64,000 nt of DNA from Halogeometricum sp. S1BR25-6 (GTDB lineage: Archaea > Halobacteriota > Halobacteria > Halobacteriales > Haloferacaceae), in contig NZ_JAMQOP010000001.1 of NCBI RefSeq assembly GCF_031624495.1, positions 186,001 to 250,000 on the forward strand, given 5' to 3'. Every line of letters begins with the position of its first letter. Positions within the stretch are counted from its first letter, which is position 1. A program made the translations under genes and the position numbers. The notes beneath the pieces are model-generated. The model had not been told where the DNA came from. It saw only the letters and a list, made by a program, of their open reading frames with translations, and searched no databases. Of this stretch, positions 1 through 64,000 are shown piece after piece.

Positions 1-35
1 GTGAGGCGTTCGCCCTCGGTTCGGTCCTCAGCCAT
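1..35 (-). CDS. Start of an unidentified gene (partial, runs off left edge)
   Basis: Only the first 11 codons are visible on the minus strand (MAEDRTEGERL). The ATG at 35-33 shares its A with the TAA stop of the upstream CBS gene, a TAATG overlap that implies co-transcription. Eleven residues cannot identify a family. From memory, glycyl-tRNA synthetase often follows a CBS protein in haloarchaea, and its N-terminus has a similar acidic start, but this is only a guess from context. Confidence 0.5.
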   Translation of the reverse strand, partial: MAEDRTEGERL

Positions 36-880
36 TACAGCGCCTCCAAGAGGTCCACGTCGCGGACGATGCCGACGAGTTGGTCGCCGCTGACGAGCGG
101 TATCTGCTCGATGTCCTCGGTTATCATCGCCTGGGCCGCCTCGATTGCGGAGGTGCGCTTGGAGACGGTCACCATCTCGGTGCTCATGAACGACGAGACG
201 GGTTCGGTCGGAATCTCGACGTTCCGGGTGGGGATGTAGCGACTGCCGACGGCCTTGATGCCCTCCCACATCCACTCGTTGTCCTGACTCGCCATCGACT
301 CGCCCGTCTCCTCTTCGCCCTCGACGACGCGGGCGACGTCGATGATGTCGACTTCGGTGAGGATACCGGACATGGTGCCGTCGTCGTCGAGTGCGACGGC
401 GTAGGGGACGTTCGCGTAGAATATCTCGCGCTCGGCGACGGTCAGCGGCGACCCCTCGTACGTCGTGTTCACGTCGCGGGAGGCGACGTCGGCGGCGTTG
501 GCGTCGAGTTCGACTTCGCCGCGAGCGATGGAGCGAATCACGTCCGTGACAGTGATGATGCCCTCCAGTCTGCCGTCGACGACGGGGATGCGGCGAGAAC
601 CCTCCTCGACCATGAGGCGGGCAACCTCTTCGACGCTGGTGTCGGCCGTCGCCGTCGGCACCTCGTGCATCAGGACGGCGAGTTGGTCCTCGTCGGGGTG
701 TTCGATGAGGTCCTCGCGGGTGACGAGGCCGCGAAACGCCTCTCCGTCGTCGGTCTGTTTGACGACCGGCACGGAGGAGAAGCCGCGCTCTTGGAGGTAC
801 TCCAGCACGTCGTCGCGGGTGCCGGGGAGTTCCACGGTCACCACGTCCTCTCGCGGCGTCATCGCGTCGGCTACGTTCAT
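35..880 (-). CDS. CBS-domain protein, four CBS motifs
   Basis: The protein is 281 aa, cytoplasmic and acidic. Four CBS-like units can be read in order: about residues 1-56, 57-120, 125-185 and 225-281. Each has the pattern of a hydrophobic strand, then 'VPVV/IPVV', then 'GI(V/I)T..D'. Two Bateman modules of this kind usually bind adenine nucleotides or SAM and act as energy or metabolite sensors; no catalytic domain is attached. The stop codon overlaps the start of the downstream gene by one base, so the two are probably one transcript. The regulated target is unknown, and CBS-only proteins cannot be assigned a ligand from sequence alone. Confidence 0.9.
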   Translation of the reverse strand: MNVADAMTPREDVVTVELPGTRDDVLEYLQERGFSSVPVVKQTDDGEAFRGLVTREDLIEHPDEDQLAVLMHEVPTATADTSVEEVARLMVEEGSRRIPVVDGRLEGIITVTDVIRSIARGEVELDANAADVASRDVNTTYEGSPLTVAEREIFYANVPYAVALDDDGTMSGILTEVDIIDVARVVEGEEETGESMASQDNEWMWEGIKAVGSRYIPTRNVEIPTEPVSSFMSTEMVTVSKRTSAIEAAQAMITEDIEQIPLVSGDQLVGIVRDVDLLEAL

Positions 881-1129
881 ACCCCGTCGTACTTGCCGCC
901 TCCTCTTGTAGTCTGCGAAGGTCTGCGGCGCGCTCCCGCGGCCGTCTGGCGGCCAGCGACGCCGCGACGGTTCCGGAGAGGTGGGAACGGGAACCGTCCC
1001 GACGGATGACCCGACGACGGTGCGCCGGCCGTCCGCCGATACAGGCGCTCACCGGCACGCCGTCCCGAAACTCGTCCGAATCGACGGCGAACGGTCGGAT
1101 TCTGCGGGTCGTTCACCCCGTTCCGACGC

Positions 1130-1139
1130 GTTTATGTAT
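1130..1139 (+). promoter_or_regulatory. TATA box of the 1161 gene
   Basis: The stretch GCGTTTATGT contains the archaeal TATA-type core TTTATG. Its centre is about 27 bases before the ATG at 1161, the spacing expected for a leaderless transcript. Confidence 0.6.
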
Positions 1140-1160
1140 GGTTGTTACACAGTATCATAC

Positions 1161-1328
1161 ATGACGCCGAATGCGACGGCTGCGTCCGACGCGTCGCGCG
1201 CCGAGGTGATGGCCTCGGTGGACTCCACCCCCTCCCGTTCGGAGTTCATTATCGCGGACGTCTCCTGCGACGACGCGTGGCTCTCGATGTGCGAGACCGA
1301 GGCGCCGTCGCTTCGAGACTGGGCCTGA
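1161..1328 (+). CDS. Small conserved haloarchaeal protein (DUF7556-like)
   Basis: The protein is 55 aa with no membrane segment. The C-terminal half (about residues 26-55), with 'IIADVSCDDAWLSM', resembles a small haloarchaeal family that I recall as DUF7556. The function is unknown. I chose the ATG at 1161 because a TATA element lies about 27 bases upstream; the upstream in-frame extension from 981 crosses that promoter and has no family resemblance. It is monocistronic, with about 170 bases of noncoding DNA before the next gene. Confidence 0.65.
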   Translation: MTPNATAASDASRAEVMASVDSTPSRSEFIIADVSCDDAWLSMCETEAPSLRDWA

Positions 1329-1465
1329 CGGCCCCTCCGAACCCGCGGGCGTGACGCGTCCGCGGTTCGACCCGTTCTTCCCCGACTCGCCGCCGAGCGA
1401 CGCCCTCGCCGGTTTCCGGGTGCGGCCGCACGACCGGCCTTCGAGGGGGTCGGCTCCGAACACTG

Positions 1466-1475
1466 AACACTTTTG
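1466..1475 (+). promoter_or_regulatory. TATA box of the PPC-polD2 unit
   Basis: 'ACACTTTTGA' lies about 28 bases before the ATG at 1500. It is the only T-rich patch in the 170-base gap and fits a leaderless start for the two-gene unit that includes polD2. Confidence 0.5.
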
Positions 1476-1499
1476 ACGGTCCCACGCGAGGTTCGGGCT

Positions 1500-1919
1500 A
1501 TGAACTATCGGGCAGTCGAGTCCAGTCGCGAGTTCCTCGTCTCGCTGGACCACGGGGCGGACTGGCGCGAGGAGATCGAGGAGTTCGCCGAACTGGAGGA
1601 CGTCGAGTCGGCGTGGTTCAACGCCATGGGGGCGGTGCAGGACGCGGAGGTGTGGTTCTACGACCAGACCGAACAGGAGTACCGGTCGGTGACGTTCGAC
1701 GAACCGCTCGAAGTCGCTGCCTGCGTCGGCAACGTCGCTCTCCTGGACGGCGACCCGTTCGCCCACACGCACGCCGTCCTCTCCCGCCGGAGCGGACAGT
1801 CGCTCGCGGGTCACCTCAACGCCGCCACCGTCTTCGCCGGCGAGGTGTACATCCGCGCGTTCGACGAACCCCTCGAACGCGAACACGACGACGTGACCGA
1901 CCTCGATCTCTGGTTGTAA
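1500..1919 (+). CDS. PPC (DUF296) domain protein
   Basis: The protein is 139 aa and is a single PPC/PCC domain. The diagnostic C-terminal block 'HTHAVLSRRSGQSLAGHL' is followed by a glycine- and valine-rich strand with 'AGEVYIRAF'. In plants this domain is fused to AT-hooks; the stand-alone archaeal and bacterial proteins form trimers and have been proposed to bind DNA, but their substrate is unknown. I chose the ATG at 1500 because the upstream in-frame start at 1473 falls downstream of the TATA box only by overlapping it. The gene ends three bases before polD2, so co-transcription with the replicative polymerase is likely. Confidence 0.85.
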   Translation: MNYRAVESSREFLVSLDHGADWREEIEEFAELEDVESAWFNAMGAVQDAEVWFYDQTEQEYRSVTFDEPLEVAACVGNVALLDGDPFAHTHAVLSRRSGQSLAGHLNAATVFAGEVYIRAFDEPLEREHDDVTDLDLWL

Positions 1920-1922
1920 GCC

Positions 1923-4900
1923 GTGCACGAGGACGACGAACGGTACTTCGCGGGCATCGAGGACCGTCTCGACGAGGCGTTCGACCTCGCGCGCGCGGCG
2001 AAAGAGCAGGGGCGCGACCCGCAACCCGAAGTGGAGATTCCGGTCGCCAAGGACATGGCCGACCGCGTGGAGAACATCCTCGGCATCCCGGACGTCGCCG
2101 AACGCGTCCGCGAGTTGGAGGGGGAGATGTCCCGCGAGGAGGCCGCCCTCGAACTCGTCAACGACTTCGTTGAGGGCAGCGTCGGCGACTACGACTCCCG
2201 CGCGGGGAAGGTCGAGGGGGCGGTGCGGACCGCCGTCGCCCTTCTCACCGAGGGCGTCGTCGCCGCGCCGATAGAAGGAATCGACCGCGTGGAGATTCTG
2301 GAGAACGACGACGGCACCGAGTTCGTCAACGTCTACTACGCCGGCCCGATTCGCTCCGCGGGCGGGACGGCGCAGGCGCTCTCGGTGCTCGTCGCCGACT
2401 TCGCCCGGGCGCTCCTCGGCATCGACGAGTACAAGGCCAGAGAGGTCGAGACCGAACGCTACGCCGAGGAGGTCGCACTCTACGATAAGGAGACGGGCCT
2501 CCAGTACTCGCCGAAGGACAAGGAGACGAAGTTCATCGCCGAGCACATGCCCATCATGCTCGACGGCGAGGCGACGGGCGACGAGGAGGTGTCGGGCTTT
2601 CGCGACTTGGAGCGCGTCGACACCAACTCCGCCCGCGGCGGCATGTGTCTCGTCCTCGCGGAGGGTATCGCGCTCAAGGCGCCGAAGATACAGCGCTACA
2701 CGCGCCAACTCGACGAGGTGGACTGGCCGTGGCTTCAGGACCTCATCGACGGCACCTACTACGACGACGGCGGCGACGAGACCGAGGACGAAGACGCCGC
2801 CGAGGCCGAATCCGAGGCGGAAGTCGAGGAAGACGGAGCGGACGCGGACGAGGCGGCCGACCCGGAATCACCGGAACCGACCGGCCCCGCGCGCGTCGAA
2901 CCCGCGACGAAGTACCTGCGGGACCTCATCGCCGGCCGACCCGTCTTCGGCCATCCGAGCGAACCGGGCGGCTTTCGACTCAGATACGGTCGCTCCCGGA
3001 ACCACGGCTTCGCCACGGCCGGCGTCCACCCGGCGACGATGCACCTCGTCGACGACTTCCTCGCGACGGGGACGCAGATAAAGACCGAGCGACCCGGGAA
3101 GGCCGGCGGCGTCATCCCGGTCGACTCCATCCAGGGGCCGACGGTCAGACTCGCCAACGGCGACGTGCGCCGCATCGACGACCCCGAAGAGGCGCTCGAA
3201 GTCCGAAACGGCGTCGAGGAGATTCTCGACCTCGGGGAGTACCTCGTCAACTTCGGCGAGTTCGTCGAGAACAACCACCCGCTCGCGCCGGCCTCGTACG
3301 TCTACGAGTGGTGGGTGCAGGAGTTCGAGTCCGCGGGCGGACCCGTCCAGGCCCTCGAAGACGACCCGGGCGTCGAACTCGACGACCCGGACCCCGAGGA
3401 GGCGTTCGCGTGGGCCACCGAGTACGACTGCCACCTCCACCCGACGTACACCTACCTCTGGCACGACATCTCGGTGACGGAGTTCGAGACGCTCGCCAAC
3501 GCCGCCGCGTCGGGACGAATCGCCGACGTGGAGGCCGACGGCGGGATGGTCGTCCGCGCGGACTCCGACGCCGCCCCCGCGGACGGCGTCCTCGAACTGG
3601 ACCGAACGGAGGAACTGACCGGGACGCTCGAACGCCTCCTCGTCGAACACACCCGGACCGAGGAGACACTCCGCGTGCCGGACTGGCGGCTTCTCGTCCG
3701 GTCGCTCGGTCTCTCCGCGTCGCTCGAGAAGGAGTGGACCGACCTCTCCCCCGAGGCGCGGGAGTGGGACGGCGGCGACAACGCCGTGAAGGCGGTCAAC
3801 GACGTCGCCCCCTTCGACGTGCGCGAACGCGCGCCGACCCGCATCGGCAATCGGATGGGTCGCCCGGAGAAATCGGAGTCGCGCGACCTCTCGCCGGCGG
3901 TCCACACGCTGTTTCCCATCACGGAGATGGGAGGGAACCAGCGCGACGTGGGCGAGGCGGCCCGCGCCAGAAACGACCGCGGCCAGCGCGGGAACGTCGA
4001 CGTCCTCGTCGGCGACCGAGTCTGCCCGGACTGCGGCGCGCACACCTACAAGAACCGCTGTCCCGACTGCGAGGTCCACACCGAACCCCACTTCGAGTGC
4101 GAGGACTGCGGTACGGTCCTCGAACCCGACGAATCCGGCCGCGTCTACTGTGAGCGCTGCGAACGCGAGGTAGAGAGCGTCGACTGGTTCTCCGTCGACC
4201 TGGCGACCGAACTCCGCTCGGCGCTGGAGTCCGTCGGCGAACGCGAGTCCTCCTACCCCATCCTGAAGGGCGTGAAGGGGCTCACCTCGGCGAACAAAAC
4301 GCCCGAACCGCTCGAAAAAGGCATTCTTCGAGCTAAACACGGCGTCTCCTCGTTCAAGGACGGAACCGTCCGTTACGACATGACCGACCTGCCGGTCACG
4401 TCGGTCCGACCCGCCGAACTCGACGTCACCGTCGACCACTTCCTCGAACTCGGCTACGAGACGGACATCGACGGCGAACCCCTGCGCTTCGACGACCAAC
4501 TGGTCGAACTGAAAGTGCAGGACATCGTGCTCTCGGACGGCGCCGCGGAACACATGCTCAAGACGGCGGACTTCGTCGACGACCTCTTACAGAAGTTCTA
4601 CGGGTTGGAGCCGTTCTATCAGGTTGAGGAACGGGACGAACTCATCGGCGAACTCGTCTTCGGGATGGCTCCGCACACCTCCGCCGCCGTCGTGGGACGG
4701 GTGGTCGGCTTCACGTCTGCGGCCGTCGGCTACGCGCATCCGTACTTTCACGCGGCCAAACGGCGGAACTGTGACGGAGACGAGGACTGCGTCATGCTCC
4801 TCATGGACGGCCTCCTGAACTTCTCGAAGGAGTACCTCCCCGACAAACGGGGCGGACAGATGGACGCGCCCCTCGTGATGTCCTCGCGCATCGACCCTTC

Positions 4901-5522
4901 CGAAATCGACGACGAGGCGCACAACATGGATATCGTGCGTCGGTATCCCGAGTCGTTCTACGAGGCCACCTTGGAAATGGCCGACCCCGGCGAGGTGGAG
5001 GACCGCATCAAGATGGGCGAGGACACCCTCGGCACCGACGAGGAGTACCGCGGCTTCGAGCACACCCACGATACCACCGACATCGCCCTCGGTCCGGACC
5101 TCTCGGCGTACAAGACGCTCGGGTCGATGATGGAGAAGATGGACGCCCAGTTGGAACTCGCGCGGAAACTCCACGCCGTCGACGAGACGGACGTGGCCGA
5201 ACGCGTCATCGAGTACCACTTCCTCCCGGACCTCATCGGCAACCTCCGCGCGTTCTCCAGACAGGAGACGCGCTGTCTCGACTGCGGGGAGAAATACCGG
5301 AGAATGCCGCTCACCGGCGACTGCCGGGAGTGCGGCGGACGGGTGAACCTCACCGTCCACCAGGGCTCCGTGAACAAGTACATGGACACCGCGATTCAGG
5401 TGGCCGAGGAGTTCGACTGCCGGCCGTACACGAAACAGCGGCTCGAAGTCCTCGAAAAGAGTCTGGAGAGCGTCTTCGAGAACGACAAGAACAAGGCCTC
5501 GAAGTTGGGCGACTTCATGTAA
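1923..5522 (+). CDS. polC: DNA polymerase D large subunit DP2
   Basis: This is the catalytic subunit of the archaeal replicative polymerase PolD, 1199 aa. The N-terminus 'DMADRVENILGIPDVAERV' and the active-site segment 'RRNCDGDEDCVMLLMDGL' are typical; Asp951 and Asp953 match the metal-binding aspartates of the family. Zinc-ribbon cysteines occur at about residues 701-760 and again at about 1118-1140. A highly acidic low-complexity insert spans about residues 280-322, a halophile feature. The reading frame is continuous, so no intein interrupts the gene, although haloarchaeal polD2 often carries one. The start is GTG, three bases after the PPC gene; the first residues MHEDDERYF fit the family. 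The small subunit (DP1) is not in the window. Confidence 0.97.
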   Translation: MHEDDERYFAGIEDRLDEAFDLARAAKEQGRDPQPEVEIPVAKDMADRVENILGIPDVAERVRELEGEMSREEAALELVNDFVEGSVGDYDSRAGKVEGAVRTAVALLTEGVVAAPIEGIDRVEILENDDGTEFVNVYYAGPIRSAGGTAQALSVLVADFARALLGIDEYKAREVETERYAEEVALYDKETGLQYSPKDKETKFIAEHMPIMLDGEATGDEEVSGFRDLERVDTNSARGGMCLVLAEGIALKAPKIQRYTRQLDEVDWPWLQDLIDGTYYDDGGDETEDEDAAEAESEAEVEEDGADADEAADPESPEPTGPARVEPATKYLRDLIAGRPVFGHPSEPGGFRLRYGRSRNHGFATAGVHPATMHLVDDFLATGTQIKTERPGKAGGVIPVDSIQGPTVRLANGDVRRIDDPEEALEVRNGVEEILDLGEYLVNFGEFVENNHPLAPASYVYEWWVQEFESAGGPVQALEDDPGVELDDPDPEEAFAWATEYDCHLHPTYTYLWHDISVTEFETLANAAASGRIADVEADGGMVVRADSDAAPADGVLELDRTEELTGTLERLLVEHTRTEETLRVPDWRLLVRSLGLSASLEKEWTDLSPEAREWDGGDNAVKAVNDVAPFDVRERAPTRIGNRMGRPEKSESRDLSPAVHTLFPITEMGGNQRDVGEAARARNDRGQRGNVDVLVGDRVCPDCGAHTYKNRCPDCEVHTEPHFECEDCGTVLEPDESGRVYCERCEREVESVDWFSVDLATELRSALESVGERESSYPILKGVKGLTSANKTPEPLEKGILRAKHGVSSFKDGTVRYDMTDLPVTSVRPAELDVTVDHFLELGYETDIDGEPLRFDDQLVELKVQDIVLSDGAAEHMLKTADFVDDLLQKFYGLEPFYQVEERDELIGELVFGMAPHTSAAVVGRVVGFTSAAVGYAHPYFHAAKRRNCDGDEDCVMLLMDGLLNFSKEYLPDKRGGQMDAPLVMSSRIDPSEIDDEAHNMDIVRRYPESFYEATLEMADPGEVEDRIKMGEDTLGTDEEYRGFEHTHDTTDIALGPDLSAYKTLGSMMEKMDAQLELARKLHAVDETDVAERVIEYHFLPDLIGNLRAFSRQETRCLDCGEKYRRMPLTGDCRECGGRVNLTVHQGSVNKYMDTAIQVAEEFDCRPYTKQRLEVLEKSLESVFENDKNKASKLGDFM

Positions 5523-5523
5523 G

Positions 5524-5679
5524 CCCACCTTTTTGCAGATTTGGATGCACCGAAGGCGCACCCGCATCGTCATCAGAACGCGAAGCGTTCTGATTGGCTA
5601 ACGAGACGCTTCGCGTCTCGTGAACGCAAAAAACTGGACCAAAAAGATTCCGCGAGGCTCGCGTTCGCTCGCCTCGCGG
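5524..5679. repeat. Modular palindromic intergenic element, copy 1
   Basis: This element starts two bases after the polD2 stop. It opens with CCCACC and TTTTTGC (5524-5536) and has the matching GCAAAAA at 5626-5632, followed by CTGGACCA (5634-5641). Inside are two perfect hairpins: 10-bp arms 5572-5581/5585-5594 (arm ATCAGAACGC, loop GAA) and 9-bp arms 5601-5609/5613-5621 (arm ACGAGACGC, loop TTC). A third perfect hairpin follows with 9-bp arms 5650-5658/5671-5679 (CCGCGAGGC). Copy 2 at 60565-60716 has the same flanking words and shares the CAGAACGC arm. It may act as a polD2 terminator, but the modular build suggests a dispersed repeat family. Confidence 0.8.
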
Positions 5680-5731
5680 TACGACTTCTTCGTTCTCTCC
5701 GTACTACCCCGCACTGAACTCGTCGCCGACA

Positions 5732-5739
5732 TTTATGCC
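5732..5739 (+). promoter_or_regulatory. TATA box of the 5762 gene
   Basis: TTTATGCC is centred about 27 bases before the ATG at 5762, indicating a promoter separate from polD2 and a leaderless mRNA. Confidence 0.65.
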
Positions 5740-5761
5740 CTCAGCCGTCGATTCTTTTCAT

Positions 5762-6052
5762 ATGACCGACGAGAAACCCAGCGTCAGCATCGGACGCACC
5801 GTGTACACCGAAAACGGCGAGAAGCTCGGCACCGTCCGCGGATTCGACGACGACGGCTTCTACGTGTCGACCCGAGAGGGAATCGTCAGCCTCTCAGTCG
5901 AACACGAACGGGCGGGCCACGAATTCGGCGAGGCCGAACTCATGTGGCGGTGCGGCACCTGCGGCGAGATGGGCGACGTGGAGCAGATGCCCGACTCCTG
6001 TCCGAACTGCGGCGCCGAGAAGGAGGAACTGTACTACTGGACCGAGGACTGA
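5762..6052 (+). CDS. Rubredoxin-like small zinc protein (DUF7130-like)
   Basis: The protein is 96 aa. An N-terminal beta-rich part, with 'GRTVYTENGEKLGTVRGFD' as in PRC-barrel-like proteins, is followed by two CxxC knuckles in 'WRCGTCGEMGD' and 'SCPNCGAEKEELYYW'. Four such cysteines form a rubredoxin or zinc-ribbon site. It matches a haloarchaeal family I recall as DUF7130 (rubredoxin-like). Whether it binds iron or zinc, and its partner, are unknown. I chose the ATG at 5762 because of the TATA box at 5732; the nine-residue upstream extension would begin within that box. Confidence 0.8.
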   Translation: MTDEKPSVSIGRTVYTENGEKLGTVRGFDDDGFYVSTREGIVSLSVEHERAGHEFGEAELMWRCGTCGEMGDVEQMPDSCPNCGAEKEELYYWTED

Positions 6053-6107
6053 CTCGGACTCGGACGCCGACCCGACCGCTTTTTCCGACCGCCGACGACC
6101 GCCCGAC

Positions 6108-7061
6108 ATGGATGTACTCGTCTTCGGCGCCGGGAGCCTCGGAACGCTCGTCGGTGCGCTTCTCGCGCGCGCGCACGACGTGACGCTCGTCGGCCGCGAC
6201 CCGCACGTCTCGCGCGTCCGCGAGGGAGGCGTCCGCGTCTCCGGCGCCGTCGAAGCCCGCACCGCGCCCGCCGCGACGACCAAGTACGACGGCTCCGCCG
6301 CCGACCTGGCCGTCGTCGCCGTCAAATCGTTCGACACCGCCGCCGCGGCCGACGCTCTCGGCGCCGGGTCGTTCGAGGTGGTGTGCTCCCTACAGAACGG
6401 CCTCGCCGAAGAGACGCTCGCGGCGCGACTCGACGCGCCCGTCCTCGCCGGCACCGCGACGTACGGCGCGCGCCTCGTCGAACCCGGTCACGTCGAGTGC
6501 ACCGGCGTCGGACGCGTCGTCCTCGGGGCGCGGAGCGGCGGCACCGACCCGCGCGCCGAACGGGTCGGCAAGGCGTTCCGCGACGCCGGAATCGAAACGC
6601 TGGTCGCGTCCGATATGCCCCGCCGCCTGTGGGAGAAACTCGCCGTCAACGCGGGCGTCAACGCCGTCACCGCCCTCGCGCGCGTCGAGAACGGCGCGCT
6701 GACCGACGACCCCGGACGCGAACTCGCCCGCCGCGCGACCCGCGAGACGGCGCGCGTGGCCCGCGCGGAGGGCGTCTCGCTGTCGAACCGACGCGCCCTC
6801 TCGGCGCTGGACGAGGTGGTTACGGCCACGGAGGCGAACCGGTCGTCGATGCTGCAGGACGTGGACGACGAGAAACGAACCGAGGTCGACGCTATCAACG
6901 GGACCGTGGTCGAACGGGCCGAGAGACACCGTCTCGACGTCCCGACGAACCGAACGCTGGCGGCTCTGCTCCGGACGTGGGAGGTCGGACGCGGCGTCCG
7001 TAAGGCGGGCGGGGGGTCGGTGCCGCCGGAGTCGACGTCCCGCGGCGAGTCGCGACAGTGA
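6108..7061 (+). CDS. panE: 2-dehydropantoate 2-reductase (ketopantoate reductase)
   Basis: The enzyme reduces 2-dehydropantoate to pantoate with NADPH, a step towards coenzyme A. At 317 aa the length is normal. The N-terminal Rossmann motif GAGSLG is at residues 7-12. The C-terminal helical domain has 'RRLWEKLAVNAGVNAVTAL', which holds the family's catalytic lysine and substrate-binding asparagine, and later 'NRSSMLQD'. In archaea pantoate then goes to pantoate kinase and phosphopantothenate synthetase, which are not in this window. The stop codon overlaps the GTG start of the next gene by four bases, suggesting coupled translation with the SMR exporter. Confidence 0.88.
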   Translation: MDVLVFGAGSLGTLVGALLARAHDVTLVGRDPHVSRVREGGVRVSGAVEARTAPAATTKYDGSAADLAVVAVKSFDTAAAADALGAGSFEVVCSLQNGLAEETLAARLDAPVLAGTATYGARLVEPGHVECTGVGRVVLGARSGGTDPRAERVGKAFRDAGIETLVASDMPRRLWEKLAVNAGVNAVTALARVENGALTDDPGRELARRATRETARVARAEGVSLSNRRALSALDEVVTATEANRSSMLQDVDDEKRTEVDAINGTVVERAERHRLDVPTNRTLAALLRTWEVGRGVRKAGGGSVPPESTSRGESRQ

Positions 7062-7414
7062 AGGCCGCCCGCGCCGAACCGGTGTGCGTGGACAGACAGA
7101 CCGCCTGGCTCGTTCTGATCGGCGCCGCGTTCTTCGAGACGGCGTGGGCCGTCGGGTTGGAGTACGCCGACGGCTTCTCGAACCTCCGCGCGACGGCGTT
7201 CGTCGCCGTCACACTCGTCGTGAGCATGGCCGGCCTCGCGAAGGCCGTCCAGGTTCTTCCGGTCGGCACCGCCTACGCCGTCTGGACCGGTATCGGCGCG
7301 GTGGGGACCGTCGTCCTCGGCATCGCCCTGTTCGACGAGTCCACCTCGCCGATTCGACTCGCCTGCCTCGCGGCCATCGTCGCGGGCGTCGCCGGACTCC
7401 GTCTGGCGGGGTGA
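7058..7414 (+). CDS. SMR-family exporter, Gdx (guanidinium)-like subtype
   Basis: The protein is 118 aa with four predicted membrane helices. The essential membrane glutamate sits in 'FFETAWAVGLEYADGF' (Glu27 with the first start). The 'WAVGL.Y..GF' context and 'LPVGTAYAVWTGIGAVGT' resemble the SugE/Gdx guanidinium exporters more than the polyaromatic-drug type. The first start is the GTG at 7058, overlapping panE as GTGA; a second GTG at 7088 gives a ten-residue shorter protein with an N-terminus more like the family, so the true start is uncertain. SMR proteins work as dual-topology dimers or heterodimers; no second SMR gene is adjacent. No guanidine riboswitch is recognised. Confidence 0.85.
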   Translation: MKAARAEPVCVDRQTAWLVLIGAAFFETAWAVGLEYADGFSNLRATAFVAVTLVVSMAGLAKAVQVLPVGTAYAVWTGIGAVGTVVLGIALFDESTSPIRLACLAAIVAGVAGLRLAG

Positions 7415-7424
7415 GTTACCCGCT

Positions 7425-8978
7425 CTACTCCAAGTAGCCGAGGTCGCGGAGGCGTTCCTGCGTCTCGTCGTCCATCTCGTCGACGGACTCGTCCGAGACG
7501 TCGGCGTCCAACGCGTCCGTCCACGCGCCGCCGACGTTCGACTCGAACGCCGAGAGCGCGGATTCGGTCTCGGCTATCGCCTCGTCGTCGCTCTCGGCGA
7601 CGTTCTCCGTCTCGCCGGGGTCCTCGTCGAGGCGGTAGGCCTCGTCGGGGATGCGGTCGATGCGGACGTACTTCGCGTCGGTGCGCCGCGCGGCGCGCAT
7701 CCGCGAGTAGAACCGCGAGTCCTCGGGGAGCGTGATGCCGGCGTCCGACGCTTTCTCCTCTAACTGCTTGAGTTCGACCACCGGACGGGAGTACTCCACG
7801 AACGCGTACTCGCCGTCCCGTACTCGCCCGGGGTCGTCGTTCGTCGTTTCGGCCCCCGCGTCCGCGAACTCGCGGTAGGACGCCGAGAGCAGCGACCGGG
7901 TGCGGTCGAGGGCGACGGCGTCGTCGCCGGCCGAGGCGGGGGTTCCGCCTTCGACGTTGAGGGCGTCGAGGACCGTGTGGTAGAGGTCGACCAGTTCGAC
8001 CTGGTCCTCGCGGCGCTCTTCCTCCAGAGCGGGGTGTTTCACCATCAGGGGAACGTTCACGAGAGGGTCGTACAGGCAGAACTCGTGACCGTACAGGTCG
8101 TGTTCGCCGTGGAGTTCGCCGTGGTCGGCGCAGACGACGACCATCGTGTCGTCCCATCTTTCGGTTTCCTTCAGCCAGTCGAACAGGCGGCCGAGTTGGT
8201 CGTCGATGTGGGCGATTTCGGCGTCGTACAGGCCGCGGATGGCCTCCCACTCGTCGTCGTCGATGTCGCGCGCGCCCGCGTTGTACTCCTTGGAGTTCTG
8301 ACAGACCTCCGCGGAGTCGACGCCGGGGGCGAACTCCTCGGCGAACTCCTCGGGCGGGTGGTACGGCAGGTGCGCGTCCATGAGATTGATGAACGCGAAC
8401 GACTCCTCGGAGGAGTCGATGAACTCCGCCGTCCGGTCGATGACAGCGGGCGTCTTCGAATCGGCGCCGCCGCCGCCCGCGAAGTACTCGTGGGCGGTGT
8501 TGCCGAGGCTGACGAGTTTGTCCGCGACGGCGCGGAGTGCCTCGTTGTCGTTCATCGTCTTCCAGGCCTTCGCCAGCGGTCCCGAGAGGAACTCGCCGGG
8601 CATCACCTCGAAGAAGTTGTCCTGGTCGTCGAAGCCGTCGGTCAGGTGGGTGTACGGCGTGATCCACGCGTTCGAGGAGTAGCAGGCGGTGTCGTAGCCC
8701 GCCGCCGAGAGCGTCTCCGCGAGCGTCGTCGCCCCCTCCAAGTAGGGGTTCTCCTGATCGGCGCCGTGGTGCGAGGGGTACATACCGGTGAACAGCGACG
8801 CGTGGACGGGCAGCGTCCACGGCGCCGGGGCGACCGCCTGCTCGAAGACAGTCGCCTCCTCGGCGAACGCGTCGAGGTTCGGCGTCGTCGGCCGGTCGTA
8901 CCCGTACGGCCCGAGGCGGTCCTTCCGCACCGTGTCCATCACGACGAAGAGAACGTTCTCGGGTGTCTCGGTGCTCAT
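7425..8978 (-). CDS. Sulfatase-like alkaline phosphatase superfamily enzyme
   Basis: The enzyme is 517 aa and cytoplasmic, with no signal peptide. The N-terminal metal-binding aspartate is in 'VLFVVMDTVRKDRLG' (Asp15). The conserved block 'PNLDAFAEEATVFEQAVA' leads into 'APWTLPVHASLFTG', where the position of the sulfatase formylglycine precursor (Cys or Ser in CxPSR) is Thr55. A second metal site is in 'VVCADHGELHGEHDLYGHE'. Threonine is the nucleophile in related phosphotransferases, so a phosphoester or phosphotransfer activity is as likely as sulfate ester hydrolysis. It stands alone, convergent with the SMR gene. The substrate is unknown. Confidence 0.82.
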   Translation of the reverse strand: MSTETPENVLFVVMDTVRKDRLGPYGYDRPTTPNLDAFAEEATVFEQAVAPAPWTLPVHASLFTGMYPSHHGADQENPYLEGATTLAETLSAAGYDTACYSSNAWITPYTHLTDGFDDQDNFFEVMPGEFLSGPLAKAWKTMNDNEALRAVADKLVSLGNTAHEYFAGGGGADSKTPAVIDRTAEFIDSSEESFAFINLMDAHLPYHPPEEFAEEFAPGVDSAEVCQNSKEYNAGARDIDDDEWEAIRGLYDAEIAHIDDQLGRLFDWLKETERWDDTMVVVCADHGELHGEHDLYGHEFCLYDPLVNVPLMVKHPALEEERREDQVELVDLYHTVLDALNVEGGTPASAGDDAVALDRTRSLLSASYREFADAGAETTNDDPGRVRDGEYAFVEYSRPVVELKQLEEKASDAGITLPEDSRFYSRMRAARRTDAKYVRIDRIPDEAYRLDEDPGETENVAESDDEAIAETESALSAFESNVGGAWTDALDADVSDESVDEMDDETQERLRDLGYLE

Positions 8979-9060
8979 ACTCGCCTCTCGGGGGGCGGGG
9001 ACGAAAGAGTCACGGGTTTCCGTTCGCCGCGCGAGGCGGCGAGAAAGAGGCTCTCGGCCG

Positions 9061-9423
9061 TTAGAAGGGCGCCTGCGGGCCTTCGTCGCTGCCGCCGTCG
9101 TCGGAACTCGACTCGCCGGGGAACGAGGGGGACATGCCGCCGTCGTGACCGCCGTCGCCGCCCATTCCGGTGTCGGCGTTGACCGTCTCGATTTCGGGAA
9201 TCTCTTTGACCATTCGGCTCTTGATGGCCTGAATCGTCATCGGGGAGATGCCGCACCCCGAGCAGGCGCCGCCGAGCATGATGGTGACCTCGCCGGTCTC
9301 GCGGTCGAGGTGCTGGATGGCGGCCGACCCGCCGTGCATCTGGATCTGCGGGAAGTTACGCCGCAGGAAGTTTGTCACGCGTTCTTTCAGGTCCTCGTCG
9401 GCGTTGGTCGCGTCCGTGCTCAT
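9061..9423 (-). CDS. NifU C-terminal-like (Nfu) iron-sulfur scaffold
   Basis: The protein is 120 aa. The Nfu domain covers about residues 10-90 and carries the cluster-binding CxxC at Cys54 and Cys57 in 'LGGACSGCGISPMT'. Such proteins bind a [4Fe-4S] cluster between two subunits and pass it to target enzymes. The tail (about residues 92-120) is low-complexity and rich in Gly, Asp and Ser, a halophilic extension. I chose the ATG at 9423; the longer upstream frame runs through the next gene's region and is spurious. SufS and an IscU-type scaffold are elsewhere in the window (about 37-39 kb away). Confidence 0.9.
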   Translation of the reverse strand: MSTDATNADEDLKERVTNFLRRNFPQIQMHGGSAAIQHLDRETGEVTIMLGGACSGCGISPMTIQAIKSRMVKEIPEIETVNADTGMGGDGGHDGGMSPSFPGESSSDDGGSDEGPQAPF

Positions 9424-9476
9424 GTCTCGCGATTCGGGACGGACCGGCTTAGGCCTTTGGTTCGTGGGGGTGCGAC

Positions 9477-9794
9477 TCACCCGCTCAGACCGAACACACG
9501 GCGGTGTTCGGCCCTTAACTCCTCGACGTAGCGTTCCAGCACGGCGTCCAGTTTCTCGTCGTCGACGACGACGCCCGTCAGTCGCTCCTCTGGGTTCTCG
9601 GGCAGGTCGATGCGGAACTCGCCGTCCTCGTACACGGGTTCGGACTCGTTCAGAATCTGCTGGTCGATGGCGTGGATGAGGTTCGAGTCGTACTCGTCGT
9701 TCATCGTGCTGAAGGCGTTCTTGTAGGCGCGCTGGAGTTCCGGAAAGTAGTGGACGTACTTGTCCTCGAACTTCTCGGGGTCGAACTCGGTCAT
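9477..9794 (-). CDS. DUF5783-like haloarchaeal protein
   Basis: The protein is 105 aa, acidic and soluble. The N-terminal 'KFEDKYVHYFPELQRAYKNA' is mostly helical, followed by a short beta-rich middle and a C-terminal helix. I recall this as the haloarchaea-specific family DUF5783. There are no cysteines or known catalytic motifs, and the function is unknown. A T-rich patch on the minus strand at about 9814-9823 lies near the leaderless TATA distance. Confidence 0.75.
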   Translation of the reverse strand: MTEFDPEKFEDKYVHYFPELQRAYKNAFSTMNDEYDSNLIHAIDQQILNESEPVYEDGEFRIDLPENPEERLTGVVVDDEKLDAVLERYVEELRAEHRRVFGLSG

Positions 9795-10560
9795 ACTCGT
9801 CTGTTCCCGTTCGAGAAGAAAAGTCGGACGGTCGGCGACGCGGCGCCGTCAGTTCTCGTCTGTCTTGCATTCTATATCGCGCTATGAAGTTTATCGACCT
9901 CTTCGACCGTCGAACGTGCACTCGGACTGACCGGGTCTCACACGGGCGCTTACCTCCGATTGCGTCCTTTCGCTCCCTTTGAAGTGCCCTATCGACTCCC
10001 GCTCACTTTCGTGTCACCGTCCGGTAAGTGTCTCTACCGTCGGGCCCCGCTACCGGCCTCTCAAATCCCTGCCGAGGCGCCGAGGCCTGAAGCGCTTCGG
10101 TGATGTAGTCGAGAGGCGAGTGCTCCGGGCTATCCGCGGACTCGCGAGTTCGTCCCTTCCTCGCTCCGATTCCGCCGGTTGCCAGCGCCGAGAACAGGTG
10201 CGACTCCGTCGTTCGACGCGCAACGTCGGAGGTGACGTCGTCTCGTGACCGAACAGCGGGCGGGTGCTCCGCGCCGACGTCTCCCCGCCGGGCCTGCCCG
10301 CCCGACTCCTTGGATTCGCCTTTCGGTCCTCCGCTTCCGGCGCTTACCGGGGTCTGCCTCTCGTCGTCGGCCTCGATTCCTCGATTCGAACGAAGCGCAC
10401 CGTTTCAGAGCGTCTTTCGACCGTCCCCGATTTGACCCTCTCCAGCGTATCTACCTCTGCGCAAACCACATACTGCTATACAAAATCGGTTCGAGCCTCG
10501 CGAGAACGGACGACGCTATCGCTACCGACGAAGTCGGCCGGTACGGACGGCGCCGCAGAA
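9795..10560. other. 766-base stretch with no recognised gene
   Basis: No frame here shows a protein with family resemblance or the acidic composition of the neighbours; the open frames that cross it are Arg-, Ser- and Pro-rich and look spurious. Base use is less GC-biased than in the coding regions, especially about 9860-10030 and 10400-10510. I see no tRNA, 5S, SRP RNA or RNase P core motifs on either strand. It could be decayed coding DNA, an unrecognised RNA gene, or a long regulatory region. Confidence 0.5.
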
Positions 10561-10965
10561 TCAGGGGAGCGACGACCCGTTCAGCGTCACCGACACCGAG
10601 TCGACGAACGCGTCGTCGTTGTCCGAGGCGGTGAGAGTGGCCGTCTGGCCCACGGGAAAGCGGGCGCCGCTCACGCTCGTCTGGCCGGGGTCGACCGTGT
10701 CCGTCCAGACGCTGGAGCCTTCGCTGTCGATGACGGCCACCTTCCTGACGTTCCGCTCCGTCGTCGCGGCGTCGGTGAGCGTCACCTTCACCACGGCTTT
10801 GTTCGCCGTCCACGACTCCGACAGCGAGAGGGAGTCGAACACGTCGGACTCGCCGACGCCGTCCGCGCTGAGCGAGAGATCTGTCGTCACGCAGCCGCCG
10901 AGCGAGGCGACGCCGACGGCCGAGAGGCCGGCGAGCAGCCGTCTACGCGTGTGCGAACCTTCCAT
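10561..10965 (-). CDS. Tat-exported lipoprotein, unknown function
   Basis: The protein is 134 aa. The N-terminus has a twin-arginine run (Arg7-Arg9) before a hydrophobic stretch, ending in a lipobox with Cys25 ('LGGCVTT'). It is therefore probably exported folded by Tat and lipid-anchored outside the membrane. The mature part is predicted beta-rich and resembles a single immunoglobulin-like fold ('KAVVKVTLTDAATTERNVRKV', 'SVWTDTVDPGQTSVSG'). The family is not recognised. It begins about 70 bases downstream of the RecJ-like gene's stop; the gap is too short to say whether it has its own promoter. Confidence 0.75.
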   Translation of the reverse strand: MEGSHTRRRLLAGLSAVGVASLGGCVTTDLSLSADGVGESDVFDSLSLSESWTANKAVVKVTLTDAATTERNVRKVAVIDSEGSSVWTDTVDPGQTSVSGARFPVGQTATLTASDNDDAFVDSVSVTLNGSSLP

Positions 10966-11035
10966 ATCTGTGGATCACGGCCGAACGACCGTACCGACAC
11001 TCCGCCCGCGGCGTGCTTAGGCGGTTCGGCCGTCG

Positions 11036-12472
11036 TTACGCTAACTGCTCGCCGACGAGGCGGTCGGCCTCCCGGACGAACGCCTCGCGGGCGTCCGCCG
11101 GGATGGTCGCGCCGGCGGCCACGTCGTGCCCGCCGCCGTCGCCGCCGACGGCGCGCGACGCCTCCCGCATCACCGCCGAGAGGTCGAGCCCCTGTCGAAC
11201 GAGGGCGTGCGTTCCGCGAGCGGACACCTTCACCTCCTCTGCCGACTTCTCGGCGAACGCGAGAATGGGAACGTCGCCGCGGATGCCCGCCGCGCCGACG
11301 GCCATCCCGGCGACGATGCCGACGATGGTCTCGCGGATGCGCGTCCCGGCGTCGAACCACTGGACGTTGTCCTCGACGGTGACGCCCTCGTTTTTCACCC
11401 ACTGGAGCCCCTCCGAGAGGTTCCGGCGGTGATTCCTGAGCAGTTTCCGCGCCCGGTCGAGTGCCTCGCCTCTGTCGCCGAGACAGACCGCCAGTCCCAC
11501 GTCCGCGCGTTCGTACCGCGCGGTGGCGTTGAGCAGGGTGGAGAACTCGCTCACGTCGCGGAGTTCGGTGCCCTCCTCCTCGTCCAACAGCGAGTAGGTC
11601 GTCCCGACGAGTTCGTCGATGCGCTTCGCGGGCACGCCCGAGGCGATGGCGCGGCGCATCAGCGCGCTTACCACCGTCTTCCGTTCGGCCATGGAGAGGT
11701 CGACCCACCGACGCCACTCGCCGTCCGATTTGAGGTCCAAATCGAGTTCCGAGAGGAACTGAATCGCCCCGTTCTGGTCGTTCGAGATGCCGGGGATGCG
11801 CACGTCGCTCGCGTACTCCAGGAACTTCGGGAGCGGACGCGTCTGCCGGCCGTAGATGGCGAGGTCCGTCGCCTCCTCCAGCACGCCCGCCGCCACGCCG
11901 TCGGCGACGATACCGGCGTTCGCGCCGCGCAACCCGCCCTGCGAGTTCTGCATGTCGCCGACGGCGCCGACGACGGCCAACGCCGCTAAGTCGCGGTTCG
12001 CACCCGGTTCGGACTCCAACGCCCGCGCGAGAACGTAACTCGCGCCCGCGCCGGACAGTTCCGAGGCGCCGTCGACGCCGAACCGAAGCGGGTTGAGGTG
12101 GAACTCGGTGTCCGCGTCGGCCGGTTGGTGGTGGTCGGCGATGACCGGGGAGAACTCGCCCGCCGTCTCGTGTTCGGCGATGATGTCCAACTGGCCGCTC
12201 CCGAAGTCGGTGAAGAGGACGGTGTCGTAGTCGGTGGCGGCGATTCGCGCTACCTCCGTCTCGTCCAGTTGCTTCGAGAAGACCGTCTCGAAGGGGATTC
12301 CGGCCCGTTCGAGGGCGGAAGCGGCGACGGCGGCGCTGGTCAGACCGTCGGCGTCGATGTGCGAGGCGAGGAGCACCTCGTCGGCCGCGCGCAACCGCGC
12401 CGCGCAGTCGGCGGCGTGGTCTCTCATCTCCGGTACCGGTGCCTCCGACTCCGCCACGCCGTCCGCGCTCAT
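11036..12472 (-). CDS. DHH-family single-stranded nuclease, RecJ/GAN-like
   Basis: The enzyme is 478 aa. The DHH domain motifs are His38-x-Asp40-x-Asp42 in 'SHIDADGLTSAAV', 'FTDFGSGQ', and 'VIADHHQP'. The C-terminal DHHA1 domain has 'GGDGGGHDVAAGATIP'. Archaeal homologues are RecJ-type or GINS-associated nucleases that degrade single-stranded DNA or RNA with manganese, in repair or Okazaki processing. Haloarchaea carry several paralogues, and I cannot tell which this is. The extended middle (about 190-400) is typical of the haloarchaeal forms. Confidence 0.85.
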   Translation of the reverse strand: MSADGVAESEAPVPEMRDHAADCAARLRAADEVLLASHIDADGLTSAAVAASALERAGIPFETVFSKQLDETEVARIAATDYDTVLFTDFGSGQLDIIAEHETAGEFSPVIADHHQPADADTEFHLNPLRFGVDGASELSGAGASYVLARALESEPGANRDLAALAVVGAVGDMQNSQGGLRGANAGIVADGVAAGVLEEATDLAIYGRQTRPLPKFLEYASDVRIPGISNDQNGAIQFLSELDLDLKSDGEWRRWVDLSMAERKTVVSALMRRAIASGVPAKRIDELVGTTYSLLDEEEGTELRDVSEFSTLLNATARYERADVGLAVCLGDRGEALDRARKLLRNHRRNLSEGLQWVKNEGVTVEDNVQWFDAGTRIRETIVGIVAGMAVGAAGIRGDVPILAFAEKSAEEVKVSARGTHALVRQGLDLSAVMREASRAVGGDGGGHDVAAGATIPADAREAFVREADRLVGEQLA

Positions 12473-12515
12473 ACCCTCGGCTTGCGCGCTCTCGGATTTA
12501 AAGCTGCGTCTCGCG

Positions 12516-12737
12516 CTACTCGACCGCGTCGGACCGACTTGGGTTCATCACGTAGTACACCACGGTGAACGCGATTCCCATCGCGGTCACCTAAAAGACG
12601 TCCAAATCGCCGAGCAGGGAGCTAATGGCGAGCGTAGCGGCGAATACGAAGGCACCGACGGTCAACGCGTACCTCGCGCGCGAGAGCTCTCGAACTCGTG
12701 CGTCGAGACGCCGGTATCGGTCGCGGAGGAGGGGAAT
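12516..12737 (-). pseudogene. Decayed small two-helix membrane protein gene
   Basis: Read on the minus strand from 12737, 74 codons give a protein like a common short haloarchaeal membrane family: 'LLRDRYRRLDARVRELSRARY', a membrane helix 'YALTVGAFVFAATLAIS', then after codon 48 a second helix ending 'TVVYYVMNPSRSDAVE'. Two lesions are visible. The expected initiation codon is ATT (12737-12735), with no ATG, GTG or TTG in frame between it and the end of the neighbouring MFS gene. An in-frame TAG lies at 12593-12591, where I recall relatives having a glutamine (CAG). The frame is otherwise intact, so the decay is recent. Confidence 0.6.
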
Positions 12738-12783
12738 CGCCCGGTCGTGGCCGACGGCGGGACAAAAAACTCCGCTCGAAGAC

Positions 12784-13968
12784 TCACACCCGCCGTCTGA
12801 CGACCAACAGAAGCACCGCACCGGTGACGGCCAGCGCGGTCACGAACGCCCACGCCGCGTCGTACCCCCACGCAGACTCGACGATGAGGCCGAACGCCGG
12901 CGGCGCGAGCAGTCCGCCGGTGTTCAGCCCCGTCTGCCCGCCCGCCGTCGCCGCGCCGATGTCGTCGTCCTCGACCACGCTGCTCAGACAGGAGTAGAAC
13001 ACGCCCGTCGACCCGTGGATGGTGACGCCGAGGCCGACGAACACCGCCGCGGTGAGGAGGAGGGAGTCCCCGCCGTTCACGAGGACGGCGAACAGCGCGG
13101 CGCCGCCGACCAGTTGCGCGAGGGCGACGGTGGCGGCGCCGCGCGCACCGCCGAGTCTGTCCGCGAGGGTCCCCGCGCCGATGCGCCCGACGCTCCCCGT
13201 CACCTGCGTCGCCGCGAGCACCGCGCCCGCGACGGCGGCGCCGGTGCCCACCACGTCCTGCACGTAGAGGACGGTGTAGCCGAGCATCGAGAAGATGGAC
13301 GCCCCGAGGAAGAAGCCCGCGGCGACCAGCGCAACGTAGGCGCGGTTCGACGCGAGGCCGCCCATCTCGGGCCACGTCACCTCGCCGCTGCCCGCCTTCC
13401 CGCGGTAGACGACGCCGAAGCCGACGGCGTAGACGCCCGCGAGGGCGGCGACGGCCCAGAATCCGACCTGCCACGCCGCTATCGCGGCGATGCCAGTGAT
13501 GAGAAGCGAGGAGACGCCGCTCCCGGCGGTGACGCCGACCTGTTTCAGCCCCATGGCGAGGTTCGCTCGGCCGGGGGGCGCGCCGGCGACGATGCCGCGG
13601 TTCGTCCCCGGCATCGCCGTCGAGTACGCCGCGCCGAGCAGCGCGCCCGCGAGGAGCAACAGCGCGTACGTCGGCGCCAGCGTCACGCCGACGGCGGCGA
13701 CGCCCAGTGCGAGCAGACCGACCGTCATCACGCGCTTCTCGCCGTAGCCGTCGACGGCGGCGCCGCTGGGAAACAGCGACACCGTGTAGCCGAGGAGCGC
13801 GGCGGTGAGGAACAGCCCCACCCGCGACTCCGAGACGCCGAACGTCTCGCGGACGAACCCCGTCGCGGCGAAGATGCTGTAGTAACAGAGGCTGGCGGCC
13901 GTCTGCCAGCCGGCGACGACGGCGACGCTTCGCCACGTCCCACCCTCGCTTCCCGTCGACTCGCTCAC
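12784..13968 (-). CDS. MFS transporter
   Basis: The protein is 394 aa with about 12 predicted membrane helices. The family motif between helices 2 and 3 is recognisable as 'GAAVDGYGEKRVM', and the middle loop has 'GTLADRLGGARGA'. The sequence resembles uncharacterised major-facilitator proteins of haloarchaea and bacteria; the substrate cannot be read from it. There is no linked regulator or biosynthetic partner. Its start lies 37 bases after the hemD stop on the same strand (hemD ends at 14006), so it may be read through from the hemC-cobA-hemD unit. Confidence 0.88.
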   Translation of the reverse strand: MSESTGSEGGTWRSVAVVAGWQTAASLCYYSIFAATGFVRETFGVSESRVGLFLTAALLGYTVSLFPSGAAVDGYGEKRVMTVGLLALGVAAVGVTLAPTYALLLLAGALLGAAYSTAMPGTNRGIVAGAPPGRANLAMGLKQVGVTAGSGVSSLLITGIAAIAAWQVGFWAVAALAGVYAVGFGVVYRGKAGSGEVTWPEMGGLASNRAYVALVAAGFFLGASIFSMLGYTVLYVQDVVGTGAAVAGAVLAATQVTGSVGRIGAGTLADRLGGARGAATVALAQLVGGAALFAVLVNGGDSLLLTAAVFVGLGVTIHGSTGVFYSCLSSVVEDDDIGAATAGGQTGLNTGGLLAPPAFGLIVESAWGYDAAWAFVTALAVTGAVLLLVVRRRV

Positions 13969-14005
13969 CGATATCCGCTCCGGGTCGTCGCGGCGGCCGT
14001 CGGGG

Positions 14006-14749
14006 TCACTCGCGGTACGTCGGCGCCGCCGCTTCCACCACGGCGCACGCCAGTTTCTCGAAGTCGGCGTTCTCGGGGACCACGTCGACCTCGATACCGT
14101 ACGACTCGGCCGTCTCTCGCGTCGGCGGGCCGATGACGCCGACGACAGCGCCGTTCAGACCCTCGATGGCTTCCTCGCGCACGCCCCGCGCTTCGGCCGC
14201 CGCGAGGAAGTTTTCCACGGTCAAGGAAGAACTGAAACAGACTCCTTCCAACTCCCCGCCGGCGGCCATCACCGTCGACTGCCCGGCGCCCTCGGGCGCG
14301 CTGAGTCGGTACAGCACCGTCTCGTACACCTCGGCGCCGGCCTCGCGCAGGCCGTCGAGGAGCACGCTGCTACCGTGGTCGCTCCGGGCGACTTCCACCG
14401 TCGCGCCCCCGACTTCGTCTCGAAGCCGTTCGACCAGTCCCGCGGAGGTGTATTCCTCGGGGACGATATCGACCGTCCACCCCGCGTCGCGGGCGTTCCC
14501 GGCCGTCGACGGGCCGATGCAGACCAGCGTCGCGTCGCCGGGTGACCACCCCGCCTCGGCGAGTAGTTCCACGCCCGTCTTGCTCGTCAGGACGACGTAC
14601 TCGCCCGCTTCGGGCGTCGCGCCCGTCGGTTCGACGGCGAGCATCGGGTCCGGCACCGGCGTCGCGCCGAGGGAGTCGAGCAGTTCGACGGCGTCGCGCA
14701 TCCGGTCGTCGTCCGGGCGGAAGACGGCCACGCGGACCTGCCGGCTCAC
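14006..14749 (-). CDS. hemD: Uroporphyrinogen-III synthase
   Basis: The enzyme closes and inverts hydroxymethylbilane to give uroporphyrinogen III. At 247 aa its length is normal. The family is poorly conserved, but the two-lobed pattern is clear: 'VVLTSKTGVELL', 'VCIGPSTAGNARDAGW', 'ARSDHGSSVLLDGLREAGAEV', then 'FSSSLTVENFL' and 'GVIGPPTRETAESYGIEVDVVPE'. The start ATG overlaps the cobA stop by four bases (ATGA). The order hemC-cobA-hemD gives the substrate of CobA and siroheme/cobalamin enzymes in one operon. Confidence 0.9.
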   Translation of the reverse strand: MSRQVRVAVFRPDDDRMRDAVELLDSLGATPVPDPMLAVEPTGATPEAGEYVVLTSKTGVELLAEAGWSPGDATLVCIGPSTAGNARDAGWTVDIVPEEYTSAGLVERLRDEVGGATVEVARSDHGSSVLLDGLREAGAEVYETVLYRLSAPEGAGQSTVMAAGGELEGVCFSSSLTVENFLAAAEARGVREEAIEGLNGAVVGVIGPPTRETAESYGIEVDVVPENADFEKLACAVVEAAAPTYRE

Positions 14750-15570
14750 TCGTCGTCACCCTCCGATTCGGCTCGTCCGTCGGCATCAGGGTCCCTACTT
14801 CCGTCCGCACCGGACTCGCCCGTCCGGTTCTCCAAGAACTCCACTACTCGCTCGCGCGTCCCGGCCACGTCGCCGATGACCGTGATTGCCGGCGGTTCTA
14901 TCTCCGACTCGTCGCGCACGGCGACGATGTCCTCCAAGGTCCCGGTGGCGACGCGCATCTCCGGCCGCGTCGCGCGTTCGACGAGGGCGACGGGCGTTTC
15001 GGGACTCTTCCCGGCGTCGAGGAGCGCCTTGGTGTAGTCGGGCAGGCCGCCGACGCCCATCAGGACGACGATGGTGCCGCCGGTGGCGGCCAACGCGTTC
15101 CAGTCGATGGCCGACTCCTCCTTCGTCGGGTCCTCGTGACCAGTGACGAACGAGACGGAAGAGGCGTACTCGCGATGGGTGACGGGGATGCCGGCCGTTC
15201 CCGGACCCGCGATGGCCGAGGTGATGCCGGGCACCACCTCGAACGGAATCTCCTCCGAAGCCAAGTGCTCCATCTCCTCGCCGCCGCGGCCGAACACGAA
15301 CGGGTCGCCGCCCTTCAGGCGCACGACGGTCTTGCCCTCGCGCGCGAGTTCCACCATCCGGCGGTTCGTGTACTCCTGCGGGGTCCACTCGCCGCCCGCG
15401 CGTTTACCGACGTCCTCCCGCTTCCCCTCGGGAATCGCGCCGAGAATCTCCGGGCCGGGGAGTTTGTCGTGCAGCACCACGTCGGCGGTTTCGAGCAGTC
15501 GCTTCGCCTTCACCGTCAGCAAGTCCGGGTCGCCCGGTCCGCTGCCGACGAGATAGACTTTCCCGACCAT
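14746..15570 (-). CDS. cobA: Uroporphyrinogen-III C-methyltransferase (SUMT)
   Basis: The enzyme uses two S-adenosylmethionine to methylate uroporphyrinogen III at C2 and C7, giving precorrin-2 for siroheme and cobalamin. The protein is 274 aa. Signature regions are 'VYLVGSGPGDPDLLTVKA' near the N-terminus and 'RLKGGDPFVFGRGGEEMEHL', then 'GITSAIAGPGTAGIPVTHRE'. The last 25 residues are an acidic tail rich in Asp and Glu with no family match. It starts one base after the hemC stop and overlaps hemD, so the three are one transcription unit. Confidence 0.95.
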   Translation of the reverse strand: MVGKVYLVGSGPGDPDLLTVKAKRLLETADVVLHDKLPGPEILGAIPEGKREDVGKRAGGEWTPQEYTNRRMVELAREGKTVVRLKGGDPFVFGRGGEEMEHLASEEIPFEVVPGITSAIAGPGTAGIPVTHREYASSVSFVTGHEDPTKEESAIDWNALAATGGTIVVLMGVGGLPDYTKALLDAGKSPETPVALVERATRPEMRVATGTLEDIVAVRDESEIEPPAITVIGDVAGTRERVVEFLENRTGESGADGSRDPDADGRAESEGDDE

Positions 15571-15571
15571 C

Positions 15572-16768
15572 TCACGCCTCGTCGCTCTCTGGTTCGACGT
15601 CGTCGAGTTCGCTCCTGTCGTCGTCCGTCTCCTCTCGCGCGCCGCCGCCCACGTCGTCGGCGTCCGCCTCCTCGCGCGCCGCGGCGATGAGGTCGTCCGC
15701 CCCGCGGTCGGCGAGGTCCGCGGCGAACTCCGCGGCCGCGTTCGCGTGGTCGCGCACCGGCAGGTCGCGGTTCGCTTTCACCTCCCTCTCGCCGTCCTCC
15801 GAGAGGACGCGCGCGGTGACGTGGACGTGCTCGCCCTGCAGTTTCGCGTGGACGCCGATGGGCGCGATGCACCCGCCGCCGAGTTCCGAGAGCACCGTCC
15901 GCTCGACGGTGGTCGTCACGCGCGTCCGCGGGTCGTCGAGGGCGTCTCGCATCTGGTCGAGGTTCTCGTGGTCGCGGCGGGCCGTGACGGCGATGGCGCC
16001 CTGTCCGGGCGAGGGGACGAACTCGCTCGGCGGGAGCCGCTGGTAGTCGACGCGGTGGAGCAGCCCCGACCGTTGCAGGCCGGCCTCCGCGAGGACGATG
16101 GCGTCGTACTCCGTCTCCACGTCGCGTTCCAGCGCGCGCCGCTCTATCTCGTCCAAGCCGTTGAACCACTCGTCGATGGAGCGGTCGAACTCCGTCTCGT
16201 ACTCCTCGCCGGAGGCCTTCGCCTCGGCGGCGTTGCCCTTCTTCTCCCTGTCGTCGTCGACGCGGGCCTCGTGCTCCCGTTGGAGCGTCGGCGCGAGCAG
16301 TTTCTCGACACGGGTGTCGACGTTGCCGCGGAGGGGTTCGACCTCCAAATCCGGCCGGGCGGCGAGTATCTGCGCCTTCCGACGGAGCGAGGAGGTGCCG
16401 ACGACCGACCCCGCGGGTAGGTCCTCCAACTCCGTGCCGTCGGTCGTGAGGAGCAGGTCGCCGGCCGCGGCGCGTCCGGGGACGCCGGCGACGACGAGGT
16501 CCGAGGGCTGTTCGGTCGGCATGTCCTTCATCGAGTGGACGGCGGCGTCCAACTCGCCGTCCAGCACCTCCTCGTCGAGGGCGCGGACGAACGCCCCGGT
16601 CTTGCCGAGTCGGTGGATAAGTTCGTCGCGTATCTGGTCGCCGCGCGTGTCCACCTCCACGAGTTCAACGTCGAACCGACGGTCGGCGAGGGCGTCGCGC
16701 ACACTCGCCGCCTGCCGGAGTGCGAGGTCCGAGCCTCGCGTCGCCAGTCGGAGCGTCCCGCGTTTCAT
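15572..16768 (-). CDS. hemC: Hydroxymethylbilane synthase (porphobilinogen deaminase)
   Basis: The enzyme joins four porphobilinogen units into hydroxymethylbilane. Its 398 aa is longer than the usual 310. Catalytic Asp82 is in 'HSMKDMP', and the cysteine that holds the dipyrromethane cofactor is in 'LGGGCIAPIGVHA'. Two additions explain the extra length: a charged insert at about residues 163-207 ('REHEARVDDDREKKGNAAEA' and following) and a 40-residue acidic C-terminal tail. I chose the ATG at 16768 because it gives the canonical 'RGTLRLATRGSDLALRQA' N-terminus; the 13-residue upstream extension has no family support. It is the first gene of the hemC-cobA-hemD operon. Confidence 0.95.
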   Translation of the reverse strand: MKRGTLRLATRGSDLALRQAASVRDALADRRFDVELVEVDTRGDQIRDELIHRLGKTGAFVRALDEEVLDGELDAAVHSMKDMPTEQPSDLVVAGVPGRAAAGDLLLTTDGTELEDLPAGSVVGTSSLRRKAQILAARPDLEVEPLRGNVDTRVEKLLAPTLQREHEARVDDDREKKGNAAEAKASGEEYETEFDRSIDEWFNGLDEIERRALERDVETEYDAIVLAEAGLQRSGLLHRVDYQRLPPSEFVPSPGQGAIAVTARRDHENLDQMRDALDDPRTRVTTTVERTVLSELGGGCIAPIGVHAKLQGEHVHVTARVLSEDGEREVKANRDLPVRDHANAAAEFAADLADRGADDLIAAAREEADADDVGGGAREETDDDRSELDDVEPESDEA

Positions 16769-16898
16769 AGTTACTCGGACGTGGACGCCGCCGAGTGAAA
16801 AGCCCACCAGTTCGCGGCCGCGTACGTGCCGACGAGCGTTTGCTCACCGTCGACGCGCCGACCGGTGCCGATAAGTGTCAACAAGACTCATACTAGGT

Positions 16899-18104
16899 AT
16901 GCGCCTGCCGCGTCTCAGTCGACGCCGACTCGTGGCCGCAGGCGGTCTGTCTCTCGTCGCCGGGTTCGGTCTCGACCCGTCGCTGGCGACGAGCGCCGAG
17001 TCCGGGGCGGCGACCCGGACCGACGGCTGGCCGACGGCCCGTCGCGACCCCGCACGAACCGGGTTCGACCCCGACGGGGACGCCCCGCGCGGCGACTTCT
17101 CCCTTCGGTGGCGGGCGTCCGTTCCTCCCGTCGAATACGAGACGCGGTCGTTCGGCGTCACCGAGGAAACCGTCTACGTCGCCGGCGAGGGTCGACTCGT
17201 CGCCCTCGACGCCGAGAGCGGCGCCGCCCGCTGGCAGGTCTCCGATCGGAAGGCGCGGGGACACGGGCAGCTAAGGTTTAGCGCACCGCCGACGACGGTC
17301 GGCGAAACCGTCGTCGCGGCCTGCGGCTTCCGCGTCTTCGGATTCGACGCGGGCAGCGGTCGATTTCGTTGGGCGTACGATAACGCGGCTCACGGGACTG
17401 CTCCGCTCGTCGTCGGTCGGACGGGGTACTGGCCTAATTGGAACGACGGAATCGCGGTCGTCGACGTCGAGACGGGCATCCCGCGCGAGCGCTCGCCGCT
17501 CCCGGCCGGTCCCTCCTCGACTCCTGATTTCTCGCCGCTCGCCGCCCGCGACGGCATCCTCGTCGGACGCGGCGACGTGCCGGACGAACTGGCCGCGGTC
17601 GATTCGCGGACGGGGACACGTCGGTGGACGGTGGCACTCGACGTCGCGAGTCCGGGCGAAGTTCTCCCTTGTCTCGGTCCCGGCGCCGCTTTCTACGGAA
17701 GCGGACCGCTGTACGCGATTTCGCTCGACGACGGCGAGATCAGGTGGGAGAGTGACGCCGACGTCAGCCACGCAGACTTCCATCCGGTCACCGACGACGA
17801 ACGCGTCTACGCCGTCACGGGCGGCGAACGCTCGGCCGTCGTCGCCTTCGACGCGGAGACGGGCGAACGTGTCTGGCGAACCGTCGCGCCCGTCGAGAGC
17901 GACGCTCCGCCCGCAGTCGTAGACGAGACGCTGTACGCCGCGGCGCCGACGGGATTCGTCGTCCTCGACACCGCGGACGGGACCGAACTCGCACGATTCG
18001 AGGCGAGAGAGAATCCGGGGCGCGCCCGTCCACCGGCCGTCGTCGACGGTACCGTCTACGCCGGCGTGGACCGGGCGCTGTACGCCGTGGAGGGGACGTC
18101 GTGA
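16899..18104 (+). CDS. Tat-exported PQQ-type beta-propeller protein
   Basis: The protein is 401 aa. It begins with a Tat-like signal ('RLSRRRLVAAGGLSLVAG'), without a lipobox cysteine. The mature part consists of repeated 'V(V/Y)..A.DA.(S/T)G...W' blades, about seven of them (for example 'LVALDAESGAARWQVS', 'VVAFDAETGERVWRT'), as in PQQ-dependent dehydrogenase and BamB-like propellers. No catalytic residues for quinone chemistry are evident, so it may be a scaffold or binding protein outside the cell. I chose the ATG at 16899 over an upstream in-frame ATG at 16875 because it places the twin arginines near the N-terminus. It overlaps the next gene by four bases. Confidence 0.8.
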   Translation: MRLPRLSRRRLVAAGGLSLVAGFGLDPSLATSAESGAATRTDGWPTARRDPARTGFDPDGDAPRGDFSLRWRASVPPVEYETRSFGVTEETVYVAGEGRLVALDAESGAARWQVSDRKARGHGQLRFSAPPTTVGETVVAACGFRVFGFDAGSGRFRWAYDNAAHGTAPLVVGRTGYWPNWNDGIAVVDVETGIPRERSPLPAGPSSTPDFSPLAARDGILVGRGDVPDELAAVDSRTGTRRWTVALDVASPGEVLPCLGPGAAFYGSGPLYAISLDDGEIRWESDADVSHADFHPVTDDERVYAVTGGERSAVVAFDAETGERVWRTVAPVESDAPPAVVDETLYAAAPTGFVVLDTADGTELARFEARENPGRARPPAVVDGTVYAGVDRALYAVEGTS

Positions 18105-18568
18105 GCGACGGGTCGGGCGACCGACCGGGGGACGGTTCGAGCCTTGGAAATACCGCTTTTTGGGGCGTTTGGGAGTTCCTTCGATTCGTCGGTCTCTGGG
18201 TGGCGTTCGCCACCGTGCTCAACCCGCTTCCGGTCGTCGTGCACACCGCGCTGGTCACCGAATCGCTCTCTCAGGCTCGGACCGCGGCTCAGGTCTTCGC
18301 TCTCGTCGCTGCCAGCATCACGTACGGGCGATATCCGAGAACGTCGGCGATCAAGCTCTGGGGCGTGGGGCTCGCCTCCTCGGTCCTGTTCGGCGTCGTC
18401 GCGTCCGCCGTGGGTGCGTCGAATCCGCCGGTCAGCGGGTCTCCTTTCGTCGCTCTCCGACTCTTCCTACTGTGGGCCGGGTCGCTGGCCCTCTCGGCGG
18501 GACTCCTGTGGAACTGGTGGCGCGGCGAAGACGCGGAACGGAAAGGGGACGAGAGGCCGACCGCGTAG
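18101..18568 (+). CDS. Membrane protein coupled to the propeller gene
   Basis: The protein is 155 aa with three to four hydrophobic helices (about residues 24-50, 62-75, 84-103 and 116-140). The GTG start overlaps the stop of the propeller gene (GTGA), so the two are translationally coupled and may act together at the membrane. The family is not recognised and no catalytic motif is visible. The N-terminus (first 15 residues) is Gly-, Ser- and Asp-rich, and the last 15 residues are charged. Confidence 0.7.
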   Translation: MSDGSGDRPGDGSSLGNTAFWGVWEFLRFVGLWVAFATVLNPLPVVVHTALVTESLSQARTAAQVFALVAASITYGRYPRTSAIKLWGVGLASSVLFGVVASAVGASNPPVSGSPFVALRLFLLWAGSLALSAGLLWNWWRGEDAERKGDERPTA

Positions 18569-18578
18569 CTGACTCGAC

Positions 18579-19055
18579 TCAGGGCGTGCCGACCGCCTCG
18601 TGCCGGCGGTAGAGGTAGTAGAGGCCGAACGGGACGCTCACGGTGAACGCCGTCACGACGACGCCCGCGAGGGCGACAAGCCCGTACAGCACGGGGTCGG
18701 GCGACCACGTCGACTCCGGCGCGTCCGAGAGCGCCCGCGCGTCGACGTAGACGGCTATCGGGAACAGTACCGAGCAGACGAGGCCGACGAGGGCCGCGAG
18801 GCCGCCGAAGACGACCATCGCGCCGACCGTCAGTATCCCGCCCGTGAGGAAGACGTCGAACAGGAAGCCGACGAAGAACAGGGCGCCGCCGACCAGCGAG
18901 AGGACGAACAGCGGAATCGGCGCGGCGATCCAGTACCACCAGTTCGAGTCGACCGACGCGTACGGCAGCAGGTCGCCTATCGGGTCGTCGTAGCCGCCGC
19001 TTCCGGCGGCGCTCGCACCGGTGTTTCGAGTCCGCGCGGAGGGTGGCTCGTCCAT
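18579..19055 (-). CDS. Membrane protein, unknown function
   Basis: The protein is 158 aa with a disordered Ser/Gly-rich N-terminus of about 40 residues, then about four hydrophobic helices ('FVLSLVGGALFFVGFLFDV', 'ILTVGAMVVFGGLAALVGLV', and others). It ends with an amphipathic 'YYLYRRHEAVGTP'. I chose the ATG at 19055; a nine-residue upstream extension has no support. It converges with the 18101 gene with a ten-base gap. The family is not recognised. Confidence 0.65.
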   Translation of the reverse strand: MDEPPSARTRNTGASAAGSGGYDDPIGDLLPYASVDSNWWYWIAAPIPLFVLSLVGGALFFVGFLFDVFLTGGILTVGAMVVFGGLAALVGLVCSVLFPIAVYVDARALSDAPESTWSPDPVLYGLVALAGVVVTAFTVSVPFGLYYLYRRHEAVGTP

Positions 19056-19201
19056 ACCGAAAACGACGCGCCCCCGGCACAAAAACGCTCCCGGGTGCGG
19101 CGCGGAACGGACCGTTCGACGGCCGAGACGGCGGGAAACCTTCGACTCGCTGACGAGCCGATGCGAACAGACATTTCTACGCTCGCGCCGTACCCGGTTC
19201 C

Positions 19202-19972
19202 ATGTCGCGCCTCGTCGAGGCGTTCCGCGTCGTGTTCGCCGTCGCCAGAGGCGTCCGCGAGCACGAGGTCGAGTACCCGGCGGCGTCGCTGGCGTACTAC
19301 GGGTTCATCTCGCTGTTCCCGCTCCTCGTATTGGTGCTGGCGGTGCTGAGCCAACCGGCCGCCGAGGCGGTCCGAACGGCGACGCCGTCGTTTCTCACCC
19401 CCAGCACGCGGCAGTTGGTGTACGAGGCGACGGCGAACCAGACCGGACGGACCGGGGCCATCCTCCTGTCCGGCGCCGTCCTCCTGTGGAGCGGCGCACA
19501 CCTCACGTTCGGCTTCCGCGCGGTCGTCGAACGCGCCGAGGGGTCGGTCGGGGGGTCGCTCCCGGCTATCGCCCGCGACGCCGTCTGCGTCGTCGGGTCG
19601 CTGGGGTTGGCGGTAGTGTCTATCGGTCTCGCCAGCGCCTTCTTCTCGACGTTCCTGGCCCCGTCGGAAATCGTCGGCGTGGGGCTGTTCGCCGTCCTGA
19701 CAGTCGTGTTCCTTCCGCTGTACTACGTGCCGTCCCGCCTCGTCACCTCGCTCCGGGCGGCGGTCCCGGGGGCGGTCCTCGCCGCCGCGGGGTGGACCGC
19801 GCTGTTGGGCGTCGCGCACGTCTACTCCGTCAACGCCGACCAGTACGCCGTCTTCGGCGCCATCAGCGGCATCATCATCGTCCTCACGAGCGTCTACACC
19901 GGGGCGATGCTCCTCTTCGTCGGCGTCATCCTCAACGCGACGCTCGCCTCGCGGCGCCGGAGCGCCGCCTGA
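19202..19972 (+). CDS. YihY/UPF0761 family membrane protein
   Basis: The protein is 256 aa with about six membrane helices. The diagnostic N-terminal 'EVEYPAASLAYYGFISLFPLLV' and the C-terminal 'YSVNADQYAVFGAISGIIIVL' match the YihY family, once annotated as ribonuclease BN. These are now thought to be membrane proteins, possibly transporters, and have no nuclease motif. It converges with hemL with a 12-base gap. The specific role is unknown. Confidence 0.88.
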   Translation: MSRLVEAFRVVFAVARGVREHEVEYPAASLAYYGFISLFPLLVLVLAVLSQPAAEAVRTATPSFLTPSTRQLVYEATANQTGRTGAILLSGAVLLWSGAHLTFGFRAVVERAEGSVGGSLPAIARDAVCVVGSLGLAVVSIGLASAFFSTFLAPSEIVGVGLFAVLTVVFLPLYYVPSRLVTSLRAAVPGAVLAAAGWTALLGVAHVYSVNADQYAVFGAISGIIIVLTSVYTGAMLLFVGVILNATLASRRRSAA

Positions 19973-19984
19973 CCGCGTAGAGCC

Positions 19985-21322
19985 CTATAGAACCTCTTTG
20001 TACGCCTCCAGCGTCTCCTCGATGTCCTCGTCGGTGTGGGCGTAGGAGACGAACTGCGACTCGAACTGGTTCGCGGTGAGGAAGATGCCCCGGTCTTTCA
20101 TCTCCTGCCAGAAAATGCGCTCCCAGCGCTCCGTCCCGGCGTTCTGGATGTCCGAGGCGTCCTTCGGGCAGTGGTCGTAGCGCGGGCAGTCCGGGCGCTG
20201 TTCGCACCCGGCCTCGCAGGCGTCGGCGAGGTCCGACGGCGCCTCGCGCGTGAACACCGTCTTGAACATCGAGTCCGTCCCGACGACGGTGTAGGCGGGC
20301 GCTTGGTCCTCGACGATGTCCGTGATTCCCCGTCGAAGCTTCTCTCCGAGGCGATTCACGTGCTCGTACACGTCGTTCTCGGCGGCGAACTTCAGGTACT
20401 CGTAGCCCGCGGCCATCGTCACCGGATGCCCCGAGAACGTCCCCGACTGGAAGACGGGGCCGGCGGGAGAGAACTGCTCCAGTATCTCCGATTTCCCGCC
20501 GATGGCGCCGACGGGGAACCCGCCGCCGATTATCTTCCCGAAGGTGGTCACGTCCGGCGTGACGCCGTACTTCCCCTGCGCGCACTGGAGGCCGCCGACG
20601 CGGAACCCGGTGATGACCTCGTCGAATATCAGCAGCGAGTCGTGCTCCTCGGTCACGTCGCGGAGGTGTTCGAGGTAGCCGTCGACGGGGAGGACGATGC
20701 CGTTGTTGCCGAGGATGGGTTCGGTGAGAACGGCGGCGATGTCCTCGCCGTGCTCTTCGAACACCTGGTTCATCGTCTCGAAGTCGTTGAACGGGACCGG
20801 AATCGTGTGCTCGGCGAACGCCTCGGGGATGCCGCTGGTGCTGGGGTGGACGTCGCCGGGTTCGCCCTCGACGAGCGTCGACTCCTGCGCGCCGTGGTAA
20901 CCGCCCTGCATGACGACGATTTTGTCGCGGCCGGTGTAGCCGCGGGCGAGGCGGACGGCCGAGACGGTGGCTTCTGTCCCACTGTTGACGAAGCGAATCA
21001 TCTCGACGGAGGGGACGTGCCGCGCGACGAACTCCGCGTGTTCGACCTCTACCTCGGTCGGCGCGCCGTACATCGGCCCCTCGGAGGCGTGCGACTGGAC
21101 GGCCGACCGAACCGGTTCCGGCATGTCGTGGCCGTACAGGAGGGGGCCGTAGCCCATCGCGTAGTCGAGATAGCGGTTGCCGTCGGCGTCGACGACGTGC
21201 GCGCCGTCGCCGCGTTCGACGAAGAAGGGGTAGGGTCGCGTCGCCCGCACCGAAGAGTTCACGCCGCCCGGCATGACCGACAGCGCCCGGTCGTACAGCG
21301 AACGGGACTCGTCGTGGTTCAT
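19985..21322 (-). CDS. hemL: Glutamate-1-semialdehyde 2,1-aminomutase
   Basis: The PLP enzyme makes 5-aminolevulinate from glutamate 1-semialdehyde in the C5 pathway. The protein is 445 aa, normal. The N-terminal '[18 protein letters not shown]' and '[19 protein letters not shown]' match the family. The active-site lysine is in '[18 protein letters not shown]' and '[10 protein letters not shown]' carries the PLP-binding Asp. Between about residues 370 and 390 a cysteine-containing segment ('[18 protein letters not shown]') adds four cysteines that could hold a metal; haloarchaeal homologues I recall have it too. hemB lies 5 kb away on the same strand. Confidence 0.95.
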
Positions 21323-21403
21323 GGACGGGCGTTCGGACGGTACTGAAAAAGAAGTACTGGGTTCGGCAGCCGATAGCGGGGGGCTGCGCCTGCTCTCGAC
21401 CCG

Positions 21404-22105
21404 TCATTCCAACCATCGGACGACCGCCGGCGCCTCCTCCTCCTCGTTCGGGTCGGGCGCGTAGCGGTCCGCGACCAGCAGACCGACGGCGTCGTTCAGC
21501 GCGTGGACGGCGATGAGCGCCGGCAGCGACCGGAACCAGAGGTAGAGGAGCGTCGTCACCAGCGCCGGTTGGGCGATGCGGAGGACGGCCTGTCGGTCCC
21601 ACGTGTCGCCGAGGTGCCCGAGGGTAAAGGCGACGAAGGCGACGACGCCCGCGAACGGGACGCTCCCGGTCAGGGCGGCGAGTCGCTCGACGGCGTAGCC
21701 GTGGTACGGAATCTCCTCCGTGACGCCCGCCGTCGCCGCGACGAACAGGCGTTCGGGCACCGACAGCGCCGCGAACGAGCCGATTCCCTCCGCGAGGCTC
21801 TCGCCGCCGTCGCCGACGCGGGCCCAGAGGGGCGCGAGGAGGAGGTTCGTCCCGAGCATCGCCGCGAGGCCCACGCCGACCTGCCAGACGAGGACGGACA
21901 CCGAGTCGACGCGCCACCCGATGGAGGCCAGCGTCTTCCCCTCGGCGGCGACGACGAGGAGGATGACGGCGGGCACGACCCACTTCCAGACGTGGTCCGA
22001 GAGCGTGCCGCCGGTCCACCCGAACCGCTCGCGCAGTCGGTGTAGCGACTCGAAGCCGACGAGGGCGACGACGAGTCCGACCGCGGTGACCGGCGTGAGG
22101 TCCAC
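21404..22105 (-). CDS. CPBP-family intramembrane glutamic protease
   Basis: The protein is 233 aa with about six to seven membrane helices. The ABI/CPBP motifs are present: motif 1 'GVTEEIPYHGYAVERLAAL' (Glu-Glu, with 'PYHGY' in place of the common 'xxxR'), motif 2 'FVAFTLGHLGD', and motif 3 'ALIAVHALNDAVG'. The family includes CAAX prenyl proteases and bacteriocin-immunity proteins; archaeal members have unknown substrates. It is monocistronic with an upstream AT-rich gap of about 90 bases before glnK. Confidence 0.85.
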   Translation of the reverse strand: MDLTPVTAVGLVVALVGFESLHRLRERFGWTGGTLSDHVWKWVVPAVILLVVAAEGKTLASIGWRVDSVSVLVWQVGVGLAAMLGTNLLLAPLWARVGDGGESLAEGIGSFAALSVPERLFVAATAGVTEEIPYHGYAVERLAALTGSVPFAGVVAFVAFTLGHLGDTWDRQAVLRIAQPALVTTLLYLWFRSLPALIAVHALNDAVGLLVADRYAPDPNEEEEAPAVVRWLE

Positions 22106-22195
22106 GTTCTCCGTCGCGTCGTTGGACCGCTTGGCTCTTTTCGTCTCCGGTCCGGCGGACGAGCGGGTGCCGCGAGAAAAGCAGGTCGCCCGCTT

Positions 22196-22564
22196 CTACA
22201 CCGCGTCGCGGCCGGTCTTTCCGGTCCGAATCTGGACGGCGCTGTCGACGGGGGTGACGAACACCTTCCCGTCGCCGGGTTCGCCCGTGTGCGCACCGTC
22301 CGCGATGGCGTCGACGACGTCCTCGGCCGGGATGTCGGCGACGACGCACTCTATCTTGACTTTCTGGTGGAGGTCGACCGTGTACTCCTCGCCGCGCCAC
22401 TGGCCCTTCTTTGCAGGTTGGGAACCGCGGCCGGAGACGTTCGTCACCGTCAGCGACGGCGCGCCGGCCTCCGCCAGCGAGCGTTTCACGTCCGACAACT
22501 TGTCCGGTCGGACGACGGCCGTTACCATCTTGATCTCTCCGTCGTTCGGCAGTTCTTCGCTCAT
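22196..22564 (-). CDS. glnK: P-II nitrogen regulatory protein (copy 1)
   Basis: The protein is 122 aa, normal length plus about eight N-terminal residues. The T-loop has '[14 protein letters not shown]' with Tyr61 at the position of the uridylylated tyrosine in bacteria; the B-loop region '[15 protein letters not shown]' is intact. P-II trimers bind ATP/ADP and 2-oxoglutarate and plug the Amt channel. The gene starts three bases after the stop of amt copy 1, so it pairs with that channel. The second copy at 24315 is closely similar. Confidence 0.94.
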
Positions 22565-22567
22565 AGT

Positions 22568-24001
22568 TCAGTTGTCTCTATCATCCGTGGTAGTATTTTG
22601 CACGCCGCTGTAACTCCCGCCGTCGGACATCCGGTCCGACGAGGGTCGCGAACTCCCGGTTCGCTCACCGCCGTCCATCCGGACGCCGCCGTCCACCCGG
22701 ACGGCCTCGTCCCGGCCGCCGAACTCGGGGTAAGTATCGACGCCGTGTTCGGAGGCGTCGAGTCCTTCGAGTTCGTGCTCGCGGCTGACGCGCGTCTCGC
22801 CCGCGGCGCGGAACGCGCCGAAGACGGCCGCGGTGGCCGCGAACGTCCACGCGGCGATGACGGCGACGCCGACGACCTGCGGGACGAGCAGTTCGATGAA
22901 GCCGGCGTTCCCGGCCCAGAGGTCGGTCGCGAAGACGGGGTACAGGAGCGCCCCGAGGACGCCCGCGGAGCCGTGAACCGGGAAGACGGCGCAGACGTCG
23001 TCTATCTTCAGCCGCTTCTCGATGAACTCGAAGACGATGGGCAGTTGCGCGCCGCCGACGAGGCCGACGGCGATGGCGCCCGGCCAGACGATGGCGTCCG
23101 CGATGGACGTGATGGCGACGAGGCCGGCGAGGACGCCGTTGGCGACGTACAGCGTGTCGACCTTCCCGGTCTTTATCATCGAGAGGCCGCCCGCGCCGAT
23201 GGCGCCCGCGGCCATGCCGAGGGTGGTGACGAGGGCGACGCGGCCGACGTAGGCGAACGACCCAAGTGTGACGCCGTCGGCCTCGGAGTACGCCAGCGGC
23301 GAGGCGGCGGTGCCGACGTTGAAGCCGTACCAGCCGAACGCGAGGATGAGCGTTCCGAGGACGGCGAACGTCATCGAGTGACCGGGGATGACGTTCACGG
23401 AGCCGTCGTCGTTGTAGCGGTCCATCCGCGGGCCGATTATCCACGCGGCCGTGAGACCGGCGATGCCGCCCATCGCGTGGACGATGACGCCGCCGGCGAA
23501 GTCGTGGAAGCCGAGGACCGAGAGGAAGCCGCCGGCCCAGGTGAAGCCGACGACGACGGGGTAGATGACCCCGGCGAGCAGAATCGTGTAGGTGATGTAC
23601 GCGCGGAGTTTCGCGCGGCCGGCGACGGCGCCGGAGACGATGGTCGCGGCGGTCATGGCGAACACGGCCCCGAAGAGCCAGTTCACCCACGCCCCCGCCG
23701 CGCCCTCCGCGGGCATGTAGAGGTCGGTGAACGCGCCGAGGACGTCGGCGCCGCCGCCCCCGGTGGCGCCCCCGACGATGGTCGAGAGGGCGGCTCCGAG
23801 GAGGAAGTAGACCGTCACCCCGACGGACCACGTCAGGAGGTTCTTAGTCAACTGATTGGCGACGTTCTTCGAGCGGACCTGCCCCGCCTCCAGCATGGCG
23901 AAGCCGGCGTGCATGAAGAAGATGAGGAAGGTGACGGTGAGGACCCACACCATGTTCACCCCCTCGACGACTGTCGCGAGGTCGGACTGCAGTGGTGTCA
24001 C
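22568..24001 (-). CDS. amt: Ammonium transporter (copy 1)
   Basis: The Amt/Rh-family channel has 477 aa and 11 predicted membrane helices. Typical segments are 'FLIFFMHAGFAMLEAGQVRSK', 'FDFAGGVIVHAMGGIAGL' (written here 'HDFAGGVIVHAMGG', with the pore His) and 'VFPVHGSAGVLGALL' (second pore His). The C-terminal tail, about 80 residues after 'GETRVSREHELEGLDASEHG', is cytoplasmic and acidic, the site where GlnK would bind. It forms an amt-glnK pair with the downstream gene; the upstream 313-base gap holds the promoter region. Confidence 0.94.
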   Translation of the reverse strand: MTPLQSDLATVVEGVNMVWVLTVTFLIFFMHAGFAMLEAGQVRSKNVANQLTKNLLTWSVGVTVYFLLGAALSTIVGGATGGGGADVLGAFTDLYMPAEGAAGAWVNWLFGAVFAMTAATIVSGAVAGRAKLRAYITYTILLAGVIYPVVVGFTWAGGFLSVLGFHDFAGGVIVHAMGGIAGLTAAWIIGPRMDRYNDDGSVNVIPGHSMTFAVLGTLILAFGWYGFNVGTAASPLAYSEADGVTLGSFAYVGRVALVTTLGMAAGAIGAGGLSMIKTGKVDTLYVANGVLAGLVAITSIADAIVWPGAIAVGLVGGAQLPIVFEFIEKRLKIDDVCAVFPVHGSAGVLGALLYPVFATDLWAGNAGFIELLVPQVVGVAVIAAWTFAATAAVFGAFRAAGETRVSREHELEGLDASEHGVDTYPEFGGRDEAVRVDGGVRMDGGERTGSSRPSSDRMSDGGSYSGVQNTTTDDRDN

Positions 24002-24196
24002 GTGACGATACCTCCGTTCGATGGTGCTCCAGGCAAGCTTGGACGTTCGTTCATCAGTAGTCGTATTCGCGTTGGTTCGTGACGCGAAGCGTGGAAGATT
24101 CTATCTGGTTACACACGTATAAGGATAATCGTTGACAAACGTCTATTCGATGGGAGTATTATCGACATTCGTCCGCTCTACAATCGGATAATAGCT

Positions 24197-24206
24197 ATAT
24201 AAGGTC
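24197..24206 (-). promoter_or_regulatory. Candidate TATA element of amt copy 1
   Basis: On the minus strand this reads GACCTTATAT, followed by AGC. The identical ten bases occur at 26214-26223, 185 bases before amt copy 2 (here about 200). If used, the amt mRNAs would carry leaders of about 165 bases. Confidence 0.4.
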
Positions 24207-24221
24207 GTATCGTACGCGGAT

Positions 24222-24240
24222 TTTGGCAACTGTTGCCAAA
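24222..24240. promoter_or_regulatory. Perfect inverted repeat, candidate operator
   Basis: TTTGGCAACTGTTGCCAAA has 9-bp arms around a single T. It lies about 20 bases upstream of the candidate TATA element of amt copy 1, the position of an activator or repressor site. It does not occur in front of copy 2. Confidence 0.5.
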
Positions 24241-24314
24241 TTATCTGACGCGCGTTTTATTTAAAATATGACAGACAGACGAACGAGGAGACTCCACGGG
24301 GCCGCGGCGCGCGC

Positions 24315-24674
24315 CTACACCGCGTCCAGTCCGTTCTTGCCGGTCCGCACCTGCACGGCGCTGTCGACGGGCATGACGAACACCTTCCCGTCTCCGGGTT
24401 CGCCCGTGTGGGCGGCGTCACGGATGGCCTCGACGACGTCCTCGGCCGGGATGTCCGCGATGAAGCACTCTATCTTGACTTTCTGGTGGAGGTCGACCGT
24501 GTACTCCTCGCCGCGCCACTGGCCCTTCTTGGCGGGTTGGGAGCCGCGGCCGGAGACGTTCGTCACCGTCAGCGACGGCGCGCCGACCTCCGCGAGACCG
24601 CGCTTCACGTCCGCGAGCTTGTCCGGTCGGATGACCGCCATCACCATCTTGATTTCGCCGTCGTTCGCGCTCAT
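24315..24674 (-). CDS. glnK: P-II nitrogen regulatory protein (copy 2)
   Basis: The protein is 119 aa. T-loop '[14 protein letters not shown]' (Tyr58) is identical to copy 1, as is most of the C-terminal half. Differences cluster at the N-terminus and at scattered positions (for example 'VVADI' in copy 1 against 'FIADI' here). The start ATG overlaps the stop of amt copy 2 by four bases. Two P-II proteins can form mixed trimers and may respond to different channels. Confidence 0.94.
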
Positions 24675-26038
24675 CGCTCCTCACCGCCCGTGACCCGTTC
24701 GCCGCCGTCGGTGCGCGCTGAGGATCCGCCGTCGGCTATCGGGCTCTCGCCCTCCCCGACGAACTCGGGGTACACCGAGACGCCGTGTTCGCCGAGGTCC
24801 AGCCCCTCGGCCTCCTCGCCTTCCGTGACGCGGAGTCCGAGAGTCACCTTGATGGCGTAGAGGACGACGCCCGAGGCGAGCGCGGTCCACGCCGCGATGA
24901 CGACGACGCCGAGCACCTGCAGGATGAACTGGTTCACCGCGAAACCGCCGACGGCGAAGACGGGGATGAGCGCCGTGCCCACCGCGCCGGCGACGCCGTG
25001 CACCGCGAAGACGCCGCAGACGTCGTCGACCTTCAGCGTGTCGACGGTGTAGCGGAACGCGGGCAGGACGAGGAAGCCGCCGAGGCCGCCGAGGATGGCG
25101 CCGCCCCACCACGTGACGTGGGGGACCGCACCGGTAACGGCCACGAGTCCCGCCAGCAGACCGTTGGCGGTCCAGAGCGGGTCGGGCTTGCCCTGGTAGT
25201 ACGAGGACGTCACCATCGCCATGGCGCCGCCGGCGCTCATGCCGAGGGTGGTGACGAGGGCGACGCGACCGAGGGCGTCGCCCATGAACGTCAGCCCGCC
25301 GTTGTCGCCGACGGCGAGGATAGTCGCCTGCGTGCCGACGTTGAAGCCGTACCAGCCGAACGCGAGGATGAACGTCCCGAGAACGGCGAGCAGCATCGAG
25401 TGACCCGGAATGGGCTGGCTGTTACCGCTGCTGTCGTAGCGACCCTTCCGCGCCCCCACCAACTTCGCGGCGACGAGACCGGCCACCCCACCGCACATGT
25501 GGACGACCGTCGCGCCCGCGAAGTCGAGGTAGCCGGCCCCGAGTGCGGCCCCGAGGAAGCCGCCGGACGAGAGAAGTCCGCCGCCCCACGTGAAGCCGAC
25601 GACGACGGGGTAGATGACCGCCGTCATCAGAATGGTGAACAGCACGTACGCGCGGAACTCCATGCGCTCCGCCACGGCGCCGGAGACGATGGTCGCGGCG
25701 GTCATGGCGAACACCGCGCCGAACAGCCATCCGATCCAGTCACCGGGGTTGTTGATGTACGCGAACGCGCTCGCGACGTCGAACGTCCCCGACGAGGTGA
25801 GGCCACCGATTATCGTCGCCACGGCCGCGCCGACGACGAAGTACGTGAGCGTGCCGAGAATCCAGTCGTTCATGTTCTTCATCAGCACGTTCCCCACGTT
25901 CTTCGCGCGGACCTGCCCCGCCTCCAAGAGGGCGAAGCCCGGCTGCATGAAGAAGATGAGGAACGTCACGACCAACACCCAGACGGTGTTGACCCCCGAG
26001 GCGACCGCCGTGGCGTCGACCTGGAGGGGGAAACTCAT
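24671..26038 (-). CDS. amt: Ammonium transporter (copy 2)
   Basis: The channel is 455 aa with 11 predicted helices. Pore histidines are in '[15 protein letters not shown]' and '[16 protein letters not shown]'. The cytoplasmic tail ends with '[21 protein letters not shown]', a motif shared with copy 1, followed by about 30 residues that differ. The start is the ATG at 26038; an eight-residue upstream extension is unsupported. Copy 1 differs at many positions throughout, so the duplication is old. Confidence 0.94.
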
Positions 26039-26348
26039 ACGTTCACCCCAGACGATGGACAATCGTCAACGATTCTGCCGTAATCCACTCCGTTTGTGTT
26101 CGAGTTCACGCGAGAATGTCAGGACAATGTAGTACATAAGTGTGCGTGTCCTATGTGTCCATTTACTGGCTCTATTATTCGACGGACGGCTGCTTTACCG
26201 TACAATCTAATGCATATAAGGTCATTTAGCGTCCGGTTCGACGGCAATATCGGCGATATAGCTGGACGAACGTTCACGCAAAAACCGCCGGAAAAAGAGG
26301 CTCAGTTCGCGCGCGCTCGACTCATCGCTCTTGTGGGCGGCATCTCGC
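26039..26348. promoter_or_regulatory. AT-rich regulatory region before amt copy 2
   Basis: This 310-base gap contains the shared minus-strand GACCTTATAT (26223-26214) and the 14-base relative GGACAATCGTCAAC (26057-26070), which overlaps a 6-bp inverted repeat AATCGT-CA-ACGATT (26061-26074) only 23 bases before the start codon. The rest, about 26080-26300, is AT-rich with no open frame of note. The last 60 bases approach the hemB stop. Confidence 0.55.
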
Positions 26349-27329
26349 TCAGAGCGAGGCGGCGACGTCCTCGGCGAAGTAGGTGAGAATCAGGTCGGCG
26401 CCGGCGCGTTTCATCGCGAGCAGTGACTCGGCGGCCGCCTCTTCGAGGTCCAACCAGCCCTTGTCCGCGGCCGCGTGGAGCATCGCGTACTCCCCGGAGA
26501 CGTTGTACGCGGCGACGGGGTGGTCGAACTCCTCGCGCACCGCGCGCACGATGTCGAGGTAGGCGAGGGCGGGTTTCACCATCAGCACGTCCGCACCCTG
26601 TTCGACGTCGGCGGCCACCTCGCGCATCGCCTCGCGGGCGTTCGCGGGGTCCATCTGGTAGTGCCGCCGGTCGCCGAAGGCGGGCGCGCCGTCGGCGGCG
26701 TCGCGGAACGGCCCGTAGAAGGCGCTCTCGTACTTCGCCGCGTAGGACATGATGGGCAGGCCGTCGTACCCGGCGCCGTCGAGTCCCTCTCGAATCGCGC
26801 CGACCATCCCGTCGGTCATCGAACTCGGCGCGACCATGTCCGCGCCCGCCTCGGCGTGCGAGACGGCCGTCCTCGACAGCAGTTCGAGCGTCTCGTCGTT
26901 CTTCACGGTCAGCGTCGGGTCCGTCTCGGCGTGCTCCTCCAAGATTCCGCAGTGCCCGTGGCTCGTGTACTCGCAGAGGCAGACGTCGGTGATGACGTAC
27001 GCGTCCGTCGCCCCGGTCACCCGGCGCGTCGCCTCCTGCACGACGCCGTCTTCGGCCCACGCCCGCGTCCCGCGTTCGTCCTTCGACTCGGGGATGCCGA
27101 ACAGCATCACCGCCTCGACGCCCGTCTTCAGAACTTCCTCGACGCGTTCGACGGCCTCGGAGACGGGAACGCGTTCGTGTCCCGGCATCGTCTCGATGGG
27201 GAGTCGTTCCTCCGTCGTCGCGTCGACGAAGACGGGGGCGATGAGGTCGGAGGCGGCGAGGTCCGTCTCGCTGACGAGCGACCGGATGCCGTCGGCCCGG
27301 AGACGTCGCGGCCGGTCGGTGAGATTCAT
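26349..27329 (-). CDS. hemB: Delta-aminolevulinic acid dehydratase (porphobilinogen synthase)
   Basis: The enzyme condenses two 5-aminolevulinate molecules into porphobilinogen. The protein is 326 aa, normal. The triple-cysteine zinc site is in 'VITDVCLCEYTSHGHCG', so this is a zinc-type enzyme. The two active-site lysines are in 'MSYAAKYESAFYGPFRDA' and 'VLMVKPALAYLDIV'. It precedes HemC in the pathway; the hemC-cobA-hemD operon and hemL are 5-10 kb away. It is monocistronic. Confidence 0.96.
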   Translation of the reverse strand: MNLTDRPRRLRADGIRSLVSETDLAASDLIAPVFVDATTEERLPIETMPGHERVPVSEAVERVEEVLKTGVEAVMLFGIPESKDERGTRAWAEDGVVQEATRRVTGATDAYVITDVCLCEYTSHGHCGILEEHAETDPTLTVKNDETLELLSRTAVSHAEAGADMVAPSSMTDGMVGAIREGLDGAGYDGLPIMSYAAKYESAFYGPFRDAADGAPAFGDRRHYQMDPANAREAMREVAADVEQGADVLMVKPALAYLDIVRAVREEFDHPVAAYNVSGEYAMLHAAADKGWLDLEEAAAESLLAMKRAGADLILTYFAEDVAASL

Positions 27330-27491
27330 ACCCGGCCTTCGAACCGCGGCGGAAAAACCGCATCGCTCCCGGCGACGGTGACGTCTCGTGTCGGTCGCCC
27401 GCGTCCGGTTAGTCAGGCCCGTGACGGGTCAGCGAGGCTACTTCCGGACGGAACGAAACTGGTATCAATCGCTCGGGGGTAGACCCACCTC

Positions 27492-28004
27492 ATGCAGGCC
27501 CTCCAGGTGGCGCAGATGCCCGCGGAACTCAAGGCGCTGTTGAACTCCGAGTGGGCCTACGTCGTCCTCTTCGGCGTGTTCGTGCTGGAGGGGGCGATGC
27601 TGATGTACTTCATGCCGAGCGAACTCGTCGTTCCGGCGTCGCTCGTCCTCCTCGGCACCGACGCCGTCGTCCCGGTCATCGGCGTGGCCGTCCTCGGGGC
27701 GACGGTCGGTCAGTACGCGCTGTTTACAGTCGCCCAACGCGGCGGGCGCGAGTACCTCCTCCAGAAGCGCTGGTTCAAGATCAGCGAGTCGAAACTCGAC
27801 CGCTTCGACGGCTGGTTCGACCGCTGGGGGCCGGTCGTCGTCCCCGTGAGCAACTCGCTGTTGTTCACGCGCGGGATGCTCACCGTCCCCGCCGGGTTCG
27901 CGGAGATGGACGACCGGAAGTTCGTCGCCCTCTCTGCGGTCGGGACGCTGTCGTTCGAGGTCATCCTGGCCAGTCTGTATCTCTACTTCGACACGCTGCT
28001 GTAG
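27492..28004 (+). CDS. DedA-family membrane protein
   Basis: The protein is 170 aa with about four hydrophobic segments, including a re-entrant VTT-type core. The family pattern is 'FMPSELVVPASLVLLG', then 'GATVGQYALFTVAQRGGREYL', and 'FDRWGPVVVPVSNSLLFTRGMLTVPAG'. DedA proteins are proposed to flip phospholipids or carriers across the membrane and support membrane potential. It is shorter than the bacterial 200-220 aa. It has no operon partner. Confidence 0.87.
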   Translation: MQALQVAQMPAELKALLNSEWAYVVLFGVFVLEGAMLMYFMPSELVVPASLVLLGTDAVVPVIGVAVLGATVGQYALFTVAQRGGREYLLQKRWFKISESKLDRFDGWFDRWGPVVVPVSNSLLFTRGMLTVPAGFAEMDDRKFVALSAVGTLSFEVILASLYLYFDTLL

Positions 28005-28117
28005 GTCGAACGGCTCGGCGACGTTCGCCCGAGACCGACCGAGAATCGCCGTCGAAATCTACTCCGTTCGCTGGTATCCCTTCCGCCGGCACCGACCGAG
28101 AATCGTTCGCACGAGGC

Positions 28118-28282
28118 TCACTCGGTGCGGTCGATGTCGATCTGCTCCCGCAGGGCGGCGAGTTCGTCCGAGTCGGCGAGTTCCTCGACGCGCTCTCGGA
28201 AGTGCCGTTCGCACAGGCCCACCTTGATCCCGTCTTTCTCGGCGGCGTACGCGGCTTTTCGGTCGCAGTAGTGGCACTTCAT
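28118..28282 (-). CDS. Small zinc-finger-like protein (DUF6757-like)
   Basis: The protein is 54 aa. Cys3 and Cys6 ('MKCHYCDRKAAYAAEKDG') and Cys24 with His27 ('VGLCERHFRE') give a treble-clef or CxxC...CxxH zinc site. The C-terminal half is a charged helix. I recall the family as haloarchaeal DUF6757. The function is unknown. I chose the ATG at 28282; longer upstream frames overlap the next gene's end and look spurious. Confidence 0.75.
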   Translation of the reverse strand: MKCHYCDRKAAYAAEKDGIKVGLCERHFRERVEELADSDELAALREQIDIDRTE

Positions 28283-28347
28283 ACACCCCTTTCGTTCCTC
28301 ACCTGATTTAACTCTACGCTCCCGGTTATCGAGGGCGAGAGTCTCCG

Positions 28348-29178
28348 TCAGACGCTGGGAACGCGCGCGGCGAACGCCTCGAAGGCGTCCCGCGGCGGAC
28401 CCGCCACGCCGAGAGTCCTGTCGTGGGCGTCGCTCCCGCCGGTCAGAAGGAGGTCGTGCTCGGCGGCGACGCGTTCGACGAGGCCGGCGTCTTCCCGGTC
28501 GGCGGCCGCGCCGCCGTAGGGGTAGAACCGCTCGACTGCGTCCAGTTCGGCGGCCCTGTCGAGCGCCGACTCGGGGTCCGGGTAGCGGAACGGGTGGGCG
28601 AGTCCGACCACCGCGCAGGCGTCGCGGAGTGCGTCCGCGCCCGCCTCGAACCCGGGAACGTACCGCTCGACGTAACACGGGCCGTCGTTCCCGATGAGGT
28701 GGTCGAAGGCGCCGGCGTAGTCGTACGGCGCGTCGCTCTCCTCGACGGCGCGCGCGATGTTCGGACGTCCGACGCCCTCGCGGAGTTCGATGTCGAGGCT
28801 CACGCCGAGATGCGACTCGACGCGTTCGACTATCTCCCGCCCGCGTTCCTTTCGGTCGCTCTGGATTCGCTCGATCATCTCGCGGATGGCGGGCGTGTCG
28901 CGGACGCCGTATCCGAGGAGGTCGACCCGCTGGTTGGCCGCCTCGACGCGGAGTTCGATGCCGCGTACGAGCGTCACCCCCTCGCGTTCGGTGACCGGCG
29001 CGTCAAGGTCGGGGTGGATTCGGTCGTGGTCCGTCACCGCGACGACGTCGACGCCGCCCGCGGCCGCGGCCGCCGGCACCTCCGGCACCGTCAACACCCC
29101 GTCTGACGCCGTCGTGTGGAGGTGTAAGTCCGCCGCGGGCACCTCGTCGCCGCCGTCGCCGTTCCGCTCTCGAATCAC
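28348..29178 (-). CDS. PHP-domain phosphoesterase
   Basis: The enzyme is 276 aa and is a single PHP domain. Motif 1 'ADLHLHTTASDG' and motif 2 'VAVTDHDRI' hold metal-binding histidines and aspartates; later 'VRGIELRV', 'CAVVGLAHPFRY' and 'GGSDAHDRTLGV' complete the trinuclear site. Relatives include RNase AM and 5'-3' oligonucleotide phosphatases (YciV type), and histidinol phosphatases. The order and spacing are closer to the YciV/RNase AM group, but the substrate is an inference. It is transcribed divergently from the DUF5789 gene; two inverted repeats lie between them. Confidence 0.85.
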   Translation of the reverse strand: MIRERNGDGGDEVPAADLHLHTTASDGVLTVPEVPAAAAAGGVDVVAVTDHDRIHPDLDAPVTEREGVTLVRGIELRVEAANQRVDLLGYGVRDTPAIREMIERIQSDRKERGREIVERVESHLGVSLDIELREGVGRPNIARAVEESDAPYDYAGAFDHLIGNDGPCYVERYVPGFEAGADALRDACAVVGLAHPFRYPDPESALDRAAELDAVERFYPYGGAAADREDAGLVERVAAEHDLLLTGGSDAHDRTLGVAGPPRDAFEAFAARVPSV

Positions 29179-29199
29179 GCCCGTGGGTCGGCCGCGACC

Positions 29200-29216
29200 T
29201 CGGAAAGCGTTTCCGA
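29200..29216. promoter_or_regulatory. Inverted repeat at the PHP promoter position
   Basis: TCGGAAAGCGTTTCCGA has 7-bp arms around GCG. It sits 22-38 bases before the PHP start (29178), where the TATA/BRE should be on the minus strand. Confidence 0.45.
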
Positions 29217-29233
29217 CCGTCTCCTAATATGTG

Positions 29234-29251
29234 GTATAATGCCCATTATAC
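29234..29251. promoter_or_regulatory. Perfect palindrome GTATAATGCC-CATTATAC
   Basis: Arms GTATAATG and CATTATAC flank CC. It lies between two divergent genes, upstream of both likely TATA boxes. It may be an operator or two overlapping minimal promoters. Confidence 0.45.
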
Positions 29252-29284
29252 AGATTAATGTGTACAATCACGATAATGGAAAAC

Positions 29285-29292
29285 CGTTATAG
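29285..29292 (+). promoter_or_regulatory. TATA box of the DUF5789 gene
   Basis: CGTTATAG is centred about 30 bases before the ATG at 29319, consistent with a leaderless mRNA. Confidence 0.55.
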
Positions 29293-29318
29293 ATGGTGCA
29301 CGGCTACGACTGGGTGTA

Positions 29319-29603
29319 ATGCGCCTGAACCGAACCGGCGACCTGATCGACGCCCACGAGTACCCCGCGACCACCGAAGAACTCATCGAGGCCTACGGCG
29401 ACCAGACCATCGACCACCCCAACGGCAGCGAACAGGTCGGAGACGTGTTCGCCCGCGCCGGGTCCGAGACGTACACCTGCCCCGACGACGCTCGGCACGC
29501 CCTCCTCTCCGCCCTCGGACACGAGGCCGTCGGCCGTCGCTACTACAGTGACCGCGACGTCTCCACGTTCGGCGAGGACGGTCCCGAACAGGTCTCCTTC
29601 TAA
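29319..29603 (+). CDS. DUF5789-like haloarchaeal protein
   Basis: The protein is 94 aa, soluble and acidic. The N-terminal 'LNRTGDLIDAHEYPATTEEL' and middle 'DHPNGSEQVGDVFARAG' are strongly reminiscent of the haloarchaeal family DUF5789, which is often predicted to have a winged-helix-like or Rad25-like arrangement of three helices. No catalytic residues are evident. The function is unknown. It converges with the DUF5784 gene with a two-base gap. Confidence 0.78.
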   Translation: MRLNRTGDLIDAHEYPATTEELIEAYGDQTIDHPNGSEQVGDVFARAGSETYTCPDDARHALLSALGHEAVGRRYYSDRDVSTFGEDGPEQVSF

Positions 29604-29605
29604 AA

Positions 29606-30616
29606 TCAGAACGGCACGTCTAGGGGAACGCGTCCCTTGGTGTAGCCGTCGAACCTCCCGTCGGGCCGAACCCGAAACACCACCGCCGGTCGGTGGTGGA
29701 CCTCCGGTTTCTCGTCGCGCACCGCGCGCCACTCGTCGTCCGGGAACGACGAGCAGTCGACGAAGAGAACGACGCCGCCGCCGTGCTCCTGCAACTGCCC
29801 GCCGGACTTCGTCTCGGCGGTGTCGCGGACGGCGGCGACGGGAGTTCCGGCGCTCCGTTTGCTCGTCGGGAGCGGTCGCGTCACCTCGACGAGCGTTCCC
29901 TCCCCGTTCTTCGTCGCGCGGTAGTCGATGGCGTGACCCGTGGTGACGTCTATCTCGGGAACGATGTCGTACCCCCTGTCGACGAGGAACTTCCCGACGT
30001 TGAACTCGCCCATCGAGGCGGTCATCCGCGTCAGGTCGAGGTACTCGGAGGTCCCGAGTTTCCCCGCCATCACCTCCCGGTAGTCGTCGAGGACGCCCGT
30101 CGCGAGGAACTCCTCGTAGAATCCGAGGGCTTCGTCCCGCGTCGCGTCGGGGAACCCGGCGGCGTGGTCGTGGAAGAACGACCGGGTCGTCTCCCGACCG
30201 TCCTTCGAGAGGAACACGGGGAGAAAGAACCACGAGAGGTGGGGGTACGGCTCCAACCACGGCGACTCCTCGTGGAGTTGCGCGGTCAGTTCGCGCGTCA
30301 CCCACCGCGTCACCTCGCGGGGTACCTCCTCGAAGCCCTTCTTGTCGGTCCGCCAGAGTGCCTCGGGCGTCTCCGTGTTGCCCATCCAGTAGGCGTCCTC
30401 CCCGTCCCAGCAGAACAGGGCGACGTCGCCGTTGTCCATCTCGAACCGCACGGCTTCGAAACCGTTCGGCGGTTTGAACCACGGCGCTTCCATCGTCGCT
30501 CCGAGGTTCGAGTCGAGGTCGTCGTATAAGTCTCGCCGGACGCGGGCCTCGTCCCACCGTCCCGGCGCGTAGCGAAATCGCAGGGGACGTGCCACGTGCG
30601 TGAGTTCTTCCGGCAT
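29606..30616 (-). CDS. DUF5784-like protein, possible nuclease fold
   Basis: The protein is 336 aa. The N-terminal two thirds is rich in Trp and Phe ('ALFCWDGEDAYWMGNTETPE', 'PYPHLSWFFLPVFLSKDGRE') and matches a haloarchaeal family I recall as DUF5784. The C-terminal part has a pattern like PD-(D/E)xK nucleases: a helix with 'FNVGKFLVDRGY', then 'HAIDYRA' (Asp), then 'GTLVEVTRP' (Glu, but Thr in place of Lys), then a helix with 'DTAETKSGGQL'. This is inference; there is no family assignment to nuclease. I chose the ATG at 30616; the longer frame has no family resemblance and crosses promoter-like sequence. Confidence 0.72.
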   Translation of the reverse strand: MPEELTHVARPLRFRYAPGRWDEARVRRDLYDDLDSNLGATMEAPWFKPPNGFEAVRFEMDNGDVALFCWDGEDAYWMGNTETPEALWRTDKKGFEEVPREVTRWVTRELTAQLHEESPWLEPYPHLSWFFLPVFLSKDGRETTRSFFHDHAAGFPDATRDEALGFYEEFLATGVLDDYREVMAGKLGTSEYLDLTRMTASMGEFNVGKFLVDRGYDIVPEIDVTTGHAIDYRATKNGEGTLVEVTRPLPTSKRSAGTPVAAVRDTAETKSGGQLQEHGGGVVLFVDCSSFPDDEWRAVRDEKPEVHHRPAVVFRVRPDGRFDGYTKGRVPLDVPF

Positions 30617-30662
30617 CCGTATAGCCGTTCCGCGTCTGTCGTATCGTTCCCCGTTAATTATA

Positions 30663-30694
30663 TGTGTCACTGACACACACGTCATCACGTGTCA
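30663..30694. promoter_or_regulatory. GTGTCA repeats between divergent genes
   Basis: TGTGTCA-C-TGACACA (30663-30677) is a perfect inverted repeat, and a third GTGTCA follows at 30689-30694. An ACACG/CGTGT pair (30677-30681 and 30688-30692) overlaps. The group lies between the divergent DUF5784 and DUF5786 genes, a suitable operator position. Confidence 0.5.
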
Positions 30695-30867
30695 TGTCGA
30701 TGGGTGCCTACGACGACGACGAGCACGAGCGCCGAGAGCGGAAGAACGGATCGGTCGACGCCGCCTTCGACGACGACCGGCGGGTGTACCGCGGGGAGAT
30801 GACCTACGACGCGGGCGACTCCGCGGAGGACCTCCTCGACCAGTTCCGCGAGATGAAAGAGCGGTAG
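30694..30867 (+). CDS. DUF5786-like small acidic protein
   Basis: The protein is 57 aa, highly charged. 'GAYDDDEHERRERKNGSVDA' then 'YRGEMTYDAGDSAEDLLDQF' matches a small haloarchaeal family I recall as DUF5786. The ATG at 30694 gives MSMGAY; the ATG at 30700 gives MGAY, and both begin a good family N-terminus. A possible start at 30664 lies within the operator-like repeats and is unlikely. The function is unknown. Confidence 0.7.
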   Translation: MSMGAYDDDEHERRERKNGSVDAAFDDDRRVYRGEMTYDAGDSAEDLLDQFREMKER

Positions 30868-30877
30868 GCGTTCGGCG

Positions 30878-31609
30878 TTAGGCGCTCTCGTCCACGTCGA
30901 GCGTTACCGCTGCCACCATCGAGACGACGGTGACCGCGACGACGTGACCGCCGACGGCCATCAGCAACACCGATTGGTCGAGGATGAACGGCACCAGCGC
31001 CACCTGCGCGACGCCGAAGAGAACGTTCCACCCGTCCGCGATGCGGAGCGTCCGCGCCGTCGCCGGGTCGACGGTGTAGCGCCACGACCCCCACACCGAG
31101 ACGATGGCCGCCCACCACGAGGTGCCGATGCGGTAACAGAGGTCCCAGAGGACGAGCAGCGTGAGGTAGACGACGACGACGGGCGGTTCGCGCCCGAACA
31201 CCGACACGAGAAGCGTCGTCTCCCCCTGTAGGGTGTCGTAGACGAACAGGTGCGTGACGAGGGCGACGAACGCGAGGACGCCGAGAACGACTTCGATACT
31301 CGACCCGAACAGCAGGCGCGTGTAGGCGTCGGGGAGGTTCGTCTCCCGCGTCGTCCGTCCCATTCGGAGCATCACGACGCTGCCGATAGCGGCGACGCCG
31401 ACGGCGATAGTTCCCGGCACGACGGCCTGCCAGAGGTCGTACGCCCACGCGAAGAAGACGACGAACACCTCGAACAGTCCGAGTTGGAGGGCGATGGCCT
31501 CCCCGTCGGTCAGGTCGATGCCCGGGAGGGCGCCGACGATGCTCTCGTACACCCACGTCTCTCCGAACTGCGTCCGCGACACCCGCACGTCGCGCGGTGC
31601 GCGCGACAT
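30878..31609 (-). CDS. Integral membrane protein (DUF7530-like)
   Basis: The protein is 243 aa with about six hydrophobic helices. A soluble N-terminus of about 50 residues precedes 'LGLFEVFVVFFAWAYDL'. A 'WDLCYRIGTSWWAAIVSVWG' stretch with many Trp is notable. I recall a haloarchaeal family DUF7530 with this look, but the match is uncertain. It begins next to the stop of the NDUFA9-like gene (no gap), so the two are likely one transcript. Confidence 0.7.
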   Translation of the reverse strand: MSRAPRDVRVSRTQFGETWVYESIVGALPGIDLTDGEAIALQLGLFEVFVVFFAWAYDLWQAVVPGTIAVGVAAIGSVVMLRMGRTTRETNLPDAYTRLLFGSSIEVVLGVLAFVALVTHLFVYDTLQGETTLLVSVFGREPPVVVVYLTLLVLWDLCYRIGTSWWAAIVSVWGSWRYTVDPATARTLRIADGWNVLFGVAQVALVPFILDQSVLLMAVGGHVVAVTVVSMVAAVTLDVDESA

Positions 31610-32758
31610 TCAGTGGTCCGTCGGGTTCGCGCTCGATTCGAGGTCGGTCCCCGTCGCCGCGTCCGCCCTCGGTCCCTCGTCGGCACCGGCGTTGCTTCCG
31701 CCGCTTCCGTCGACATCGCCGCCGCTCTCCTCGTCGCCGCCGGCGTCGTCCGCCGCCGGTACCGTCCGCTCGCTCACCGACCCCTCCGCCTCGCCGAGTG
31801 CGCGCTTGACGGCCTCGTCGAACGGCGTCAGCGACACCTCGACGTACTCCTTGATGCTGTCGTCGCGGACGACGACGGGGTTTTTCAGCCCCTCTATCAG
31901 CGGTCTGGCGACGGAGGGCGGCACGTCGGTGACGAAGCCGACCCAGTACGAGGAGAGGCGCGGCGTCAGCACGGGCACGGAGAGCAGTTTCGTCCGCCGG
32001 CCGAGGAGGCCGCCGACGCGCGTCAGCACCTCGCCGTAGGTCAGCACGTCGGGACCGCCGATTTCGAACGTCCGGCCGGCCGTCTCGGGGGCGTCGAGGA
32101 CGCCGACGAGGTACGCCACCACGTCGTCGACGCAGATGGGCTGACACTCCGTGTCGACCCACCGCGGCGTCACCATCACCGGCAGGCGACCCGCGAGCTG
32201 CCGTATCACCTCGAAGCCCGCGCTCCCGTCGCCGATGACGATGGCCGCGCGGAGCGTCGTCAGGTCGAACGACCCCTGCCCGAGGATGAGTTCGACCTCG
32301 CGGCGCGACTTCAGATGCGACGACAGGCGGTCTTGGTCCTCGCCGAGGCCGCCGAGGTAGACGACGCGCCCGACGCCCGCCTTCGACGCCGCCCGCTCGA
32401 AGTTCCGCGCGGCCCGCCGGTCGCGTTCCTCGAAGTCGTCGCCGGACTGCATCGAGTGGACGAGGTAGTACGCGGCCTCGATATCGAGCGCCGAGAGCAC
32501 GTCCGCGAGCGTCCGGCCGCCCGGTTCGGCTTCGGGGTCGTCAGACGCTCCCGCTTCTGATCCGTCGTTCGAACCCCCCTCGACGACGCGGTAGCTCCGC
32601 GGTTCGAGCAGGTCGCCTTCGACGACGCCGACGCCCTCGGGAAGGTCGCTCGACTCCGCGTCGCGGACGAGGACCGACACGTCGTGTCCGGCCTCCCGGA
32701 GCACGGGGACGAGACGGCCGCCGACGAACCCGGTCGCGCCGGTCACGAGAACTCGCAT
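31610..32758 (-). CDS. NDUFA9-like NAD(P)-binding protein
   Basis: The protein is 382 aa. The atypical short-chain dehydrogenase fold begins with 'VLVTGATGFVGGRLVP' (Gly-rich NAD-binding loop) and continues with 'AAYYLVHSMQSGDDF' and 'VYLGGLGED'. The family includes the complex I assembly subunit NDUFA9 and nucleoside-diphosphate-sugar epimerase-like proteins; the YxxxK pair is not in its usual place. A Gly/Ser/Asp-rich insert lies at about residues 62-80, and the last 60 residues are low-complexity and acidic. The role here is unknown; no complex I gene is nearby. Confidence 0.82.
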   Translation of the reverse strand: MRVLVTGATGFVGGRLVPVLREAGHDVSVLVRDAESSDLPEGVGVVEGDLLEPRSYRVVEGGSNDGSEAGASDDPEAEPGGRTLADVLSALDIEAAYYLVHSMQSGDDFEERDRRAARNFERAASKAGVGRVVYLGGLGEDQDRLSSHLKSRREVELILGQGSFDLTTLRAAIVIGDGSAGFEVIRQLAGRLPVMVTPRWVDTECQPICVDDVVAYLVGVLDAPETAGRTFEIGGPDVLTYGEVLTRVGGLLGRRTKLLSVPVLTPRLSSYWVGFVTDVPPSVARPLIEGLKNPVVVRDDSIKEYVEVSLTPFDEAVKRALGEAEGSVSERTVPAADDAGGDEESGGDVDGSGGSNAGADEGPRADAATGTDLESSANPTDH

Positions 32759-32854
32759 GGCCTTTCGAACGGGCGCGACCGTGTTAACGGTTCGTCCCGT
32801 TCGGGCGACGCGCGACCCCGCCGGAATCGCCGGCCGTCGCGCGGGCGTTCCCGT

Positions 32855-33784
32855 TCACTCGACTGCGTCCCATCCGGGCGTCTCCGGGGCGCCGCGGGCG
32901 ACTTCGACCGCCTCGCCGCTCGGGGCGTCGGCGGCGTCCTCGCCGACCGACCCGGCGTGTTCGGCCCACTCGTCGGTCGCGCGGCCGACCCACGAGTCCG
33001 CGTCGAGTACCGCCTCGCGGGCGTCCGCGGCGCGCGTCTCGTCCACCTCGACGAATCCCGGCCGCGACCCGACGGCGACGCCGACGAACGACGCGCGGTC
33101 CGCGTCGGTCAGGTCGCCCGCCCGCATCCGCTCGACGACGCCGTCGAGGTTCTCGGGGTCGGGGTGGGCGAACACCTTCGACCCGACGGCCTGCGGGCCG
33201 AGGAGGAGGCCGCTCACGTCCGGCGCCTCGCGGTCCAGCAGTCTGTCGCCGCCGAAGTTCTCTTCGACCCGTTCGCACTCCGTCTGCTTTTCGAGCGCGA
33301 GGTTGTGGCCGGGGTACTCGCGGCACTCGTCGGGGTAGAGGTCGCCGCCGTGGATGCGACACTGGAGCGTCTCGGGGTCCAGAAATGCGCAGGCGTCCAT
33401 CCACGTCCGGTCGACGCCGAACGGCGAGACGGGCTTCGGCGACTTCCGGAGGCCGACGAAGAACGCCGGCCGGTCCCCGATGGCGGCCACGCTGACGCCG
33501 TCTATCTCGACGCCGGGGTTCGACTCGCTTCCGCCGTCTCCGCCGTCCTCGCCGTCTCCCTGTCCGTCACTCTCACCTTCGCCCGCGGCCCACATCCGCG
33601 GAACCAGTGCGTCTCCGAACCCGCCGCGGACGAACGCGGCCACCTCGTCGCGCGTCAGGGGGACCAGGTTGTACACGTCGTCGAGCGGCTGTCTCGGGCC
33701 GCGACGTTCGTGGTCGGAGGGCGCCGACGACACGGGGCGCCAGTCCACGCAGCATCCGGCACAGCCCTCGCAGTTCACCTTCAT
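32855..33784 (-). CDS. YkgJ-family cysteine-cluster protein
   Basis: The protein is 309 aa. The N-terminal cluster 'NCEGCAGCCVDWRP' and later 'CAFLDPETLQCRIHGGDLYP', with 'ECREYPGHN', follow the YkgJ (zinc- or iron-binding) pattern. A low-complexity Gly/Glu/Asp stretch (about residues 67-90) is inserted. The C-terminal half is acidic and helical. YkgJ domains are proposed to bind a metal or Fe-S cluster; the reaction is unknown. I chose the ATG at 33784; the nine-residue extension is unsupported. Confidence 0.85.
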   Translation of the reverse strand: MKVNCEGCAGCCVDWRPVSSAPSDHERRGPRQPLDDVYNLVPLTRDEVAAFVRGGFGDALVPRMWAAGEGESDGQGDGEDGGDGGSESNPGVEIDGVSVAAIGDRPAFFVGLRKSPKPVSPFGVDRTWMDACAFLDPETLQCRIHGGDLYPDECREYPGHNLALEKQTECERVEENFGGDRLLDREAPDVSGLLLGPQAVGSKVFAHPDPENLDGVVERMRAGDLTDADRASFVGVAVGSRPGFVEVDETRAADAREAVLDADSWVGRATDEWAEHAGSVGEDAADAPSGEAVEVARGAPETPGWDAVE

Positions 33785-33934
33785 GCGCGTGGATTGTCCG
33801 CGGCCGGCCAAGAAAGTCGGCGTGGGTCGACGGGACTGTCCCGCACGCGCGGACGTTCCGACTGCGCGCCCGTCTCGATGCGCGCCCGTCTCGACGACCG
33901 AGCGCTCTTACCCGTCGGCGCCCTCGCTCGACCC

Positions 33935-34138
33935 GTGACGAAAGAACCGTGCGACGGCTGCGGCCAACCCGTCCGCATCGGCGGCGGCATCGGCGACTTC
34001 TGGTCGTTCTCGACCGAGTCGACGCAGGGAATCACGCTCGAACTCGACGACGGCGGCGAGTTCTTCCTCTGCTACGACTGCATCGACCGCCTGCCGGAGG
34101 ACCGCGTGGCGACGAGCGAGGACGTCCGGGCGCTGTGA
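33935..34138 (+). CDS. Small zinc-ribbon protein (DUF7561-like)
   Basis: The protein is 67 aa with two CxxC pairs, Cys6/Cys9 ('EPCDGCGQPVRIGGGIGDFW') and Cys46/Cys49 ('EFFLCYDCIDRLPED'), a classic zinc ribbon. I recall a haloarchaeal family DUF7561 with this pattern. The start is GTG at 33935, with CTCTTA at 33904-33909 as a weak TATA about 28 bases upstream. It lies 76 bases before the XPD gene, which has its own TATA. Confidence 0.72.
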   Translation: MTKEPCDGCGQPVRIGGGIGDFWSFSTESTQGITLELDDGGEFFLCYDCIDRLPEDRVATSEDVRAL

Positions 34139-34168
34139 GCGGCGTTCGGGGTCCTCGATAGACTCGGA

Positions 34169-34199
34169 CCGCCGGGAGCGATGCTTTTACTCCCGGTGG
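34169..34199. promoter_or_regulatory. Inverted repeat straddling the XPD promoter
   Basis: CCGGGAG (34172-34178) and CTCCCGG (34190-34196) flank the TATA core GCTTTTA (34183-34189). With one G-T pair the arms extend to about ten bases. The TATA centre is 28 bases before the GTG start at 34215. A protein bound here, or a hairpin in DNA, would block TBP. Confidence 0.5.
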
Positions 34200-34214
34200 C
34201 GGCCACTCGCAGAC

Positions 34215-36077
34215 GTGGACCCCGACCGAATCCTCCCGTCGTTCCCGGCGCCGAGTTATCGCGGCGCGCAGGAACGGGCCCTCCGCGACGTGCGCGACGC
34301 CTTCGCCGCCGGCAACGACGTCGTCCTCGTCCGCGCGCCGACGGGGAGCGGCAAGTCGCTCCTCGCGCGCGCCATCGCGGGGGCCGCCCGGACGACCGAG
34401 GAGGCGAACCCCGCGCAGGCGACGGACGCCTACTATACGACGCCGCAGGTGTCGCAACTGGACGACGTGGCCGAGGACGAACTCTTAGACGACCTGAGCG
34501 TCATCCGCGGAAAGTCCAACTACACCTGCATCCTCAACGGCGAGACGGACACGCCCGTCGACCGCGCGCCGTGCGCCAGACAGAAGGGGTTCGACTGCAC
34601 CGTCCGCCACCGCTGTCCGTACTTCTCCGACCGCGCCATCGCCTCCAATCGCCAAATCGCGGCGATGACGCTCGCGTACTTCATGCAGACCGCCGGCTCG
34701 GACGTGTTCCGTCAGCGAGACGTGGTCGTGATAGACGAGGCGCACGGCCTCGCGGAGTGGGCCGAGATGTACGCGACCATCGACCTGAACCCCCGCACGG
34801 TCCCCGTCTGGGACGACGTAGGGATTCCGGACGTGACCGCCGCGGACGACCCCCTCGACCGGACGGTGCGGTTCGCCGAGGCCCTCGTGCAGGTGTGTTC
34901 GGACGCCAAGGACGAACTGCTGCGGAAGCCCGAACTCACGCCCGAGGAGGCGGCGCGCCGCGACCGGTTGCAGGAACTCATCTCCGAGTTGAAGTGGTTA
35001 GTTCAGGACTACCGCGACCCCGAGAGTCCGACGACCTGGGTGGTCGACCAGTTCGGCGGCGAGGGCGAACCGCTCACGGTGAAACCGCTGGACCCCGCGC
35101 GCTACCTGAAACACACCGTCTGGGACCGCGGGAACAAACACGCGCTCCTGTCCGCAACCATCCTGAACAAGGAGGCGTTCTGTCGGAGCGTCGGTCTCGA
35201 CGCCTCGAACGTCGCTCTCGTCGACGTCGAGCACACCTTCCCCGTCGAGAACCGGCCGCTGTACGACGTGACGCAGGGGAAGATGACGTACGAGCACCGC
35301 GAGGAGACGCTACCGAAGATAGCCCGACTGCTCGTCCGACTGATGGCGAAACACCCCGACGAGAAGGGTCTCGTCCACTGTCACTCCTACGCCATCCAGT
35401 CCGAGTTGCGAAAACGGCTCGCGCAGTTGGGCCTCGGAAACCGAATCCGCGGCCACGACAGGGAGAACCGCGACGCCGAGTTGGAGGCGTGGAAAGCCTC
35501 CTCCAACGCGGGCGTGTTCCTCTCGGTGAAGATGGAGGAGGCGCTCGATTTGAACGGCGACCTGTGCCGCTGGCAGGTCGTCTGCAAGGCGCCGTACCTG
35601 AACACGAACGACTCACGCGTCGCGCACCGCCTCGAAGAAGGGCAGTGGTCGTGGTACCGACGCGCGGCGCTCCGGACGGTGATTCAGGCCTGCGGGCGCG
35701 TCGTCCGCGCGCCCGACGACCACGGCGCGACGTACCTCGCGGACTCCTCGCTGCTCCAGTTGTTCGACCGCACACGCTCTGAGATGCCCGCGTGGTTCGC
35801 CGAACAGGTCGACCGGATGTCGACGCCCGACCTGCCCGAGTTCGACCAAGAGGCCGCCGGCGGGCGCGGTGGCTCCGGCGGCGCGTCGCGTTCGTCCATC
35901 GGGTCGACGTCGGGTCCTCGACGCTCTCGCTCCTCGTCGGGACGGACGGGGTCCGGCGGGTCGAACGGGTCGAGCGGTGGCGCCCGTGCGAACCGGTCCG
36001 ACGAGGGGGACGCCGGGAACTCCGGCGACGGTTCCCGGTCGAACCACCCGCTCTCGGACGTCTGGGGCGACGGCTGA
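34215..36077 (+). CDS. XPD/Rad3-type DNA helicase
   Basis: This superfamily 2 5'-3' helicase has 620 aa. Walker A is at residues 41-48 (APTGSGKS) and the DEAH box at 174-177. The four cysteines that bind a [4Fe-4S] cluster are Cys105, Cys120, Cys128 and Cys134. Helicase domain 2 has 'LVHCHSYAIQSELRKRL' and 'QACGRVVRAPDDHGATYLAD' (motif VI). The C-terminal 45-50 residues are Ser-, Gly- and Arg-rich and probably disordered. Archaeal XPD works in repair; DinG is another relative, and I cannot exclude a DinG-like role. The start is GTG. Confidence 0.9.
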   Translation: MDPDRILPSFPAPSYRGAQERALRDVRDAFAAGNDVVLVRAPTGSGKSLLARAIAGAARTTEEANPAQATDAYYTTPQVSQLDDVAEDELLDDLSVIRGKSNYTCILNGETDTPVDRAPCARQKGFDCTVRHRCPYFSDRAIASNRQIAAMTLAYFMQTAGSDVFRQRDVVVIDEAHGLAEWAEMYATIDLNPRTVPVWDDVGIPDVTAADDPLDRTVRFAEALVQVCSDAKDELLRKPELTPEEAARRDRLQELISELKWLVQDYRDPESPTTWVVDQFGGEGEPLTVKPLDPARYLKHTVWDRGNKHALLSATILNKEAFCRSVGLDASNVALVDVEHTFPVENRPLYDVTQGKMTYEHREETLPKIARLLVRLMAKHPDEKGLVHCHSYAIQSELRKRLAQLGLGNRIRGHDRENRDAELEAWKASSNAGVFLSVKMEEALDLNGDLCRWQVVCKAPYLNTNDSRVAHRLEEGQWSWYRRAALRTVIQACGRVVRAPDDHGATYLADSSLLQLFDRTRSEMPAWFAEQVDRMSTPDLPEFDQEAAGGRGGSGGASRSSIGSTSGPRRSRSSSGRTGSGGSNGSSGGARANRSDEGDAGNSGDGSRSNHPLSDVWGDG

Positions 36078-36124
36078 CGCGCGCTCCCCGCTTCGGTCGA
36101 GTTCCCTCCGCAACGGAGCGTCCG

Positions 36125-36211
36125 CTACAGCAGGAGACTGGCCCCGTACGCGAACGTCGACCCGCACATCAGAACGACGAGTATCAGCGCGAGTATCTGT
36201 TGTCGGTCCAC
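36125..36211 (-). CDS. Possible 28-residue membrane microprotein
   Basis: On the minus strand a GTG at 36211 opens 28 codons, then TAG: a charged MDRQQ start and a single hydrophobic helix ('ILALILVVLMCGSTFAYGAS'). I recall very short haloarchaeal proteins with the pattern 'MDRRQxxALxFxxLM.GS'. An AT-rich patch (minus-strand AGATTGAAATT, about 36233-36243) is near the leaderless TATA distance. It is too short to be certain. Confidence 0.45.
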   Translation of the reverse strand: MDRQQILALILVVLMCGSTFAYGASLLL

Positions 36212-36218
36212 GTCCCAT

Positions 36219-36447
36219 CTGGCAACCCGGAGAATTTCAATCTTACTGCCTGACTAGTCCGCCTGGCAGCATTTACACCGAACGCGGGGCGGCGGCGGAC
36301 ATCTACTTAATGATTGTTAATCTCATTATCGGTTTGTGCTGCAATTTGCGATAGAAGGTTCCGAATAACGGATTAATAGTCTCGTAACCTTCCTGTCTGT
36401 CACGCCTTCTCACGAAATAGTTAACACCCTCGGGTTAGTTGGTGGTG
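36219..36447. other. AT-rich gap with promoters on both strands
   Basis: This gap lies between the divergent microprotein candidate and the 36448 gene and is AT-rich at 36300-36425. The patch AAATAGTTAA at 36415-36424 is a plausible TATA for the plus-strand gene. I see no other gene. Confidence 0.45.
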
Positions 36448-36651
36448 ATGTATCCGGCCATGCACACACACTCGCTGACGACGGCGATGACGCTGTATCA
36501 AAGCGGAACGCTGACGCTCTCACAGGCCGCGACCCGCGCGGGTCGCTCTGAGACGGAGCTAGTGGCCGCCCTCCACCAGCACGGTATCGAACTGCACGAC
36601 GAGGCGGACGTGACCGCCGCGACGGCGGACGCACCCGTTCGAGCGGACTGA
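36448..36651 (+). CDS. Small helix-turn-helix-like protein (DUF7317-like)
   Basis: The protein is 67 aa. 'TTAMTLYQSGTLTLSQAATR' followed by 'AGRSETELVAALHQHGIEL' is a helix-turn-helix of the UPF0175 kind. I recall the haloarchaeal family DUF7317. Starts at 36448 (MYPAMHTHS) and 36460 (MHTHS) are both possible; the upstream TTG at 36439 is unlikely. The stop codon at 36649-36651 abuts the NMD3 stop on the other strand with no spacer. It is probably a DNA-binding or antitoxin-like protein, but no toxin is adjacent. Confidence 0.62.
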   Translation: MYPAMHTHSLTTAMTLYQSGTLTLSQAATRAGRSETELVAALHQHGIELHDEADVTAATADAPVRAD

Positions 36652-37785
36652 TTACTCTTCGGACTCGGCGTCCGATTCGACGGCTTCGGTCGGGAGAATA
36701 TAGAGCCCCGCGCGACTCTTGAGCACGGGGACCGAATCGGCCTCCGGGTCGAAGTAGGACGGCCGCGCGATGGTTTTCGACTCGTACGTCTCGGGGTCGA
36801 GCACCTGGACCGCGTTGTCGTCCTCGACGGTGACGACGGTGGTCTCTTCGGCGTCCTCGACGGTCCCCAGTCGACGCGCCTCGGGCGTCTCGCCCTCCTC
36901 GAAGCGCGCCTCGTACTCCTCGCCGGTGTCGAGGCGGACGCCCTTCAGATTCCCGCGGACGCTCCGCACGAGGACGGGTCCCTCCTCGTCGTCGGTGTCG
37001 ATTATCTCGCCCGGCGTGAACTTCGGCAGGCGGACGGCGTAGGTGACCCGGTACACCTCGTTGCCGTCGCCGTCCTCGGTGACCAGCGTGGGGTACTCCT
37101 CGAAACTCCCGCCGAGTTCGCGGACGACGTGCTTCGCGATGCCGCCGCCCATCTGGTTCGTCGATATCTTGATGTCCGGGCCGTCGCCGGACGCCGTTAT
37201 CTCGGAGATGAAGGCGTTTCTGTCTCCGGTCTCCTGTCGCTCGGCGATGTAGGACTCCGCTATCTCGACGGCGCGTCGCTCCTCCTCGTCGGTCGGGTCG
37301 CGGTCCGTCCCGCGGATCTGGACGATGCTGGCGTAGTAGCCGCCGGCGATGCGACCGCACCGCTTGCAGGTCTGTCTGGAGATGAGCACCGGCACCGTCA
37401 CCGTCTCCTCGACGTGCGTCCCCCGGACGATGCCGGAGAACGTGCAGTGCATGCGGATGTTGTTCTCGTCGACCTGCTCGGGTTCGACGCCCCAGCGGAC
37501 GTCCTCGGCGCTCAGGTGGACGCCCAGCGCTTCAGACACCTCCTCGACGGCCACGTCGGTGTAGTCCTGGGCGCCGACGTCCACCCAACGGTTCCCTTTG
37601 TGGACCGCGCCGCACTGCGAGCAGACGCGGACCTCGATTCGCTCCGGCGCGTCCACGAGGTCGAAGTCCTCGAAGTAACACGAATCGCAGAGCACCGCGT
37701 CCTTCTCGCGCGGCATCCCGGGGAGCGGTTCCTCACGCTCCGGCACCGGGTCGCCGCACCGCGGACAGAAGTCGCCTGAACTCAT
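36652..37785 (-). CDS. NMD3-family ribosomal export/assembly protein
   Basis: The protein is 377 aa. Zinc-binding pairs 'FCPRCGDP', 'LCDSCYFED', 'VCSQCGAVH' and 'TCKRCGRI' form the N-terminal treble-clef domains of NMD3. Then come the eIF5A-like domain ('IKISTNQMGGGIAKHVVRE') and an OB-type domain ('KFTPGEIIDTDDEEGPVLV'). In eukaryotes NMD3 exports the 60S subunit together with eIF6; archaeal NMD3 is thought to work in late large-subunit assembly, and tif6 is at 53019 in this window. There is no transport function in archaea. Confidence 0.93.
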   Translation of the reverse strand: MSSGDFCPRCGDPVPEREEPLPGMPREKDAVLCDSCYFEDFDLVDAPERIEVRVCSQCGAVHKGNRWVDVGAQDYTDVAVEEVSEALGVHLSAEDVRWGVEPEQVDENNIRMHCTFSGIVRGTHVEETVTVPVLISRQTCKRCGRIAGGYYASIVQIRGTDRDPTDEEERRAVEIAESYIAERQETGDRNAFISEITASGDGPDIKISTNQMGGGIAKHVVRELGGSFEEYPTLVTEDGDGNEVYRVTYAVRLPKFTPGEIIDTDDEEGPVLVRSVRGNLKGVRLDTGEEYEARFEEGETPEARRLGTVEDAEETTVVTVEDDNAVQVLDPETYESKTIARPSYFDPEADSVPVLKSRAGLYILPTEAVESDAESEE

Positions 37786-37811
37786 TCGGCTGTTTTAGTG
37801 GACGAGCGCGT

Positions 37812-38456
37812 TTAAGGACGGCGACCTCGCTCCGACGATTCGAGGTACGTCAGCGCCTCCTCGTCTTTCACCTGCCCGAACGTTCGATAGTGAGCGCCGA
37901 CGGCGGTGAAGTTCTCCGGCGTCTCGACGACCACCACCTCGTCCGCTTCCGTCCGGAGGTCCGACAGCGCCGACGCGGGGGCGACGGGCGCGCCGAAGAT
38001 GACGCGCGAGGCGCCGCCCTCGCGGACCATCCGCAGGCAGGCCATCGCCGTCGCGCCCGTGGCGACGCCGTCGTCGACGACGACGACGCGTTTCCCCTCG
38101 ACGTCCGGTACGGGGTCGCCGCCGCGGTAGTCCCGCACCTTCTCGCGCGCCACCTCGGCCTCGCTCTCGCGTTCGGAGTCGACGTAGGCGTCGTCGACGC
38201 CGAGGCGTTCGACCATCCCGTCGTTCAACCAGAGGCTCCCGTCGCCCGCGACGGCCCCGATGGCCAGTTCGGGGTTGTGCGGCGCGCCGAGTTTCGAGGC
38301 CACCGCCACGTCCAACGGGGCGCCGAGGGCGTCCGCGACGGCGCGGCCGACGGGGAGGCCGCCGCGCGGAATCGCGAGGACCACGTCCGCCTCGATGCCC
38401 GCCTCGCGCAGTCGCTCGCCGAGTCGTTCCCCCGCTTCCGTGCGGTCTGTGAACAT
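37812..38456 (-). CDS. Phosphoribosyltransferase-domain protein
   Basis: The protein is 214 aa. The PRPP-binding loop 'RVVVVDDGVATGATAMACLR' is clear, and 'VLAIPRGGLPVGRAVADAL' precedes it. The family is the ComF-like/uncharacterised phosphoribosyltransferases seen in many archaea and bacteria, sometimes fused to hydrolases. The base or amine substrate is unknown. It is 26 bases from NMD3 and could share its transcript. Confidence 0.86.
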   Translation of the reverse strand: MFTDRTEAGERLGERLREAGIEADVVLAIPRGGLPVGRAVADALGAPLDVAVASKLGAPHNPELAIGAVAGDGSLWLNDGMVERLGVDDAYVDSERESEAEVAREKVRDYRGGDPVPDVEGKRVVVVDDGVATGATAMACLRMVREGGASRVIFGAPVAPASALSDLRTEADEVVVVETPENFTAVGAHYRTFGQVKDEEALTYLESSERGRRP

Positions 38457-38561
38457 AGATGTACCGTCGGTCGGCGGGGCGAAAAACGCTTCGCGGCCGC
38501 GCTCGGAGGGGATGGACCGGGCGAGGCGTCGTCTAGACCGAAACTCCCCACTCCAACAGCG

Positions 38562-38569
38562 TTTATACC
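38562..38569 (+). promoter_or_regulatory. TATA box of the htpX-pspAB operon
   Basis: TTTATACC is centred about 26 bases before the htpX ATG, a near-consensus archaeal TATA for a leaderless mRNA. Confidence 0.7.
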
Positions 38570-38590
38570 GACGAACACGAAGGAGACGCC

Positions 38591-39457
38591 ATGGATTGGA
38601 AACCCGACTGGGGGCTTCGGGGGCGCATGGCGCTCACGATGTTCCTGCTCTTCGCGCTCTACATCGTGTTCATCGCGGTGATCGCGCGGACGTACGCTGT
38701 CTTCCTTCCGCTGGTCGCGGTGTTCATGTTCGCGCAGTTCTTCTTCAGCGACAAACTCGCGCTGTACAGCATGGGTGCGAAAGAGGTGTCGGAGGAGGAG
38801 TACCCGCAACTCCACGCGACCATCGGTCGGCTCTCCCAACAGGCCGACCTGCCGAAACCGAAGGTCGCCGTCGTCGACTCGCGCGTTCCGAACGCGTTCG
38901 CCACCGGCCGGTCGCAGAAGAAGGCGGCCGTCTGCGTGACGACCGGAATCCTGCGGACGCTCGACGACGACGAACTGGAGGGCGTTCTCGCGCACGAACT
39001 CGCGCACGTGAAGAACCGCGACGTGATGGTGATGACCATCGCGTCGTTCCTCTCGACGGTCGCGTTCATGATCGTCCGCTGGGGCTTCTGGTTCGGCGGC
39101 GGCAACCGGGACCGACAGGGCGGCGGCGTCCTCGCGGCTATCGCCGCCTCCCTCGTCGTCTGGATCGTTTCGTACCTCCTCATCCGCGCGCTCTCGCGCT
39201 ACCGCGAGTACGCCGCGGACCGCGGCGCGGCGGTCATCACCGGCCGTCCCTCGGCGCTCGCGTCGGCGCTGATGAAGATATCCGGGCGGATGGACCAGGT
39301 GCCGCAGGACGACCTGCGCGAGCAGTCGGAGATGAACGCGTTCTTCATCATCCCCATCAAGAGCGGCATCATCAGCCGCCTGTTCAGCACGCACCCCTCC
39401 ACCGAGAACCGCATCGAACGGCTCCGCCAACTCGAACGCGAGATGGAGACGGCGTAA
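38591..39457 (+). CDS. htpX: HtpX-type membrane zinc protease
   Basis: The protein is 288 aa with two N-terminal membrane helices (about residues 11-33 and 37-55), then the M48 catalytic motif HELAH (His135, Glu136, His139), two further helices (about 148-162 and 176-196), and the third zinc ligand in 'REYAADRGA'. It degrades damaged membrane proteins. It is followed by pspAB with one base between, a pair conserved in haloarchaea and linked to membrane stress. Confidence 0.94.
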   Translation: MDWKPDWGLRGRMALTMFLLFALYIVFIAVIARTYAVFLPLVAVFMFAQFFFSDKLALYSMGAKEVSEEEYPQLHATIGRLSQQADLPKPKVAVVDSRVPNAFATGRSQKKAAVCVTTGILRTLDDDELEGVLAHELAHVKNRDVMVMTIASFLSTVAFMIVRWGFWFGGGNRDRQGGGVLAAIAASLVVWIVSYLLIRALSRYREYAADRGAAVITGRPSALASALMKISGRMDQVPQDDLREQSEMNAFFIIPIKSGIISRLFSTHPSTENRIERLRQLEREMETA

Positions 39458-39458
39458 G

Positions 39459-40064
39459 ATGGGTTTCATGGACTCGATTCGCTCCGTCCTCGGTATCAGC
39501 GCCGAGGCGGACGCCACGCGCGACGCCGACCCCGAGGACCTCTTCGGGATGAGCACCGCCTACCTCACGATGGAGGCCGACCTCGGCTTCGAGTCCGTCG
39601 GCGCGGCGGCGCTCTGTTTCTCCTCGGTCGACAGCACCGATTTCGAGCAGACGGTCGAGGAGGTGGAGGCCATCCTCCAGGCCGGCGAGGAGGAGACAGG
39701 CACCACGTTCCGCGTCCAAGAGGACTCGCACGGCTGGGAGTGGGTCGTCCTCGAAGACGACGACCCGGAGGACCTCGTGACGAGCATCCACTTCGCCGCC
39801 GACGAGTTCATCGAACGCGGGTACGGCTCCCGCCTCCTCGCGGCCGTCTTCGGCTTCGAACGCGACGGCGACCGGGCGTACTGGATCTACTCGTTCCGCC
39901 GCGGCGCCTACTACCCGTTCGCGCCCGGCCGCGGTCGCGAGCAGAACGACCGCGTTCTGATGAAACTGGAGTCGGTGCTTGACGGCGAACTCAGTCTCGA
40001 ATCGGACAAGGAGTACTGGTACCCCATGTGGCCCGACCGCAAGGGCGGACACCCCTGGCAGTGA
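39459..40064 (+). CDS. PspAB-like protein (PspA-associated)
   Basis: The protein is 201 aa, soluble and acidic. The haloarchaeal 'PspA-associated protein PspAB' family has the pattern 'MGFMDSIRSVLGISAEAD', 'LTMEADLGFESVGAAALCF' and a C-terminal 'YWYPMWPDRKGGHPWQ'. It lies directly after htpX and belongs to the same transcript. Its role in the membrane-stress response is inferred from the pairing, not from a motif. Confidence 0.82.
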   Translation: MGFMDSIRSVLGISAEADATRDADPEDLFGMSTAYLTMEADLGFESVGAAALCFSSVDSTDFEQTVEEVEAILQAGEEETGTTFRVQEDSHGWEWVVLEDDDPEDLVTSIHFAADEFIERGYGSRLLAAVFGFERDGDRAYWIYSFRRGAYYPFAPGRGREQNDRVLMKLESVLDGELSLESDKEYWYPMWPDRKGGHPWQ

Positions 40065-40221
40065 CCCGCTGAGACGACCGTTCGATTCTCCGTTTTGGCT
40101 GCGCCGAACGCCTCCGGAAAGAGCGCCGGCGCCGCGAATCATCGCTTAAACCTTCACGACTATCTGAACGAAGATGCGCCGCTGTCGTGCGGTTTCACTT
40201 CCACTACGGTGTTAACGAGGG

Positions 40222-40229
40222 TTTATGTG
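40222..40229 (+). promoter_or_regulatory. TATA box of radA
   Basis: TTTATGTG is centred about 29 bases before the radA ATG. The 190-base gap before it shows no gene. Confidence 0.65.
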
Positions 40230-40254
40230 CTCGTGGGACTCAGAGTGAGATACG

Positions 40255-41286
40255 ATGCCCGAAGACGATCTCGAAAGTCTCCCCGGCGTGGGTCCCGCTA
40301 CCGCAGACAAACTCGTGGAAGCCGGCTTCGAGAGCTACCAGTCGATAGCCGTCGCCAGCCCCAGCGAACTCTCGAACACGGCCGACGTGGGCGAGTCCAC
40401 CTCCTCCGACATCATCAATGCCGCCCGCAAGGCGGCGGACATCGGCGGGTTCGAGACCGGTTCGATGGTCCTCGAACGACGTCAGGAGATCGGAAAGCTG
40501 AGCTGGCAGATTCCAGAAGTCGACGAACTGCTCGGCGGCGGACTGGAGACGCAGTCCATCACCGAGGTGTACGGCGAGTTCGGTTCCGGGAAGTCGCAGG
40601 TCACCCACCAGATGGCCGTCAACGTCCAACTTCCCCCCGAACACGGCGGTCTCGGCGGTTCCTGTATGTTCATCGACTCCGAGGACACGTTCCGCCCCGA
40701 ACGCATCGACGACATGCTCCGCGGCCTCGACGACGAACTCATCCAGGCGATGATGGACGACCGCGAGATAGAGGGGACGCCGGACGACGAGGAGGCGATG
40801 TCCGTGCTCCTCGACGACGTGCTCGACAAGATTCACGTCGCGAAGGCGTTCAACTCCAACCACCAGATCCTCCTCGCCGAAAAGGCGCAGGAACTGGCGC
40901 GCGAGCACGAAGATGACGAGTTCCCCGTCCGCCTGCTCTGCGTCGACTCCCTGACCGCGCACTTCCGCGCGGAGTACGTCGGCCGCGGTCAACTGGCCGA
41001 CCGCCAGCAGAAACTCAACAAGCACCTCCACGAACTCGACAAGGTCGGCAACCTCCACAACACGGTCGTCCTCGTGACGAACCAAGTCGCCTCGAACCCC
41101 GACTCGTACTTCGGCGACCCGACCCAGCCCATCGGGGGGAACATCCTCGGGCACAAATCGACGTTCCGCATCTACCTCCGCAAGTCGAAGGGCGACAAGC
41201 GTATCGTCCGCCTCGTCGACGCGCCGAACCTCGCGGACGGCGAGGGTATCATGCGCGTGCAGGACGGCGGGCTGAAACCCGAGTAA
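40255..41286 (+). CDS. radA: DNA repair and recombination protein RadA
   Basis: The archaeal RecA/Rad51-family recombinase forms filaments on single-stranded DNA and promotes strand exchange. The protein is 343 aa. The N-terminal helix-hairpin-helix domain ('[17 protein letters not shown]') precedes the linker and the core; Walker A is at about residues 107-115 (GEFGSGKSQ). Walker B is in '[11 protein letters not shown]' and loops L1/L2 are in '[12 protein letters not shown]' and '[20 protein letters not shown]'. No intein is present. It has its own TATA and stands alone. Confidence 0.97.
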
Positions 41287-41364
41287 CGATAACAGCAACG
41301 CCGACCGCGAGGGAGCGACTCACCCCGTCCTTTTCGACCGCCGGTAGCCGCGCCGAGAGAGCGC

Positions 41365-42207
41365 TCAGGGGAGCGGTCGCTCGCGCCGGCCGGTGACGAC
41401 GAACCAGTCGAGGAGGAAGTTCGCGAGGAAGGGGAGCATCGTCGCCGTCGCCGCCGCCCACGCGGCCCCGTGCGGCACCACGGGAGCCAGAAGGACGGCC
41501 GTCGCCGCCATCTGTCCGCCGGCGAGCACGCGGCGCGACGTGCTGTGCGGGAGGTCGAAGACGGGCAGTCCGCGCTGTCGTCGCACCCACGCGCCGGCGA
41601 CGAAGAGGTACCGCGCGGCACCGACGAGCGGGTACCACGGCGGGAGCGACCCGGCGGCGACGCCGACGACGGCGGCGGCGAGGAGTCCGGCGGCGTCGAC
41701 GTTCATATCCAGCCACGCCCCGAGGAGCGTTCGCCGCCCCCGGGCGCGAGCGATGGCACCGTCGAGCGCGTCGAGCGCGGCGACGGCGCCGTAGAGAACT
41801 GCGGGGAACCACCCTACCGGCGGGTGAACGGCGAGCAACCCCGCGAGCGAGGCGACGAGCGCCCCCCGGAACAGCGTCACCGCGTTGGCGACGCCCAGCG
41901 TGTCGAACGGTCGGCCTCCCTCGGGCGGTCGATTCAGCCCGACGTTTCGACGCCCGAGGCCGACGACGGCCGCGACGCCCGCGCCCGAGAGAACGGCCCA
42001 CGGGAGGCCCGCTCCGGGTGCTCGCCGCTCGACGAGGACGGCGACGACGCCGACGCACGCGAGGAATCCGACGGCGAGGGCCGCGAGTTGCCGCGCGGTC
42101 CGGGGCGGCGCAGCCTCGTCCGCGAGTCGCTCCGCCCGGTTGTCCGGGCGGGCGTCCCCCGTCTCGCTCGCTCGGGACACCCCGCGATTCTCCGGTGTCT
42201 CCTCCAC
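41365..42207 (-). CDS. CDP-alcohol phosphatidyltransferase family membrane protein
   Basis: The protein is 280 aa with about six to seven helices. The complete catalytic motif runs from Asp146 to Asp171 (D..DG..AR, then G...D...D), with Asp146, Asp149, Asp167 and Asp171. Such enzymes transfer a phosphoalcohol from CDP-activated lipid to an alcohol such as serine, glycerol phosphate or inositol phosphate. The acceptor cannot be read. It is divergent from the MDR gene and may belong functionally to the neighbouring pterin/glycosyl set. Confidence 0.88.
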   Translation of the reverse strand: MEETPENRGVSRASETGDARPDNRAERLADEAAPPRTARQLAALAVGFLACVGVVAVLVERRAPGAGLPWAVLSGAGVAAVVGLGRRNVGLNRPPEGGRPFDTLGVANAVTLFRGALVASLAGLLAVHPPVGWFPAVLYGAVAALDALDGAIARARGRRTLLGAWLDMNVDAAGLLAAAVVGVAAGSLPPWYPLVGAARYLFVAGAWVRRQRGLPVFDLPHSTSRRVLAGGQMAATAVLLAPVVPHGAAWAAATATMLPFLANFLLDWFVVTGRRERPLP

Positions 42208-42342
42208 GAAACGCGAATAGGGAGCCGACGGAGGTGAACGTTCGCACGCGCGACAGCTTTACCCCGACTCACCCGTCAGTCGTGGTATGCACCGACAGAC
42301 AGCGGCCGGAACGGGGGCGTCGCCTCCCGCGGGCGTTCACCG

Positions 42343-43356
42343 GTGACCGACGCGAGGCGCGTTCGGTTCACCGAACCGCGAACCGTCGACGTCGAACACG
42401 GCCCGGTCCCGCGACCGGACGACGGGGAGGTGCTCGTGGAGACGACGGTGTCGGCCGTCAGCCCCGGCACCGAACTGCTCGTCTACCGCGACGACGTCCC
42501 CACGGACGTTCCGCTCGACGCGACGATAGACGGATTCGACGAACCGCTCTCCTATCCGGTCTCGTACGGTTACGCCGCCGTCGGCGTCGTCGTCGCCGTC
42601 GGCGACGCCGTCGACGCCGCGTGGGCGGGCCGCCGAGTCTTCGCCTTCCGCCCGCACGCGAGTCACTTCTGCGCCGCCCCCGACTCGCTCGTCGCCCTCC
42701 CGGACGACGTGTCCGACGAGGACGCCGCGATGCTCGCGACGGCGGAGACGGCGACGGGGTTCGTGATGGACGGCCGCCCGCGCGTCGGCGAACGCGTCGC
42801 CGTCTTCGGGCAGGGCGTCGTCGGCCTCCTCACCACCGCGTTGCTCGCGCGGTTCCCGCTCTCGGACCTCGTCACGGTCGACCGGCACGCCTCGCGCAGG
42901 ACCCGGTCGCGGTCGCTGGGCGCGCACGAAGCGTTCACTCCCGAGGCCGTCCAGGACAGCGTCACCGACCGCTTCCCGGGCGACGGCCGGGCGGACCTCG
43001 CCTTCGAGCTATCGGGCAACCCCGAGGCTCTCTCGGACGCCATCTCGCTCACCGGCGACGATGGCCGCCTCGTCGTGGGGTCGTGGTACGGTTCGAAACC
43101 CGTCTCGCTCGACCTGGGCGGACGCTTCCACCGCAGTCGGATGCGCGTCCGGTCGAGTCAGGTGAGCGAAATCGACGCCGACCACGCCGGCCGTTGGGAC
43201 AAGAAGCGTCGCCTCGACTACGTCCTCGACTCCCTGCCGGACCTCGAACCCTCGTCGCTCGTCACCCATCGCTTTCCGGTCGAGGACGCCGCCGACGCCT
43301 ACCGGGTGCTCGACCGCGACCCCGCCGACGCCGTGCAGGTACTTTTCACCTACTGA
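42343..43356 (+). CDS. MDR-family oxidoreductase, zinc ligands missing
   Basis: The protein is 337 aa. The N-terminal GroES-like domain and the Rossmann fold ('RVAVFGQGVVGLLTTALLA') identify the medium-chain dehydrogenase family. The usual catalytic zinc ligands are not in place: 'VSAVSPGTELLVYRDDVP' stands where 'CGICGSD' would be, as in BchC-like and other TDH-related members. So hydride transfer would not use the classical zinc. It precedes the PTPS gene by 100 bases; the two may share a pathway. The start is GTG. Confidence 0.82.
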   Translation: MTDARRVRFTEPRTVDVEHGPVPRPDDGEVLVETTVSAVSPGTELLVYRDDVPTDVPLDATIDGFDEPLSYPVSYGYAAVGVVVAVGDAVDAAWAGRRVFAFRPHASHFCAAPDSLVALPDDVSDEDAAMLATAETATGFVMDGRPRVGERVAVFGQGVVGLLTTALLARFPLSDLVTVDRHASRRTRSRSLGAHEAFTPEAVQDSVTDRFPGDGRADLAFELSGNPEALSDAISLTGDDGRLVVGSWYGSKPVSLDLGGRFHRSRMRVRSSQVSEIDADHAGRWDKKRRLDYVLDSLPDLEPSSLVTHRFPVEDAADAYRVLDRDPADAVQVLFTY

Positions 43357-43371
43357 CTGGATTCGGCCGCT

Positions 43372-43419
43372 CCGGTCGCTTCGACCGCCCCGCCCGTTCC
43401 GGTCGCTCCGGCCGCCCCG
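43372..43419. repeat. 21-base imperfect direct repeat in the MDR-PTPS gap
   Basis: Copies at 43372-43392 and 43399-43419 are 21 bases with two differences (period 27). Pure C+G rich sequence; the copies have no obvious promoter role. The TATA of the PTPS gene follows eight bases later. Confidence 0.5.
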
Positions 43420-43426
43420 ACCGCGG

Positions 43427-43434
43427 TTTTACGG
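43427..43434 (+). promoter_or_regulatory. TATA box of the PTPS-GT-methyltransferase operon
   Basis: TTTTACGG is centred about 27 bases before the ATG at 43457, so this three-gene unit has its own leaderless promoter, separate from the MDR gene. Confidence 0.55.
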
Positions 43435-43456
43435 CGGTTCCGACCCACGGGACGCT

Positions 43457-43834
43457 ATGTACGCCGTGACCGTCGTTCGGCCCTTCGTCGCCCAGCACGC
43501 GCTGACCGTTCCGAACCCCGGTCCCGAGGGGGAACCTCACTCGCATCGGTACCGACTGGAGGTCGAACTGACCGGCGAGACGCTCGACGAGTACGACTAC
43601 CTGGTCGACATCGACGCCGTGGAGGCGGCGCTTGACGATGTGGAGGAGCGCTACGCCGACGCCTTCCTGAACGACTTGCCGGAGTTCGAGGGGTACAATC
43701 CCAGCGTCGAACGGTTCGCGCGGGTGGTCCACGACCGCCTCGCCGCCGAACTCGACGCCGAGGCGGTGTCGGAAGCGACGGTCACCGTCTGGGAGGACGA
43801 CGTGGCGAACGCGGCCTACGCCGCGCCGCTCTGA
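43457..43834 (+). CDS. 6-pyruvoyl-tetrahydropterin synthase homologue, PTPS-III-like
   Basis: The protein is 125 aa. Zinc ligands are His14, His28 and His30 (in 'AQHALTVPNPGPEGEPHSHR'). In QueD/PTPS the catalytic cysteine is four residues before the second histidine; here this is Glu24. That change defines PTPS-III, which makes 6-hydroxymethyl-dihydropterin for folate-like cofactors instead of the queuosine precursor. The function is inferred from this position. It heads an operon with a glycosyltransferase and a methyltransferase; its stop overlaps the glycosyltransferase start by one base. Confidence 0.85.
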   Translation: MYAVTVVRPFVAQHALTVPNPGPEGEPHSHRYRLEVELTGETLDEYDYLVDIDAVEAALDDVEERYADAFLNDLPEFEGYNPSVERFARVVHDRLAAELDAEAVSEATVTVWEDDVANAAYAAPL

Positions 43835-44958
43835 TGCGCGTCGCCCTCGTCGTTCCGGGGTCGCTCGACACCGCGTCCGGCGGGTTCGCCTACGACCGGG
43901 CGCTCGTCGATAGCCTCCGCGCCGCGGGCGAGACGGTCCGCGTCGTTTCCGTCCCGTGGCGGCGCTACCCGCTGGGCGTCGTCGACTCGCTGGTCCCCCG
44001 ACGGCTCTCTCCGCCGGGGTTCGACCCGGACGTCGTCCTCGCGGACGAACTCGCCCATCCGGCGCTGCTTCGTTCTAACGTCGACGCGCCCATCGTCGCC
44101 CTCGTCCACCACCTCCGCTGCGACGCCGTCGACGGACTCGACGCGACCGTCGCACGGACGCTCGAACGACGCTTTCTCGACGACTGCGTCGCCGCCGTCT
44201 GCACGAGTCGCCCGACGGCGGACTCGGTCGAACGGCGCGCCCCCGGCCTCCGAACGCACGTCGCCCCGCCCGTCGACACGCAGTTCGACCCGGACGTGAC
44301 GCCCGCCGAAGTCGACCGACGCGCCCGGAGAGAACCGTTCCGCGTCGCCTTCGTCGGCAACCTCGTCCCGCGGAAGGGCGTTCTGACGCTCCTCGACTCG
44401 CTCGCCGGACTGGACGAACCGTGGCGCGCCACGCTCGTGGGCGGCCACCCGGACGAAACCCACCTGCGCCGCGTCCGCGAGCGGATTCGGCGGCGCGGAC
44501 TCGGCGACCGGGTCCGCATCACGGGGTCGCTTCCGACCGAGGAGACGGCCGCGGTCCTCCGCGAGAGCCACGTCTTCGCGATGCCTTCGGCGCACGAGGG
44601 GTTCGGCATCGCCTACCTCGAAGCGATGGGGTTCGGTCTCCCCGTCGTCGCCTCGGCGTCCGGCGGGGCGTCCGACCTCGTCGACCCCTCGACCGGCGTC
44701 CTCGCGGAACCGGGCGACGTGGGGGGCGTCCGGGACGCCATCGCTGGATTCGCCGCGGACAGAACTCGACTCGCGGCGGCCGGGCGGGCCGCCCTCGACC
44801 GGTACGCGGCGCACCCCCCGTGGTCGGAGACGGTGGCCGGCGTCCGACGCTTCCTCCGAGCGACCGTCGACCGCCGCGGTGCCGTCGTCGGCGACGCGGA
44901 CCGGGACGACGACTCCGGCCCCGCTCCGCAGACGGAGACGGGAGGGAGAGGGGGGTGA
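43834..44958 (+). CDS. Glycosyltransferase, GT4-like
   Basis: The protein is 374 aa with two Rossmann-like halves. The N-terminal nucleotide-binding loop is 'VVPGSLDTASGGFAYDRAL'; the C-terminal half has 'FRVAFVGNLVPRKGVLTLLD' and the sugar-nucleotide motif 'HEGFGIAYLEAMGFGLPVVA' (E-x7-E). The acceptor is unknown. Translation is coupled with PTPS and with the methyltransferase (one-base and four-base overlaps). This suggests that a pterin-derived or other small molecule is glycosylated. Confidence 0.85.
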   Translation: MRVALVVPGSLDTASGGFAYDRALVDSLRAAGETVRVVSVPWRRYPLGVVDSLVPRRLSPPGFDPDVVLADELAHPALLRSNVDAPIVALVHHLRCDAVDGLDATVARTLERRFLDDCVAAVCTSRPTADSVERRAPGLRTHVAPPVDTQFDPDVTPAEVDRRARREPFRVAFVGNLVPRKGVLTLLDSLAGLDEPWRATLVGGHPDETHLRRVRERIRRRGLGDRVRITGSLPTEETAAVLRESHVFAMPSAHEGFGIAYLEAMGFGLPVVASASGGASDLVDPSTGVLAEPGDVGGVRDAIAGFAADRTRLAAAGRAALDRYAAHPPWSETVAGVRRFLRATVDRRGAVVGDADRDDDSGPAPQTETGGRGG

Positions 44959-45944
44959 AAGGCGATTTCCGACGCTACCTCGCGGCGAAGGAGTCCGTCG
45001 ACGACCGGGCGTTCGCCCCCGACGTGCGCCGTCTCGTCCGGTCGGACCTCGCCGGCCGGTCGGACGGCCTCCGCCTCCTCGACGCCGGGGCGGGGACGGG
45101 GCCGTTCCTCCGCCGCCTCCTCGCGTGGGACGTCCCGGACCTCACGTACGTCGCCGTCGATTCCGACGGCGCGAACCTCGACCGCGCCCGCGAACGCGTC
45201 GCGGCGGCGGCGCCGGCGGCCGGGTACGCCGTCGATTCCGTCGACGCCGACGGCGGAGGTCCCGAGGGTGACTTCGAGTTCGACTTCAGTTTCGATTTCG
45301 ACGTCCCGGGCGAGACGGTGGGGTCGCTGTCGCTGACGGGCGAGAACGATATCGACGTGCGCTTCGTCCGCGGCGACGCCCTCGACGCCGCCGAGGCGGG
45401 CGGGTGGGATTGCACCGTCGCGCAGGCGTTCGTGGACCTCCTCGACCCGGCGGGCGTGGACCGCCTCCTCGACGGCCTCGCTCCCGGCGGTCGGTTCTAC
45501 TTCCCCATCACCTTCGACGGCGGCACCGCGTTCGCGCCGCCGCACGACGCCGACGACGCCGTCCTCTCGGCGTACCACGCGACGATGCACGACGGGGACC
45601 GCCTCGGGTCGCGGGCGGGGAGGTTGCTGGAGCGACACCTCGACGCGCGGGGTATCGATTACGTCGCGGCGGACGCCGACTGGTCGGTGCGGCCGGTCGG
45701 TGAGCACTCGCGGGGCGGGAACGGCCCGAACGAAGGCCCGGACGGCGATGCGGGGGACAGGCGCGGCTACCCGGCCGACGAGGCGTACTTCCTCCGCGTC
45801 GTCGTGGACACGGTGGCCGACGCCGTCCGGGGACGCGTCGACGAGGGGACGACACGCCGGTGGCACCGCGCGCGCCGACGAGAACTCGACGCTCGTCGAC
45901 TGAAGTTCGCGGCGAGAAACAGGGACGTGACGGGAATCGTGTGA
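44955..45944 (+). CDS. Class I SAM-dependent methyltransferase
   Basis: The protein is 329 aa. Motif I is 'LRLLDAGAGTGPFLRRLL'; the acidic loop 'YVAVDSDGANLDRARERV' is motif II, and 'WDCTVAQAFVDLLD' motif IV. A Phe/Asp-rich insert (about residues 96-118) is unusual. The GTG start overlaps the glycosyltransferase stop by four bases. It probably acts on the same product as its partners, but the acceptor is unknown. The C-terminal 70 residues are Arg-rich and helical. Confidence 0.83.
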   Translation: MKGDFRRYLAAKESVDDRAFAPDVRRLVRSDLAGRSDGLRLLDAGAGTGPFLRRLLAWDVPDLTYVAVDSDGANLDRARERVAAAAPAAGYAVDSVDADGGGPEGDFEFDFSFDFDVPGETVGSLSLTGENDIDVRFVRGDALDAAEAGGWDCTVAQAFVDLLDPAGVDRLLDGLAPGGRFYFPITFDGGTAFAPPHDADDAVLSAYHATMHDGDRLGSRAGRLLERHLDARGIDYVAADADWSVRPVGEHSRGGNGPNEGPDGDAGDRRGYPADEAYFLRVVVDTVADAVRGRVDEGTTRRWHRARRRELDARRLKFAARNRDVTGIV

Positions 45945-45983
45945 CGCGGGCGGTGCGGTTCGCGGGCCGGCGACGCGACGGAC

Positions 45984-46409
45984 TCAGTCGTCCGCTTCGG
46001 TCGTCGTCTTCTCCTCGTCGACGTCGCCCTCGTAGATGGCCGCACCGTCCTGGGTCACCTGTCGAGCGAGGACGGCGCACTTGATGCGCATCGGCGAGAT
46101 GTCGACGCCGAGCATCTCGGTCACGTCGTCGGTGTCCATCTCCTCCAGTTCCGACAGCGTCGTCCCCTGCAGTCGCTCCGAGAGCATGCTCGCCGAGGCC
46201 TGACTGATGGCGCAACCGTCGCCGGTGAACGCGACGAACTCGATGGTCTCCTCGTCGTCTTCGAGTTTCACCTGCATCGTGATGGTGTCGCCGCAGGAGG
46301 GGTTCTCGCCGGTGTGCGAGAACGTCGGCTCTTCCATCTCGCCCTTGTTTCGGGGGTTCTTGTAGTGGTCCAGAATCTGCTGTCGATACATGTCCGAGCC
46401 CATACCCAT
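45984..46409 (-). CDS. IscU/SufU-like iron-sulfur scaffold
   Basis: The protein is 141 aa. The three cluster-ligand cysteines are Cys39 ('NPSCGD'), Cys66 ('GDGCAIS') and Cys111 ('IKCAVLA'), and Asp41 follows the first. This is the scaffold on which a [2Fe-2S] cluster is built from sulfur delivered by SufS (48239). The last 15 residues are acidic. Starts at 46409 (MGMGSD) and three codons later are both possible. Confidence 0.92.
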   Translation of the reverse strand: MGMGSDMYRQQILDHYKNPRNKGEMEEPTFSHTGENPSCGDTITMQVKLEDDEETIEFVAFTGDGCAISQASASMLSERLQGTTLSELEEMDTDDVTEMLGVDISPMRIKCAVLARQVTQDGAAIYEGDVDEEKTTTEADD

Positions 46410-46504
46410 AGTGAACGGTCGTAGGTGAGTTCGGCTGAAAAGCGTTCCGGGGCGAACGATTCCCGTCCGAACGCACTCGTGTCCGGGGGCCGTGTGGTCG
46501 CCTG

Positions 46505-46936
46505 ATGGACCCGACCAAACGACTCGCGTCCAACCTCCGCTCGGAGTCGTCCGCCTACGGCTACACGCTCACCATCTGGGGAGCGGGCGCGCTGCTGATT
46601 CACGAGTACGGTATGCCCGGCGAGCCGTCGGTGTTCGCCTACGTCGGCGGCGCACTCCTCGGATTCGCGGCGCTCTCGTGGGTCGCGTTCGGGGGACCTC
46701 TCTCCCACGTCGACGAGACGGACGTCGACATGACCGCCCTCTCGATGATTCACGTCGCCGCCACCGCCGGCAACCTCGTCGTCGTCGTCCTCGTCGCGAA
46801 CATGCTTCACGCCGCCGGCGTTCGACCGCCCGCGGCGTTCGGCGTCGTCGGCGCGCAGTCGACGGTGGTGTACAACGCGTCGCTGCTGCTCGAAGACTTC
46901 GTCTCGGAAGCGTTGGTCTCGGCGTTCAGCACGTGA
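46505..46936 (+). CDS. Four-helix membrane protein, unknown function
   Basis: The protein is 143 aa with four hydrophobic helices (about residues 21-33, 41-62, 78-102 and 108-128). There is no family I can name and no catalytic motif. It starts 96 bases from the IscU-like gene on the opposite strand, so the gap holds both promoters. It converges with the MscS gene with a seven-base gap. Confidence 0.7.
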   Translation: MDPTKRLASNLRSESSAYGYTLTIWGAGALLIHEYGMPGEPSVFAYVGGALLGFAALSWVAFGGPLSHVDETDVDMTALSMIHVAATAGNLVVVVLVANMLHAAGVRPPAAFGVVGAQSTVVYNASLLLEDFVSEALVSAFST

Positions 46937-46943
46937 ACCGCGC

Positions 46944-47492
46944 TCACTCCGACTCCACCCGCCGCCACTTCTTCTCCACCTCGCGGTTGGCGACGACGAC
47001 GGTGTCCCCCTCGTCGTCGCGGAACCGACTCTTCCGCAGGCCGATGGACTCGACGACGCCCGTCGCCGGGTCCGACTCCACGCGGTCGCCGGGGTTGAAA
47101 TCCGGGTCGCGGAGCAGGTAGACGCCCGCCACCGTGTCGGCGATCATGTTCGACAGCGCGTAGGAGACGCCCAGCGCGACGAACCCCGTCGCGGTGCCGA
47201 GACTCGCAGCCACGTCCCCCATGCCGACTATCTTGAAGAACGCCAGCGCCGCGGCGAACCAGAGGAACACCCCGGCGACGGTGACGCCGAGACTGACCAC
47301 GAGGTCCTGTTCGTCCGGGTAGAGGGCGTCGAGCGCCCCGCGGAGGAGCCACAGCGCGAGTCTGATGACGACGTAGGCGAGGACGAGAAAGACGATACCG
47401 CCGAGAACGTTCGGAATCGCCGCTCGAAGCCCGAGGACGAATTCCACGAACGTCCCGCGGACGACGTCTGCGACGGAACCGGTCTGTAACAC
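46944..47492 (-). CDS. Small MscS-type mechanosensitive channel
   Basis: The protein is 182 aa, shorter than E. coli MscS (286 aa). Three helices are followed by the pore-lining segment 'GDVAASLGTATGFVALGVSY' and the beta domain 'GVYLLRDPDFNPGDRVES' with 'VVESIGLRKSRFRDDEGDTV'. The C-terminal alpha/beta cage ends early ('VANREVEKKWRRVESE'), so this is a minimal channel. It would relieve osmotic down-shock. Confidence 0.85.
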   Translation of the reverse strand: MLQTGSVADVVRGTFVEFVLGLRAAIPNVLGGIVFLVLAYVVIRLALWLLRGALDALYPDEQDLVVSLGVTVAGVFLWFAAALAFFKIVGMGDVAASLGTATGFVALGVSYALSNMIADTVAGVYLLRDPDFNPGDRVESDPATGVVESIGLRKSRFRDDEGDTVVVANREVEKKWRRVESE

Positions 47493-47648
47493 ACCGTTAT
47501 CGACGTTTCATCGCGGAATAACGGTTGGGGAACGCCGCCTCGGTCCCTCGGTTTCCGCCGTCTGTCGACCGCGAGACGACCGTTCCCTTCCTTCACGAAT
47601 TAATTTACTCATCATGTAGTAAGTCTTTTTACCACCTCAGTTGTAGCC

Positions 47649-47705
47649 ATGTATATGGAAGCTCCCTCCAACAATGAACTCGAATTTGAGATGGAAAACA
47701 GATGA
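47649..47705 (+). CDS. Possible 18-residue leader peptide
   Basis: An ATG at 47649 opens 18 codons (starting MYMEAPSNNE, acidic) and ends with a TGA at 47703-47705 that overlaps the ATG of the next gene (47702) as ATGA. Four-base overlaps are the usual mark of coupled translation in this window. A T-rich patch TTTTTA lies at 47626-47631, about 20 bases upstream. The base composition is much AT-richer than coding DNA. It could equally be a 5' leader with a chance ORF. Confidence 0.35.
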   Translation: MYMEAPSNNELEFEMENR

Positions 47706-48040
47706 TGTGGCAAGACCTCGTATTCCTCGCCGGAAACGTCTTCTCGATCGCCGCGCTCGCGCCGACGCTGAAGGACGAGACGTCGAACGTTCCGCTCGGG
47801 ACGAGTCTTCCCTCGCTGACCCTCGGCTTCGTCTACGGCACGGCGTTTCTCACGATGGGCATGACCTACTCGGCGCTCGGCGCCCTCCTTACCGGTCTCA
47901 TCTGGGGGCTCATCGCCCTCTTCCGGTCGCCCACGGACGTCTCCGACTTCGCGGCGTCGCTCCGCCGCTTCGGTTCCTCGCAGACGAATTCCGAAGCGAT
48001 GGACTCGACGGCGTCCGCGTCGGCGCCCAGTGCGGACTGA
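47702..48040 (+). CDS. Small haloarchaeal membrane protein (three helices)
   Basis: The protein is 112 aa. Three helices ('WQDLVFLAGNVFSIAALAPT', 'LTLGFVYGTAFLTMGMTYSA', 'LGALLTGLIWGLIALFRS') precede a Ser-rich tail. Homologues with 'VPLGTSLPS' are common in haloarchaea. The organisation recalls one half of a PQ-loop (SemiSWEET) transporter, but the PQ signature is absent and I do not assign it. Starts at 47702 and 47705 (adjacent ATGs) are equivalent. Confidence 0.68.
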   Translation: MMWQDLVFLAGNVFSIAALAPTLKDETSNVPLGTSLPSLTLGFVYGTAFLTMGMTYSALGALLTGLIWGLIALFRSPTDVSDFAASLRRFGSSQTNSEAMDSTASASAPSAD

Positions 48041-48238
48041 ACTCCGTCCGCACCGCTCTTCCTCGAAATCCTCCGACTGTGCGGTTTCGCTTCGCTGTTC
48101 GGTCCGTCCTCGGCGTACGTGCAACGAGTGACAAAAAACCGAGAGCGGCGACCGGACCCGCGTCGGCCGTCAGGCGACCGTACCCTGCGCCGGCGGCGCG
48201 TCCTCCGCTCTCCCGTCCGGCGTCCAGTCGCGCTCTTC

Positions 48239-49516
48239 TCAGGCGAACAACTGTCGGGCATCGTCGACCGCTTCCACGAGTTTGTCTATCTCCTCGTAGG
48301 TGTTGTAGACGTAGAACGACGCGCGCGTGGAGGCGGCCACGCCGAGTTTGTCGTGCAGGGGTTGCGTGCAGTGGTCGCCAGCGCGGACGGCGACGGCGTG
48401 GTCGTTGAGGATGCTGGAGAGGTCGTGGGCGTGCACGCCGTCGAGGTTGAACGCGACGAGTCCGCCCCGGTCGTCGCCCGGCGGCCCGTATATCTCGACG
48501 TCGTCGAGTTCGGTCAGTCGGTCGTAGGCGTACTCCGCGAGCAGTTCCTCGTGCTCCTGGACGTTCTCCATCCCGACGTCGTCGAGGTAGTCGATGGCGG
48601 CGTGAAGCGCGATGCCCTGTTCGATGACGGGCGTGCCGGCCTCGAACTTCCACGGGAGGTCCTCCCACGTCGAGTCCTCGTAGGTGACGCTGCGTATCAT
48701 CTCGCCGCCGTAGAGGTACGGCGACATCTCCTCCAGAATCTCCTCCTTGCCGTAGAGAACGCCGATGCCCGTCGGTCCGAGCATCTTGTGTCCGGAGAAC
48801 GCGTAGAAGTCGGCGTCTATCTCCTTCACGTCGACCGGACGGGTGGGGACGGCCTGCGCGCCGTCGACGAAAATGTACGCGCCCGTGTCGTGGGCCATTT
48901 CCGCGAGTTCGGCGACGGGGTTGATGGTTCCGAGCGTGTTCGAGACGTGGACGGCCGAGACCATCTTCACGTCGTCGTCGATGAGTTCCGCCGCGTGGTC
49001 CATATCGAGACGGCCCTCCTCGTCGACGCGGATGTACTCCACCGAAGCGCCCGTCTTCTTGGCTATCTGCTGCCAGGTGACCAAGGAGGCGTGGTGCTCC
49101 ATCTCCGTGAGCACCACCGTGTCGCCGGCTTCGAGTTCTTCGAGGCCCCACGCGTAGGCGACGAGGTTCATCGCCTCCGTGGTGTTTTTCGTGAACACGA
49201 TTTCTTCTCGTCCGGCGGCGCCGACGAACTCCGCCACCCGGTCGTGGGCGTTCTCGTAGGCGACCGAGGCCTCCTGGCTCAGGTGGTGAATTCCCCGGTG
49301 GACGTTGGAGTTGTAGCCGTAGTAGTAGTCGACGATGGCGTCGACCACCTGTTTCGGTGTCTGACTGGTCGCCGCGTTGTCGAGGTAGACGAGGGGTAAG
49401 TCGTCGTCCTCACTCTCGCCGGGTACCGTGAAGTCGCCGCCGACCTTCCGGTCGAGGATGGGGAAGTCCTCGCGGATGGCCGCGACGTCTATCGGGTACG
49501 ATTCCTGCACTCCCAT
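48239..49516 (-). CDS. sufS: Cysteine desulfurase, SufS type
   Basis: The PLP enzyme takes sulfur from cysteine for Fe-S assembly and other sulfur products. The protein is 425 aa, normal. The PLP lysine is Lys244 in 'YAFSGHKMLGPTGIGVLYG'; the active-site cysteine is in 'VRAGDHCTQPLHDKLG', near residue 383. 'YLDNAATSQTPKQVVD' is the class V aminotransferase start. The IscU-like scaffold (45984) is 2 kb away and the Nfu protein at 9 kb. Confidence 0.95.
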   Translation of the reverse strand: MGVQESYPIDVAAIREDFPILDRKVGGDFTVPGESEDDDLPLVYLDNAATSQTPKQVVDAIVDYYYGYNSNVHRGIHHLSQEASVAYENAHDRVAEFVGAAGREEIVFTKNTTEAMNLVAYAWGLEELEAGDTVVLTEMEHHASLVTWQQIAKKTGASVEYIRVDEEGRLDMDHAAELIDDDVKMVSAVHVSNTLGTINPVAELAEMAHDTGAYIFVDGAQAVPTRPVDVKEIDADFYAFSGHKMLGPTGIGVLYGKEEILEEMSPYLYGGEMIRSVTYEDSTWEDLPWKFEAGTPVIEQGIALHAAIDYLDDVGMENVQEHEELLAEYAYDRLTELDDVEIYGPPGDDRGGLVAFNLDGVHAHDLSSILNDHAVAVRAGDHCTQPLHDKLGVAASTRASFYVYNTYEEIDKLVEAVDDARQLFA

Positions 49517-49630
49517 TGGGGAGTCATAGCGGTCCCAGCACTAACACGGCTTCGGTCCGCGCGGCGCGACGAAACCGAATCCGGTAACGTTTCGGCCGAA
49601 TCGCGACGAGAACCAGCTACGACTCGCCCG

Positions 49631-49942
49631 CTACCGCATCCAGAGCAGTTGCGCGTGGCGCGTGTCGCCGACGTCGAGAACCGACTCCTCGTCGACGATG
49701 CCGGCGTCCACGGCGACTTCGACGGCGCGTTCCCCGACGATGTTCGCCACCGTCGCGCGCGTGAGACTGTCGACGACGGCTTGGGCGTCCGCGTCGTCGG
49801 CCTCCTCGCCGCCGTAGAACTCCTCGGTCACCTCGAGGGACACCGGACCGTCCTCGTACGTCTCGCCGAGGCAGTCGCGGTCGCAGACCGAGACGAGCAA
49901 TCCCTCGGGCGTGTCTCGCTCGCGGAGGAGCATCTCCGTCAC
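49631..49942 (-). CDS. DUF424-family protein
   Basis: The protein is 103 aa. 'VSVCDRDCLGETYEDGPVSL' with 'TVANIVGERAVEVAVDAGIV' and a final 'GDTRHAQLLWM' follow DUF424, found in archaea. The function is unknown, although archaeal gene neighbourhoods often link it to translation. The start is GTG at 49942, overlapping the stop of the TPR gene as GTGA, so the two are translationally coupled. Confidence 0.85.
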   Translation of the reverse strand: MTEMLLRERDTPEGLLVSVCDRDCLGETYEDGPVSLEVTEEFYGGEEADDADAQAVVDSLTRATVANIVGERAVEVAVDAGIVDEESVLDVGDTRHAQLLWMR

Positions 49943-50685
49943 CGGTCCTCGATGAGTTCCTGTTCGCGTTGCTCTCGGAGTTCGTCGGCCTGCTGTTGGA
50001 CCTGTTCGGCCTCGTCGTCGCGGCCCAAGTCCTCCAGCGCGCGGACTTTCTCCTCCAGGACGTCGGCGGTGCGCATCCCCAGTCTGATGGCGTTGTCGAA
50101 GGCGTTGACGGCCTCCTCGTTCAGGCCACGTTCGCGCAGGAAGAACCCGCGGTTGTACCACGCCTGCCCGAAGCGCGGGTCTATCTCGACGGCGCGTTCG
50201 GCGTGGTGCAACGCCTCTTCGGTCTCGCCGAACTGCCAGAGGGCGTAGGCGAGATTCGTCTCCGCGGAGGCGGCGTGCTCGGAGTCGTCGTCGATGTTGA
50301 GCGCCTCGCGGTAGGAGCCGATTGCCTCGTCGTACTCCTCTAACTCCGCGTGCGCGGCGCCTTTGTTCACCCACGCCTCCTGCGCTTCGAGGGAGTCCTC
50401 GTCGGCGAACTGCGCGGCCCGTTCGAACGCCTCGGTGGCCTCCTCGAAGCGGTTGATCTGCATGTACGAGAGACCGACGTCGACCAGTTGGTCGACGTCC
50501 ACCTCGTCTTTCGCGATGTTCCGTTCGTCGAGTTCGTCGGCGATGACCCGGGTGTCGACCGGGTCGACCTTCGCCGGGTCGACGTTCAGTTCCGGCGGGT
50601 CGAGCGTGAACTCCTCGTAGTCCTCGCTGAACCCCTGTCCCTCGGAGAAACGGTGGGGTCTGTCTCGCTCGCCGTCTTCTGCCAT
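49939..50685 (-). CDS. TPR-repeat protein
   Basis: The protein is 248 aa. About four to five 34-residue tetratricopeptide units fall at about residues 65-215 (for example 'VGLSYMQINRFEEATEAFER', 'NKGAAHAELEEYDEAIGSYR', 'YNRGFFLRERGLNEEAVNAF'), then a coiled, Gln-rich C-terminus. TPR scaffolds bind partner proteins. The first 60 residues are acidic and unstructured. It is coupled to DUF424; the partner is unknown. Confidence 0.88.
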   Translation of the reverse strand: MAEDGERDRPHRFSEGQGFSEDYEEFTLDPPELNVDPAKVDPVDTRVIADELDERNIAKDEVDVDQLVDVGLSYMQINRFEEATEAFERAAQFADEDSLEAQEAWVNKGAAHAELEEYDEAIGSYREALNIDDDSEHAASAETNLAYALWQFGETEEALHHAERAVEIDPRFGQAWYNRGFFLRERGLNEEAVNAFDNAIRLGMRTADVLEEKVRALEDLGRDDEAEQVQQQADELREQREQELIEDR

Positions 50686-50819
50686 GCGGCGCGCTTAGAG
50701 GTCGGGACGGTTAAGAACTGCGTCACGAATCCCGTCGTGCGGCGGTCTCTCGGGGGCCGGACCCCCGTCCGGCGTATGCCGGCCGAACGTTGAACCGTCG
50801 TCGGACCGTTTTCACCCCC

Positions 50820-51380
50820 ATGCGCCTGTTCCTCAGCATCGACCTGCCCGACTCGCTCACGGAGTCCGTCGCGTCGGCGCAACAGCGGTTCGCCGGCGCC
50901 GAGGGGCTCCGGTTCGTCGCCCCCGAGCAGGTCCACGTCACGCTGAAGTTCCTCGGGGAGACGGACGAGGACCGCCTCCCGGACGTCGAGGCGGCCGTCG
51001 AGGACGCCATCGCGGACTCCGGCGTCGAGGCGTTCGACGCCACGGTCGGCGGGTTCGGCGTCTTCCCCTCCTTGGACTACATCAGCGTCGTCTGGGCCGG
51101 CGTCCGCGAGGGGGCCGGCGCGGCGGAGATGACGGCGCTCGCGGAGGCCATCGACCGAGAGACGGCCGCGAGCGGGTTCGGGTCGGAGGACCGCGAGTTC
51201 ACGCCGCACGTGACGCTCGCCCGGATGGACGACGCGCGCGGCAAGGACCTCGTTCAGCGCGTCGTCCGCGAGGAGGACCCCGACGTGGGAACGTTTCCGG
51301 TGCGCGAGGTCCACCTGAAGGAGAGCGTGCTGACCGACGGCGGCCCGCGGTACGAGACGCTCCGGCGCTTCGCGCTCTGA
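50820..51380 (+). CDS. thpR: RNA 2',3'-cyclic phosphodiesterase (2'-5' ligase family)
   Basis: The protein is 186 aa. The two HxT motifs of the 2H phosphoesterase family are '[14 protein letters not shown]' and '[14 protein letters not shown]'. ThpR converts 2',3'-cyclic RNA ends to 2' phosphates and can reversibly ligate tRNA halves. The ATG at 50820 gives the canonical '[13 protein letters not shown]' start, and the ten-residue upstream extension is unsupported. It is divergent from the TPR gene. Confidence 0.9.
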
Positions 51381-51412
51381 CCGCCGAGACGCGCTGTCCC
51401 CTTCTCACCGTC

Positions 51413-52375
51413 TCAGTCCGCGTCGCGCGGCATCCGCGCGTCGCCGTCGCACTCTCGTTCTCGTCGGCCTCCGCGCCCGCGGCCGAGCGCTCGCCGCACG
51501 TCCTCGCGCTTGACGAGCAGGAAGCCGACGAAGATGACGGCGAAGCCGGCGACGGTGGTCGCATCGAGCGCCGTCCCCCGAAGTCCCCACCCGGAGACAG
51601 CGGCGAAGACGGGGATGACGTACTCGAGGAGGCTCACCTCCACCGGTCCGACGCGGTCGAGCAGCCAGAAGTACATCACGAACCCGCCCGCGCCGGCGAC
51701 GACGGCGAGGTAGAGGAGGGCGGCGACGGCCTCCGGGGTCCACTCGGCGGCCGCGAACGACTCCCACGGGAGGGCGGCGCTCGTCGCGTGCAGGAGGAGG
51801 GCCCCGACGAGCATCATCCACGCCTGCGTCGCGACGAACGGCAGGTCCGAGCGCGAGTCGTGCGTGAGCACCGCGCCGAGGGCGAACGCGACGGCCGAGG
51901 CGAGGACGAGGACGACGCCGAGGAGGTCCGACGCGCCGAGGTTCCCCGGGTCGGGGTCGGCGATGACGACCACGCCGACGAACCCGAGGAGGACGCCGGC
52001 GGCGCCGACGGGCGAGAGGCGTTCGGCCGCGGCGGTCAGACGGGTGAGCGCCGGCGTGATGACGGGGATGAGTCCGAGGAGCACGGCGGCGACGGCGCCG
52101 TCGACGTACACCTGCCCGGAGAACAGGAAGGCGTGGTGGACGCCGATGGTGAGGGCGCCGCCGGCGAGGACGGGCAGCCACTCCGCGCGCGAGGCGGGCA
52201 GGAGCCGGTCCCCCCGGACGCGCGCGAGACAGAAGAGGAGGAGCGCGGCCACGTCGAAGCGAACGGCAGCGAACAGGGCCGGCGGCAGGGAGTCGAGACC
52301 CACCTCGGTGGCGACGAAGGCGGTGCCCCAGACGGCCGAGAGAAGGACGAAGACGAGAGAGGTCCGATGACGCAT
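51413..52375 (-). CDS. EamA/DMT-family transporter
   Basis: The protein is 320 aa with ten helices in two repeated EamA halves ('[20 protein letters not shown]' and '[19 protein letters not shown]'). The family exports or takes up metabolites such as amino acids and sugars; the substrate cannot be read. The Arg- and Asp-rich C-terminus (about 25 residues) is cytoplasmic. I chose the ATG at 52375; the 51-residue upstream extension is not related to the family. Confidence 0.87.
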
Positions 52376-52550
52376 CTGGCTGTCCGGAAGCGGTCGGCCG
52401 TCGTGAATGGCTCGGTTCCGCCCCGGTCGGACGGTCAACTCGGTGGGGCCGGCAGCATCGAGACGGAGGCGATACCGGCTCCGGTCGTACTGACTATCGG
52501 CCGTGGCGGCCGTGAGGCATCCTCGCACCGGCGGAACCGAAGGAACAAGA

Positions 52551-52558
52551 TTTTATGC
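52551..52558 (+). promoter_or_regulatory. TATA box of the ribosomal protein operon
   Basis: TTTTATGC is centred about 28 bases before the rpl39e ATG; the preceding AGAACAAGA-like patch (AGGAACAAGA, 52541-52550) is purine-rich like a BRE. Confidence 0.7.
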
Positions 52559-52582
52559 GGGCCGAGGGTAGTTTCGAGCACC

Positions 52583-52735
52583 ATGAGCAAGAAATCCAAG
52601 GCCAAGAAGAAGCGCCTGGCCAAACTGGAGCGTCAGAACAGCCGCGTTCCCGCGTGGGTCATGATGAAGACGGACATGGAAGTCACGCGAAACCCGAAGC
52701 GCCGCAACTGGCGGCGGAGCAACACGGACGAGTAA
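52583..52735 (+). CDS. rpl39e: 50S ribosomal protein L39e
   Basis: The protein is 50 aa and basic: '[20 protein letters not shown]' with '[19 protein letters not shown]' is the whole L39e family pattern. In archaea it lines the exit tunnel. It begins a translation/targeting operon that continues with rpl31e and tif6. It is below common ORF-length cut-offs, so it is easy to miss. Confidence 0.97.
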
Positions 52736-52738
52736 GCC

Positions 52739-53017
52739 ATGAGCGCAAGCGACTTCGAGGAGCGCGTCATCACGGTTCCGCTCCGAGACGTGAAAGCCGT
52801 TCCCGCGCACGAGCGTGCGGGCCGCGCGATGAAGATTATCCGCGAGCACCTCGCGAAGCACTTCTCGGTCGACACCGAGGAGGTCCGCCTCGACCCCGCC
52901 GTCAACGAGACGGTGTGGGCGACGGGCCGACAGCAGCCCCCGAGCAAACTGCGCGTCCGCGCCGCTCGGTTCGACGAGGACGGCGAGCGAGTCGTCGAGG
53001 CCGAGCCGGCCGAATAG
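52739..53017 (+). CDS. rpl31e: 50S ribosomal protein L31e
   Basis: The protein is 92 aa. The core '[20 protein letters not shown]' with '[20 protein letters not shown]' is typical. L31e sits by the tunnel exit near SRP and chaperone docking sites. It starts three bases after rpl39e and ends one base before tif6. The last 15 residues are an acidic tail. Confidence 0.96.
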
Positions 53018-53018
53018 C

Positions 53019-53684
53019 GTGCTCCGCACCTCCTTCGCTGGCTCGGGGTACGTCGGCGTCTTCGCCTGCGCGACCGACGACGTGCTGTTGGTCCGCCCGG
53101 ACGCCGAGGACGACGTCGTCGGCCCGATAGCGGACGAACTCGGCGTGCCCGCGGTGCGGACAACCGTCGGCGGGTCGGGGACCGTCGGCGCCCTCGCGAC
53201 GGGCAACGCCAACGGCGTCCTCGTCTCCGGGCGCGCGACCGAGCGAGAGAAGGAGACCATCGAGGACGCCGCGGGCGTCCCCGTCTCGGAACTCCCCGGC
53301 CGCATCAACGCCGCCGGGAACGTGGTCCTGGCGAACGACGCGGGCGCGTACGTCCACCCGGACTTCTCCGAGGAGGCGCTGTCCGCCGTCGAGGACGCCC
53401 TCGACGTCCCGGCCGAACGCGGCGACCTCGCGGACGTCCGAACGGTCGGCACCGCCGCCGTGGCGACGAACGACGGAGTGCTCTGTCACCCCAAGTCCCG
53501 CGAACCCGAGTTGGAGGCGCTCGAAGAGCTCCTCGACGTGCGCGCCGACATCGGGACGGTCAACTACGGCGCGCCGCTCGTCGGCTCCGGGCTGGTCGCC
53601 ACCGAATCCGGCTACGTCGTCGGCGAAGAGACGACCGGGCCGGAACTCGGCCGCATCGAAGAGACGCTCGGCTACCTCGACTGA
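53019..53684 (+). CDS. tif6: Translation initiation factor aIF6
   Basis: The protein is 221 aa, with five-fold pseudosymmetric repeats ('[20 protein letters not shown]', '[16 protein letters not shown]', '[17 protein letters not shown]', '[16 protein letters not shown]', '[16 protein letters not shown]'). It binds the large subunit and prevents joining to the small subunit. Together with NMD3 (36652) and the ribosomal proteins here it marks late large-subunit maturation. The start is GTG. Confidence 0.95.
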
Positions 53685-53835
53685 CGACCGCCGCCCGACC
53701 GCTCTTCGCTTCTCTTCGTTCCGCCCCGCTCGCTCTCTCCGCCAGCGCCAGCGCCGGCGCTCGCTCATCGGTCCACCGTCGCCTGTTCCCTCCGAGTAGG
53801 AAGATACTTCCCGCTCGCGGGCCGAGGATGCGGGT

Positions 53836-54012
53836 ATGAGCCAATTCACGGTGAGCGGCCAGTTCCAGAGCCGGGACGGCCACAGCAAGTTCGAGACAGT
53901 CGTCGACGCGCCGAACGAAAACGTCGCCCGCGACCGCGTCTTCTCGAACATCGGGAGCCAGCACGGACTCAAGCGTCCCCAGATCGAGATTTCGGAGGTG
54001 TCCGAACAATGA
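53836..54012 (+). CDS. rplX: 50S ribosomal protein LX (L18ae/L20a type)
   Basis: The protein is 58 aa. 'SQFTVSGQFQSRDGHSKFET' and 'NENVARDRVFSNIGSQHGLK' match the archaeal LX family. The stop overlaps the prefoldin start by four bases (ATGA). A TATA-like patch is not obvious, but the 150-base gap before it suggests a separate promoter from tif6. It is below common ORF-length cut-offs. Confidence 0.94.
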   Translation: MSQFTVSGQFQSRDGHSKFETVVDAPNENVARDRVFSNIGSQHGLKRPQIEISEVSEQ

Positions 54013-54476
54013 TGGGCGGCGGCGGACAACAGCAGCTCCAGCAGCTCTCCCAGGAGCTTCAGGCGATCGACGAGGAGATCGAAGAGCTCGAAACCGACGT
54101 CGCGGACCTCGAACAGGAGAAAGAGGAGATAGACGAGGCCGTTGAGGCCATCGAGACGCTGGAGTCGGGGTCGACGGTGCAGGTGCCCCTCGGCGGCGGC
54201 GCCTACCTCCGCGCGGAAGTGCAGGACATCGACGAGGTCATCGTCGACCTCGGCGGCAACTACGCGGCCGAGCAGGAGCAGAACGACGCTATCGAGGCCC
54301 TGCGCGTGAAGCAGGACTCCCTCGACGAGCGCATCGCCGAAGTCCGCGGCGAGATCGAGGACCTCGAAGAGGAGAGCTCCGAACTCGAACAGCAGGCCCA
54401 GCAGATGCAGCAGCAGATGCAGCAACAGCAGATGCAGCAGATGCAGGGAATGCAGGGCGACGAAGACGGCGAGTAA
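54009..54476 (+). CDS. pfdA: Prefoldin alpha subunit
   Basis: The protein is 155 aa. Two long coiled coils (about residues 5-45 and 95-140) flank the beta-hairpin region ('VQVPLGGGAYLRAEVQD', 'VIVDLGGNYAAEQEQND'). Six subunits (two alpha, four beta) form a jellyfish-shaped holdase that hands proteins to the thermosome. The C-terminus is a Gln/Met-rich run of about 20 residues, which is longer than in most relatives. It is coupled to rplX and precedes ftsY by 27 bases. Confidence 0.95.
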   Translation: MMGGGGQQQLQQLSQELQAIDEEIEELETDVADLEQEKEEIDEAVEAIETLESGSTVQVPLGGGAYLRAEVQDIDEVIVDLGGNYAAEQEQNDAIEALRVKQDSLDERIAEVRGEIEDLEEESSELEQQAQQMQQQMQQQQMQQMQGMQGDEDGE

Positions 54477-54503
54477 CGCCGCTCCGACCAGCTTTCACTC
54501 ACT

Positions 54504-56057
54504 ATGTTCGACGGACTGAAAAAGAAGCTCAACAGTTTCCGCGAAGACGTCGAGGACACCGCCGAGGAGAAGGCCGAAGCGGAGGCCGATGCCGAGGCGG
54601 AAGCGGACGTCGAGGCCGCCGGCGAAACCGAGGTTGACGCTACGGCCGAGACGCCGGTCGACGACGACGCCTCGGGGTCGACGGACGCCATCGCGGACGC
54701 CGACCCCGGCGCCGACGCGGACGCCGAGACGGTCCCCGAAACCGAACCCGGACCGACGGACGCGGACGCACCGACGCCCGCCGACGGCGAGAACGAACCC
54801 GGCGCGGCGACTGACGAGACGCCGGGGGACGACGCCGACGCGGAGTTGTCCGGCGAGACGACGCCCGAACCGACGGCCGACGCCGAGGCGCGGACGCCCG
54901 AGGAGAATTCCGAGACGGCATCCGCGTCAGCGGACACGTCGCCGCCGACCGACGACGCCGCGGACGCTGCCCCTACAGACGCAACTGCGGCGGACGCAGA
55001 CGCGGATGCGACCGCGCCGGCGGCGGAAGCCGAGACGGCCGACCCCGCCGACGAACGCGTCGAGGAGGCGGCCGTGGACGCGGACGCCGAGGAAGCGCCG
55101 CCGCGCGAGCGTCTGGCTTCGGACGCCGCGAGCGAGGCGCTCCAAGCGGGCGAGAAGAAGGACGGCGCCGGCCGACTCAAGCGCGCCGCGGCGTTCGCCA
55201 CGGGGAAGGTCATCATCGAGGAGGAGGACCTCGAAGACCCCCTCTGGGAGTTGGAGATGGCGCTCTTAGAGAGCGACGTGGAGATGCACGTTGCCGAAGA
55301 GATTCTGGAGACCATCCGCGACAAGATGATCGGCGAGTCGCGCCGGCAGGTCCAGACGATGGGCCAACTCGTCCACGAGTCGCTCCACGACGCCCTGTAC
55401 GACGTCATCAGCATCGGCCAGTTCGACTTCGACCAGCGAATCGCCGAGGCGGACAAGCCCGTCACGCTCACGTTCACCGGCGTCAACGGCGTCGGGAAGA
55501 CGACGAGCATCGCCAAGATGGCCCGCTACTTCGAGAAGCAGGGCCTCTCGGTGGTCATCGCGAACGGGGACACCTACCGCGCGGGCGCGAACGAGCAGAT
55601 TCGCAAGCACGCCGAGAACCTCGATACGAAACTCATCACGCACGAGCAGGGCGGCGACCCGGCGGCGGTCATCTACGACGGCGTCGAGTACGCGAAGGCC
55701 CACGACATCGACGTCGTCCTCGGCGACACCGCCGGTCGCCTGCACACCTCCAACGACCTGATGGCCCAGTTGGAGAAGATAGACCGCGTTGTCTCGCCGG
55801 ACATGACGCTGTTCGTCGACGAGGCAGTGGCCGGACAGGACGCCGTCGAACGCTCGAAGCAGTTCAACGACGCCGCGGAGATAGACGGCGCCATCCTGAC
55901 GAAGGCTGACGCCGACTCCAACGGCGGCGCGGCCATCTCCATCGCCTACGTCACCGGGAAACCCATCCTCTTCCTCGGCGTCGGGCAGGGCTACGACGAC
56001 ATCGAGCGGTTCGACCCGCAACTGATGGTCGACCGCCTCCTCGGCGACGAGGAGTAG
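54504..56057 (+). CDS. ftsY: Signal recognition particle receptor FtsY
   Basis: The protein is 517 aa. The first 14 residues are an amphipathic helix ('MFDGLKKKLNSFRE'); then comes an Ala/Glu/Asp-rich linker of about 200 residues (14-220), then the NG domain. G1 is 'TGVNGVGKTTSIAKMARYF' at about residues 323-341; 'GDTAGRLHTSNDLMAQ' is G3 and 'LTKADADSNGG' G4. The receptor brings the SRP-ribosome to the membrane. srp54 is at 57935. The acidic linker is typical for haloarchaea but long. Confidence 0.96.
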   Translation: MFDGLKKKLNSFREDVEDTAEEKAEAEADAEAEADVEAAGETEVDATAETPVDDDASGSTDAIADADPGADADAETVPETEPGPTDADAPTPADGENEPGAATDETPGDDADAELSGETTPEPTADAEARTPEENSETASASADTSPPTDDAADAAPTDATAADADADATAPAAEAETADPADERVEEAAVDADAEEAPPRERLASDAASEALQAGEKKDGAGRLKRAAAFATGKVIIEEEDLEDPLWELEMALLESDVEMHVAEEILETIRDKMIGESRRQVQTMGQLVHESLHDALYDVISIGQFDFDQRIAEADKPVTLTFTGVNGVGKTTSIAKMARYFEKQGLSVVIANGDTYRAGANEQIRKHAENLDTKLITHEQGGDPAAVIYDGVEYAKAHDIDVVLGDTAGRLHTSNDLMAQLEKIDRVVSPDMTLFVDEAVAGQDAVERSKQFNDAAEIDGAILTKADADSNGGAAISIAYVTGKPILFLGVGQGYDDIERFDPQLMVDRLLGDEE

Positions 56058-56142
56058 CCCGCCGCCCCCCTCCGTTTCCACTCGAACGAGGCCGCGTTCG
56101 GTCCCGACCGAAACCCCCCTGTTTCCACTCCAGACGGCCAGT

Positions 56143-56760
56143 TCACTCGACGGCGACGCCGACGCCGAGCGCCACCATCACGCCGCCGCCGAGCCAGTTT
56201 AACCCCGACGAAAAGCGCGAAGACTCCAGCGCGCGGCCGATTCGACCGGAACCGACCGCGACGACCGAGAGGTAGACGGCGGTCAGGCCGGCGTACGTCG
56301 CGCCGAGCAGCAGCATCCGCGCGTCCGCACCGGAACCGGTCCCCGCGAAGCCGGGGAGCAGGGAGAGAAAGAACAGCGCCACCTTCGGGTTGAGGGCGTT
56401 GACGAACACGCCGCGGCGGAAACTCCCCTCGGTGTCGACGTCGACGGTCGGGTCGAACTCGTCGTTTCGGAGCGCCGAGACGCCGAGGTAGACGAGATAG
56501 AGGGCGCCGGCGTACTTCACGACCCGGTAGGCCGTCGGCGCGGCGCGGAGGAGGGCGGCGAGGCCGAACGCCGCGGCCGCGGTGTGGACGAGCACGCCCG
56601 TCGAGATTCCGAGCGCCGACCGGACGCCGACGCCGCGGCCCTGCATCCCGCGGGCGAGGACGTACATCGTGTCCGGACCCGGCGTGAGGATGAGGGCGAC
56701 GGCGGCCCCGCAGAACGCGAGGTACGTCGTCAGCGCCAGACCGGCGAACAGTTCGGGCAT
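56143..56760 (-). CDS. LysE-family exporter
   Basis: The protein is 205 aa with about six helices. 'GAAVALILTPGPDTMYVLAR' is the LysE/RhtB signature and 'SALGISTGVLVHTAAAAFGL' follows. Members export basic or branched amino acids or homoserine; the substrate is not evident. It is followed on the same strand by the ftsY gap, with no operon. Confidence 0.87.
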   Translation of the reverse strand: MPELFAGLALTTYLAFCGAAVALILTPGPDTMYVLARGMQGRGVGVRSALGISTGVLVHTAAAAFGLAALLRAAPTAYRVVKYAGALYLVYLGVSALRNDEFDPTVDVDTEGSFRRGVFVNALNPKVALFFLSLLPGFAGTGSGADARMLLLGATYAGLTAVYLSVVAVGSGRIGRALESSRFSSGLNWLGGGVMVALGVGVAVE

Positions 56761-56823
56761 CGGTGGTCGGTGTGTCGGTGTCGTCCCGGCGACTAAAACT
56801 CCCCGTCACGGCGGCCCGACGCG

Positions 56824-57783
56824 TTAGGGCGATAGCTGGTTTCGCAGGTCGTCCCACTCGCCCGTCTCCGCGGCGCGTTCGACGTTCTCAGCGAGGATGT
56901 CGGCGAGTCGCGTGAAGTAGTGGGGCGTATGGCCCGACACGTGCGGCGTGAGGAGGACGTTCTCGAAGTCCCACAGCGGATGGTCCCGCGGGAGGGGTTC
57001 GGGGTCGGTCACGTCCAGCGCCGCCGCGCGGACGTGGTTGCGGCGAATCGCTCCGACGAGCGCGTCGGTGTCGACGACGCCGCCGCGGCCGACGTTCACC
57101 ACCGCCGCGTCGTTCGGAAGCGCGTCCAGCGCGTCGGAGTCTATCAGTTTCTCCGTCGCGTCGGTCAGCGGGCAGGCGAGGACGAGATAGTCCGTCCGGA
57201 CCAGGGCGGACTCCAACTCGTCGAACCCGACCACTTCGTCGGTCGGGCCGCCCTTCTCGGGCGTGTAGCGCGCGCCGACGGTGTCGACGCCGAACGGGTC
57301 CAGTCGCTCCACTATCGCCTGGCCGATGGCTCCGAGTCCGACCACGGTGACGGTCGACCCCTTCAGTTCGCCGAACGCCTGGAAGTGCCGCCATTCGCGG
57401 CGCTGCTGCCGGCGGATGCCCTCGTCGAGTCGCCGCGCGAGTATCAGCAGCCATCCGAGGACGTGCTCTGCGATGTTCGGACCGTGGACGCCCGAGGCGT
57501 TCGTCACCGCGACGCCGCGTTCGCGCAGTCGGTCGACGGGCAGGTGGTCGGTACCGGCGGACTGGGCGGCGAACAGGCGCAGGTCGTCGGCGGCCGCCAG
57601 TAGGTCGTCCGGGAGGGAGGTGCCGGTTATCACCTCGGCGTCGGCGGCTTCTTCGAGTCGCTCCGCCGACGTTTCGGGGTGGACGACCGTCGCGTCGGGG
57701 AGTCGCTCCCGGAGCGCGGTCGCGTACTCCGAGGGGGGAATGCCGTGCGCCGGGTCGCCGAGGACGAGTACTTTAGTCATCAC
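56824..57783 (-). CDS. D-2-hydroxyacid dehydrogenase
   Basis: The protein is 319 aa. The NAD-binding loop 'VTVVGLGAIGQAIVERLDPF' and catalytic residues in 'AAVVNVGRGGVVDTDALVGA' (Arg), 'VTDPEPLP' (Glu region) and 'LLTPHVSGHTPHY' (His) are intact. The substrate may be glyoxylate, hydroxypyruvate or phenylpyruvate. It lies 63 bases before the LysE-family gene on the same strand and may be co-transcribed with it. Confidence 0.9.
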   Translation of the reverse strand: MMTKVLVLGDPAHGIPPSEYATALRERLPDATVVHPETSAERLEEAADAEVITGTSLPDDLLAAADDLRLFAAQSAGTDHLPVDRLRERGVAVTNASGVHGPNIAEHVLGWLLILARRLDEGIRRQQRREWRHFQAFGELKGSTVTVVGLGAIGQAIVERLDPFGVDTVGARYTPEKGGPTDEVVGFDELESALVRTDYLVLACPLTDATEKLIDSDALDALPNDAAVVNVGRGGVVDTDALVGAIRRNHVRAAALDVTDPEPLPRDHPLWDFENVLLTPHVSGHTPHYFTRLADILAENVERAAETGEWDDLRNQLSP

Positions 57784-57934
57784 TCGTGGCCTCGGGCGGT
57801 CGCGTGATAGCGTTTGGGCTGTTCGAGATGCGCAGACCGCTCGAACGCTCTATCGGCGTCGCCCCGCGCGACTGAGAACACCTCCGAGAACAACGGATAA
57901 AGCCTTTACACGGGCGGCGGCGTAGAGTAGGGCA

Positions 57935-59332
57935 ATGGTACTCGACAATCTTGGGAGTTCCCTCCGCGGCAGTCTCGACAAACTGCAGGGGAAATCCCGG
58001 CTCGACGAGGACGACGTCGACGAAATCGTCCGGGAGATTCAGCGGTCGCTCCTCTCCGCGGACGTCGACGTGAGCCTCGTGATGGACCTCTCCTCGTCCA
58101 TCGAAGACCGCGCGCTGCACGAGGAACCGCCGGGCGGCACGTCCGCGCGCGACCACGTCCTCAAAATCGTCTACGAGGAACTCGTCGACCTCATCGGCGA
58201 GTCGACAGACATCCCGCTGGAACCGCAGACCATCCTCCTCGCCGGCCTGCAGGGGTCGGGGAAGACGACCACCGCCGCCAAGATGGCGTGGTGGTTCTCC
58301 ACGAAGGGACTGCGCCCCGCCGTCATCCAGACGGACACGTTCCGACCGGGCGCGTACGACCAGGCCAAGCAGATGTGCGAGCGGGCCGAGGTGGAGTTCT
58401 ACGGTGACCCCGACGAGGAGGACCCCGTAAAAATCGCCCGCGAGGGGATGGAGGCCACCGAGGACGCCGACATCCACATCGTCGACACCGCGGGTCGACA
58501 CGCCCTCGAAGACGCCCTCATCGACGAGATAGAGGAGATAGAGCGGCAGGTGAACCCTGACCGCTCCATGCTCGTCCTCGACGCGGCCATCGGGCAGGGG
58601 GCGAAAGACCAGGCCCGACAGTTCGACGACTCCATCGGCATCGACGGCGTCGTCATCACCAAATTGGACGGGACGGCGAAGGGCGGAGGGGCGCTGACCG
58701 CCGTCAACGAGACGGACTCCTCCATCGGCTTCCTCGGCACCGGCGAGACGGTGCAGGACATCGAGCGCTTCGAGCCGAACGGCTTCATCTCCCGGCTCCT
58801 CGGCATGGGCGACCTGAAGCAGTTGTCCGAACGGGTCGAGCGCGCGATGGCCGAGACTCAGGAGGGCGAGGACGACTGGGACCCCGAGGATATCATGAAG
58901 GGGTCGTTCACCCTCAAGGACATGCAAAAGCAGATGGAGGCGATGAACAAGATGGGGCCGCTCGACCAGGTGCTCGACATGATTCCGGGTCTCGGCGGCG
59001 GCTTCAAAGACCAACTCCCGGACGACGCGATGGACGTGACGCAGGACCGGATGCGCTCGTTCGACGTCATCATGGACTCGATGACCGAAGAGGAGTTGGA
59101 GAACCCCCGCATCGTCGGCGCCTCGCGCGTCCGCCGCATCGCCCGCGGGTCCGGCAAGGGCGAGGAGTTGGTGCAGGAACTGCTCGAACAGCACAAGATG
59201 ATGGAACGGACGATAAAGCAGTTCCAGGGCATGGGCGACGGCGACATGCAGCGGATGATGAAGAAGCTCCAGAACCAGGGCGGCGGTGGCGGTGGCGGCG
59301 GACTCGGCGGCATGGGTCCGTTCGGCGACTGA
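57935..59332 (+). CDS. srp54: Signal recognition particle protein SRP54
   Basis: The protein is 465 aa. The N domain is followed by the G domain with G1 '[20 protein letters not shown]' at about 103-122, G3 '[16 protein letters not shown]', G4 '[14 protein letters not shown]', then the Met-rich M domain ('[20 protein letters not shown]', '[20 protein letters not shown]') which binds signal sequences and SRP RNA. The C-terminus ends in Gly repeats. It works with FtsY; the SRP RNA gene was not found. Confidence 0.97.
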
Positions 59333-59534
59333 CTCGCGCACCGTCGACGCGCTCGGATTCCCTTCGCCGTTCTCCTCTGCGTTCTCTGACACCTCCCGGC
59401 CGCCGACCGACGGATAGGTCGGGGTTAAACACCGCTCGGCCTCTTCTCCGCACTCCAGACGACCGGACGCCCGCCGCGAGGACGGATCGGATTACGTTCT
59501 ATCTACTAATGGTGGTGCCCGCACACTCCCGCAC

Positions 59535-60500
59535 ATGGACGTCGGAGACTGCGCCACTACCTGCCGGAACATCCTCGACGAGGTGTCCCGCGCCGTCGTC
59601 GCCGACCGCGCGGTTCTGCGGTCGATACTGTTGGGCTACCTCTCGCGGGGGCACGTCCTGTTGGAGGACGTCCCCGGGACGGGCAAGACGCTCACCGCGC
59701 GGTCGTTCGCCACCGCGCTGGGCCTCTCCGTCTCGCGCGTGCAGTTCACGCCCGACCTGCTCCCTTCGGACGTGACGGGCACGCACGTGTTCAACGAGCG
59801 GACCCGCGAGTTCGAGTTCCAGAAGGGGCCGCTGTTCGCCAACGTCGTGTTGGCCGACGAGATAAACCGCGCCTCGCCGAAGACGCAGGCCGCTCTCCTC
59901 GAAGCGATGGAGGAGGGGCAGGTCACCGTCGACGGCGACACGCACCCCCTACCGGACCCGTTCTTCGTCATCGCCACGCAGAACCCCGTCGAACAGGAGG
60001 GGACGTTCGAGTTACCCGAGGCGCAGAAGGACCGCTTCGTCGTGAAGACCAGCCTCGGCTTCCCGGACGAGGCGGGCGAACTCGAACTCATCAACCGGCG
60101 CGCGGAGCGCCACCAGCAGTCGCCGTCGGCCTCGCGCGTCTGCGACGAGCGCACGGCGACCGAGATTCGGAACGCCCCCGAACGGGTGCACGTCGAACCC
60201 GACGTGCGGCAGTACCTCGTCGACGTCGCCCGCGCGACTCGCGAGGACCGCCGCGTCCGCGAGGGCGTCTCGCCGCGCGCCACGCAGCGACTGTTCGAGG
60301 CGGCGCGCGCCCTCGCCGCGATTCAGAGCCGGGGGTTCGTGACGCCCGACGACGTGAACGCCGTCTCGAAACCCGTGCTGGCCCACAGACTCATCCTGAC
60401 GCCCGACGCGCGCGTCGGGCAGGTGGACTCGCGGGACGTCGTCGACGACATCCTCGACGACCTCACGGTTCCCTCGGTGGACGTGCGGCAGCGGGCTTGA
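59535..60500 (+). CDS. MoxR-family AAA ATPase
   Basis: The protein is 321 aa. Walker A 'LEDVPGTGKTLTARSFAT' is at about residues 41-58 and Walker B is 'NVVLADEINRASPKTQAALL'. The C-terminal lid has 'VREGVSPRATQRLFEAARAL'. MoxR ATPases act as chaperones for VWA/DUF58 proteins; the DUF58 gene lies 1.1 kb away on the opposite strand. The two are convergent, so each has its own promoter. Confidence 0.93.
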   Translation: MDVGDCATTCRNILDEVSRAVVADRAVLRSILLGYLSRGHVLLEDVPGTGKTLTARSFATALGLSVSRVQFTPDLLPSDVTGTHVFNERTREFEFQKGPLFANVVLADEINRASPKTQAALLEAMEEGQVTVDGDTHPLPDPFFVIATQNPVEQEGTFELPEAQKDRFVVKTSLGFPDEAGELELINRRAERHQQSPSASRVCDERTATEIRNAPERVHVEPDVRQYLVDVARATREDRRVREGVSPRATQRLFEAARALAAIQSRGFVTPDDVNAVSKPVLAHRLILTPDARVGQVDSRDVVDDILDDLTVPSVDVRQRA

Positions 60501-60846
60501 GGGAGTCGCGAGTAGCTTACTTCCCACGAAGTCAGAGCTGAAACGGCTACTCGGTAGAGACGTGCCCACCCACCTTTTGCCGAGGGCTGGCGGAGCCAGC
60601 CCTCGGCAAAAGCTGGACCATCGCCAGAAATCTTCGATTTCTGGCTGTTCAGCCAGAACGCTGCGCGTTCTGGCGACAAAAGCACTCCTCCCTCGCCTCA
60701 GGCGGCTTCGCCGCCTTCCGCTCGGTCGTCGGCCGCTCGCTCACTCCGTTCGCTCGCGGTGAGTGGCTCCCCTGTTCGGAGCGATTCCACTTCCCTACCA
60801 AAATACGCCGAGGACGACGGCCCCGGAGTTTCGGTACGACGCCGAA
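60501..60846. other. Convergent intergenic region with palindromes, no gene
   Basis: This 346-base region separates the convergent MoxR and DUF7519-like genes. It contains the second palindromic element (60565-60716). The remainder (60501-60564 and 60717-60846) holds no gene that I can see. Confidence 0.6.
60565..60716. repeat. Modular palindromic intergenic element, copy 2
   Basis: It opens with CCCACC (60565-60570, repeated) and TTTTGC, whose T-run belongs to a perfect 17-bp stem (60575-60591 with 60595-60611, loop GGA) closing in GCAAAA, followed by CTGGACCA (60613-60620). Three further perfect hairpins follow: 10-bp arms 60623-60632/60636-60645, 10-bp arms 60652-60661/60665-60674 (arm GCCAGAACGC, loop TGC), and 7-bp arms 60700-60706/60710-60716 (loop TTC). 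The CAGAACGC arm and the outer words match copy 1. As it sits between convergent genes, bidirectional termination is a possible role. Confidence 0.8.
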
Positions 60847-61620
60847 TCAGTTCGACAGCGCCACCAGCGACGCGACGGCGGCGCACAGGAGCAACAGCAG
60901 GCCGAGGAGCGGCACGTCGGTGACGCCCATCCCGCGGACGCCGAGCGTCGCCGCGACGACGAGCGCGCCGTAGCCCGCGGTGGCGGCGGTGCGGCCGACC
61001 TCGACGGACCACGTCCGGGCCGCGACGCCGACCTGCGCGCCGAGGGAGACGGCTCGTTCGCCGGCGTCCCACGCGACGACGGCGGCGACCATCGCGGCGA
61101 GCAGCGGCGTCGCGCCCGCATCCGTCAGGAGGCCGGCGAGGACGACGGCGACGGTGAGGGCGGCGGCCCCGACGGTCACGAGTGCGCTCGCCCGATTCGA
61201 CCGGAGGGGGGCGACGCCCGCACCGACGAGGCTGACGCCGGCGACACCCGCGCCGGCTACGAGTCGCTCCGGGAGCGTCGCGGTCCCCGTGGCCGCGGCA
61301 CCGACGCCCGCGACGACGGCGCCCGCGCCCGCCAGCAGCAGCAGTCCGCCCACGAGGGGGTGACCGCGGCGGCGGACGCCGGCGGCCGCGACGAGACCCG
61401 CGACGCCGAGGAGCGAGAGACCGAGGCCGGCGACGGGAACGTCGGCGACGGCGAGGAGTCCCCCGGTCGCCGCTCCGGTCGGCGCGCCCGTGACGACGAC
61501 TACGACGACGACGGCCGCGAGAACGGCGAGCGCGCCGCCGGGCCGGGTCGGGTGCGCGACGTGCCGCTTAGGCGTCGACGCCGTTCTCGCTCCCGACCCC
61601 CGGCCGGTTCGTCGGCTCAC
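60847..61620 (-). CDS. DUF7519-like membrane protein
   Basis: The protein is 257 aa with about eight hydrophobic helices, very rich in Ala, Val and Gly. The N-terminus 'SRRTGRGSGARTASTPKR' is basic. I recall a haloarchaeal family DUF7519 next to DUF58 proteins. The GTG start at 61620 overlaps the DUF58 stop as GTGA; a much longer in-frame ORF upstream is an antisense-type artefact of GC-rich DNA. The function is unknown. Confidence 0.75.
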   Translation of the reverse strand: MSRRTGRGSGARTASTPKRHVAHPTRPGGALAVLAAVVVVVVVTGAPTGAATGGLLAVADVPVAGLGLSLLGVAGLVAAAGVRRRGHPLVGGLLLLAGAGAVVAGVGAAATGTATLPERLVAGAGVAGVSLVGAGVAPLRSNRASALVTVGAAALTVAVVLAGLLTDAGATPLLAAMVAAVVAWDAGERAVSLGAQVGVAARTWSVEVGRTAATAGYGALVVAATLGVRGMGVTDVPLLGLLLLLCAAVASLVALSN

Positions 61621-62882
61621 GCGAATCCCTCCCGCGCCCGGACGAGTTCCGGACCGAGCGGATCCGCGGGGTCCCAGTCGACGACCCGAACCTCCGCGCC
61701 CCGCAGGCGCCGGATTCGCTCGTCGCGTTCGACCGTCGCCAAGCGCCCGCCCTGCGTCTCCGTCGTCGTCGGGTCCGGCGAGACGACGGTGACGGCGGTG
61801 CCGCGCCGCTCCAGTTCGAGGGCGAACGTCGTCACCGCCTCGTCGGCGAGGGGGGAGAACAGCACGACTTGCGTCCCCGGGTCGAGGCGACGCCGCAACT
61901 GCTCTAGCTGTCCGTCGGCGCCCCAGTCGGCGTCCGGGGCGGGCGGGACGGTGGAGAAAGCGGGGTGGCTTCCCATCCGGCGGCGGGCCTCCGCGAGGTG
62001 GTCGCTCCCGGTCCGCGGCGGGAGCCAGCAGGCCTGCCGCCCGACGGCCGCGAGACCGACCGGATTCCGCGTGTCCGCCAGTGCGGTCAGCACCTGTGCC
62101 ATCCCCTCGCGGCCGCAGGCGACGGCGTGCGGTTCGTCCTCGTCGGCCGCGCGGTACGCCGAGGGGCGCGCGTCGAGACAGAGGACGACCGATGCGAGTC
62201 GCTCTTCCCGGAACTCGATGGTGGTGAGTTCGCCCGTCTTCGCCCGCCGCCGCCAGTCGATGCGCGAGAGGGGGTCCCCGGAGCGGTACTCGCGCGTCTG
62301 GTGGAACTCGGTGCCGGCGCCGCCCTCGTCGGTGACGACGGACCCGCTTCCGTGCATCGTCTGTTTCCGGAGGGGCACCTCGGGCACCGTCGCGGCGCAC
62401 TCAATAGCGGTGTCCTCGCGGACGGTCGTCTCGACTTCGTGCGCGCCGGCCGCGTCGCGGACGATGGCCGTCGCGGGGTCGAACTGGTGGCGGCCGTGTT
62501 CGGCGTGGACGGCGTAGGAGAACTCCGTCGTCGCGCCGGGACGCAGAAACGCCGCGTGCCGGGGCGTCCCCTCGCTCACGGTGAGCATCGGCGGGACGCC
62601 GTCGACGAGGCGGAGGTCCGTCAGCGTCGAGGACCCGACGTTTCGAACTCGGACGGTCACACTCACGTCCTCGCCCGCCGCGGCGTCGCGCGGTTCGACC
62701 GTCCGCGTCAGGTCGAGGTCGACCGACGGCGGCGAGGTGAGCCACGGGTACGCCGCGTACCCCGCGCCGACGGCGCCGAGGAGGAGGACGAGAGGGTCCT
62801 TCGCGAGGAGGCCGACGGCCGTCGCGAACAGGGCGACGGCGACGACGCCGCGCCACCGGCGGGTCCGACGGACCGTCGTCAC
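61617..62882 (-). CDS. DUF58-domain protein
   Basis: The protein is 421 aa. Two N-terminal helices ('VVAVALFATAVGLLA', 'LVLLLGAVGAGYAAY') anchor it; a beta-rich domain follows ('EDVSVTVRVRNVGSSTLTD'); then DUF58 with 'EFHQTREYRSGDPLSRIDWR' and a VWA-like 'VVLCLDARPSAY'. DUF58 proteins partner with MoxR ATPases. The GTG start at 62882 overlaps the DUF7269-like stop as GTGA and is preferred over an upstream ATG at 62960. Confidence 0.9.
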   Translation of the reverse strand: MTTVRRTRRWRGVVAVALFATAVGLLAKDPLVLLLGAVGAGYAAYPWLTSPPSVDLDLTRTVEPRDAAAGEDVSVTVRVRNVGSSTLTDLRLVDGVPPMLTVSEGTPRHAAFLRPGATTEFSYAVHAEHGRHQFDPATAIVRDAAGAHEVETTVREDTAIECAATVPEVPLRKQTMHGSGSVVTDEGGAGTEFHQTREYRSGDPLSRIDWRRRAKTGELTTIEFREERLASVVLCLDARPSAYRAADEDEPHAVACGREGMAQVLTALADTRNPVGLAAVGRQACWLPPRTGSDHLAEARRRMGSHPAFSTVPPAPDADWGADGQLEQLRRRLDPGTQVVLFSPLADEAVTTFALELERRGTAVTVVSPDPTTTETQGGRLATVERDERIRRLRGAEVRVVDWDPADPLGPELVRAREGFA

Positions 62883-63523
62883 CGCCGGCCCCCGTCGGTC
62901 GCGGCTCTCGGTCCGTCTTCGGGGCCGCTCCGTTCGTCCGCGGCGCCTTCGATTCGACACACCTCGTCCGCCGCGCGCTCGGCCCCCCGCCGGAACCCCG
63001 GCCCCGAGAACGGACCGAGCAGGCGGTCGGTCAGCGACGTCCGTCCGTTCTCGGCGAGGAACGCGGCCGCCGCGTCGTCGTCGGTCCAGTCCCCGGCGTC
63101 GACGCGCGTCGCCGCCCGTTCGCGCGCGACGCCGTCGCGGTACATCACCGACCGGACCGCGGCCTCGCGGACCCGTTCGCGGACGGCTTCTCGCTCCCCG
63201 CCGCGGCCGACCCGGTTCCGCGACTCGCCTCCGACCGCGCGGTCGAACTTGACGCCGGGGTGCGCGGCGTTCTGGACGGTCTCCGGTTCGGGCGGCGTCG
63301 TCCGATTCACGCCGTCGGCGCCGCGGAGGACGAGAACGGCGACGACGACCAGCAGGGCCACCGACGCGACGCCCGCCGCGAGCACGTAGTCGTTGCCGGC
63401 GAGTGCAACGAGCGCCGCCGCCGCGTCGTCGGGGGCGCCGTTCGGAAGCGCGACGAGTGCGAGCGCACCCGCCGCTCCGACGGCGCCGAGCGTCCCGACG
63501 AGGAGCCGTCCCGCGCGACTCAC
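62879..63523 (-). CDS. DUF7269-like membrane-anchored protein
   Basis: The protein is 214 aa. Two helices at about residues 5-25 and 43-66 precede a cytoplasmic domain with 'VRERVREAAVRSVMYRDGVA' and 'GDWTDDDAAAAFLAENGRTS'. I recall a haloarchaeal family DUF7269 in this operon. The GTG start (63523) overlaps the DUF4129 stop as GTGA. The function is unknown; the position suggests an accessory of DUF58. Confidence 0.75.
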   Translation of the reverse strand: MSRAGRLLVGTLGAVGAAGALALVALPNGAPDDAAAALVALAGNDYVLAAGVASVALLVVVAVLVLRGADGVNRTTPPEPETVQNAAHPGVKFDRAVGGESRNRVGRGGEREAVRERVREAAVRSVMYRDGVARERAATRVDAGDWTDDDAAAAFLAENGRTSLTDRLLGPFSGPGFRRGAERAADEVCRIEGAADERSGPEDGPRAATDGGRR

Positions 63524-64000
63524 CGTCCCAGTCCTCCCGGCGTTCGACTCTCCTCGAACTGCGAGAGGCCCTCCTCCATCCGTCGGACGCGTTCGTCCGT
63601 CACCTCGCGTCCGCCGTACCTGACCTCCTCGAAGACCCGTCTGAGGCGCTCGACGCCCTCGGGGTCGAAGCCGCTCTCGACGGCGGCGGAGGCGCACTCT
63701 TCGGGGGTTCGCCGCCACGGGTCCTCCACGTCGGCCGCGGCGAGGACGGATACCCACGCGCGTTCGACGGCGTTCTGCGGTTCGAGTTCCGGCGCGCCGG
63801 TCGGTCCCCGTGGGTCGGCGTCGCCTCCGAGGCGTCGAACGAGTCCGTCGCCGTAGCGCGCCAACAGCACCGCGACGCCGAGCAGGACCGCCAGCGCGAC
63901 GAACAGCGGGAGGAACGTCTCTAGGAAGTCGATAAAGACGTCGAGCCACTCCTGCGCCGGTTCGGTGACCTGCGAGTCGTCGGACTGCGACTGGGATTGA
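63520..64000 (-). CDS. DUF4129-domain protein (partial, runs off right edge)
   Basis: The frame is open to the window edge; 159 residues are visible plus the stop codon. A helix ('LETFLPLFVALAVLLGVAVL') precedes the DUF4129 domain ('NAVERAWVSVLAAADVEDPW', 'RRTPEECASAAVESGFDPEG'). The N-terminal part lies outside. DUF4129 is often found at the end of transglutaminase-like proteins and in MoxR-DUF58 clusters. It is the first visible gene of a minus-strand operon with GTGA overlaps throughout. Confidence 0.85.
   Translation of the reverse strand, partial: QSQSQSDDSQVTEPAQEWLDVFIDFLETFLPLFVALAVLLGVAVLLARYGDGLVRRLGGDADPRGPTGAPELEPQNAVERAWVSVLAAADVEDPWRRTPEECASAAVESGFDPEGVERLRRVFEEVRYGGREVTDERVRRMEEGLSQFEESRTPGGLGR

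Follow-up and report, generated by a model that had tools for sequence, protein, structure and literature searches.

The window, that is, the whole stretch of 64,000 nucleotides from Halogeometricum sp. S1BR25-6 that was analyzed, contains polD2, the gene for the large subunit of DNA polymerase D. Its C-terminal part matches 80 haloarchaeal loci, the best being that of Halogeometricum pallidum (96% identity). The stop codon lies at 5520–5522, and a hairpin-rich element (copy 1) begins 2 nt further on; a second element (copy 2) begins 69 nt past the stop codon at 60500. The features are as follows.

1923–5522, forward strand: polD2, DNA polymerase D large subunit (from the ORF list).
5525–5685, forward strand: copy 1, entire element (cmsearch with covariance model R1, 66.5 bits, E = 1.5e-11, in a search of 606 kb).
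5525–5536, forward strand: 5' arm of the outer stem P1, CCACC-TTTTT-GC, with the T5 tract at 5530–5534 (arm covariation over 43 distinct rows).
5538–5568, forward strand: inner hairpin of the family (P2 region), imperfect in copy 1 (RNA folding; 35 distinct perfect arm pairs among the copies).
5572–5625, forward strand: inserted module M1, ATCAGAACGC-GAA-GCGTTCTGAT / TGGCTAA / CGAGACGC-TTC-GCGTCTCG / TGAAC (none of the four other species in the genus has it at polD2; a similar module occurs at loci L220 and L222 of genome G003).
5626–5638, forward strand: 3' arm of P1, GC-A6-C-TGG plus A, with T6 on the opposite strand.
5634–5645, forward strand: linker CTGGACCA-A5, reading TTTTTGGTCCAG on the opposite strand (ACC or ATC, then A4–A5, in 87 parsed copies).
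5650–5679, forward strand: hairpin B, CCGCGAGGC...GCCTCGCGG, then TACGAC at 5680–5685 (common to most copies).
60570–60681, forward strand: copy 2, CCACC-T4-GCC, hairpin, GGC-A4-GCTGGACCA, then M2, then AAAA.
60621–60677, forward strand: inserted twin-hairpin module M2, TCGCCAGAAATC-TTC-GATTTCTGGC-TGTTCA-GCCAGAACGC-TGC-GCGTTCTGGCGAC.

An earlier note, made from the letters of the window, had described a palindromic element at 5524–5679 in which short words bracket two perfect hairpins and a third perfect hairpin follows. All of these parts were found in place: the words CCCACC (5524–5529), T5GC (5530–5536), GC-A6 (5626–5633) and CTGGACCA (5634–5641), and the perfect hairpins at 5572–5594 (loop GAA), 5602–5620 (loop TTC) and 5650–5679. 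The location was thus right, but the 3' boundary lies further out, at about 5685. Both bracketed hairpins are real, but a fourth, imperfect one at about 5538–5568 had been overlooked; it is the normal inner hairpin of the family, and the two perfect ones constitute the additional insert M1. Copy 2 (R1 score 30.3 bits, E = 8.6e-4 in the same 606 kb) does carry the same words, though with T4 in place of T5. The arm CAGAACGC...GCGTTCTG is shared by the two copies as the note had it, but not as the same hairpin of the same module, since it precedes CTGGACCA in copy 1 (within M1) and comes after it in copy 2 (within M2). CCCACCTTTTT occurred twice with at most one mismatch, against 0.13 expected, and CTGGACCA four times, against 0.87 expected; the folding z-score of copy 1 was −6.05, with 0 of 200 shuffled sequences equally stable. 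These word counts and the folding score, together with the model scores, rule out chance.

The proposal that the two copies belong to a dispersed repeat family proved correct. Pattern searches recovered repeated same-strand pairs of CCACCTTTTTGC and GCAAAAA(G/T)CTGGACCA, 40–100 bases apart, in the genome, which excludes the case of just two copies. Using the covariance model R1, which was built from a MAFFT alignment of 11 copies and is biased to Halogeometricum, we obtained 23 matches at E < 1 in the genome of the window itself (best E = 7e-20), so that the family has at least 20 copies there, and 11–21 matches per genome in the four other species of the genus. Matches were found in at least 159 of 194 Halobacteria genomes and at least 59 of 65 genera, these being lower bounds limited by the 20 candidates scored per genome and by the E-value cut-offs; 35 of the 194 genomes yielded no R1 match among the 20 candidates scored. 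Copy number ranged from 0 to 42 per genome. Only one of 84 other genomes of the phylum had a match, with a score at the threshold. In Rfam 15, copy 1 had no match at E ≤ 1 and the window none at gathering level; five other loci yielded only one tRNA and one chance match. The phage collection contained no match to the family and the plasmids a single partial one (Halobellus limi); a pattern match in a viral contig (L313) was rejected as an AT-rich chance match in which the hairpin is absent. The cassette family is specific to Halobacteria, with a length of about 95–130 nt (about 110 bases in summary) that increases where modules are inserted. We found no earlier description of it in open-access papers and regard it as novel, although it may have been described elsewhere in the literature.

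The core consists, in this order, of an outer stem N1N2A(C/G)C-T5-GC...GC-A5-(G/T)C-TN2'N1' enclosing a variable inner hairpin, a linker ACC-A5, and a hairpin ending in GGTACGAC; it has no terminal inverted repeat. The form N1N2A(C/G)C-T5-xx-[inner part]-xx-A5-(G/T)C-TN2'N1'-A(C/T)C-A4, followed by hairpin B, fits 87 parsed copies. The base of the first hairpin is an inverted repeat, presenting T5 on the sense strand and T5-GGTCCAG-x-T5 on the opposite one. The outer triplets are complementary in 84 of the 87 parsed copies, in the combinations CCA/TGG, CGA/TCG, GGA/TCC, GAA/TTC and GCA/TGC; elements whose first base falls within the stop codon (TA|GGACC, T|GAAGC) have G as N1, with C as the partner. 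The outer-stem covariation score over 43 distinct rows was 0.253, against 0.067 in shuffled alignments (0 of 500 reached it), and dropped to 0.02–0.05 when the register of the partner was slid. The inner hairpin showed 35 distinct perfect arm pairs with a mean of 7.8 bp, compared with 4.1 in shuffles, and folding z-scores of the elements ranged from −2.7 to −6.1. Two-sided changes in the outer stem numbered 56 and one-sided G-U changes three; the G-U content of inner stems was 3.5–4.9%, versus 7.3% in tRNA stems of the same loci. The small number of G-U changes and the low G-U content lean towards, rather than prove, base pairing in DNA or a process that corrects palindromes. In one subfamily (L206, L230, L231 and L269; CCACCTTTCTTTTCGGGGGTCC...CCCCCGGAAGAAAGCTGGACCAAAGAA) the T tract is interrupted, with a compensating change in the A tract, giving TTTCTT/AAGAAA where others have T5/A5. 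This subfamily stands in for the usual type at two orthologous sites.

The varying unit within this scaffold is a module made of one pair of hairpins. M1 (copy 1, L220 and L222) sits at the 3' side of the inner hairpin, and M2 (copy 2, L157, L164 and L232) between ACCA and AAAA. The centre of M2 has exactly three occurrences in the genome, and the presence of M2 differs at orthologous sites; because all three lie within core elements, M2 was no longer regarded as an independent dispersed repeat. M3 is a clean presence/absence difference of 53 bp between two species at one orthologous site, present in G004 and lacking in G000, with nearly identical element sequence on either side. The earlier note had seen arms conserved as pairs with a varying number of hairpins and had suggested module exchange. 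Both points agree with our results, in that twin-hairpin modules are swapped or inserted as units.

The position after polD2 holds for copy 1, but the family as a whole adjoins gene 3' ends and promoter borders generally. Among 111 collected copies, 62 had a sense stop at −5 to +2 of the element start (ORFs of at least 60 codons), compared with 3.4% of random positions. Gene calls were also made by a home-made codon model trained on the loci, so that the exact counts may shift: with a sense gene upstream, 60 of 81 copies started at −2 to +5 and none at 6–15, and with a divergent gene upstream, 13 of 30 started 29–44 nt from its start codon, which puts them at the upstream border of the core promoter. 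After stops the orientation is single and the spacing 0–5 nt. Some copies are preceded by tRNA genes, with direct abutment in L196, L199 and L246. The 5' flank, whether a stop codon, a tRNA end or a promoter, contained no shared word or conserved target. Convergent contexts were moderately enriched (41 of 110 copies, versus 14 of 66 gene pairs of the window); an initial view that the elements lie strictly between convergent genes was abandoned once improved gene calls came in. Because this enrichment is only moderate, a strictly two-sided role is not needed everywhere.

Several loci contain a composite between a tRNA gene and the element (L146 1625–1814, corresponding to G000:C1 about 1599482–1599671; L163, L243, L244 and L247). 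It is composed of spacer hairpins, an inverted T-arm copy (e.g., GGATTTGAATCAGGGAGCG...GCGACCGAGGTTCAAATCC) and the 3' end of the tRNA copied in direct orientation, and it recurs in another family (G026); the same tRNA-Arg as in the composite abuts the element directly in G001 (L199).

Comparison of orthologous sites revealed both persistence and change. The element follows polD2 in all five Halogeometricum-type genomes, and the same place is occupied in some species of Halobellus, Haloparvum, Halarchaeum, Natrinema and others; it is empty in many other species and holds a reversed element in Haloferax and Halogranum. The synteny comparison suggested in the earlier note thus reveals presence/absence variation rather than an identical structure at every polD2 locus. 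Many sites of the genome studied are common to the genus; at several, one to three relatives lack the element. Twelve site groups are common to several genomes, and several of them extend to another genus; because many sites are old and shared among species and genera, the family is not a simple recent transposon. Elements at orthologous sites had an identity of 0.729, compared with 0.70 between paralogues; the coding DNA upstream was mostly 81–97% identical. Orthologous elements are hardly more alike than unrelated ones, which indicates that sites persist and their contents turn over. The sequences are close to random between orthologous sites, and in some genomes the copies have been homogenized. 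In Haloparvum (G018) the copies are 0.885 alike among themselves and 0.63 to those of Halogeometricum. Two tested Haloparvum sites are shared with Halogeometricum, yet the elements there are of the Haloparvum type, and at five others every relative whose flank could be located lacks the element. From these identities and occupancies, the history of the family would be one of concerted turnover with some new copies. A search for clean empty sites of the core that align across both borders gave none, the downstream spacer having diverged too far.

Duplicated gene ends accompany some elements. In Haloferax (L068, L070, L081, L137, L138, L139 and L142) and Halogranum (L075), about 34 final bases of polD2 recur downstream in company with a reversed element, forming one to three tandem units. 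Halorubrum sp. CSM-61 (L093) and Halorubrum cibi (L074), in which polD2 lacks the element, have different tandem repeats or short duplications behind that gene, as if its 3' end were a duplication hot spot. At L156 and L159 (G000:C1:435415 and 579276), an element that is reversed with respect to the adjacent gene lies between the intact end of that gene and a 36–70 bp duplicate of it. A reading of such duplicated 3' ends as target-site duplications was rejected, as flanking repeats occur at just four of 23 copies in the genome studied; two of the four belong to tRNA composites, and at Haloferax polD2 the repeats form a tandem array.

Several known systems resemble the family in part. The PATEs and SMR-A/B of Haloquadratum walsbyi (PMC3119063) are likewise short (52–110 bp), transposase-free palindromic repeats of haloarchaea, and one of these families inserts in palindromes of another, which can be compared with M1–M3 within the core. 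However, SMRs are bounded by terminal inverted repeats and use PATEs as targets, and neither holds for the core: SMR-A, of about 110 bp with prominent terminal inverted repeats, inserts in PATE/IS605 palindromes, whereas the core adjoins genes and not transposons. PATE ends resemble those of IS605 and include a well-conserved oligonucleotide, unlike the core with its wordless 5' flank. PATEs are further defined by near-terminal palindromes without terminal inverted repeats, a transposase gene or target duplication; the copies of the genome studied have two hairpins and no coding capacity, and 19 of 23 show no flanking repeats, which would suit a PATE. In contrast to both PATEs and SMRs, the core is flush with gene ends, class-wide and present at shared sites. 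Bacterial REP/BIME/REPIN sequences (PMC3116915, PMC2817692) are also multicopy extragenic palindromes with twin hairpins, but the core is longer, has T5/A5 tracts in the stem base and keeps a fixed spacing from the stop codon. Bacterial bidirectional or uptake-sequence terminators (PMC1852404) share the inverted repeat, the T tracts on two strands, the position near gene ends and sometimes an origin from a dispersed repeat. They are built as A-tract, hairpin and T-tract, whereas the sense strand here reads T-tract, hairpin and A-tract; given this reversed topology, the element is not a member of that class. A bacterial intrinsic terminator, with a GC hairpin and then a sense T tract, was likewise rejected, as T5 precedes the hairpin and A5 follows it. 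Few hairpin terminators were found in archaea in that study, and hairpins were reported not to be over-represented after archaeal genes (PMC1852404). The element does have a T stretch shortly past the gene, the feature of archaeal T-tract terminators. Those of Haloferax (PMC7237163) are similarly intergenic, with T5 followed by C or GC, but they are bare T tracts and no dispersed structured element has been described with them.

Based on these results, we propose that the element is a structured terminator/insulator cassette with T5 on each strand, renewed by cassette replacement. We infer termination from sequence and place the probability of this reading at about 0.58. It is favored because T5 is a proven terminator in Haloferax, where T5C terminates 95% of transcripts (PMC7237163), because T5 is otherwise rare after stops (of the 39 window genes followed by a gap of 30 or more, two have it within 20 nt, and polD2 is one of these two), and because the opposite strand carries T5-GGTCCAG-x-T5. 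Most copies have T5 at about +7 to +12 relative to the stop, and it is present in all 87 parsed ones, for which the parse requires it. A polymerase leaving the upstream gene would stop at T5 a few bases past the stop codon, and one arriving from the other side would stop at either T5 tract of the opposite strand; the cassette would thus close the transcription unit from both sides, leaving the hairpin between. Cassettes would be swapped whole through recombination between copies (concerted evolution), accompanied by occasional new copies, as in Haloparvum, and by losses. Against the terminator reading we count the 35 of 194 unmatched genomes, the broken T tract of one subfamily and the reversed polD2 element of Haloferax and Halogranum. 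Moreover, haloarchaeal 3' UTRs have a median length of 97 nt (PMC7237163); a T5 right behind the stop is therefore not generally required, and the flush position calls for a further cause. Several empty orthologous sites have no T5 nearby, and the cassette is therefore dispensable there.

Among the alternatives, a selfish, non-autonomous mobile element akin to PATEs, SMRs and REPINs is unlikely, though the most probable of them. It would be mobilized in trans through its hairpins, with incidental T tracts and with a placement by stops, tRNA ends and promoters that reflects target choice or selection. The presence/absence at orthologous sites, the nearly identical Haloparvum copies at sites empty in four relatives, the variable copy number and the twin hairpins without terminal inverted repeats, which resemble PATEs (PMC3119063), all speak for such an element. 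Nevertheless, no conserved target word precedes it, smaller contigs gave few matches (beside the one partial plasmid match and none in viruses or phages), sites are common to several species and genera, and an exact spacing of 0–5 nt in a single orientation after stops is unusual among known mobile repeats. We consider it improbable that the family is a 3'-UTR RNA element whose fold shields or processes the 3' ends of mRNAs or serves as a protein-binding site. Its sense orientation directly past stop codons, its covariation and its folding z-scores suit this role. However, T5 precedes the hairpin, so much of the element should stay untranscribed from the sense gene, the ratio of two-sided to G-U changes suits DNA pairing equally, and copies at divergent promoters would not be 3' UTRs at all.

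A slightly poorer candidate still is a DNA-level structure, a cruciform or protein-binding palindrome that would act in recombination or in the control of supercoiling, as has been suggested for bacterial BIMEs. The paired replacement of perfect palindromic arms, the low G-U content and the location between transcription units agree with it; taken alone it leaves the constant T5 tracts and the flush stop-codon position unexplained. That chance GC-rich palindromes and a common T-rich end account for the element is barely credible. Palindromes are abundant in haloarchaeal intergenic DNA, yet the E-values of the model search, the outer-stem covariation, the fixed order of the words and the near absence of the family from the other genomes of the phylum exclude this explanation.

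The terminator/insulator reading can be extended, tentatively and with less than even odds, to a mobile terminator: a transcription-closing cassette that may have been copied, in a single orientation, to new places immediately downstream of stop codons and tRNA genes, and renewed whole, throughout the history of Halobacteria. If so, gene ends in this class would be made by an exchangeable repeat and not by local evolution, and this would be a case of a dispersed repeat supplying a basic signal of gene expression. For the question of how archaea define transcript ends, and what part structure may play, a class-wide, strongly covarying element at stop codons, tRNA ends and promoter edges offers hundreds of natural test cases, and species with and without it at the same gene permit direct comparison. 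Nearly randomized sequence at fixed sites also provides a route to the study of concerted evolution in polyploid archaea.

Elsewhere in the window, 22188–24082 and 24307–26083 are adjacent paralogous stretches with DNA repeats 75–90% identical (D1, D5, D8 and D15), probably the result of a tandem gene duplication.

Follow-up and report, generated by a model that had tools for sequence, protein, structure and literature searches.

Among PTPS-like proteins, SCO6650 of Streptomyces coelicolor is an orphan that is reportedly inactive as a PTPS and zinc-free. Its structure has been solved (PDB entry 3d7j, released in 2008), and the bacterial neighbourhood considered here is partly published. Specifically, PTPS-IV, a class with the signature FGPAQ, has been described with its gene neighbourhood as AGeNNT cluster-node 62, an account that in its accessible part names no MDR oxidoreductase, GT4 glycosyltransferase, methyltransferase (MT) or CDP-alcohol transferase partner (PMC5445326). 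An unpublished remark, given in the accessible part of a second paper, ties PTPS-IV to coenzyme F420 or riboflavin (PMC5041015). Sugar-decorated pterins, like the product that we predict below, are represented by cyanopterin and other cyanobacterial pterin glycosides (PMC13259868, accessible part); our literature search found no link between the cyanobacterial pterin glycoside pathways and the genes described here, and no account of the haloarchaeal form of this gene set or of any product of it. In the present work we describe four genes of a salt-loving archaeon, common to soil and water bacteria, that probably build a sugar-decorated, methylated relative of pterin by a non-folate route.

The window, a stretch of 64,000 nucleotides from Halogeometricum sp. 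S1BR25-6, holds the five genes in the order described in an earlier sequence-only reading (Table 1). The finer claims of that reading also held on inspection: PTPS and GT4 overlap by 1 base (TGATG), GT4 and MT overlap by 4 (GTGA), the CDP-alcohol transferase is divergent, and a single TATA-like box, TTTTAC, lies about 27 bases ahead of the PTPS start.

Table 1. Coordinates of the genes and signals of the locus within the window
Feature	Position	Strand	Remark
CDP-alcohol phosphatidyltransferase	41365-42207	-	divergent from the operon
TATA-like TTTAC	42258-42262	+	5' of the mini-ORF and MDR; found by eye
19-codon mini-ORF	42287-42346	+	TGA shares 4 bases with the MDR start; also present in L001
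MDR oxidoreductase	42343-43356	+	zinc-free, BchC-like; core of the module
TATA-like TTTTAC	43427-43432	+	serves PTPS-GT4-MT; found by eye
PTPS-IV-like T-fold protein	43457-43834	+	125 aa
GT4 glycosyltransferase	43834-44958	+	
Class I SAM methyltransferase (MT)	44955-45944	+	cluster-specific family

The two nearest relatives keep a TTTTA/TTTA run ahead of PTPS. The MDR and PTPS genes are separated by 100 bases in the window, including the TATA-like box, and are nearly contiguous in relatives such as L041. An Rfam search of positions 40000-47000 gave no match, and a scan for sigma-70 promoters and terminators found none, the bacterial sigma-70 model saying little for an archaeon.

With respect to the PTPS-like protein, residues were compared in an alignment of 85 archaeal rows (the window, L001-L080, L081-L083 and L096) and 12 bacterial rows. 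The haloarchaeal clade has the fold of QueD/PTPS-I and retains the zinc ligands His14, His28 and His30, but lacks both the Cys and the catalytic His. As already noticed for the window protein, Glu24 takes the position of the QueD catalytic Cys, and it does so in all 85 archaeal rows; position 69 is mostly Glu, Ala or Thr. The window protein itself has neither the Cys of the CxxxHGH motif nor the catalytic His of PTPS-I/QueD. The pterin anchor, Glu113, is present in 85/85 archaeal and 11/12 bacterial rows, while Gly occupies position 25 in 77 and Ser position 29 in 82 of the 85 archaeal rows. A haloarchaeal PTPS profile gives QueD controls at most 26 bits, and a separate QueD-type copy is found elsewhere in the same genome.

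By profile, fold and neighbourhood, the nearest kin of this protein are bacterial PTPS-IV and SCO6650; the PTPS tree, with its long branches and unsettled bootstrap, was used solely together with profile scores. SCO6650 is the best structural match (E 2.3e-10, TM 0.89, 30% identity). The bacterial cluster proteins resemble PTPS-IV in carrying FGPAQ (10 of 12 rows) and in having RibA and RibD_C neighbours, and they are similar in profile to the haloarchaeal clade. The latter differs in that it has PGPEG, as in the window, in place of FGPAQ, keeps its zinc ligands, and is accompanied by GTP cyclohydrolase III instead of RibA. In addition, bacterial kin read HGA where the archaeal proteins read HSH; one zinc ligand kept in archaea is gone from the bacterial members of the alignment, and the archaeal and bacterial reactions may differ.

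The sequence-only reading had labelled the protein PTPS-III-like, and both its PTPS fold and a Glu near the catalytic site would suit a PTPS-III-type folate enzyme substituting for dihydroneopterin aldolase. The label does not survive comparison. The PTPS-III motif, as given in the accessible part of PMC5041015, is ExxHGH, and the window protein reads Gly25 and HSH. Moreover, the MptD family (PF04038, the archaeal dihydroneopterin aldolase) covers the folate step in 97 of 99 genomes, including this one (C1:617370), and in 78/78 near-complete relatives with this genome counted. PTPS is itself dispensable, being absent from 17 of 79 genomes of at least 90% completeness. On the grounds of motif, MptD presence and PTPS dispensability we rejected the folate assignment, which we regard as extremely improbable. 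The annotation "6-carboxytetrahydropterin synthase" carried by such haloarchaeal proteins is misleading, and is corrected by the present analysis.

In terms of the adjacent enzymes, the MDR oxidoreductase lacks zinc ligands, as had been suggested: GYA replaces the GHE of zinc enzymes in the alignment, and the region of the ligand Cys reads VSPGTE. Replacement of the catalytic zinc ligands rules out a zinc-dependent MDR alcohol dehydrogenase. Tyr75 is invariant among 66/66 haloarchaeal and 10/10 bacterial cluster MDRs, which makes the loss a feature of the family. Against the BchC equivalog of NCBIfam the protein scores 72.5 bits, below the cut-off of 291. The GT4 protein matches Glycos_transf_1 at 100.8 bits (cut-off 26.4), and its translation carries EGFGIAYLE, which fits ExxxxxxxE and which we take to be that motif of retaining glycosyltransferases; it falls among the retaining enzymes of GT4. 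The MT belongs to a family specific to the MDR-PTPS-GT4-MT cluster, and sequence and fold searches with it returned only generic class I matches. A sulfatase-like neighbour had no sequence match in the PDB.

MDR, PTPS, GT4 and MT form a conserved functional module. Neighbour genes were compared by seeded phmmer. Counting genes at most 5.5 kb away from PTPS, we found, among 80 haloarchaeal loci, MDR in 73, GT4 in 72, MT in 59, CDP-alcohol transferase in 44 and GTP cyclohydrolase III in 38. The families named in the sequence-only reading therefore recur together, and PTPS is not mostly found without them. At the same distance from 20 QueD control loci, each of these five neighbours occurred in 0/20, which rules out chance clustering. 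Across 99 genomes, PTPS and MDR are both present in 69 and both absent from 26, with PTPS only in 3 and MDR only in 1, when MDR matches below about 100 bits (G071, G083) and a weaker second match in G039 are left out. The pair is adjacent as well as co-occurring. MDR is missing near PTPS in 7 of the 80 loci, and six loci have PTPS and MDR without GT4 and MT. As MT is absent from 21 loci (the Haloferax group and others) and GT4 from 8, decoration is not universal.

Gfo/Idh-AKR genes (34/80) and a sulfatase-like gene (21/80) also occur within 5.5 kb of PTPS. Together with the 44 CDP-alcohol transferases, and with the sulfatase-annotated genes and flippases found in the clusters of rhizobia, these would fit a locus chiefly concerned with a surface glycolipid, to which PTPS and MDR contribute a minor head group. 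We consider this improbable: no pair of genes is as constant as MDR and PTPS, the set of glycan genes changes from locus to locus, and genes for GTP cyclohydrolases are a recurrent feature.

The module is common to haloarchaea and bacteria, the same gene families being clustered in both domains. Profiles built from haloarchaea only rank the bacterial cluster MDR above own-genome paralogues in 10/10 cases, and the corresponding GT4 and MT profiles likewise pick the cluster genes, with one GT4 exception. By coordinates, MDR lies directly 5' of PTPS in 16 of 20 bacterial records; the four exceptions are Streptomyces, and one Streptomyces PTPS-IV stands alone. The bacterial census covered plasmids, and the 12 loci were taken from 11 of the 20 records plus Microvirga, whose PTPS is not PTPS-IV. 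CDP-alcohol transferase and flippase are present in bacterial clusters as well, and GTP cyclohydrolase II (RibA), a RibD-type reductase or a creatininase is added. The reductase, of RibD/ArfC type, occurs in 8/12 loci and is closest to 2azn, of the DARP reductase type. RibA carries Met in place of Tyr105 in the creatininase-containing clusters, and four clusters lacking creatininase keep the Tyr. No annotated deaminase was found in the clusters seen. The cluster MDR keeps the same key residues across haloarchaea, actinobacteria and proteobacteria; the product of the module must therefore be useful.

The sequence-only reading did not mention neighbours of the GTP cyclohydrolase III, RibA, RibD-type reductase or creatininase kind. 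In 30 of 72 genomes, GTP cyclohydrolase III lies within 5 kb of PTPS and shares its strand. For this count, PTPS places were those whose Pfam match starts at position 1-4, without later starts (QueD type) and the PTPS fragment G077:C1; among GTP cyclohydrolase III places, the fragments G045:C14 and G045:C2 were left out, as was G014:C3, a weak match. Where a genome has two GTP cyclohydrolase III places, one adjoins the cluster in 9/9 cases, among them G045, whose copies are fragments. The position of this enzyme beside PTPS in archaea, and of RibA, RibD-type and creatininase genes in bacteria, is more in keeping with the FAPy/DARP branch than with neopterin triphosphate. Homologues of the riboflavin/F420 entry enzymes (GTP cyclohydrolase III ArfA, creatininase-type ArfB and reductase ArfC; RibA and RibD_C) thus stand in or beside the clusters, in some genomes as second, cluster-linked copies, but here they are followed by MDR, PTPS, GT4 and MT, not by lumazine synthase. 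Such an adjoining GTP cyclohydrolase III or II could also mean that PTPS serves F420 or riboflavin and that its neighbours are incidental, and deletion of arfA (HVO_1284) does cause riboflavin auxotrophy (PMC8305020, accessible part). Judging by related Haloferax loci, PTPS, MDR and GT4 probably adjoin this arfA in Haloferax volcanii. We consider the explanation improbable. CofD is near universal (95/99 genomes; 78/78 near-complete) and PTPS, missing from the 17 genomes noted above, is not, which lowers the F420 reading; moreover, GT4, MT and the CDP-alcohol transferase would be left unexplained.

With gene set, order and residues conserved, we infer the enzymatic steps and the product as follows, giving the scheme about an even chance of being correct. 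An orphan pathway would lead from GTP through FAPy/DARP to a glycosylated, methylated and possibly lipid-linked pteridine. GTP would be opened to FAPy/DARP by a riboflavin-type GTP cyclohydrolase, of type III among the archaea and of RibA type among the bacteria; a creatininase-type deformylase would yield DARP where FAPy arises, and a RibD/ArfC-type reductase would be available for the ribosyl chain. Since no deaminase is annotated in the clusters seen, the 2-amino-4-oxo pterin face would be kept. The PTPS-like protein would bind this face through Glu113 and, with MDR, may close or reshape the second ring, making no use of the retro-aldol chemistry by which Cys and His act in QueD or PTPS-II. 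GT4 would add a sugar and MT a methyl group. Linkage of the product to a membrane lipid may be the role of the CDP-alcohol enzyme, which in several bacteria is accompanied by a flippase-like protein. From the earlier proposal, the functional set stands on co-occurrence and on the recurrence of GT4, MT and CDP-alcohol transferase, and a glycosylated, methylated, perhaps lipid-linked pterin remains the best reading; the PTPS-III part does not. With FAPy/DARP singled out as starting material by the enzymes conserved alongside, the SCO6650-type protein, an orphan since the 2008 structure, becomes testable in Haloferax, where L041 and others carry the cluster.

Several points count against this pathway: the loci that lack MDR, GT4 or MT near PTPS, including the six with neither GT4 nor MT, the position of GTP cyclohydrolase III away from the cluster in the window genome, the solitary Streptomyces PTPS-IV, and the zinc ligand lost from the bacterial proteins. 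In addition, a reductase that truly makes a ribityl chain would prevent a pterin from forming by the usual Amadori closure. The DARP-reductase-like enzyme of 8/12 bacterial loci and the loss of the PTPS catalytic Cys and His would then suit a nucleoside-like product made from the same GTP-derived pyrimidine, namely a pyrimidine alditol that is glycosylated, methylated and perhaps lipid-linked; the T-fold protein would do no more than bind the 2-amino-4-oxo ring. We think this unlikely, though worth weighing; the PTPS fold retains its conserved pterin-anchor Glu113, and the MDR, conserved residue for residue, could reopen the pterin route. One version of the pterin pathway, which we hold as distinctly doubtful, would bypass GTP cyclohydrolase I and the Amadori step altogether. 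Here the ribosyl chain of DARP would be reduced by the RibD/ArfC-type enzyme, the zinc-free MDR would re-oxidise C2' of the ribityl chain, and PTPS-IV-type ring closure would give a 6-substituted dihydropterin phosphate for decoration by GT4 and MT and membrane anchoring by the CDP-alcohol enzyme. If true, haloarchaea and bacteria would have in common a membrane-bound, redox- or light-active glyco-pterin. Only one GTP cyclohydrolase III is encoded in the window genome; it lies outside the cluster and would feed both riboflavin and the pteridine pathway.

Our analysis demonstrates the gene composition, order, co-occurrence and residue conservation of a module consisting of a zinc-free oxidoreductase (MDR), the PTPS, a glycosyltransferase (GT4) and a class I SAM methyltransferase (MT). 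The five genes placed here by the sequence-only reading, including a divergent CDP-alcohol transferase, were confirmed in the sequence together with their 1- and 4-base overlaps, and they match the Pfam families ADH_zinc_N/ADH_N, PTPS, Glycos_transf_1, Methyltransf_25 (weakly) and CDP-OH_P_transf. They are flanked by a RadA-like gene on one side and an IscU-like gene on the other, named by reading translations only. The genome carries two PTPS genes, the second being of QueD type.

The neighborhood search proposed in that reading bore out the association in haloarchaea. Specifically, a scan of GTDB contigs yielded 95 stretches encoding a relative, and in the best 80 of these (65 with full flanks) the region within 5.5 kb of PTPS contained MDR in 73, GT4 in 72 (counting a divergent GT4 of Haloarcula type), MT in 59, the CDP-alcohol transferase in 44 and GTP cyclohydrolase III in 38. 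Module families were found near QueD in 0 of 20 control loci, which were hand-chosen from QueD-type places and handled alike, two ending early at contig ends. Across 99 related genomes, 69 held both PTPS and MDR, 3 PTPS only, 1 MDR only and 26 neither (Fisher value 1.8e-19, which overstates independence, as the genomes are kin); among the 69, MDR lay within 5 kb of PTPS in 60, and in 58 it immediately preceded PTPS in the same orientation.

The association has exceptions. No MT lay near PTPS in 21 of the best 80 of 95 loci; GT4 was missing there in 8 and MDR in 7, two of the latter (L052 and L078) having <2.2 kb of upstream sequence. Six of these 80 loci contain PTPS and MDR with both GT4 and MT absent; in L033, L035, L042, L047, L049 and L057 (Halorubrum, Halobellus), which have this gene content, MDR is downstream on the opposite strand. 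Natrarchaeobaculum has MDR and the cyclohydrolase with no PTPS nearby, and a PTPS-IV on a plasmid of Streptomyces anthocyanicus has no other module gene. The latter adjoins a MEKHLA-domain protein and cupins, a second, unexplained context.

With respect to class, the sequence-only reading had called the window PTPS PTPS-III-like, a label that does not hold. PMC5041015 gives the motifs CxxxHGH, CxxxxxHGH and ExxHGH for PTPS-I, -II and -III, and PMC5445326 gives FGPAQ for PTPS-IV; the window protein reads PGPEGEPHSH and matches none of them. In an alignment of 85 archaeal rows, Glu24, Glu85 and Glu113 are invariant, His14, His28, His30 and Asp68 are each present in 84, and position 69 is mostly Glu, Ala or Thr, which indicates loss of the catalytic His. 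In the 12 bacterial rows, Ala takes the place of the second His of HGH in 11 and FGPAQ is present in 10. The bacterial proteins are missing one zinc ligand retained by the archaeal ones, so the two groups may catalyze different reactions. A haloarchaeal-clade profile scored 11 bacterial PTPS-IV proteins at 42-63 bits and QueD controls at ≤26, and the bacterial profile gave 28-60 bits for the haloarchaeal clade and at most 10 for any QueD. In the tree, whose branches are long, the haloarchaeal and PTPS-IV groups (with the Microvirga row) cluster with each other, apart from QueD (100/99). The AlphaFold2 model (pLDDT 94.3) has as its top structural match 3d7j, the already solved structure of SCO6650 (E 2.3e-10, TM 0.89), with QueD behind (E 6.7e-9). 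Taken together, motifs, profile scores, tree and fold identify the window PTPS as a PTPS-IV-like sister clade.

The actinobacterial side of the proposed search was likewise positive, with MDR-PTPS-GT4-MT found on annotated plasmid records of Streptomyces fungicidicus and Microbacterium, as well as rhizobia, Agrobacterium, Methylosinus and Thiodictyon. GT4 is absent from the Rhodobacteraceae SC52 cluster and lies 4 kb upstream in Palleronia. Haloarchaea-only profiles scored all 10 bacterial cluster MDRs at 212-234 bits, against 73 and 52 for the paralogues in the window genome. The MT profile matched 10 cluster MTs (43-73 bits) and, beyond these, only the window's own gene. Nine bacterial GT4s were retrieved: eight scored 131-196 bits, and that of Microbacterium, at 83, fell short of the best paralogue in the window genome (100). 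MDR residues Tyr75, Tyr77, His105, Glu135, Trp248, His263 and Gln273 are identical in 66/66 archaeal and 10/10 bacterial rows. The 12 bacterial loci also contain RibA (5), a RibD-type reductase (8), the CDP-alcohol transferase (6) and a flippase-like gene (5). The Streptomyces MT is followed by an ORF missing from the PLSDB gene table, similar to the flippase-like LPG-synthase-TM proteins encoded in the clusters of Microbacterium and rhizobia. A 2017 paper (PMC5445326) had already described a PTPS-IV neighborhood containing RibA and RibD_C; a literature search covering mainly open-access papers returned no report of the haloarchaeal form, the MDR-GT4-MT-CDP set or a product.

In terms of pathway entry, the cluster GTP cyclohydrolase III of Haloarcula halophila scores above the NCBIfam GTP cyclohydrolase IIa cut-off. 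GTP cyclohydrolase III lies within 5 kb of PTPS on the same strand in 30/72 genomes and, where a genome has two counted places, one is in the cluster (9/9); as counter-evidence, that of the window genome is outside it. The Streptomyces fungicidicus cluster includes a creatininase, and its RibA has Met at the E. coli Tyr105 position, where RibA from four clusters without creatininase has Tyr. Met at this position reportedly yields FAPy in work on SCO6655, and FAPy from such a RibA would be deformylated by the creatininase-type enzyme. Across clusters, cyclohydrolase III, RibA variants and creatininase thus suggest that different enzymes converge on DARP. The RibD-type reductase resembles archaeal ArfC (2azn) and scores under NCBIfam cut-offs. 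No deaminase was annotated among the clusters fetched, which is consistent with a product that keeps its 2-amino group. We infer that the pathway likely starts from GTP through FAPy/DARP, with Glu113 recognizing a 2-amino-4-oxo ring and the product being glycosylated and methylated. More speculatively, MDR might oxidize the ribityl chain for ring closure and the CDP-alcohol enzyme might attach the product to a lipid.

A folate role was rejected, the aldolase MptD being present in 97/99 relatives (78/78 near-complete). An F420 role is unlikely, CofD occurring in 95/99 (78/78 near-complete). In contrast to both MptD and CofD, the module PTPS is missing from 17/79 genomes ≥90% complete. PMC8305020 lists riboflavin auxotrophy for the HVO_1284 arfA deletion, which means that a cyclohydrolase neighboring a cluster of this kind can have a role in riboflavin synthesis as well.

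Within 5.5 kb in the best 80 of 95 haloarchaeal loci, a fused Gfo/Idh/MocA-aldo/keto reductase adjoins the module in 34, and a sulfatase-like protein, under the Pfam cut-off, lies upstream of MDR in 21; a sulfatase-annotated gene is also close by in rhizobial clusters. Finally, a mini-ORF precedes MDR in the window, its TGA sharing 4 bases with the MDR start. Halogeometricum pallidum has the same layout, as does H. limi on visual inspection, and the overlap possibly reflects translational coupling.

Coordinates of features (L, gene-neighborhood loci; L001, H. pallidum; C1, contig of the window genome)
Feature	Location	Strand or remark
CDP-alcohol phosphatidyltransferase	window 41365-42207	-
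MDR	window 42343-43356	+
PTPS	window 43457-43834	+
GT4	window 43834-44958	+
MT	window 44955-45944	+
PTPS, module copy	C1:229466	
PTPS, QueD-type copy	C1:1888492	
Mini-ORF, 19 codons	window 42287-42346; L001 6885-6944	start ~29 bases past TATA-like box
Gfo/Idh/MocA-aldo/keto reductase fusion	L096 4919-6886	-
Sulfatase-like protein	L096 6979-7845	+
S. anthocyanicus PTPS-IV	L094 9001-9426	
ORF after Streptomyces MT	L084 ~14600-15790	+
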